A stretch of 27,560 nt of DNA from a virus. Within the stretch, counting starts at the first letter, position 1. Every line of letters begins with the position of its first letter. The position numbers and the translations under genes were made by a program. Below are positions 1 through 27,560 of this stretch, one piece after another. The stretch spans positions 1 through 27,560 of IMG/VR virus record IMGVR_UViG_3300012936_000129; one strand, 5' to 3'. The notes under the pieces are model-generated. The model worked only from the letters and a program-made list of their open reading frames with translations. It made no database searches and had not been told where the DNA came from.

Positions 1-10
1 CAAACCTGGT

Positions 11-1447
11 TTAGTAAGTTCCGCCGTCAATAATATTTGAGAATACAGGAACTCCACCAGAAGTGGCTGTTTGTAATACAGCACCTGCTGCAGTTGATGC
101 AGCCGTTACATCTAATGCATTACTACCATCTCCATATAGTACACCATTATTTGTAAATGATGTATTACCTGTACCACCTTCTGCAACTGCAAGGGCTGTA
201 CCTAATGTTAATGCTCCTGATACATCTAAACTACCATTTAAATCAACAGTATCGTTTAATACAATAAGATTTGATCCTGCAGCTTCGAGTGTTAAATTGC
301 CTGCTGCACTTTGGATTTTACTTGCATATACCTCGCCAAATTCAGCATCATGCCATGGTGAAGATGCGTCTTCTCCACCTGAGAAGTCTTCATCTTTTGT
401 AAATACAAATCTTTCAGTTTCAATATCAAAACCAAAGAAACCATCTTTGACTGCTGAACCGTCATACCATTTAAATCTAATACCACGGTCTTCGCCATCA
501 TCACTTGATGTATTTTGAGCCAATACCATGACTGGGTCATTTAATGTAACCTCAGTTGTATTAACAGAAGTTGTTGTTCCACTAACTACTAAATTACCAG
601 TAACTGTTAAGTTGTTTCCAATAGTTACATCATTTGGTAATCCAATTGTAACTTCATTGTTAGATACGGCAACTGTTGTTTCATTTGCTGTAGCACTAAA
701 TGTTAATGTTTCACCATTATTAAATGTATCGGTATTAGAACCATCAGATAAAGTAAAACTTGTTGAGAGTGATGCACTGCCAGCAGCTGTTAACCTACCT
801 TTGGCATCTACTGTAAATGTTGGTATTGAAGTTGATCCACCATATGACCCTGCGGTGACTGATGTATCTTGTAGAGCAATTGTTGCGGTTTGACCACTTG
901 ATGTTACTCTAATGTCGTCAGCACCACCTGCAGTGGCACCTTTAATTGTTAATGATTGTGAATCTAAATCAACTGCACCTGTTCCACTGTTACCAGCAAA
1001 ATCTAAATCTTGTGCTGTGACTTGTGAATCTACATAGGACTTAACTGCAAGTGCGGAAGGAATTTGAGCATTTGATGCACCTGATAAAGTTGTGTTTGTA
1101 TTTGCACCTGAGAATACATTACCTGTTCCACCATCTGTATCTACTCTTAAGGCAGAAACATTTAATGCATTAATATAATTATTGGCATTAGTAATAATTG
1201 CACTTGATGCTGTTAATGTACCTGCAGTGTGGTCCAATAAATCAGTAAAATACTTACCACCAATTATTACCTGGTTAGGAGCAGTTCCACCACTATCATC
1301 TCCAGTACCTATATATAGCCTATCTCCACCCGTACCATCAAAATACGAATAGGCCATTTCTCCCGTTTTTAGTATATTACTACCACCACTTAGTGGTACA
1401 CCACTAGTATCAGAAGTTAATATTTTTATTCTTGTTTTTTGTGCCAT
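11..1447 (-). CDS. Tail-fibre-like virion protein, 478 aa
   Basis: This is probably a fibre or fibre-associated structural protein. It is rich in Gly, Thr, Ser, Asn and Ala with short beta-type repeats. Residues about 285-335 hold a module (LVVSGTTTSVNTTEVTLND, then DRGIRFKWYDG) that also occurs in degenerate form in the 2038-aa fibre of this window. The C-terminus carries AEGGTGNTSFTNNGVLYGDG, a motif style common in fibres of marine T4-like phages. The N-terminus (LKTGEMAYSYFDGTGGDRLYIG, in part) resembles the virion-anchoring start of such fibres. The ATG at 1447 is preceded by a strong GGAGGAG site about 10 nt upstream, inside the end of the 82-aa gene. The gene is complete, with TAA at 11-13. 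It is last in a 118/82/478-aa cassette that probably shares the late promoter at 2064. No receptor-binding or enzymatic domain is recognisable. Confidence 0.75.
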   Translation of the reverse strand: MAQKTRIKILTSDTSGVPLSGGSNILKTGEMAYSYFDGTGGDRLYIGTGDDSGGTAPNQVIIGGKYFTDLLDHTAGTLTASSAIITNANNYINALNVSALRVDTDGGTGNVFSGANTNTTLSGASNAQIPSALAVKSYVDSQVTAQDLDFAGNSGTGAVDLDSQSLTIKGATAGGADDIRVTSSGQTATIALQDTSVTAGSYGGSTSIPTFTVDAKGRLTAAGSASLSTSFTLSDGSNTDTFNNGETLTFSATANETTVAVSNNEVTIGLPNDVTIGNNLTVTGNLVVSGTTTSVNTTEVTLNDPVMVLAQNTSSDDGEDRGIRFKWYDGSAVKDGFFGFDIETERFVFTKDEDFSGGEDASSPWHDAEFGEVYASKIQSAAGNLTLEAAGSNLIVLNDTVDLNGSLDVSGALTLGTALAVAEGGTGNTSFTNNGVLYGDGSNALDVTAASTAAGAVLQTATSGGVPVFSNIIDGGTY

Positions 1448-1449
1448 TT

Positions 1450-1698
1450 CTAAAACACTCCTCCGCCTATGGTTAGATTTTCATTTTCTACATTATTTGT
1501 ACTTTCAAATCTAGCCGTTGTTCCGTTAAATTGTAATACTGATCCATCACTTGTTGTGGCAGTATCTACATCTGTTAAATCCCCTAAGGATAAACTGCCT
1601 TGTGATAACTTAACAGTTTGTGCCACAATCTCATTATTTTTTGTGGCCTTTCCTTTTATAGTATTTGTTTGTCTAATTTTTGCCTTTATATTAGCCAT
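1450..1698 (-). CDS. Small fibre-module protein, 82 aa
   Basis: This is a small protein of unknown function. Its first 30 residues are basic (MANIKAKIRQTNTIKGKATK). Residues about 36-70 contain LGDLTDVDTATTSDGSVLQF followed by NGTTARFES, a unit normally found repeated inside long phage tail fibres (the LxDLxDVD...GxVLxFNG pattern). Here that unit makes up most of a free-standing protein. The start codon overlaps the end of the 118-aa gene by 8 nt (1691-1698), so translation is probably coupled. The 478-aa fibre gene begins 2 nt after its stop. A fibre adaptor or an attachment-site protein for the 478-aa fibre is plausible but is an inference from position. Confidence 0.65.
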   Translation of the reverse strand: MANIKAKIRQTNTIKGKATKNNEIVAQTVKLSQGSLSLGDLTDVDTATTSDGSVLQFNGTTARFESTNNVENENLTIGGGVF

Positions 1699-2047
1699 CA
1701 GTAGTTGTTCCTCTTGTTACTCCAGGAGTAACCTCTATTTGTCCTTCAACAACTCTAGTCACTTCACCAGTAGATTGTTTCTTTATTTCTACATCATAAA
1801 CATATCTACCAGCCTTTATACTAGTGGTTGTACTCGCACTCAAACCTATTCTAACAGTACCATTCGAGGCACTGTGAACAGTTGCTGGATTAAAACTTAT
1901 TGCCGTATTAGAGGCATAAGTCTTTCTCATTTGACCTGCGACAACATAACCTGTTAAGTTTAATGCATCTCCTACTGAATCTGTAACATCGATGTCAGCC
2001 TGAAATGTAGTACCTTGGTCGATTACTAAATTAGATATTATCGCCAT
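1691..2047 (-). CDS. Predicted beta-sandwich virion protein, 118 aa
   Basis: This protein of unknown function has alternating hydrophobic beta-strand patterns and no helix-rich segment. Its layout (an N-terminal LVIDQGTTFQADIDVTDSVG, a middle GYVVAGQMRKTY, and YVYDVEIKK followed by VVEGQIEVTPGVT) resembles the small Ig-like or BppU-N-like domains that sit at the base of receptor-binding proteins in many tailed phages. That resemblance is by eye and no catalytic residues are visible. Translation starts at 2047 after the leader AGGTATAGAAG, whose AGG can act as ribosome-binding site. A TATAAATA late promoter lies just upstream at 2064-2071. It overlaps the next gene by 8 nt and is the first gene of the distal fibre cassette. 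Confidence 0.65.
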   Translation of the reverse strand: MAIISNLVIDQGTTFQADIDVTDSVGDALNLTGYVVAGQMRKTYASNTAISFNPATVHSASNGTVRIGLSASTTTSIKAGRYVYDVEIKKQSTGEVTRVVEGQIEVTPGVTRGTTTDG

Positions 2048-2058
2048 CTTCTATACCT

Positions 2059-5000
2059 TTAACTATTTATACTTTTAAGGTTCTCAATCTCGTCCTTAAG
2101 TATTTTATTCTCTTCTTTTAATTCTTTTATTGCTTCTATGAACAAGGCAGATAACTGGTTATAGTCTACAACTTTATGTGTATCTGTTTTATCCATATTC
2201 TCAACTTCTTTTACTGCACTTGGTAATACTTTCTCTACATCTTGTGCAATTACACCTGCAGAGTTCTTACCACTTTCTTTCCAATCAAATGTAACACCAT
2301 CTAATTGTGATACTAATTCTAATGCACCATTTACTACTTGTACATTTTCTTTTAATTTCTTATCAGATGCAACAGTAGTTGAGAATGCAATTACATCTTC
2401 TTTTACATGTAGGTCACCATTTTCTTCCAGTCTTGCTCCTTCTTGTGCACCTGAATAGAACCTTAATCCTACATCTGCATCAGCATGGACAAACTCTGAT
2501 GTATTACCAAAGAATGAATCAGCAGATGTTGATCCTATTCTATGGTCGTTAGCAATACTTATTGTTTTATTATTATTTGATAAAACAATTCCAGAACCTG
2601 CAATATTTTCATTGGCTCCTGAATCAATACCATCAAGTTTGGTTTTATCTGCAGAAGTCATAACACCAGCAACTGATGTAGTTGCCGCATTGATTGTTCC
2701 ATTGTCTCCTTGACTTGAATTAACTACTACGTTACTTGCATTATGAGTAATAGATATATCCATCTCACCAAGTTGAATAAATCTTCCATCTAGGTCAACT
2801 GTCGCCCCTGCATTACCTACACCAGTAAGTGAAAGAATACCATTACTTGTATTAAATGATGCATCATTAATAAAGTCTATATCATTATCATTATTATCTG
2901 TAGAATTAATTACTATCTTGTTTGTACTTGCACTAAATGATACAGTAGTTCCACCAGTACCCTCAAACCTTACTTTATCTTCTGCGTTTACAGTAAACTG
3001 AGTAGCACCACTACTATTTGCAACATCCCAATCTGTAGTATTAGTATCGGTAGATGTTATTCTTATTGTATTTGCATCTTCTGCAATAATTTGAGTCGCA
3101 CCATTTTCTTTAAATAATATATTATCAGCAGTAACTCCATCATGACCACTACCATTTAATCTTGCCTGTGCACCGTCCGCATGAGTATGTGCAGAAATAT
3201 TATATTGATTTTGTGTATTAGTATCATCATTATTATCAGTTGAAGAAATAGTAATTTGTCCATCACTATTTCTAGTTACAGTTGTTGCACCAGCACCTAC
3301 TAATTGTATTGCATCATCTGTCCCGGTTGACGCATCTAAAAATATATTAGGATTAGTATTATTACCACCAGTTTGTTGAGCTTTTAAAGAGTATGTTGTA
3401 TTATCATTATTATCTGCTATAGTAATTGATTGACCTAAGGCAACTGCAGTACCATTAATAGTAATAGAATCATTAACTAATTCTGCATTATCAACACCAC
3501 CATCTTTAATTGTAACATTACCACTCGATACTGCAAAGTTGGCTGTACTAAATTTGGCAATACCTTTATTTGTTGCTGTGGCATCTTCACCTGATATTAC
3601 ACCAGCATTGATATCAATACCTTCTCCTGCAGAGAACTTACCTCTAACATCAGCTGTAGTTAATTGTGTATTCGTATCTGTTGATGTTATTGTTATAACT
3701 CCATCAGCTTCTGATAAAGTTACGTTTGAACCTCCAATAAGTTGTAAATCTTCAGTGGCACCAAGTGTAACATTTGCATTTCCATCATTAGTAGTATCTA
3801 CTTTTATAGTTCTAAATGTATTTGTATCCGTTGTTGCATATCTACCATCTAGGTCAACAGTCAAATTAGTAAGACCTTGTCTTGTCGCGGTTAGTATTCC
3901 ATTACTAGTATTAAAACTTAATCCTGTGACAAAGTTATTTGTTGTTGATACTGAACCAAAAGATAGAGTACCATTACCATCTGTCTGTAATACTTGTCCT
4001 GCAGTTCCATCTGCACAGGCAAGTTCATCTACTGCAATAGAATTACTATCTAATTTTATCTCAACACCATTTGCATTTGCCACAGTAGAAATTGCATTGC
4101 CACCTTGGAAGTCAACAACTTCAGTAGTTGTAATATTATCATTAGAACCTGAATCTGCTTGTAATACCCAATGACTGTAATTATCTGATGCAGGTAAATC
4201 TATAAATTCTATCTGTGAACCAGCAGCCTTTTTAGCCAATACCTGGCCAGTTGTAGCTGTTCCAGCATTTAATTCTGCAAAGTTAATTGTATTAGCATCT
4301 ATATTAGCTACTAAATCAACTTCACCCGAACCATTAAATGATACTGCACTTGCCGTAATATCTCCACTAATTTTAAAGTCTTGAGATGATGCTAATGTTG
4401 TTGCTGTATTTGCATTACCAGCAAGAGCTCCTGTTGATGCATCTAGTATGACTGAGCCTCCGTGTTTTACATCACCAGTTACATCACCTACCAAGGCACC
4501 TCTAAAATTAGGAGCCTCTACATCTTTATTTGATACTAACTTTGTACCTGTATGTTCGTATAGGAATTTTGCAGCCCCTGTATAGTCACCGAACTTAATA
4601 CCTGTTCCATCTGCGTTTGCACTACTAGTAGAACCTTTACCTAGTAGTATTTCTTTATCTGTTATTTCTAAATTATTTGTACTAATAGTTGTAGTTGAAC
4701 CTTCAACTTCTAAATTACCAGCAATCTTAACTGTAGTAGTAGAAGCACCAATTGTAAGGTTATTTTCTCCTACACCATCAAAGATTGTTTTATTACCAGC
4801 TGTTAAATCTAAATCTGTTAGACCTGTAAGTGTTGTATCTGATCCACCTAGAGCAATTGTACTGTTACCAATTGTCAATGATGGATTAAGTATTTTATCA
4901 TTTGTAACTGCATCATCTGCAATCTCGTCTGTATCAACTGCATTATCGGCCAACATGGCATTAGTAATACCAAGAGCCTTAACTCTTAAATTATCTCCAG

Positions 5001-8000
5001 AAACTTCTATAGATGAATTATCTACATTGACATCTATATCCCAAATACCTTGATGTTCTCCGGCAGTACCTGTATCCATTGTAAATGTTGCAGTTACACC
5101 AGATGAGTTTGCATCGGATATTAAATCCTTTGCGTTATAGAATGTTACTACATCAGCTGTATTTGCAATTGGGGTTGAGGCATTACTAAACCCTTTTAGT
5201 CTCCAACCTCTATGTGATGTATTTGATGCACCTGTTCCTACCTGTGTTTCGTCCCAGAAGAAGTCTGCGTCAACAGTAGTTGAAAGTGTTGCACTTGTAT
5301 TTGCACTTCTATCAATTCTTAAACCAGAAATATTTGTATCTGCGTTTAGTGTTAAGAATTGAGTATTAAAGTTTTGAACACTACCACCACTACCAAATGT
5401 AACTGTCGCACCTGATAGGTCTACATTACCTGTAAAAGTTTTATTACCAGTGACTGTTTGTGCACCAGCAAGTCTTAGTACTGATGTATCATCAATATCA
5501 AAGTTTAGTTTACCAGCTCCAGTTCCGTTATCTACATAAGATACCGCGATACCATCTTCTGTATTACCAGAAACCATGGCACCAACAATGTCTTCGATTC
5601 TTTCATCGTTAAGTGTAACATCACCAGAGGTAACAGTAAAGTCTGTGCCATCAAATGTTGCGACACCAGCATTAGTTTCTGTTGCAAGTTCTGCAGATAT
5701 TGTTAAAGTATTATCAGTAATGTCAGTATTAATACCAGCACCAGCACTTACTGTTAGAGTTTCTCCAAGAACAATTGCATGATCAGTTCCACTTTCGGCT
5801 GATATTGTAATTGATGAATGTTGTAATTTATCAACTGGAATATTAGGTGAAAGTTTTCCAGGAGCAATTGAACCCGCCAACATTGCACTAGTAATACCAC
5901 CAGCTTTTACTCTGAGTGAGTCCGAATTAATTTCTATAGATGAATCATCTACATTTACTGCAAAACTTCTATTTTGAGTTAAATTACCACCGCCTGATAA
6001 ACCATCTCCTGCTGTTAATGTTAATGCATTTAAAGCATCTAATTCGTTATTAAGATTTACTAATACTCCAGAGATTGTATTGGCACCAAAAGTTATTGTA
6101 CCTGATGCGTAATCAGCATCTTCTCCAATTTCTGATTCTAATGTTTTAATTGCGACAGTAAGACTAGATGTACCTCCTAGTGAATTAAGTAATGTACCAC
6201 CAGTAAAATTATTACTTCCCACATCACTTTGTAAATCAGTAATACTTGTCTCAACATTGGCAAGTGAACCAAGAGCCAATGTACCATCTATATCTGCATT
6301 ACCACTAATATCTAAAGTAGCGGCATCAAGTTCTCCACTTATAGTGATATTTCTACCACCTGTTATGTCTTTGTTGGAATCTGTAATTATGGCTTTACTT
6401 GCACTTACTGTTCCGTTTGTAATACCATCAATTAAATTAATATCGGCCGCACTTGCAGTTACTCCGTCAAGTATATTTAATTCGTTTGTACTTAGTGTTG
6501 CACCATCTAGGATATTTAATTCTGATGTACTTAATGTTGCACCATCTAAAATATTTAATTCGGCCGCAGTAGAAGATACTGTTGTTCCATTAATTGATAA
6601 TGCATCAGTTTCTAAAGAACCATCAATATCAACATTACCAGATATGTCCAGGTTTGTAAATACTGAAGTTCCTACTGCTGTAATTGAATCATTAAATATT
6701 GCCCTACCGGCATTTGACATATCTAATGTAAGTGCTGTGACACTAGAACCACCATCATTACCAAAAAACTTAATATCGTTGTCTGAACCTTGAGATACTA
6801 TATGCAAACTACCAGAACCATTAGTAAATTTACCAAAACTAGTCCCATTATCTTTAAATAATATATCTCCACCATCTGCATCCAATATTATATCACCTTC
6901 TACATCTAATGTAAAATCTGGAGTTGATATAATCTTCTTGGCAGATGCATCGAATACGCCTTCTATTTCGTTAATTGAACCTACTAGTGTTGTCTTATGG
7001 TCAGTGCCTAATCCTGTAACATCTCCAATGTCTCCTTGAATTTCTTTAATACCACCAACTGCTGTTGTCGCACTATAACCTGTTGCGTCATTGATTTCTG
7101 TATGATCACCAAGTTCTGCTCTTACTTCTTCTATGGCATCTTGGAAACCATCAGCTGATAAACCTGTAAACGATACACTATTTCCTGTACCAAATAAATC
7201 TGTATCAAGTTTATTTAATGCTGTTACTACTTCTTTTGTAGTATAATTACTTTGTAAATTTTCTACAGTACCAATATCATCTTGTAATTCATTTACTGCA
7301 TCTACTAAATCTGTTGCAACTATTGTAATAACATTTGTATTTGCCGCAGGTGTATTTAATTCTACTCCGAATCCATCTGCTGCATAGTTTGTAATGTTAC
7401 CATGATTTACACCAGTAATAGTATCTGATGTACTAGAATTTTTAATTACTGTACTGGCATTAAATGTACCTGTAACTGTTTTAAATGTTAATGTAGTTGA
7501 CGATGCATGATATAAAGTACCAGACCATGTTGCATTACCTGCACTACTACCTTGGAAAACAAAATCTCCTTCATGGAATTCTGATACATCTGGAGTGTTT
7601 AATAATGGTACTAAACCTGCCAAAGGTATAATATGGAAACCATTTGAGGATAGGTCTTGTGTTAATTCTGCAGAGTCCTTTAATACTCTTATTGAACCCA
7701 CAGAATAACTTTCTGAAATTAATCTTATAATATTTGCATGTGCAATAGTTCCTGTGCCGTCTGTTAAATCTTGACCTGTGTTTAAAGTTCCACTAGAATT
7801 TTTAATAAGTAGTTTTGGTTTATTATCTACTGTTGATATTGCAACAAGAGTACAAGTAAAACCACCACTTTGTGATAGTGTATCTCCTACTGCAAATGAT
7901 ACTGGTATTGAAGTACTATCTTTTAGAATAATATATCCACTAGTATTATCCAATGTAACATCTGGTAGTAAACTAAATGTTAAACTATCACCATTATTAT

Positions 8001-8175
8001 CACCACCTATAAACTTACCGCCGTTTGCAGTAGTCGCTGTATAGGTAAAAACTTTATCACTTAAACGAGTGTTATCTAAATTACTATTATCACCAAGGTC
8101 AAAAGAAACCTCATTGGTCTTTTGTCTCCAATCTTCTAGTGTATTATTCTTAAAAACTTTTACTTCGTTTGCCAT
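2059..8175 (-). CDS. Giant tail fibre with C-terminal S74 intramolecular chaperone, 2038 aa
   Basis: This is a long, probably trimeric tail fibre. The N-terminus (about residues 8-29, FKNNTLEDWRQKTNEVSFDL) matches the anchoring start of fibres in marine T4-like phages. The shaft is a long series of low-complexity beta repeats rich in Thr, Asn, Asp, Gly and Ser, including four 13-residue ELNILDG-type repeats (about residues 537-585) and two copies of a FNTSNGIL...VDLDGR(Y/F) unit. The last about 105 residues form a Peptidase_S74 (endosialidase-type) chaperone domain. It has the conserved Ser-Asp of ASDKKLKENV at residues 1937-1938, then SAGVIAQDVEKVLPSAV, and a terminal helix rich in Glu and Lys. 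In this family the domain trimerises the fibre and then cuts itself off at that serine, so the mature fibre should end near residue 1936. The start overlaps the stop of the 66-aa gene (TAATG). Confidence 0.9.
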   Translation of the reverse strand: MANEVKVFKNNTLEDWRQKTNEVSFDLGDNSNLDNTRLSDKVFTYTATTANGGKFIGGDNNGDSLTFSLLPDVTLDNTSGYIILKDSTSIPVSFAVGDTLSQSGGFTCTLVAISTVDNKPKLLIKNSSGTLNTGQDLTDGTGTIAHANIIRLISESYSVGSIRVLKDSAELTQDLSSNGFHIIPLAGLVPLLNTPDVSEFHEGDFVFQGSSAGNATWSGTLYHASSTTLTFKTVTGTFNASTVIKNSSTSDTITGVNHGNITNYAADGFGVELNTPAANTNVITIVATDLVDAVNELQDDIGTVENLQSNYTTKEVVTALNKLDTDLFGTGNSVSFTGLSADGFQDAIEEVRAELGDHTEINDATGYSATTAVGGIKEIQGDIGDVTGLGTDHKTTLVGSINEIEGVFDASAKKIISTPDFTLDVEGDIILDADGGDILFKDNGTSFGKFTNGSGSLHIVSQGSDNDIKFFGNDGGSSVTALTLDMSNAGRAIFNDSITAVGTSVFTNLDISGNVDIDGSLETDALSINGTTVSSTAAELNILDGATLSTSELNILDGATLSTNELNILDGVTASAADINLIDGITNGTVSASKAIITDSNKDITGGRNITISGELDAATLDISGNADIDGTLALGSLANVETSITDLQSDVGSNNFTGGTLLNSLGGTSSLTVAIKTLESEIGEDADYASGTITFGANTISGVLVNLNNELDALNALTLTAGDGLSGGGNLTQNRSFAVNVDDSSIEINSDSLRVKAGGITSAMLAGSIAPGKLSPNIPVDKLQHSSITISAESGTDHAIVLGETLTVSAGAGINTDITDNTLTISAELATETNAGVATFDGTDFTVTSGDVTLNDERIEDIVGAMVSGNTEDGIAVSYVDNGTGAGKLNFDIDDTSVLRLAGAQTVTGNKTFTGNVDLSGATVTFGSGGSVQNFNTQFLTLNADTNISGLRIDRSANTSATLSTTVDADFFWDETQVGTGASNTSHRGWRLKGFSNASTPIANTADVVTFYNAKDLISDANSSGVTATFTMDTGTAGEHQGIWDIDVNVDNSSIEVSGDNLRVKALGITNAMLADNAVDTDEIADDAVTNDKILNPSLTIGNSTIALGGSDTTLTGLTDLDLTAGNKTIFDGVGENNLTIGASTTTVKIAGNLEVEGSTTTISTNNLEITDKEILLGKGSTSSANADGTGIKFGDYTGAAKFLYEHTGTKLVSNKDVEAPNFRGALVGDVTGDVKHGGSVILDASTGALAGNANTATTLASSQDFKISGDITASAVSFNGSGEVDLVANIDANTINFAELNAGTATTGQVLAKKAAGSQIEFIDLPASDNYSHWVLQADSGSNDNITTTEVVDFQGGNAISTVANANGVEIKLDSNSIAVDELACADGTAGQVLQTDGNGTLSFGSVSTTNNFVTGLSFNTSNGILTATRQGLTNLTVDLDGRYATTDTNTFRTIKVDTTNDGNANVTLGATEDLQLIGGSNVTLSEADGVITITSTDTNTQLTTADVRGKFSAGEGIDINAGVISGEDATATNKGIAKFSTANFAVSSGNVTIKDGGVDNAELVNDSITINGTAVALGQSITIADNNDNTTYSLKAQQTGGNNTNPNIFLDASTGTDDAIQLVGAGATTVTRNSDGQITISSTDNNDDTNTQNQYNISAHTHADGAQARLNGSGHDGVTADNILFKENGATQIIAEDANTIRITSTDTNTTDWDVANSSGATQFTVNAEDKVRFEGTGGTTVSFSASTNKIVINSTDNNDNDIDFINDASFNTSNGILSLTGVGNAGATVDLDGRFIQLGEMDISITHNASNVVVNSSQGDNGTINAATTSVAGVMTSADKTKLDGIDSGANENIAGSGIVLSNNNKTISIANDHRIGSTSADSFFGNTSEFVHADADVGLRFYSGAQEGARLEENGDLHVKEDVIAFSTTVASDKKLKENVQVVNGALELVSQLDGVTFDWKESGKNSAGVIAQDVEKVLPSAVKEVENMDKTDTHKVVDYNQLSALFIEAIKELKEENKILKDEIENLKSINS
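2064..2071 (-). promoter_or_regulatory. T4-type late promoter TATAAATA (distal fibre cassette)
   Basis: The minus strand reads TATAAATA here, an exact match to the T4 late-promoter core recognised by the gp55 sigma factor. With the usual -13 to -6 placement, transcription would start near 2058. That leaves a leader of about 11 nt (AGGTATAGAAG) before the ATG at 2047. The octamer overlaps the last codons of the 2038-aa fibre. Close placement before the 118/82/478-aa cassette supports function, but no transcript data are available. Confidence 0.6.
6425..6564 (-). repeat. 39-bp tandem repeats encoding ELNILDG-type units
   Basis: About 3.5 tandem copies of a 39-bp unit lie within the 2038-aa fibre gene. 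In protein order they encode ELNILDGATLSTS, ELNILDGATLSTN, ELNILDGVTASAA and the diverged DINLIDGITNGTV. The first two copies differ by only a few bases, suggesting recent duplication. Such 13-residue units are known from marine phage fibres and probably form a beta-structured shaft segment. Confidence 0.8.
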
Positions 8176-8375
8176 TATTTACCGCCTAAATTTTTCAGTA
8201 GTTCTTTTATTTCAGCCATATCGGCCTTTAGTTCCGAAAATTCTTTATTGAATTCTTCTGTCTTTCTTATCTGTTCGAGTCTATTCTCATACGCAGACCT
8301 ATTAGTATTTATAACTGCGTGAGATGTTATATCTCTTTCTAACCCTACATTATCTTTTATTTTTACTCTATTCAT
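8175..8375 (-). CDS. Small coiled-coil protein, 66 aa, between two giant fibre genes
   Basis: This short protein of unknown function has a mixed N-terminal half (MNRVKIKDNVGLERDITSHA). Residues about 28-62 form a strongly amphipathic, charged helix (ENRLEQIRKTEEFNKEFSEL, then KADMAEIKELLKNLGGK) with heptad-like hydrophobics, fitting a small oligomerising coiled coil. Both junctions are TAATG: its ATG overlaps the stop of the 1809-aa gene at 8375, and its own stop overlaps the ATG of the 2038-aa fibre at 8175. Tight coupling suggests a fixed stoichiometric role with the two giants, for example a fibre chaperone or a joint protein. That is an inference from position only. Confidence 0.75.
   Translation of the reverse strand: MNRVKIKDNVGLERDITSHAVINTNRSAYENRLEQIRKTEEFNKEFSELKADMAEIKELLKNLGGK
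8306..8313 (-). promoter_or_regulatory. Possible T4-type late promoter TATAAATA before the giant fibre gene
   Basis: There is an exact TATAAATA on the minus strand inside the 66-aa gene. Predicted transcription start near 8300 would leave about 125 nt of leader before the fibre ATG at 8175. It could raise fibre expression independently of the 1809-aa gene. The octamer may occur by chance in such AT-rich DNA, so confidence is moderate. Confidence 0.4.
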
Positions 8376-11300
8376 TATGCTGTTGCTATTGCTCTAAAGT
8401 CCTTCACAGTTGGTACACTACTACTTCTTTGAGATTTTAATACAATCTTAACAGAGAAGGAACTAAATGCAGTGAGTCCTTCTTTAGTATATGCCACCTC
8501 TGAATATTCATTTCTATCATTAAAGAAAACTGGTGAATTTGGTGGAAGTAAAGTCCAGGCAATATCATCAAAGTTAACATCACTATTACCACTTGTCTTA
8601 TAATATACCTCTACTGAAGTATGAGTAGGTCTGTTAATATTTAAGAATAAATCCAACTGAGTTCCGTCTGTTGATAGTTCTACTCTCTTTGTAATATATT
8701 TTGCAACACTTGATGAACCAGTACCTGATGTTTCTGCAATAAAATTAGTTTCGGTTGATGCCGGTTCGTTAATTCTATTTTGAATTGCATGGAAAGATGT
8801 TCTATTTAAATCTATAACAGGTGACAAGTTTTCTTGTCCTGCATTAGTTAATGTACAAGTAAGTTTTAAATTATTAGATAAACTCTTTGCCGTTACATTT
8901 GTTGAAGAGGCAACACTAAATGGCTCTTCAAAGAATGTATTTTTATTACTTAGTATTGTTTGTGCCGCTGATAAAGTATAGTCGACCTGTCCACTGTCTC
9001 CGTTCTGTGAACGACTTCGTAATCCTTGATGTGAATATGTAATCTTTACATCATCTGAATCAGTTTCTGGATCGCCTGGAAACTCTAGTGAGTTTACAGC
9101 CAGATAACCTACATCATACATTTGATTTTCAGTTGCAGTTACATTAACTCCTCCGCCTCTTAATCCTAAAGTAGTTGCAGTATCACTTGAAATTCTAATT
9201 ACATAGGAATCATGTTGTGCATCTTTAACATCATGTACACCATTAATACTCGATGCCGTAATACCATTAATTTCTGAAGGTGACTCTGGCACTCCTGCAA
9301 TTGTAACTTTATGTGTATTATCAGGACCATACATTCCATGGTTTGGATGTAATACTCTAATATTACAATTACCACCTGCGTTTGTCTCAAAGACAAGAGG
9401 ATCAGCAGTTAGTGATTTTGGCTCTACTGTATCATTCGTGAGTACAGCAGTTACATTGTTACTTGAATCTCCAACAAATGAAGCCCTCTTTAATTTAAAC
9501 TTAAGGTCTTTGTTTTGTTCTGCAGTCCATGTAGATGCATTTTGTGAAGTAAAGAATACACCATTAAATGGTTGTTTACTTATTATAATATTTGCATCAG
9601 TTAAATCTTTCTTTGTAGTTTCTGCAACATATACTTTATATACATCTGAATTAGATATTAATACTATTGCATATTCTTGTCCTTCTTTTAAGTAGACAGG
9701 GAAGTCCCAATCAATACTAGTTGCAGTATCTGCATTACCAACATTATTGTGAGCAGTTTGATCACTAGGTAAATTAATATCTGATGGATAAACTACCTTC
9801 TCTGCACCAGGGACAACTCTTTGTGTTGGGTAACCATTCTCTACTTCTCTAATAGAAACCTGAATAGGTATGGCCGCATCTTTTTTGGCAAAGAAGATAT
9901 CGACCCCTGTAGTAAATATACCACCATCTGTTTGTACTAAGAATGACTCTGCCAATGGATCATACCACTCAACAACTTCATGTGTAACTTCTTCATTTCT
10001 TTGAGTAATAGTATTACTTTCTGAAACTTCTCTATATGCTAATCTTGGGACCTTAGTAGAAATAATTGTTCTTTGATATGTTTCTAAGATACCTTGTGCA
10101 TAGAAGTTTTCTGCTGCTCTTGTTGATGCGACATCATCATTATTGTTTTGGTCGTCTGTTAATTTAAATTCTCTTGTACCTGTTTTAAATTGTAATGCAT
10201 CATTTCTTGGAATGATAAATGAACCAATACATCTTCCAGACGCATCTGTTTCTAAAACACCTGATGTGCCTGATGTTGTACCATCATCATCTACCCATTG
10301 TGTTTTACCACTAAATGTTTTTACATCTGACTGATCAGAGAATTCTAAAAACTCTGAATCAACATGATTTGTTCCAGATTTATTTTGGTTACAGAATGAT
10401 GTAATATCAACACCATTAAAGAATGCAAAAACTTTAGTATTAGGTTTTAATAGTTCAGCATTAAAGTAAACTCTTCTTGACCTCATAAATGGAATAAAGT
10501 TTACTTCAACTCTATAGTTTCCTATTTCTTTTGTTTCTGTATCATATGTGACATATGTTTCTAATCCATCTCTTGACTGTGTTCCTGTTAATTCTTCTGC
10601 AGTAATTGTAGTTACTACTTCTGCCCTTGCTCTTGAACTTCTACCTGAACCATCTACACCAAATAATCTTACTGCGGTGTCTCTGTCAAATGATCCTTCA
10701 GCAACTTGATGTTGACTTAGTACTTCTCTACCAGTCCAGTTTACTTCCCACTCATTCCAAACAGTACCTAAGATACCATCTGCCTCTGCCATATTTACAA
10801 ATTGTTCATACGCCGAACTATCGTCGATAATAATATCTGGTCTTTGGTCTACATCTTTCCATTCATCTGATTCTGGAGATAATGTAATTGTTCCATTCCA
10901 TACAACAACATTATATGGATTTACAAATTCTGCATAAGAGGATAATGGTTGGTTAATCTCAGTAACCGTATTATATGGCATTGTTATAATACCACCTCTT
11001 GCTGATTTAACGGCCTTATGTGCTGATATGGCTGCAGCCATGTTTGCTGGTTCGTCACCAGTACCTCTGACTAAATTTATATTTCTATTATCAGATTTAG
11101 GTCTTAATATACCATTTACTTTATCTACTGCGATATCGTAATCCGGATGCGAAACATCTCCAATATTATGGCCAAAGAAACCATCAACAATAAATCCATT
11201 TTTAAATCTTTGGTTATTATTAGTGTCAAGAATTTGTGCATCTTTTGCAGCCTTTTCTAATAGTGATAATGATGTATAGTATTCTAACCTTTGAACTCTT

Positions 11301-13804
11301 TTTTCAAGACCACCAATATCTCTCATGGTATATCTTTTATTGTCTATCTTGACAGGTATTACATCTCCTACATCAAAGACATAAGGATTTAAAAAGATTG
11401 TATAAAGGTGTATTGAATTTTTTATTTCATCTGGTTCTGTTGGGAACAATGATGGTATACCTGATACTAATTTATATTGTCCTCTTTTAGTTAAGAATAG
11501 TTTATCAATTCTTCTTAAATGGAAACTAATTTCTCCTATGGTTACATTACCAGTAGGTTGTATTATTTTTAAACTTTCTGCATCAGCATGTGTAAATTGT
11601 GAATCAGCATTCTGTGAAACATTTGTAGTAACTGATGGCCTAAAGTCTAAACAATCTCTTAACTGTAAACCTTTATATGTTGGAATACTTGTATAATCAG
11701 CATAAGAATCAACAGAGAAATAATTACCAGTACCAGTATGTTCAAAACATTTGTAATCTACTTGCATTGCTCCTGCAGGGACTGACTGTCCACCTTTTAG
11801 AATAATCTTTCCTCTATCATAGAATGAATCTCTTTGACCATTATCGAGAATAAATTTATCAGTAACATTTTCTCCATTAACATCTGTAATTTCAGTTAAT
11901 TCAACAATGTCAACATTTGACAAATCATACGATGCCGAACCATCAGCAGTAATTGATTCATTAGTAACTGTGACTACTGAACCTTTTGATTTTGCAATGT
12001 CACCTTGTTTTAATAGTGTTACTATTGCAGTTGCTGCCTTTCCATTATAACTTGAATTTGAATTATTCTCTCCAGAAAGTTTTAAGTTTGCAACTGTGAT
12101 TGAACTTGTGTTATCTGTAACATTGGCATCAGCAACTTCTATAGAATCAATATCATCTGTTAACGCTCCTGCATGAACAATAATATCGTCATCATTCGCA
12201 AGACTAAATCCTGTTGGTATATTAAATATAACAGAACCATTTGCAACATTACTATTTCCTGTTAGTCTCATTCTAACTTGAACATTAAGTGTAGAGTTAC
12301 CAGCATCATTTTTTAATGTAGATACTGCCTCGAATGGTAATTTATAAACTAGTAAATTATCACCAGTTTCAAATCTTTGTCCATCGGCCGATGGTAATAA
12401 GTCTGCAGCAAATGAACTACCTTGTACTACTTTGGTTACATTTGAAAATGAAGTACTACTACTTGCCATCTGGACATCAAATAGATGTAACTCAAAACTT
12501 GATTCGGCTGAATTAAATTCAAAACCTCTTGCCCTTGCAGTTGCCTGTACATCACCAGCATCATTGGTTAAATTAAGTGTTGTAAATCCATTTATGTCTG
12601 GAGTACCTTCTGTAGTAGATGCATCTAATTTAATAAAGTTACCAAACCCTACAGACCTTCTTATATTGGTCGCACTTCTAGTGGCTGAGTTTGCTCTAAT
12701 ATTATCTAATACTACATGTTCTGTTGTTGTCTTTTCTACTCTACGACCATCAATATATGCAATTGAAGGTTCAATACCTATTGCGATTTTATTGACATCA
12801 CCATTTGCAAGAAATCCTTTATTATTGTTTTGTCTTTTATGTTCTTTAATATCTAAAATAAAAGGAGTTAAGGCGTAGTCGCCATGAGTTTCTTCTGTTC
12901 TTGTTTCTAATCTATTTAAAAATTCTGTGTTTAATTGATTTTCATCTTTTCTTAATACAGTACCATTCTTTACTGTCATTAAATGTATGTATTGATTTAC
13001 TGTTCTACTTGCCAGAGTAATATCTGATTCTTTTATAAGTTGAGTGTCAATTACATATCTATCTGCACCAGGCGCGGATTCGTTTGGACTACCTTGTGCG
13101 TTATCTACTAAATCACTAAATCCTGTATCAGTTGATGACCTTGTAGATTCAGTAACTTGTAATCCAATAATATATGTTGGAGTGTTTGTATATTTGTCAA
13201 GTACTATTGTTTCTTTTGGTACATGAACGAACGAACCAGAGATATAATAAATGCCTTCTTCAATATTAAATGCAGAACCTTTACCTACTGAACTTGCACC
13301 ACCAATGGTTGCACTTCTTGGTGTACCGGCATTAGATTGAATTACTTCGCCATCAACAAATCTTTTTGTTGTTTTATTATCACCTGAATCTAAATATTTA
13401 ACATAGAGAGTATCTGGATCACTACCTTCGGCCGCAACTACTTTTAATACTTCTGCAACTACATTATTATTTGCACCAGTAATTTTTGTTCCAGCAAACT
13501 CACTTACATATGAGGCAATGTTTGTACCACTGTGTTGTGGATTTAACTTAATGTATTCAAACTTATTTCCAGCAAGTAAAGTTCCTTTACCACCTAAAAC
13601 TCTATCACCATCTCCATAAAATGCCTGACCTACTTTATCAATCTGATTTTGTAATGAAGTTTGTAATTGTGTTAATTCTCTGGCCTGAACTGCGAACCCA
13701 GGTTTAAAAAGAATTCTATGATAATTTTTAGTTTCATCAAAGTCGTCGTAATAAGGAGTGACGTTATAATTTTTTACATTTGTTATAGTATCTCTATCTG
13801 CCAT
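8375..13804 (-). CDS. Giant virion structural protein, DUF4815-like, 1809 aa
   Basis: This is a very large structural protein of the type seen beside gp8 in marine T4-like phages. It probably belongs to the baseplate rim or the proximal fibre attachment. The N-terminus (YYDDFDETKNYHRILFKPGF followed by AVQARELTQLQTSLQNQI, about residues 17-55) is the signature I associate with DUF4815 phage proteins. Later stretches such as YKGLQLRDCLDFRP, MRSRRVYFNAELLKPNTKVFAFFNG and DPLAESFLV...GIFTTGVDIFFAKKD also recur in these proteins. The C-terminal third is beta-rich with no identifiable enzyme motif. It starts 31 nt after the gp8 stop with AGAGAG as a probable ribosome-binding site. It ends in a TAATG overlap with the 66-aa gene. 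It may replace T4 gp10 (fibre connector), but no clear gp10 similarity can be claimed. Confidence 0.85.
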   Translation of the reverse strand: MADRDTITNVKNYNVTPYYDDFDETKNYHRILFKPGFAVQARELTQLQTSLQNQIDKVGQAFYGDGDRVLGGKGTLLAGNKFEYIKLNPQHSGTNIASYVSEFAGTKITGANNNVVAEVLKVVAAEGSDPDTLYVKYLDSGDNKTTKRFVDGEVIQSNAGTPRSATIGGASSVGKGSAFNIEEGIYYISGSFVHVPKETIVLDKYTNTPTYIIGLQVTESTRSSTDTGFSDLVDNAQGSPNESAPGADRYVIDTQLIKESDITLASRTVNQYIHLMTVKNGTVLRKDENQLNTEFLNRLETRTEETHGDYALTPFILDIKEHKRQNNNKGFLANGDVNKIAIGIEPSIAYIDGRRVEKTTTEHVVLDNIRANSATRSATNIRRSVGFGNFIKLDASTTEGTPDINGFTTLNLTNDAGDVQATARARGFEFNSAESSFELHLFDVQMASSSTSFSNVTKVVQGSSFAADLLPSADGQRFETGDNLLVYKLPFEAVSTLKNDAGNSTLNVQVRMRLTGNSNVANGSVIFNIPTGFSLANDDDIIVHAGALTDDIDSIEVADANVTDNTSSITVANLKLSGENNSNSSYNGKAATAIVTLLKQGDIAKSKGSVVTVTNESITADGSASYDLSNVDIVELTEITDVNGENVTDKFILDNGQRDSFYDRGKIILKGGQSVPAGAMQVDYKCFEHTGTGNYFSVDSYADYTSIPTYKGLQLRDCLDFRPSVTTNVSQNADSQFTHADAESLKIIQPTGNVTIGEISFHLRRIDKLFLTKRGQYKLVSGIPSLFPTEPDEIKNSIHLYTIFLNPYVFDVGDVIPVKIDNKRYTMRDIGGLEKRVQRLEYYTSLSLLEKAAKDAQILDTNNNQRFKNGFIVDGFFGHNIGDVSHPDYDIAVDKVNGILRPKSDNRNINLVRGTGDEPANMAAAISAHKAVKSARGGIITMPYNTVTEINQPLSSYAEFVNPYNVVVWNGTITLSPESDEWKDVDQRPDIIIDDSSAYEQFVNMAEADGILGTVWNEWEVNWTGREVLSQHQVAEGSFDRDTAVRLFGVDGSGRSSRARAEVVTTITAEELTGTQSRDGLETYVTYDTETKEIGNYRVEVNFIPFMRSRRVYFNAELLKPNTKVFAFFNGVDITSFCNQNKSGTNHVDSEFLEFSDQSDVKTFSGKTQWVDDDGTTSGTSGVLETDASGRCIGSFIIPRNDALQFKTGTREFKLTDDQNNNDDVASTRAAENFYAQGILETYQRTIISTKVPRLAYREVSESNTITQRNEEVTHEVVEWYDPLAESFLVQTDGGIFTTGVDIFFAKKDAAIPIQVSIREVENGYPTQRVVPGAEKVVYPSDINLPSDQTAHNNVGNADTATSIDWDFPVYLKEGQEYAIVLISNSDVYKVYVAETTKKDLTDANIIISKQPFNGVFFTSQNASTWTAEQNKDLKFKLKRASFVGDSSNNVTAVLTNDTVEPKSLTADPLVFETNAGGNCNIRVLHPNHGMYGPDNTHKVTIAGVPESPSEINGITASSINGVHDVKDAQHDSYVIRISSDTATTLGLRGGGVNVTATENQMYDVGYLAVNSLEFPGDPETDSDDVKITYSHQGLRSRSQNGDSGQVDYTLSAAQTILSNKNTFFEEPFSVASSTNVTAKSLSNNLKLTCTLTNAGQENLSPVIDLNRTSFHAIQNRINEPASTETNFIAETSGTGSSSVAKYITKRVELSTDGTQLDLFLNINRPTHTSVEVYYKTSGNSDVNFDDIAWTLLPPNSPVFFNDRNEYSEVAYTKEGLTAFSSFSVKIVLKSQRSSSVPTVKDFRAIATA

Positions 13805-13835
13805 TTAATTTCTCTCTTTTATATAATGAATTCAA

Positions 13836-15275
13836 TTAGAATTCTATGATACATTTAATATCTTCAATCTGCGATGATGTTCTTGAAATAGGAGCTCTAT
13901 TTTCTAAGAATACCATTTGACCACTACCTTCTACAAACTCTGAATTCTGAACTGCATCTGATGAGTCACTACTTGCAGAACCACCCGATGGGTTTGATCC
14001 TGTAATAGTTTCACCACCATCAGCAAACTGTTTAAATCCTGTTTTCTTATTTTGGTAATAGTATAATCTTTCATTAGTAGTATCAATTTCTACTAAGTAA
14101 GCCTGTGCATTAGATGTTCCACCATTAATAACTTGGTCCACTTGGAAACCAGTAAATGATGCACCTGATGCCATTTGTAAATATTTTAGTCCTTTTAATG
14201 TAGAGGCCGTTGCAACTGTATTTGTAACTGCTCCATTATCTTCTGAAGTATGACCACTATCTGTATTAGTTGCCCTCTTAAAAGGATTCTTAATAATTGA
14301 TATTTGTCTAAAGTCATTGTTTACAGTTAAGTCTCCACCCTCAGCTGAATCTAATTGTGCATTAAGTCCAATAAAAAATCCACCGAGTTCTCTTACAGGA
14401 TCAACACCATGTCCTCCTGGAGGAGCTATGACTGCTCTTGCCGTGGCGTCTGAACCACCACCGCCAGTAATTGTTACATCAGCAATTGTATAATCAGTAC
14501 CTTTATCGGTAATAGTAATTGATGTAACAACATTACCAGTTCTATTAGCAGTTGCAGTTGCACCAGTACCATCACCTGTAATAGTAACTGTTGGATCTGA
14601 TGTATAACCACTTCCACCTGCACTGACTTCAATCCTTTCAATTCCGGCAGCCTTTGAGGAATTATAGGATAGTACTTGTGAATTTTGTTGAGGGAAGTTT
14701 ACATTAGTACTTGCAAGTGTTGTTGCCGCAGTACCGCCTGATATATTAAATGGTAATGTTTGTACAGGCATAAAAGATTTAGTTAAAAACTTTTCTGAAT
14801 CTGCTGTAGTAATTGTATACATATATTTCCATGTATAACCATCTGTGTTATCTGTTACAGGATCAACTCCAGTATGAACTGGTTGTACTGTTGAGTTTCC
14901 AGGTCCTGCCTTTAAACATTTATAAACTTTAAATTCAGATGTTACTGCATAAAATCTTTCATTAAAAAGATTAGTTAAATCTGAATCGTATGCGACATAT
15001 TCCGTTCCGTCCTCCCAATCTATCCTTGGGACTACATGTGAAATGTCTCCTGACTGAATTCTTTTCATACCTATAATCATTTGATGAGCCTCATTAACTG
15101 CATCGATATTATCTGTCGGTACTGTTGGTGTACTATCTGTTGTTGTGGAAACACTATCAGACCATGCGTCTGATTTTCCTATTGCAACATAGACACTATT
15201 ATTTGAATCAGCGACATCTTCTTTGAAGTTCTCTGCATTAAGAACTCTAAAAGGGGTTGTAATTATTGCTGCCAT
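13836..15275 (-). CDS. 8: Baseplate wedge protein gp8, 479 aa
   Basis: This is a baseplate wedge subunit. In T4, gp8 dimers join the wedge around gp10, gp7 and gp6. Recognition rests on the N-terminal ITTPFRVLNAENFKEDV...YVAIGKSDAW, the central TDGYTWKYMYTI (about residues 144-155), the GGFFIGLNAQLD block and the terminal VFLENRAPISRTSSQIEDIK followed by IEF, all typical of gp8. T4 gp8 is 334 aa, so this copy is about 145 residues longer. The extra length includes a glycine-rich module at about residues 212-284 (GGSGYTSDPTVTITGDGTGA, then a second half-repeat ending ADVTITGGGG) and a GETITG-type segment near 420-428. The same glycine-rich module is repeated in the upstream 726-aa protein. The start at 15275 has AGGA 8 nt upstream. 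Confidence 0.92.
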   Translation of the reverse strand: MAAIITTPFRVLNAENFKEDVADSNNSVYVAIGKSDAWSDSVSTTTDSTPTVPTDNIDAVNEAHQMIIGMKRIQSGDISHVVPRIDWEDGTEYVAYDSDLTNLFNERFYAVTSEFKVYKCLKAGPGNSTVQPVHTGVDPVTDNTDGYTWKYMYTITTADSEKFLTKSFMPVQTLPFNISGGTAATTLASTNVNFPQQNSQVLSYNSSKAAGIERIEVSAGGSGYTSDPTVTITGDGTGATATANRTGNVVTSITITDKGTDYTIADVTITGGGGSDATARAVIAPPGGHGVDPVRELGGFFIGLNAQLDSAEGGDLTVNNDFRQISIIKNPFKRATNTDSGHTSEDNGAVTNTVATASTLKGLKYLQMASGASFTGFQVDQVINGGTSNAQAYLVEIDTTNERLYYYQNKKTGFKQFADGGETITGSNPSGGSASSDSSDAVQNSEFVEGSGQMVFLENRAPISRTSSQIEDIKCIIEF

Positions 15276-15287
15276 TTTTTTATCCTA

Positions 15288-17468
15288 TTAATCTAGTGTT
15301 ATAAAACTATTTGTGTTATTACTATTTATACTATTTATATTTAAGTTTTGTATGGTTTGTGTACCTATTTCGTTAATAGTAAAATTACTATCATATGTAT
15401 ATGGTGTTAAACCAAACCTATTACCCTTACTATTAAAGTAATTGTTTGTTGTTTGAGTTAAATGATTTAATAATACTTTTAAAATTAAATCAGTTTTTCT
15501 TGCACGGTGCTCTTCTATACTTGTTGTTAGTATGGAAACTTTAGGGTCAATTATATAACCATTACCGGCATTACTAATATTTATACTACTAATTTTTGTT
15601 GGTGTCAAAAGACCTAGGGCAGTAGCACTACTACCACCTCCACCAGAAATTGTAATAGTTGGTGTTGTAGTATATCCACTTCCTTTACTTAAAACTTCAA
15701 TACCAGTTACCTTACCTTCTTGTACTATTGCACGACCAGTTGCATTACCAGAAATTGTTACAGTAGGTTCAGAAGTATAACCACTTCCACCATTTATCAT
15801 TTTTACAATATCTAAAGATGTTGATTCCATTACAAAGTTGGCTGTGGCCGTTACATTACTTGATAGAGGATTACCATTACTATCAACTGCAGAGGGTTCT
15901 GCTATAGAAATTACTGGTGGAACTCTATAACTTCTTTTTATTCTATTAAAGATTTTTATACTACCAACCTTACCACTGATATCTACATTTGAATTATTCT
16001 TAGGAACATCTACAGAAACATCTGCCGTAGTATAACCACTACCACCATTATTAACAGTAACAGATACAATTTCTCCATCAGAATTTATTACTGCAGTGGC
16101 CGCCGCATTACTTCCTGTTCCTGAAATACTAACTGTCGGTGCACTTGGATAACCAAAACCTTTTTGTGCAACTACTATGGAAGTAATTACACCACTACTA
16201 TTAATAACGGGAGAAAGTATTGCTCTTCTATTGATACGAGCCTCTGGATTAGGTGTAAACATTGAGATAAACAATTCTATGAGTAAAGGTAAATCTTCTG
16301 CACCTATTACCCCAGGTTGTATACCCGGCATAGATGAAAGTGTTTTTCTAATGTCTAAATCATTTGTAAATACATCAACCAATTGATCAACTAATAAACC
16401 AGTTTGTGGATTTCTAGTCTTAACTGTAATTGGTCTGGTATTATCTCCAAAGGCTGCTCTTGTTATTTGTAAGAGAATTAAAATCTCTCCAAAGAATATA
16501 AACCCGGCTGGATGCACAAGTTTATTAAAGGTATCCCTCCAATCGTCTATGTTTCTACCTGACTTAATTAAGTATGAATATTTCTGGTAACGAAGTGAGT
16601 CATGTAGTCTAATATCTTTCTCAGATAAAAAACCTTTGGTAGAAGTAAACTGATTGATTCCTGGATTCCAATTACCTGCAGATGGAATAAGCGTTTTATC
16701 AAAAGGTCGTTCCACTTCTACTTCTTCATTAAAGAATAATCTAAAGAAAGTTTCAATGGAATCATCACTACCTCTGACTTTATAAAAATCAATAATTCTC
16801 TTATAGAGTACTGACTTGTTTGCCTGTAAGTCTGCTGGTATGGATGCAGCAATTTCTTTCTGCATCATTTCTAAATAATCTTGTGATAGTTGTCCATCTT
16901 GGTCTAAGTTCTTATCAATATCCATTGCATCTTCTAATGCATTTAAAATATAAGAAGGACCAGGACCTACCCAATTTCTAATAAGTGTGGTAAGTTTTGC
17001 ACTACTTGTATTATGTGAACCTAAACCTTGTACAGTAAAAGTCTTACCTATCTGCGATGTGGACTTTGCAAGTGAACCTGGAAGATTATTACCATTAGTG
17101 ATAGAAACATTAGAGGCAGTTAAAGGTATAGTTGTTTTATTACCACTGGCATCTGTTACTACTAATGTTGAGTTTGAACCTTGGTCGTCTGTAAAGAAAG
17201 ATGTACCTGTACTATCAGGGTCGGGATATCTAAAGACTGCCCTTCCGTCCAGAATAATATCATCAAAGGTTTCTGTTGTCTGATATGTAAACTCGTCCAT
17301 ATTCATGAACTCGTAGTACTTTGTTAAAAGTGTTTTAATACCACCTTCGCCAATATTGTTTTGTATTTCTCCAGGGATTAATTCATCTATCCTTAAATCT
17401 TCTTTGGACTTTCGTTTAGTAGAAGTTATACTTTCTACATATCCTGGTGAAAAACTATCTTCTGACAT
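15288..17468 (-). CDS. Baseplate wedge-type protein in the gp7 position (VrlC-like), 726 aa
   Basis: This large baseplate protein lies between gp6 and gp8, where T4 encodes gp7 (1032 aa). Marine T4-like phages carry a protein of this type there, often labelled VrlC. The N-terminal half (about 1-350) is helical and conserved in style: EGGIKTLLTKYYEFMNMDEF, LYKRIIDFYKVRGSDDSIET followed by FFRLFFNEEV, and SYLIKSGRNIDDWRDTFNKL before VHPAGFIFFGE. From about residue 420 onward come roughly five glycine-rich GxGY...PTVTISG units (near 438, 476, 562, 597 and 635). The closing segment of about 70 residues begins EEHRARKTD. It starts 1 nt after the gp6 stop. Its last codons contain two tandem TATAAATA boxes. 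Equivalence to gp7 is by position, not by recognised homology. Confidence 0.75.
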   Translation of the reverse strand: MSEDSFSPGYVESITSTKRKSKEDLRIDELIPGEIQNNIGEGGIKTLLTKYYEFMNMDEFTYQTTETFDDIILDGRAVFRYPDPDSTGTSFFTDDQGSNSTLVVTDASGNKTTIPLTASNVSITNGNNLPGSLAKSTSQIGKTFTVQGLGSHNTSSAKLTTLIRNWVGPGPSYILNALEDAMDIDKNLDQDGQLSQDYLEMMQKEIAASIPADLQANKSVLYKRIIDFYKVRGSDDSIETFFRLFFNEEVEVERPFDKTLIPSAGNWNPGINQFTSTKGFLSEKDIRLHDSLRYQKYSYLIKSGRNIDDWRDTFNKLVHPAGFIFFGEILILLQITRAAFGDNTRPITVKTRNPQTGLLVDQLVDVFTNDLDIRKTLSSMPGIQPGVIGAEDLPLLIELFISMFTPNPEARINRRAILSPVINSSGVITSIVVAQKGFGYPSAPTVSISGTGSNAAATAVINSDGEIVSVTVNNGGSGYTTADVSVDVPKNNSNVDISGKVGSIKIFNRIKRSYRVPPVISIAEPSAVDSNGNPLSSNVTATANFVMESTSLDIVKMINGGSGYTSEPTVTISGNATGRAIVQEGKVTGIEVLSKGSGYTTTPTITISGGGGSSATALGLLTPTKISSINISNAGNGYIIDPKVSILTTSIEEHRARKTDLILKVLLNHLTQTTNNYFNSKGNRFGLTPYTYDSNFTINEIGTQTIQNLNINSINSNNTNSFITLD
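15323..15330 (-). promoter_or_regulatory. T4-type late promoter TATAAATA, proximal of a tandem pair (gp8)
   Basis: This is an exact TATAAATA on the minus strand, 45 nt before the gp8 ATG. Predicted start is near 15317, giving a leader of about 42 nt. A second identical box lies 9 bp upstream. Both are inside the last codons of the 726-aa gene, read there as part of an Asn/Ile/Ser-rich tail. Confidence 0.55.
15332..15339 (-). promoter_or_regulatory. T4-type late promoter TATAAATA, distal of a tandem pair (gp8)
   Basis: This is the second copy of the octamer. Together with the box at 15323 it forms a 9-bp direct repeat TATAAATAG. Predicted start is near 15326, giving a leader of about 51 nt to gp8. 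One of the two may be redundant. Confidence 0.45.
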
Positions 17469-17469
17469 A

Positions 17470-19341
17470 TTATCTTAACCTTGAGTTTACATTATAATTA
17501 ATTGAACCACTTGACCCTGCAGTAGAAATAGTATCTACTTGTGCCTTCACTGTTACTGAATTACTATCGATATCCAATAACTGGTCTCTCTTCGGTGCAA
17601 TGTCCAATGAGTTTGGAGTAAGAGTTAATTTAATCACAGTATTATCTGCAAGTGTGGTAAAGTTATTTAACTCTATCTTTCCTGTTGAAGGAGTAATAGT
17701 ACCACAATCATTTTCTACAGTTACATTTTTACCATCAACTATTTTATAAATTATAACTTGTCTGTTATTAGAATTTGCAATTGGTATATCTCCAAAGAAA
17801 CAATCTGGACCACCTGACTGTATCTTGAACGCTGATGAATTTAAAATAAAGTCTGTCGAGTTACCACTCTCAAAGAAAGGAGCGGCAAAGGACAAACTAA
17901 AGTTGTTATTTTTCTTTACAGTACCTGCGGTTATATTCTTAAACATATAAGGTATAACTGTACTGTTTAAAATAGAAGGATCAGAACTGTCAATAAATTT
18001 AAGTAACTGCGAGTGTCTTAAAACACCGTCGAACTTATTTAAGTTATTAAAGTTATAATCTGATATGACATCCTCTATAAGTGATTCTAATTCTGCCGCA
18101 GTTCTATCTGTTAAGTTAGGATTAAATTTAAAGAAAACATCTAATTCTAAAAATGTAAAGTTAGGGTCCACTATCTCTGGTGTAATACTAACTACATTCT
18201 TCCCTTTTAAAATACTATCTTTTATTTGTTCTTTTTCTATGGCAGTTAAAGTCTGTGCGGTCAAAGGTTTAATCGCGACATATACAGTTCCAAAATCTCT
18301 TGGTTCATTATCTTCTCCACCCCATGTTGAGATAGAAGAGATATTGGAAAAAGATTTAAGTATAATAGATTTATAGTCCTCAGCTGTTACAGCCCTATTC
18401 TGAGAAGTAAAAGTTAAAGGAGCATTAAATCGTACGGACTCGATACTCTCTTGTTCTGTACCACCAGCGGCATTGGCCACTACAGTAGTACTAAATTCAG
18501 ATGCGCTGGTTAAACCTACTATCGTATCTGCGAAAGTAAAATTACTTGCACCGTTCGCATCTTCTCCATGAGTATATACATAATCGACAGTAATAATATT
18601 ATCATTGACGGGTTTTTTACCAGTAACTCCATCACCGAAGTATATCTCATAAAAACCATTCGGATTTTCTTGTAGGTAATATATCTGAGAAAGTTCATCC
18701 ACTTTTAAAAGTGACTCGAACTTAGTATATACTTGATAAGAAGTTGATTGTTCATTCTCTTGTACTCTCACTCTGAGTGTAGAAGTATCAGCGTCTTTAT
18801 CAGAAAGTTGGAACTTCTGGTTGTCTATATCATTGTCTACTCTATACAGTAAAGACTTGTGACGACCTTCGGCCAATTGGACATTATTAAAAGTATATGT
18901 ATTAGTGGCTGTATCTAATTGTGCGGATAAATTATCTAGTGTCGAAAAGTCATATGTAACACCCGAGGCCTCTGAAGTAAATTTAGTTCCTCTTTTTAAA
19001 ATAACTGAGGGAGGTCTATCACCACTTTCGTTTTCCGCGTTTACTACCAGATTAATAGTGGCCCTTGGAGATAAAACAGAACGAGGAGTATAACCTAAGA
19101 GTTTAGCTCTTGTGACTACATTACCCCTTATTTGTGCTGAATCTAAAAACGCCTCATTTAAAGAGTAGTGAGCGGCGACTGCATTATAATGTGTATTATA
19201 AGAGAGAACATCTAAGAGTACATTTAAACCCGAACCCTCGAAATCATAATCATTAAACTCGCTCTGTGCTTTTAGAAAGTTTTTTAAATTCTTTTTTATT
19301 TCTTCGAAATCTAATTCTGTGACATTTAAGTTACTTGCCAT
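17470..19341 (-). CDS. 6: Baseplate wedge subunit gp6, 623 aa
   Basis: This is the core ring-forming wedge protein of contractile-tail baseplates, of the gp6/J family. T4 gp6 is 660 aa. The N-terminal block (about residues 9-88: ELDFEEIKKNLKNFLKAQSE, DYDFEGSGLNVLLDVLSYNT, NEAFLDSAQIRGNVVTRAKL) is diagnostic. The baseplate_J-type region follows with YEIYFGDGVTGKKP and APLTFTSQNRAVTAEDYKSI. In T4, two gp6 copies per wedge clamp gp7 and close the inner ring. The gene starts 4 nt after the gp25 stop with AAGGTAAG as ribosome-binding site, and its stop precedes the 726-aa gene by 1 nt, so gp25, gp6 and the gp7-position gene form a tightly coupled wedge unit. Confidence 0.95.
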   Translation of the reverse strand: MASNLNVTELDFEEIKKNLKNFLKAQSEFNDYDFEGSGLNVLLDVLSYNTHYNAVAAHYSLNEAFLDSAQIRGNVVTRAKLLGYTPRSVLSPRATINLVVNAENESGDRPPSVILKRGTKFTSEASGVTYDFSTLDNLSAQLDTATNTYTFNNVQLAEGRHKSLLYRVDNDIDNQKFQLSDKDADTSTLRVRVQENEQSTSYQVYTKFESLLKVDELSQIYYLQENPNGFYEIYFGDGVTGKKPVNDNIITVDYVYTHGEDANGASNFTFADTIVGLTSASEFSTTVVANAAGGTEQESIESVRFNAPLTFTSQNRAVTAEDYKSIILKSFSNISSISTWGGEDNEPRDFGTVYVAIKPLTAQTLTAIEKEQIKDSILKGKNVVSITPEIVDPNFTFLELDVFFKFNPNLTDRTAAELESLIEDVISDYNFNNLNKFDGVLRHSQLLKFIDSSDPSILNSTVIPYMFKNITAGTVKKNNNFSLSFAAPFFESGNSTDFILNSSAFKIQSGGPDCFFGDIPIANSNNRQVIIYKIVDGKNVTVENDCGTITPSTGKIELNNFTTLADNTVIKLTLTPNSLDIAPKRDQLLDIDSNSVTVKAQVDTISTAGSSGSINYNVNSRLR

Positions 19342-19345
19342 AATC

Positions 19346-19789
19346 TTACCTTAACCTTTTTAATTTTACTTGGACTGAACCAACTTCGTTAGTTTGTCTT
19401 ATTAAATATTTAACTGTGATATTATAATTGTTATTATCTTTATTACCTTTTACGCCTATGTCTATTAATCGAATACGCGGTTCATTTTCTAATATCACAT
19501 CTTCTATATTTTCTTTGAGTGATATTTCAGTCACGACGTCCATAGGTTCAAAGAGCAAAGCTTTTAAATTTGCACCTATAGAAGGTTGGAAAGGACGTTC
19601 AAAGAAATTAGTAAGAATTAAATTCTTTACCGAGTTCTTTACAGCCTCTGAATCTCTCAAAGGAACTATATCCTTTCTAAAGGGGTGCAAGGTTAATTTT
19701 AAATCTAAATCACTATAACCTTTCTTACGAGCTGTTAAATCTGTAACACTCTTTCCCGATATACTAATATGTTCTGTTCTTTGTGACAT
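19346..19789 (-). CDS. 25: Baseplate wedge subunit gp25, 147 aa
   Basis: This is a small wedge protein of the gp25/W family with a lysozyme-related fold but no enzymatic role in virions. In T4 it sits next to gp53 at the inner wedge and contacts the first sheath ring. Length (T4: 132 aa) and sequence fit. Residues about 22-80 hold KKGYSDLDLKLTLHPFRKDI, VKNLILTNFFERPFQPSIGA and LLFEPMD. The family-defining EPR triad is at residues 103-105 (ENEPRIRL). A TATAAATA late promoter lies 5 nt before the ATG, with an AAAAGG sequence beyond it. The predicted transcription start would then fall on the start codon itself. Confidence 0.95.
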   Translation of the reverse strand: MSQRTEHISISGKSVTDLTARKKGYSDLDLKLTLHPFRKDIVPLRDSEAVKNSVKNLILTNFFERPFQPSIGANLKALLFEPMDVVTEISLKENIEDVILENEPRIRLIDIGVKGNKDNNNYNITVKYLIRQTNEVGSVQVKLKRLR

Positions 19790-19794
19790 ATACT

Positions 19795-19802
19795 TATTTA
19801 TA
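19795..19802 (-). promoter_or_regulatory. T4-type late promoter TATAAATA directly before gp25
   Basis: This is an exact TATAAATA on the minus strand, only 5 nt from the gp25 ATG. By the standard -13 to -6 placement the +1 base is the A of that ATG, implying a leaderless mRNA from this promoter. A run reading AAAAGG lies upstream of the box and could serve as ribosome-binding site on longer readthrough transcripts. Confidence 0.5.
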
Positions 19803-19807
19803 ACCTT

Positions 19808-21112
19808 TTAAACAATGATTACTACATTTTGGTTTACATTTGTGCTGTTTTGTAGTATAATATTATTACCCTCACGAGTAAACTCTGTAGTCAATATATT
19901 ATCTACCAACACCTTAAACGGATCAGAGTTGAGCGTCATAAATGAACCCTGATTGTCAAGCCCCCCAATTATGGACTGATCTTTCACCCTGGTAAAAGTA
20001 TACACATCGCGACTTCCTGGATCTCCTGATAACGGGGTTATATTTCTAGTAAGTCCTGGTAGAGAATTTTTTCCTGGATTTAAAAGAGGTGCAATAGTAA
20101 TAGGGGTAGTTAAGTTAATAGTCTTTGGTAGTCCTATTAAAGTAAGAAAGTCGCAGAAGTCAAAGAACACGAAGTCCAATATCTTCCCTAAACCAATCGC
20201 GTCCAAAAACTTTTTAACTTTATTTAACCATTCTTGGATTAGATACTTAGGCCAGTTCTCTCCAAAATCTCTTAACGCCTCCATAAATCTATCCATAGTT
20301 CTTTCGTCACTAATTATAAACTCATTAGGTTTACCCCCTAGTATATCCATTAATTTAAAACCGACTACTTCTATCTCCTCTAAAAGTTCTATTATCTCTT
20401 TTCTAATCTTTTCTTTCTCTTCGTTGGACGCGTCTCGTAAATCGTCGCGTAAGCTGTCTATTAGTTCTTTGATTATATTCTCTATACTTAAATCGGTTAA
20501 CGTCGGGAGATTAGGGAGACCGAGTGCGGACCATATCTCTTCGAATTTCTCTATTAATTTCCCCGCCGCGTCGTGTATGAGTCCAAGGGCGCCTTTATTT
20601 AATTTACTCATTATATAACTCATTACTACTTCTAATTTTAAATCGTCTGAGACAAACCCATACTCTCCATCGAACGTTCTATAAGGGTCGGGAATTAGAT
20701 TATAAAGTATATCAACTCTCTTTACTATTTGCGCTTTTAGTGTTATAATATAATTGGGGTCACTAAAGAATTTTAAAATATCTATATCTACTCCTAGTCC
20801 AGGGATAGGGATTTCAAACGAGATAGGAATTATATCGTTTATAAGTTCTAGTATTTTAACTTGGACGAAGAGATGGTATTCTTGGTGAATCGCAGTAATC
20901 TTTTTCTCCCATTCAAACTCTGGTATATCTAAAGAAGAATAAAGAGGTTTCGACACAGTAATAGGGAAGTTCCCTAATAAGGAATCTATCTCATCTAGGA
21001 GTTCTTGAATTTCTTTATTCTGTGAGTTCGCGAGTTGGATAAAGATATTAGTTAAATCTCCCTTAGTAGGAAGTATTACGGACGAACAAGGTATGTTTAT
21101 AGTTTGACTCAT
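19808..21112 (-). CDS. Conserved-position baseplate-region protein of unknown function, 434 aa
   Basis: I do not recognise a named family. The protein is helix-rich and acidic. Residues about 208-255 form a long charged helix (IIKELIDSLRDDLRDASNEE, then KEKIRKEIIELLEEIEVVGF) likely to be a coiled coil. Residues 290-335 are hydrophobic and aromatic (ILDFVFFDFCDFLTLIGLPK) without a clear transmembrane segment. The last 100 residues turn beta-like (TPITIAPLLNPGKNSLPGLT, DVYTFTRVKDQSIIGGLDNQ). Its place between gp5 and gp25 matches an unnamed structural gene of marine T4-like phages. A role in hub or spike attachment or in linking hub to wedge is an inference. CG-containing codons appear by eye more frequent around 20400-20640 than in neighbouring fibre genes. 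Confidence 0.7.
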   Translation of the reverse strand: MSQTINIPCSSVILPTKGDLTNIFIQLANSQNKEIQELLDEIDSLLGNFPITVSKPLYSSLDIPEFEWEKKITAIHQEYHLFVQVKILELINDIIPISFEIPIPGLGVDIDILKFFSDPNYIITLKAQIVKRVDILYNLIPDPYRTFDGEYGFVSDDLKLEVVMSYIMSKLNKGALGLIHDAAGKLIEKFEEIWSALGLPNLPTLTDLSIENIIKELIDSLRDDLRDASNEEKEKIRKEIIELLEEIEVVGFKLMDILGGKPNEFIISDERTMDRFMEALRDFGENWPKYLIQEWLNKVKKFLDAIGLGKILDFVFFDFCDFLTLIGLPKTINLTTPITIAPLLNPGKNSLPGLTRNITPLSGDPGSRDVYTFTRVKDQSIIGGLDNQGSFMTLNSDPFKVLVDNILTTEFTREGNNIILQNSTNVNQNVVIIV

Positions 21113-21147
21113 ATTATTATAACATAAAATTAATTAAAAGTAAAGTA

Positions 21148-21666
21148 TTATGTTTTATTTCCATTAATAAATACTCGCGGCGCTCTTATTTGGATGTCTC
21201 CATCTTTATCAAAAGTAATAGTAGATATATTACTAGTACCGTGGGTGATTTTTATTTCTTCTTCTCCACTTTTATTTTCTATTTCTATTAGGTGCCCAGC
21301 TTTACTCTTATAGACTTTTCTAGTAGTGGTGTGTTCACTCGGGACGTCTATCTCTCCATCAGTCTTAGACGATATAGAACCCATCACCATAGGGTCCTGT
21401 GCCGAAGGCCCATCTCTAAAAAATCCAACGACCCAGGATCCCTTCTCTAACTGATGAGAAGAACCGTTCCCTTTCTGGGATGCGGAAGTGGTCGGCATCA
21501 TCACTTGAGCCCACGGTAGTGCGCTCGTAGGGAGTTCTCCTTTATTATCTGTATAATATCCAAAGGGCCGCACTTTTACTCTATTGAGTTTCTTAGGGTC
21601 GTCGATATCTTCTATAACTCCCGTAAACCAGCAGTATTGTTGTTCTACAAAACTATCTCTTCTCAT
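21148..21666 (-). CDS. 5: Short gp5-like hub/spike protein without lysozyme domain, 172 aa
   Basis: This is a baseplate hub and membrane-puncturing spike subunit. Residues about 10-100 form the gp5/VgrG-type OB-fold (YCWFTGVIEDIDDPKKLNRV followed by KVRPFGYY, LPWAQVMMP, GSWVVGFFRDGPSAQDPMVM). Residues about 112-172 carry spike-like beta strands (TRKVYKSKAGHLIEIENKSG and KDGDIQIRAPRVFINGNKT). T4 gp5 is 575 aa with a lysozyme domain and a long beta-helix. Here the lysozyme domain is absent and the beta part is short. The ATG overlaps the gp27-like stop as ATGA, consistent with the hub partners being made together. The ORF is intact, so this is a compact family member and not a pseudogene. Confidence 0.85.
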   Translation of the reverse strand: MRRDSFVEQQYCWFTGVIEDIDDPKKLNRVKVRPFGYYTDNKGELPTSALPWAQVMMPTTSASQKGNGSSHQLEKGSWVVGFFRDGPSAQDPMVMGSISSKTDGEIDVPSEHTTTRKVYKSKAGHLIEIENKSGEEEIKITHGTSNISTITFDKDGDIQIRAPRVFINGNKT

Positions 21667-22994
21667 ATTAATTTAATCTCCTCTTCGGTATCTAAAGAAA
21701 TACTCGACGAGTTTCTTTTTAATGTCACTGTCATATTATATTCTCCAGTTTTTAGGTCGTGCACTATATTAGTTACTAAGTATTTTCCAGATTGGACTTT
21801 ATTAACTCTTCCTTCTATCTTACCTTTTTCTGTGGTTTCGGGAAGTTCTATTTCTATTACCATTCCCACATTTAATCGAAAGTCGCCCGGAAGTAATATA
21901 GTATGTGATTGGTATTCTAAATTTTCCAAGTGGGAATATATTTTTCCTGTATTGTGATTCTTTTGTTGTGCACTATAGTTTTCTATTTCGTCGAAAGAAC
22001 TACTATTCAGATTGACAAAAAAGTTTTTTGATTGTGGAAAATCTAAAAAGCTTTTCTCTTTTATTTTATTATTTTGTTTTAGATTAGGAAATGGTTTATT
22101 ATTTTCCAAATGAGTATTCTTATTATAGGAATATTTGAATTCTTCTTTACTAGTTTTCTTTTCCGCCACGTCGAATAGGTGTGTAGTAGATGCGTAAGCG
22201 CCTTCTTGGAGTCCCATGAACTTAGATATATTATAATCAGAAGATATTTCTACTATTCTCGTTCTCATTTCTTCGAACCCTTCTATCGATTCAGAATTTT
22301 TTGTGGACGCTTCTCTTAAAAAATATTTATCGAAAGGTTCTTGGTCTATTAATTGTTTTAAACTTTTGAATTTTATTCCATTTGTGAAAGTTTCATAGAA
22401 ATAATAAGGAGTCCCATCATCTACAGCGTTTGCGGTAAGAAAATTTATCGCGGAAAGTGGTTTTAATTTAGGAAATACTCCTTTCATTTGTGGTGTCGCG
22501 GTATCTATATCTAGTTTTTCATTAGGGATATCCAAATCACTTGTACATATATTTTTTATCGTTTTTCCTACACTTCCACTGAATGATTTCCCCAAAGAGA
22601 CTACTTGATTAGTGAATATATGCGGAGAAACACACCTCATCTGATACGTCGTCAAACCACGTTTTTGTTTAACAAAATTCAATATCTCAATTATACGACA
22701 TTCGAGTGAATATTTTTCTTTTCCGTAGTGGGCGTTCTTTTCAAATTCAAAGGAAATTTTTTCATTCCCAGAAAGTCTTAATCTTTCTATATAATTTTCT
22801 GTATCACCGACAGAAACGATAAATTCCAGTGCGTTACTCTCAAGATTTTCTATGATTTCTACTCTTGTCACCAAAAAATTTATATCAAAGTCAAAACCTT
22901 CTGAAGTTTTTGTATTATTAGTAGTAAGAATGACAGATTTCCTATTATAGGAATTTGGTAAAATTGTAAAAATATTTGTGGACTTCTCACTCAT
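21663..22994 (-). CDS. 27: Baseplate hub protein gp27-like, 443 aa
   Basis: This is the probable central hub protein. In T4, three gp27 form a torus between tail tube and gp5 spike. The first domain shows the pattern of this family (LVTRVEIIENLESNALEFIV, then RLRLSGNEKISFEFE at about 71-85). A middle region follows with QKRGLTTYQMRCVSPHIFTN (about 114-133) and GVFPKLKPLSAINFLTANAV, the latter typical of hub proteins that fold like gp27 and gpD. Residues about 355-380 (HTILLPGDFRLNVGMVIEIE) fit the tail-protein beta-barrel end. T4 gp27 is 391 aa. The location immediately before gp5, with a 4-nt overlap, strongly supports the call. No Shine-Dalgarno sequence is evident for its own start. Confidence 0.82.
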   Translation of the reverse strand: MSEKSTNIFTILPNSYNRKSVILTTNNTKTSEGFDFDINFLVTRVEIIENLESNALEFIVSVGDTENYIERLRLSGNEKISFEFEKNAHYGKEKYSLECRIIEILNFVKQKRGLTTYQMRCVSPHIFTNQVVSLGKSFSGSVGKTIKNICTSDLDIPNEKLDIDTATPQMKGVFPKLKPLSAINFLTANAVDDGTPYYFYETFTNGIKFKSLKQLIDQEPFDKYFLREASTKNSESIEGFEEMRTRIVEISSDYNISKFMGLQEGAYASTTHLFDVAEKKTSKEEFKYSYNKNTHLENNKPFPNLKQNNKIKEKSFLDFPQSKNFFVNLNSSSFDEIENYSAQQKNHNTGKIYSHLENLEYQSHTILLPGDFRLNVGMVIEIELPETTEKGKIEGRVNKVQSGKYLVTNIVHDLKTGEYNMTVTLKRNSSSISLDTEEEIKLI

Positions 22995-23005
22995 AAGTTA
23001 TTTTT

Positions 23006-23947
23006 TTAAATGTTCAGAATTTTTTCAAATTCCGAGACAAAATCTCCTATAAATTCTGGATTTATTACTCTTATTTTTGACCTTTCGTCGTTGAGTTCTT
23101 GAATGTACTCTCTATTAGTCATAATAGTTAATGCAGTTTCTGATTTTGCCAATCTTTCTGATGGAATATTTAATTCATTTTCCAATCCTTCTTCTATTGC
23201 GTAAGAAGGTTGATATAAATTTGAGATAGTTCCTGTACTTCCCTCGTCCAAAGGAGAAGGATCGTTAATAAATACCTCATTAGTATAAATTCTTTTTTCT
23301 ATTTTTCCTGTTACGGGATCTGTTTCGTTAATATAATAGTGATGTGGTGCATCAGCGTATGGATATACTATATGAGTTTGGATGGAATCGTCTGTCGTTC
23401 CTCCTTTTACTGATTCTTTATTAACTCCATCACCAATAAATGCAGCGTTTCCACTTCCTAACGTCACATTTTGGACTATGAGTTGATTCATATCAATATT
23501 TTTTCTTGTCAAAGTTCCAACAGCGCCAGAACTTCCTCCCGTAATCGTTTCTCCTAACTGAAATTTTCCAGAAATAGAATTATTTGTTCCTAAAATTCCA
23601 TTATCGTCTGGTAATACAGAAGGATTACTCGTAATTGCAAATCCATTATACTCAGTATTTAAATATTCCAGTAAAAGTTCTTGTGACATGGGCCAAACTT
23701 TATATCCATCGTGAAGAAATTCATTCACAACAAAAAAAGTCCAGTAGAAATTTGGATTTTGATATAATCTTTGAGAAACTATATCTGGTCTTTCTCCATT
23801 TTTTACTTCGTACTTCATATACAAAGAAGGAGAATCGACAAATTTTTGGAGAGGTCGCACACTTCTATAGATATCTACTATTTTTTGAATTGTTCCTGTA
23901 CGATTTATGTCATAATCTACTTTTGGAAATAATTTAAAGAAACTCAT
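23006..23947 (-). CDS. 53: Baseplate wedge subunit gp53, 313 aa
   Basis: This is a wedge protein that in T4 holds adjacent wedges together around the hub. The N-terminal 100 residues are diagnostic: FKLFPKVDYDINRTGTIQKI, and the LysM-like segment VKNGERPDIVSQRLYQNPNF followed by YWTFFVVNE (about 48-76) and WPMSQELLLEYL. T4 gp53 is 196 aa, so this copy is about 115 residues longer. Much of the excess is residues about 125-185, a GETITGGSSGAVGTL-type beta module that also appears in gp8 and in the N-terminal part of the giant fibre. The C-terminus (NDERSKIRVINPEFIGDFVS) is again typical. A strong AGGAGG precedes the start, overlapping the gp48-like gene end, with a 1-nt gap between genes. Confidence 0.92.
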   Translation of the reverse strand: MSFFKLFPKVDYDINRTGTIQKIVDIYRSVRPLQKFVDSPSLYMKYEVKNGERPDIVSQRLYQNPNFYWTFFVVNEFLHDGYKVWPMSQELLLEYLNTEYNGFAITSNPSVLPDDNGILGTNNSISGKFQLGETITGGSSGAVGTLTRKNIDMNQLIVQNVTLGSGNAAFIGDGVNKESVKGGTTDDSIQTHIVYPYADAPHHYYINETDPVTGKIEKRIYTNEVFINDPSPLDEGSTGTISNLYQPSYAIEEGLENELNIPSERLAKSETALTIMTNREYIQELNDERSKIRVINPEFIGDFVSEFEKILNI

Positions 23948-23948
23948 A

Positions 23949-24776
23949 TTATCCTCCTATCTCTAATTCATCATATAAAGTATTCGCAAGTACTCTTCTT
24001 TGTTCTACATTATCTAAATCATTATCGTCGATATATAAATCTTGTCTTACGAGTTGTCTTTGTTCCTGGAATCCTAAAGAAATGGAAGTATCTGTCGGAG
24101 CGCCATCTTTAAAATACATATTTCCACCTTGTTGATTATAATTAGTATTTAATGAAGTTAAATAACTATCTTTTATTGTAGGGAGAAACTTATTTATTTT
24201 TCCATCTGGAGTATGAAAACTAATTCTAAAGAGTGGTGGATATTCTAATGCAAATCCTGTTCCTATTTTTCTAGGATACATAAATTTCCTAAATGTGTTT
24301 TCTATTTTTCTAATAATATCTGATTCTTTTTCAGTAGTGGGCATTAACTGGAAGTTAAAATTAAAATTTCTTATCTGCATATCATTAAAAGTCGCGGTCG
24401 ACATATTATTTACCGCCACGTTATTAGTTACTAATCCTACTTGAGTGGCACCTTCGAGTGTACCACCAGTCATTTGATTAAGTACCGCCGCCGCTATCGC
24501 GATTGATTCTCTATCTTTTCCTTTTACGTTTTCTCTGACCTGTTCTTCAGTCTGTCTATTTTCTTCAAAAGCCTTTATCGCACCTAAGTTTATAGAATCA
24601 TAAGACGCACCATCAGCTATTTGGAAGTCCATAGGTAGAAAAAGATTAATTGATTTACTCGAACCCATATCCATTTTACCAGTTTTTGCGACTCTTGTTC
24701 TTATAAGAAATCTGACAAAAGGTCTATCCTCTACGTTTAGAGGAAATCTTAATGAATTTTCGTTATCTTGTGACAT
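23949..24776 (-). CDS. 48: Baseplate tail-tube cap protein, gp48-like, 275 aa
   Basis: This is a tail-tube-associated baseplate protein of the gp48/gp54 group, which has a tube-protein fold and forms the first rings on the hub from which the tube polymerises. Evidence is the region from about residue 125: FNFNFQLMPTTEKESDIIRK, FRKFMYPRKIGTGFALEYPP, FRISFHTPDGKINKFLPTIK, then LTSLNTNYNQQGG, KDGAPTDTSISLGFQEQRQL. T4 gp48 is 364 aa and gp54 is 320 aa, so gp54 identity cannot be excluded. gp48 is preferred from its place at the head of a baseplate operon and from overall pattern. AAGGG 7 nt before the ATG is the ribosome-binding site, and a TATAAATA late promoter lies at 24821. Confidence 0.78.
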   Translation of the reverse strand: MSQDNENSLRFPLNVEDRPFVRFLIRTRVAKTGKMDMGSSKSINLFLPMDFQIADGASYDSINLGAIKAFEENRQTEEQVRENVKGKDRESIAIAAAVLNQMTGGTLEGATQVGLVTNNVAVNNMSTATFNDMQIRNFNFNFQLMPTTEKESDIIRKIENTFRKFMYPRKIGTGFALEYPPLFRISFHTPDGKINKFLPTIKDSYLTSLNTNYNQQGGNMYFKDGAPTDTSISLGFQEQRQLVRQDLYIDDNDLDNVEQRRVLANTLYDELEIGG

Positions 24777-24786
24777 ATTTTTCCCT

Positions 24787-24794
24787 TATAAATA
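24787..24794 (+). promoter_or_regulatory. T4-type late promoter TATAAATA, rightward (gp4)
   Basis: This is an exact plus-strand TATAAATA. The predicted start is near 24800, leaving about 29 nt of leader with AAGAG as a weak ribosome-binding site 8 nt before the gp4 ATG at 24829. It lies downstream, in leftward terms, of the opposing promoter at 24821, so the two transcripts begin inside a shared 52-nt gap. Confidence 0.7.
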
Positions 24795-24820
24795 GTATAG
24801 TAATTAATTAACTACAAGAG

Positions 24821-24828
24821 TATTTATA
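24821..24828 (-). promoter_or_regulatory. T4-type late promoter TATAAATA, leftward (baseplate operon)
   Basis: This is an exact minus-strand TATAAATA, abutting the gp4 start codon. The predicted start is near 24815, leaving about 39 nt of leader to the gp48-like ATG at 24776. It probably drives the leftward baseplate operon. It opposes and overlaps the transcript of the 24787 promoter. Confidence 0.7.
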
Positions 24829-25275
24829 ATGGCTTATAAAGGGAAATATACAATAAAACATAAAGATAAGTACCTCGGTGATCCTACCAAGGTCGTATAT
24901 CGTTCGTTATGGGAAAGACAAACATTTAAATGGTGTGAGAAAAGTCCCAAAGTAAAAAAATGGAACTCGGAAGAGATAGTAGTTCCTTATAAATGTAAAA
25001 CAGATAATAAACTCCATCGTTACTATGTGGATTTATTAGTAGAGTTAGAAAACAAAGAAATTATTTTAGTAGAAATTAAACCTAAAAAAGAAACAAAACC
25101 ACCTAAAAATCCCAAAAGAAAAACTAAAAGATATGTTAATGAAGTAATGACATATATTAAAAATACTTCTAAGTGGGAGGCCGCTAAACAATACGCGGAC
25201 CACAAGGGATGGAAATTTCAAGTTTGGACAGAAGATACTTTATCTAATCTTGGTATCAAACTTCTGAAAGGATAG
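24829..25275 (+). CDS. 4: Head-completion protein gp4, endonuclease-fold, 148 aa
   Basis: This is a head-completion protein. In T4, gp4 (also called gp50/65) is needed to finish DNA-filled heads before tail joining. The sequence shows a restriction-endonuclease or TnsA-like pattern: VVYRSLWERQTFKWCE with Glu29, then HRYYVDLLVEL with Asp68 and ILVEIKPKKE with Glu82 and Lys84. Together these give an E...D...ExK set compatible with a PD-(D/E)XK nuclease site. The family match in length (about 150 aa) and motif order is good. The middle is very Lys/Pro-rich (residues 84-101), likely DNA-contacting. It is the first rightward gene, with a late promoter at 24787. In T4 gene 4 lies next to gene 53. 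Here they are close but divergently transcribed. Confidence 0.9.
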   Translation: MAYKGKYTIKHKDKYLGDPTKVVYRSLWERQTFKWCEKSPKVKKWNSEEIVVPYKCKTDNKLHRYYVDLLVELENKEIILVEIKPKKETKPPKNPKRKTKRYVNEVMTYIKNTSKWEAAKQYADHKGWKFQVWTEDTLSNLGIKLLKG

Positions 25276-25283
25276 TATAAATA
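25276..25283 (+). promoter_or_regulatory. T4-type late promoter TATAAATA directly before the 197-aa gene
   Basis: This is an exact plus-strand TATAAATA beginning right after the gp4 stop and ending 5 nt before the ATG at 25289. Predicted +1 coincides with the start codon, as at gp25. The segment TATAAATACTTATA can also fold as TATAA/TTATA, which on readthrough mRNA would bring the upstream AAAGGAT closer to the ATG. Confidence 0.5.
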
Positions 25284-25288
25284 CTTAT

Positions 25289-25882
25289 ATGGCGTCTTTA
25301 TTCGATACATTACAGGCAAACGCACAAAGGGCTGGGATTACCGCGAGAACTCGTGCGTCCAAGAAGTGGTTTCAAAAGAATATTGAGAAACTAAAAAAAC
25401 CTTCTAGGTCGGCGTTACTAAAGGACCCTGCACTTGATCCTGTAAGTAAAGAGTATAGGGGAAATATGTATATGTATATTTACGACCCTAAAGGAAAAAC
25501 AGAATTACCTTATTACGATAGATTTCCATTAACTATTATGATTGAAGGATATAAAGATGGATTTTTAGGATTAAATTTACATTACTTACGACCAGATATT
25601 AGGGCCAAATTTTTAGAAGAGTTAATGAGATTAGCGCCTGGTAATGTAAGAGAGAACACAAGATTATTAAAGGCCAAATATAGTTTATTACAATCAACAA
25701 GGAAGTTTAAAGAATTTAGACCCTGTATAAAAAGATATTTAGGGACTCAAATTAGGTCTCGATTAGTAAGAGTTCCCATGACAGAATGGGAAATCGCAAT
25801 CTTTCTACCAACTGAACAGTTTGTGAAACAACAAAAAGGTGCGATTTGGAATGAAAGTATTAGAATCGCGAGAAAAACATAA
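25289..25882 (+). CDS. Virion or head-neck-type protein of uncertain function, 197 aa
   Basis: I do not recognise this gene securely. It is a basic protein with an N-terminal helix (SLFDTLQANAQRAGITARTR followed by KKWFQKNI). A conserved-looking centre (YMYIYDPKGKTELPYYDRFP, then IEGYKDGFLGLNLHYLRPDI, about residues 61-107) and a C-terminal part ending SRLVRVPMTEWEIAIFLPTE follow. The DPKxKxxLPYYDxFPL...GFLGLNLHYL pattern occurs in proteins of many T4-like phages near head and tail completion genes. In T4 gene 2, the DNA-end protector, adjoins gene 4, so a gp2-like role is possible but based on position only. It starts 13 nt after gp4, with a late-promoter octamer in the gap. It ends in a TAATG overlap with the next gene. 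Confidence 0.7.
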   Translation: MASLFDTLQANAQRAGITARTRASKKWFQKNIEKLKKPSRSALLKDPALDPVSKEYRGNMYMYIYDPKGKTELPYYDRFPLTIMIEGYKDGFLGLNLHYLRPDIRAKFLEELMRLAPGNVRENTRLLKAKYSLLQSTRKFKEFRPCIKRYLGTQIRSRLVRVPMTEWEIAIFLPTEQFVKQQKGAIWNESIRIARKT

Positions 25883-26544
25883 TGGCCAGTATAGATAAAT
25901 TAAAATCAACAATCACATCTCGTGGAGGAATGGCACGAAAGAATAGATATAACGTATTTTTTACTCCTCCTACTATGTCACTATTAAATATAAACCCACA
26001 GGCGATTTTATCTAATGTGTTGTCTGGTCAGGGAGTTAGTGTTGGAACTTTAATAAATGATCCTAGAGATATATCACTACTATGTGATTCAGTACAGTTA
26101 CCGAGTAGAACAGTATCTACTATGGAATATCAAGACCAATTTCAAGTTATAAAAATGCCCTATACCTTCGCTGATGGTGAAGTTACTATAGGTTTCTTAC
26201 TAACCAAAGATTATTATATGAAAAATTTATTTGATAATTGGATGGATAGTATTATAAACGCACCTGATGAAGAGGGTAACTCGGTCCCTTATCAGTTGGG
26301 ATATAAAACCGATTACTCAACGGATATAATTATTCAACAGTTAGATGAACAAGATATACCCGTTTATGGAGTTAAGTTAATAAATGCGTTCCCTACCTCT
26401 ATCGGCCAAATAGATTTAGGGAACCAAAGCGAAAATGAATTTTCCAAAGTAGATGTTACTTTTGGATATGATAAATATGAAGTAGAAGGACCATTAAGTA
26501 GTACTATATCGCAACTTACTTCTGGACTTTCTATATTTGGATAA
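25882..26544 (+). CDS. Tail-tube-fold protein, possibly baseplate tube initiator gp54-like, 220 aa
   Basis: This is probably a member of the tail-tube protein superfamily (gp19/gp48/gp54). Supporting features are the start ARKNRYNVFFTPP, the LCDSVQLPSRTVSTMEYQDQ block (about residues 67-86; typical of tube proteins, where a Cys or hydrophobic precedes LPG/PSR), MPYTFADGEVTIGFLLTKDY, DNWMDSI and the late GVKLINAFPTSIGQIDLGNQ followed by KVDVTFGYDKYEVE. These match the tube-protein strand order. At 220 aa it is longer than T4 gp19 (163 aa) and shorter than gp54 (320 aa). Being next to gp26 and opposite the gp48-like gene favours the tube initiator over the major tube protein, which is normally beside the sheath gene. 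The ATG overlaps the preceding stop as TAATG. Confidence 0.75.
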   Translation: MASIDKLKSTITSRGGMARKNRYNVFFTPPTMSLLNINPQAILSNVLSGQGVSVGTLINDPRDISLLCDSVQLPSRTVSTMEYQDQFQVIKMPYTFADGEVTIGFLLTKDYYMKNLFDNWMDSIINAPDEEGNSVPYQLGYKTDYSTDIIIQQLDEQDIPVYGVKLINAFPTSIGQIDLGNQSENEFSKVDVTFGYDKYEVEGPLSSTISQLTSGLSIFG

Positions 26545-26550
26545 TATTAT

Positions 26551-26555
26551 AGGAG
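26551..26555 (+). promoter_or_regulatory. Strong ribosome-binding site AGGAG for gp26
   Basis: AGGAG lies 7 nt before the ATG at 26563, in the 18-nt gap after the tube-like gene. It fixes the gp26 start and suggests efficient initiation independent of the upstream gene. Confidence 0.75.
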
Positions 26556-26562
26556 AATAATT

Positions 26563-27282
26563 ATGGGATTACCCCAAGTGAATGCGTCCAAGTACGAGGC
26601 GATTATACCAAGTACTGGACAGAAAATAGAGTTTAGACCCTTTTTAGTTAAAGAAGAAAAACTCCTTATGGTAGCTTTAGAATCAAAAGATAATAAACTT
26701 ATCGTAAGAACTATGAAAGATGTATTAAATTCGTGTATCTATACAGATGTCGATATTAATACTTTTACTACTTTCGATTTGGAAGAGCTCTTTTTAAGAC
26801 TTCGATCCAAATCAGTGGGAGAGAAAGTAGAACTAAAATTAAAATGTGAAGAATGTAATTATGAAAACCCACAAACAGTTAATCTTGATGAATTAAACGT
26901 TGAGGTTAATCGAGAAAGAAATAATGTTATTATGATTAATGACGAAGTTGGTATTGAGTTTAAATATCCATCTTTAACTGATTTAGAAAATCTTGATTCA
27001 TCTGATGGAAAAGATACGAAAGAACAACTTCAAGTCATGAGTCATTTAATTATTAAGAGTATTAAAAGTATTTTTGATAATGATAATGTTTATCCGGCAG
27101 TCGACCAAACAGACGAAGAGTTGGAAAACTTTATTGATACTTTAAATTCTGGACAGTTTAAGGAGATTACAGACTGGTTAAGTAATATGCCTGGACTAGT
27201 CCATAACATAGAATATAAGTGTAATAAATGTGGACACGAGAATAATCTGGAGTTAAGAGGTCTCCAAAGTTTTTTTACTTAG
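26563..27282 (+). CDS. 26: Baseplate hub assembly protein gp26 (T4_baseplate family), 239 aa
   Basis: This is a hub assembly protein of the T4 gp26 type (T4 gp26: 208 aa). The N-terminus (YEAIIPSTGQKIEFRPFLVK followed by EEKLLMVA, about residues 11-38) is diagnostic. It carries two CxxC pairs (Cys95/Cys98 in KCEECNYEN and Cys220/Cys223 in KCNKCGHEN), which probably bind one zinc ion. The frame-0 product ends LQSFFT with TAG at 27280-27282. The last Phe codons lie in a seven-T run (27270-27276) where ribosomes may slip back one base and enter an open -1 frame, giving a 303-aa extended form. Functionally this would parallel tail assembly chaperone pairs such as lambda G/GT. The start is supported by AGGAG at 26551. 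Confidence 0.9.
   Translation: MGLPQVNASKYEAIIPSTGQKIEFRPFLVKEEKLLMVALESKDNKLIVRTMKDVLNSCIYTDVDINTFTTFDLEELFLRLRSKSVGEKVELKLKCEECNYENPQTVNLDELNVEVNRERNNVIMINDEVGIEFKYPSLTDLENLDSSDGKDTKEQLQVMSHLIIKSIKSIFDNDNVYPAVDQTDEELENFIDTLNSGQFKEITDWLSNMPGLVHNIEYKCNKCGHENNLELRGLQSFFT
27255..27276 (+). promoter_or_regulatory. Probable programmed -1 ribosomal frameshift signal
   Basis: The heptamer T TTT TTT spans 27270-27276 in the zero frame as ..T/TTT/TTT, so both tRNAs can re-pair perfectly after a one-base backward slip. A Shine-Dalgarno-like AAGAGG lies at 27255-27260, 9 nt before the heptamer, close to the spacing of the stimulator in E. coli dnaX. The zero-frame stop TAG follows one codon later. I see no obvious downstream hairpin or pseudoknot. 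Slippage here joins gp26 to the open -1 frame ending at 27473. Confidence 0.75.
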
Positions 27283-27473
27283 GCCTTTCACATGATAATC
27301 TCGTAAACCATTATAAAACTAATTTCGCGATGATGCAGAATCACGGATATAGTTTAACGGAATTAGATAATATGTTACCATGGGAAAGAGAAATATATGT
27401 CGCCCTACTAATAGAACATATAAAAGAAGAGAACGAGCGCAATAAGGCTCAACAGTCAAAAAATAGAGGATAA
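27276..27473 (+). CDS. 51: gp51-like assembly domain in the -1 frame of gp26 (frameshift extension, 65 aa)
   Basis: After slippage at 27270-27276 the -1 frame encodes 65 residues: YLGLSHDNLVNHYKTNFAMM, QNHGYSLTELDNMLPWEREI, YVALLIEHIKEENERNKAQQ, SKNRG. The SLTELDNMLPWEREIYVALL part is the signature of the short gp51-type hub assembly catalysts annotated after gp26 in marine T4-like phages. The fused product would be 238 + 65 = 303 aa. The only ATG codons in this frame near the start are at 27330 and 27333. They would give a 47-residue protein without a Shine-Dalgarno sequence and would skip the LGLSHDNLVNHYKTNF part. No ATG, GTG or TTG exists between the last upstream in-frame stop (27243) and 27330. 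Standalone translation from 27330 remains possible but is less well supported. Confidence 0.75.
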   Translation, partial: YLGLSHDNLVNHYKTNFAMMQNHGYSLTELDNMLPWEREIYVALLIEHIKEENERNKAQQSKNRG

Positions 27474-27477
27474 AAAA

Positions 27478-27560
27478 ATGGCAGAAGATAACGCAAGAAA
27501 TGAAGTTGAATTAGACCTAGAAAAATATGATAGTCTAATTAATAGTCTTCACGATAAAGA
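27478..27560 (+). CDS. Start of a further tail or hub gene, cut by the window edge
   Basis: An open frame starts with ATG at 27478 and runs off the window after 27 complete codons (MAEDNARNEVELDLEKYDSL, INSLHDK). A good AGAGGA site lies 7 nt upstream, overlapping the end of the gp51-like frame. The fragment is acidic and probably helical, but too short to assign. By analogy with other tails, the gene after a frameshifted assembly chaperone is often the tape measure, so a gp29-like or tape-measure protein is a guess from position only. Confidence 0.6.
   Translation, partial: MAEDNARNEVELDLEKYDSLINSLHDK

Follow-up and report, generated by a model that had tools for sequence, protein, structure and literature searches.

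The gap between two divergent structural genes in this viral DNA raises the question of how late transcription could be started in both directions from so little sequence, and why the two promoters would cross. The stretch analysed here, 27,560 nucleotides at its full length and called the window below, has a 52-nt gap (24777-24828) between a gp48-type gene on the left and gp4 on the right. The original prediction had placed there two opposed late promoters, each with a copy of the octamer TATAAATA, and the coordinates and strands of both octamers are borne out (Table 1), as is the gap itself, whose flanking genes match PHROG 230 and PHROG 218. The minus-strand box was said to abut the gp4 ATG, and the ATG, at 24829, does follow directly beyond the end of the box. 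According to PMC1524935, the T4 late box occupies positions -13 to -6 relative to the RNA start. This predicts starts at 24800 (+) and 24815 (-) and 5' leaders that are complementary over 16 nt; simple arithmetic thus reproduces the starts and the overlap of about 16 nt that had been proposed. That each promoter fires through the other is sound as geometry, and interference between polymerases is to be expected from it.

Table 1. Positions in the window of the gap's putative promoter elements and flanking genes
Feature	Position	Strand	Remarks
Late promoter box TATAAATA of gp4	24787..24794	+	Positions -13 to -6 of the predicted start
Late promoter box TATAAATA of the gp48-type gene	24821..24828	-	Occupies the stretch between the likely gp4 Shine-Dalgarno sequence and the ATG
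Predicted overlap of the two 5' leaders, GTAATTAATTAACTAC	24800..24815		Arithmetic from a box at -13 to -6
Likely Shine-Dalgarno sequence of gp4, AAGAG	24816..24820	+	Assigned by eye
Likely Shine-Dalgarno sequence of the gp48-type gene, AAGGGA	24782..24787	-	Assigned by eye
gp48-type baseplate tail tube cap gene, left partner, 275 aa	23949..24776	-	PHROG 230, E 3e-33
gp4 head completion/head closure gene, right partner, 148 aa	24829..25275	+	PHROG 218, E 2.4e-54

Several sequence features of T4-type late promoters are present on both strands of the gap. Both octamers are perfect and stand upstream of late genes (tail tube cap and head completion), and by sequence they form a face-to-face pair on opposite strands, each directed through the other. 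They lie 44 nt and 34 nt from their own start codons, within the ordinary range of late boxes and towards its upper part. The 26 nt between them contain 6 G or C, placing an AT-rich segment just downstream of each box, and the predicted +1 base is a G on its own strand at both starts. A sigma-70 promoter seems unlikely: the region 24600-25000 has a single weak sigma-70-like match, no more than its shuffles (1.6). A terminator-like hairpin with a T run lies at 24893-24872 on the minus strand, inside gp4 and just upstream of the minus promoter (1 found against 0.1 expected); it could protect that promoter against leftward read-through. The gp4 protein belongs to the TnsA-like endonuclease family (PF08722, E 1.3e-18), and its gene is followed on the right, in order, by the DNA end protector gene (gp2), the tail tube gene and baseplate hub genes. 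Positions 22000-27560 match the DNA of 24 phage records; 23 of these are by name marine-bacterial phages or marine viruses, and none reaches 80% coverage.

An AT-rich octamer might arise by chance within an AT-rich genome, and single octamers in the window are indeed about as frequent as expected (9 against 6.3; 21 of 100 shuffles reach 9). Their number by itself is unremarkable and near chance. The opposed pair speaks against this explanation: one pair within 45 nt is observed, and at least one arose in just 3 of 200 first-order Markov sequences. It is, however, the conservation of the pair in relatives that leads us to reject chance. A search of viral contigs with the gp4 of the window gave 80 loci (L001-L080), 76 of them with a complete gap and 4 cut off within it. 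Among the matches listed, both perfect octamers stand face to face in 76 of the 76 close relatives with an intact gap, at a spacing of 17-19 or 23-26 nt and never of 20-22 nt, two bands that may reflect clade history or helical phase. (The 7-nt core scan described below takes a spacing of 15 nt for one locus of this set, which has overlapping boxes.) Of the 76, 71 gave a match to the gp48 partner, at identities down to about 30%.

Four further gp4 queries (Mosig, Syn33, C48C1 and T4) gave 249 loci. Each of the five lists holds the best 80 loci, except that of T4, which has 9; the total is 329, and 322 have sufficient flank. They were scanned with the core [AC]TAAATA, which covers the CTAAATA form known for Aeh1, over a region that includes boxes overlapping the ATG. 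Among the matches listed, 288 of 289 divergent loci have the core pair face to face, L274 being the sole exception. So do 4 of the 5 loci at which no neighbour could be assigned, and none of the 28 codirectional loci does, gp4 being preceded there by a gene on its own strand. The codirectional loci represent 10 distinct sequences, 27 of the loci coming from the C48C1 set (e.g., L396 and L409), and both boxes are missing within 90 nt of gp4 at all 28. The pair therefore depends on a divergent neighbour. Counted as distinct 70-nt sequences among the matches listed, it is present in 41/41, 56/57, 61/61, 31/31 and 5/5 of the five sets, against shuffled means of 0.55, 0.68, 0.09, 0.07 and 0.02; back-to-back pairs number zero in these sets, and the five have no sequence in common. 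With 194 of 195 distinct divergent gaps carrying the pair among the matches listed, and shuffled means below 0.7 per set, chance is ruled out as a source of the pair, and we give it a practically negligible probability. Comparing both octamers and their spacing in relatives was the check that had been suggested for this gap, with conservation of one octamer only as the contrary outcome; the relatives listed keep both, in 76 of 76 close cases and in 288 of 289 divergent loci.

The boxes would each be read, bare, by the phage late sigma factor gp55 together with gp33 and the gp45 sliding clamp, and genes for this machinery occur in the relatives. The gp33 co-activator family was found in 10 of 10 records, and the gp55 family in 5 of 10 (G001, which is the longest near relative, Mosig, Melnitz, HTVC008M and T4); the 5 records without a gp55 match are fragments of 35-66 kb. 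The gp55 family search used the PHROG of T4 gp55, the T4 gene being located by ORF length. A search with a Rhizobium phage sigma factor as bait returned nothing convincing (best E, 0.058), and the window, itself a 27.6-kb fragment, has no match to gp33 or gp55. The base composition at the predicted starts bears on the same question: in four sets of distinct gaps, the predicted +1 base is never C on either strand, with A or T commonest, and T precedes it at a frequency of at least 75% in 5 of 8 columns. As the gaps are C-poor, this pattern gives only slight support to both starts being real. The original prediction of two opposed T4-type late promoters is thus supported by the conservation of the pair and by the occurrence of gp33 (10/10) and gp55 (5/10) in records of relatives, and both promoters are, on the comparative evidence, very likely real and conserved. 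That both boxes fire is inferred; even for T4, PMC2988020 indicates that not all of the 50 listed late sites were shown to be active in vivo.

How widely the crossed layout extends was viewed at the gp4 junction of 24 named phages, a non-random sample hand-picked from the hit lists. Opposed boxes are present in 15 of them: C48C1, MED4-213, Mosig, Melnitz, Syn33, P-SSM7, P-SSM3, P-SSM2, S-8S55, ACG-2014f, S-PM2, Syn9, T4, PhaR5 and SKML-39. Three carry back-to-back boxes (phiAS5, PVA23 and HTVC008M) and two a single recognisable box (RB43 and K356). IME-SM1 has no box by our definition, with opposed TTAAATA and TATTTAC present, and gp4 is codirectional without the pair in the remaining three (F356, with one plus-strand core, GAP32 and RL2RES). 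The crossed layout is not universal. At the gene 53/gene 4 junction of T4, the boxes are opposed as TATAAATA-7 nt-TATTTATA, and the divergent partner of gp4 is gp53 (PHROG 232). The partner in P-SSM2, S-8S55 and ACG-2014f has no annotation beyond hypothetical, and the boxes are opposed at each of these three junctions. In MED4-213, Syn33 and similar phages, a box even overlaps a start codon.

The specificity of the arrangement was examined by searching for a strict octamer pair with 12-30 nt between the boxes. It occurs once each in MED4-213, Mosig and Melnitz, at the gp4 junction, and once in each of six near-relative contigs, always at the gp4 junction. The seven remaining named phages scanned alongside MED4-213, Mosig and Melnitz lack it, having variant boxes or another spacing; HTVC008M, S-PM2 and Syn9, scanned with the six contigs, have none. 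Some further arrangements were seen elsewhere. A strict opposed pair in the T4 record OZ209023.1 (70830-70862) lies within a longer inverted repeat, AGAACATAAATA...TATTTATGTTCT, where the gene calls show no divergent junction. A second T4 pair, with its boxes 6 nt apart, has a homing endonuclease gene on one side and, on the other, a gene annotated as minor head protein inhibitor of protease. Near 115389-115409 of the same T4 record, two divergent baseplate hub genes are separated by boxes with bases in common, TATTTATAAATA, and an overlapped box cluster in Mosig (60971-60990) resembles this T4 form. The back-to-back boxes of phiAS5 (L450, gap 640-691) adjoin each other and together make up a perfect 14-bp palindrome, TATTTAGCTAAATA.

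The position of the minus-strand box directly beside the gp4 ATG admits another reading, in which the box is mere ribosome-site spacing and the gap has only one promoter. In most near relatives, TATTTATA exactly parts a purine-rich stretch from the ATG, as such a spacer would. The box nevertheless moves relative to the ATG: it lies 10 nt away in one group of relatives (the L042/L064/L067 type) and overlaps the ATG by one base in others, and it is still kept, which argues that it is kept as a box and not as spacing. Moreover, it is gone from all 28 codirectional loci, although gp4 is retained there. We rejected the spacer reading on these grounds and consider it most improbable.

The original prediction also proposed that pairing of the two transcripts could balance head-completion and baseplate expression. 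Complementary 5' leaders could pair and tune the translation or stability of both mRNAs, and the 16-nt overlap in the window, with a predicted duplex energy of -16.5 kcal/mol, would be compatible with this, as would the strongest gap of the Syn33 type at -18.2 kcal/mol. These are, however, the extremes of their sets, the window itself providing that of its own. The predicted overlap ranges over 5-16 nt in the window set, 0-8 nt in the Mosig set, 0-13 nt in the Syn33 set, 0 in the C48C1 set and 0-5 nt in the T4 set, with medians of 9, 5, 6, 0 and 4 nt, and median duplex energies for overlaps of at least 3 nt are -8.2, -1.4 and -7.0 kcal/mol, none and +0.8 kcal/mol, respectively. Among the matches listed, 50 of 194 distinct gaps have no overlap, two of these through an odd choice of box by the script; predicted overlap is absent from all 31 distinct C48C1-type gaps and from T4 itself. 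Both likely Shine-Dalgarno sequences in the window, assigned by eye, also lie outside 24800-24815. Complementary leaders are therefore not conserved, the overlap running from 16 nt to none, and antisense balance, rejected as a conserved function, is very unlikely as the function shared by these gaps. The pairing of a head gene with a baseplate gene is likewise weakened as the reason for the layout by changes of partner, to gp53 in T4 and to unnamed proteins elsewhere. With the overlap unconserved and the partner changing while the layout stays, this part of the original prediction is not supported.

Why, then, should the promoters cross? In the reading we favour, the gap is a compact late promoter of T4 type that works both ways, and crossing probably results from the packing of two ordinary promoters of this class. 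In 11 genomes, the median distance to the ATG of late boxes lying 10-60 nt ahead of it is 23-36 nt, and a non-crossed pair at typical distances requires about 62-88 nt. Among the matches listed, 187 of 194 distinct gaps measure 31-62 nt; the other 7 were computed as -26 to 9 nt, probably since the script picked the wrong partner start. A gap too short to hold two typical promoters along with their typical leaders would favour crossing. Back-to-back pairs occur where the gap is long or the boxes lie close to their starts: PVA23 has a long gap of 67 nt, and HTVC008M has a gap of 26 nt with its boxes close, exactly 5 nt from each ATG. In phiAS5, the back-to-back boxes abut, 18 and 20 nt from the starts, in a gap of 52 nt, equal to that of the window. 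Crossing is thus not strictly forced, and the phage of the window could have managed uncrossed boxes with short leaders. One box often lies beyond the ordinary median distance (37-46 nt on the gp48 side in the window's set). Alternatively, a preference for the crossed layout could be what keeps the gap short, and the strictness with which this layout is retained, in 288 of 289 divergent loci among the matches listed, might signify selection on it.

Under the packing reading, the two promoters would serve divergent rows of late genes, with gp48-type and gp53-type genes on the left and gp4, gp2, tail tube and hub genes on the right. Each box would lie inside the leader and ribosome-site region of the other gene. 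Probably one polymerase at a time would occupy the pair, and the two directions would alternate in firing. This exclusion is suggested by the dimensions of the late complex: PMC7892883 gives melting from -12 to +2, and PMC2988020 reports that the clamp in the activated complex lengthens the footprint by 13 bp upstream. On these figures, the predicted melted segments in the window, 24788-24801 and 24814-24827, do not overlap, and two polymerases would hardly fit; at the T4 junction, the predicted melted segments overlap. When set against the spacing of the boxes, such figures lead us to expect that polymerases should exclude each other at the pair. Inner gaps between boxes are 6-26 nt, besides two script choices of 0 (L350 and L351, where the script took boxes with no inner gap, though a plus box is also present farther left).

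The same exclusion could be what was selected. The crossed pair might have been retained for regulation, one start blocking or dislodging the other, so that a shared initiation event ties the two gene rows together. Melting from -12 to +2 (PMC7892883) and the 13-bp upstream footprint (PMC2988020) make double occupancy look impossible at inner gaps of 6-26 nt. The layout is retained in 288 of 289 divergent loci among the matches listed, and phiAS5 shows that a back-to-back pair would fit in 52 nt. Yet any close pair of promoters would exclude mutually, with no need of selection; the partner genes vary between phages, and three named phages have back-to-back pairs. We hold selection for exclusion to be unlikely, and more so a particular form of it, a selected directional switch in which the orientation of the gp45 clamp, hence of forks or nicks, would choose between the head-side and the baseplate-side row. 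Clamp-activated late transcription depends on which strand carries the nick, according to PMC2988020. If the pair can take only one polymerase, the clamp's orientation could select the direction, and alternation could yield a fixed average ratio of the two rows across T4-type phages; this switch seems to us distinctly improbable. Packing over regulation as the cause of the layout is what we infer from these comparisons.

The distance from box to start codon led to a further observation. A perfect late box at 25276-25283 (+) ends exactly 5 nt ahead of the gp2 ATG at 25289, which puts the predicted +1 at the A of the ATG and would give a leaderless late mRNA. Among the matches listed, 51 of the 76 relatives have the gp2 box 5 nt from its ATG, 9 have it at 6 nt and 16 at 21 nt, and the sequence of the 5 nt varies. 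A second box in the window lies exactly 5 nt from an ATG (19795-19802 on the minus strand, ATG 19789). Across 11 phage genomes, 396 late-type boxes have an ATG within 60 nt. The distance is exactly 5 nt for 33 of them, while 4 nt and 6 nt account for one box each. Four heptamers used as controls gave 0-2 at 5 nt, though one of them has peaks of its own (17 at 1 nt and 12 at 4 nt). Boxes at exactly 5 nt make up 12/33 in HTVC008M, 6/41 in Mosig and 5/34 in G001. At L449:1905-1960 (HTVC008M), a 26-nt gap with back-to-back boxes separates the divergent gp4 and DNA end protector genes, and two leaderless mRNAs are predicted from it. Some marine T4-type phages may commonly make late transcripts of this leaderless kind.

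The arrangement indicates that one of the simplest known promoters can be present twice, in crossed copies, within about 50 bp, with the leader of one gene, and even its start codon, forming part of the promoter of the other. The crossed layout occurs from coliphage T4 to marine phages, and edits at this junction are likely to affect both promoters. If crossing were regulatory, it would provide a repressor-free link between two assembly pathways, one that is directly testable in T4. Among titles and the beginnings of abstracts, we found no description of crossed or divergent T4-type late promoters; subscription papers were mostly outside this coverage, and an earlier notice is possible.

The closest likeness is to the T4-type late promoters, which depend on gp55, gp33 and gp45: the octamer TATAAATA is the same, it serves late structural genes, and the gp55 and gp33 families occur in relatives of the window. 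T4 late promoters are described as single promoters in the literature consulted, whereas the two in the window are crossed. The T4 gene 53/gene 4 junction has the same opposed boxes as the window, but its inner gap of 7 nt leaves no predicted leader overlap, unlike the 16 nt here. The late motifs NATAAATA and CTAAATA of cyanophages and Aeh1 have been reported (PMC2984593 and PMC1524935). At the gp4 junction, these forms occur in Syn33, P-SSM7, P-SSM3, P-SSM2, S-8S55 and ACG-2014f, while in the window both strands carry the perfect T4 octamer. Face-to-face promoters with transcriptional interference also exist in the temperate phages 186 and P2, in their early control regions. The window resembles them in having two promoters directed through each other, where interference is expected. 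The 186 and P2 promoters, however, switch two developmental states through repressors, whereas both promoters here would be of one late class, and we know of no repressor for the crossed pair. Symmetry-based bidirectional bacterial promoters share the bases of their -10 elements. The gap in the window is like them in its compact two-way initiation, as predicted, and in its AT-rich -10 boxes. It is unlike them in that its boxes are separate and crossing; the shared-base form is instead that of the T4 hub genes, TATTTATAAATA.
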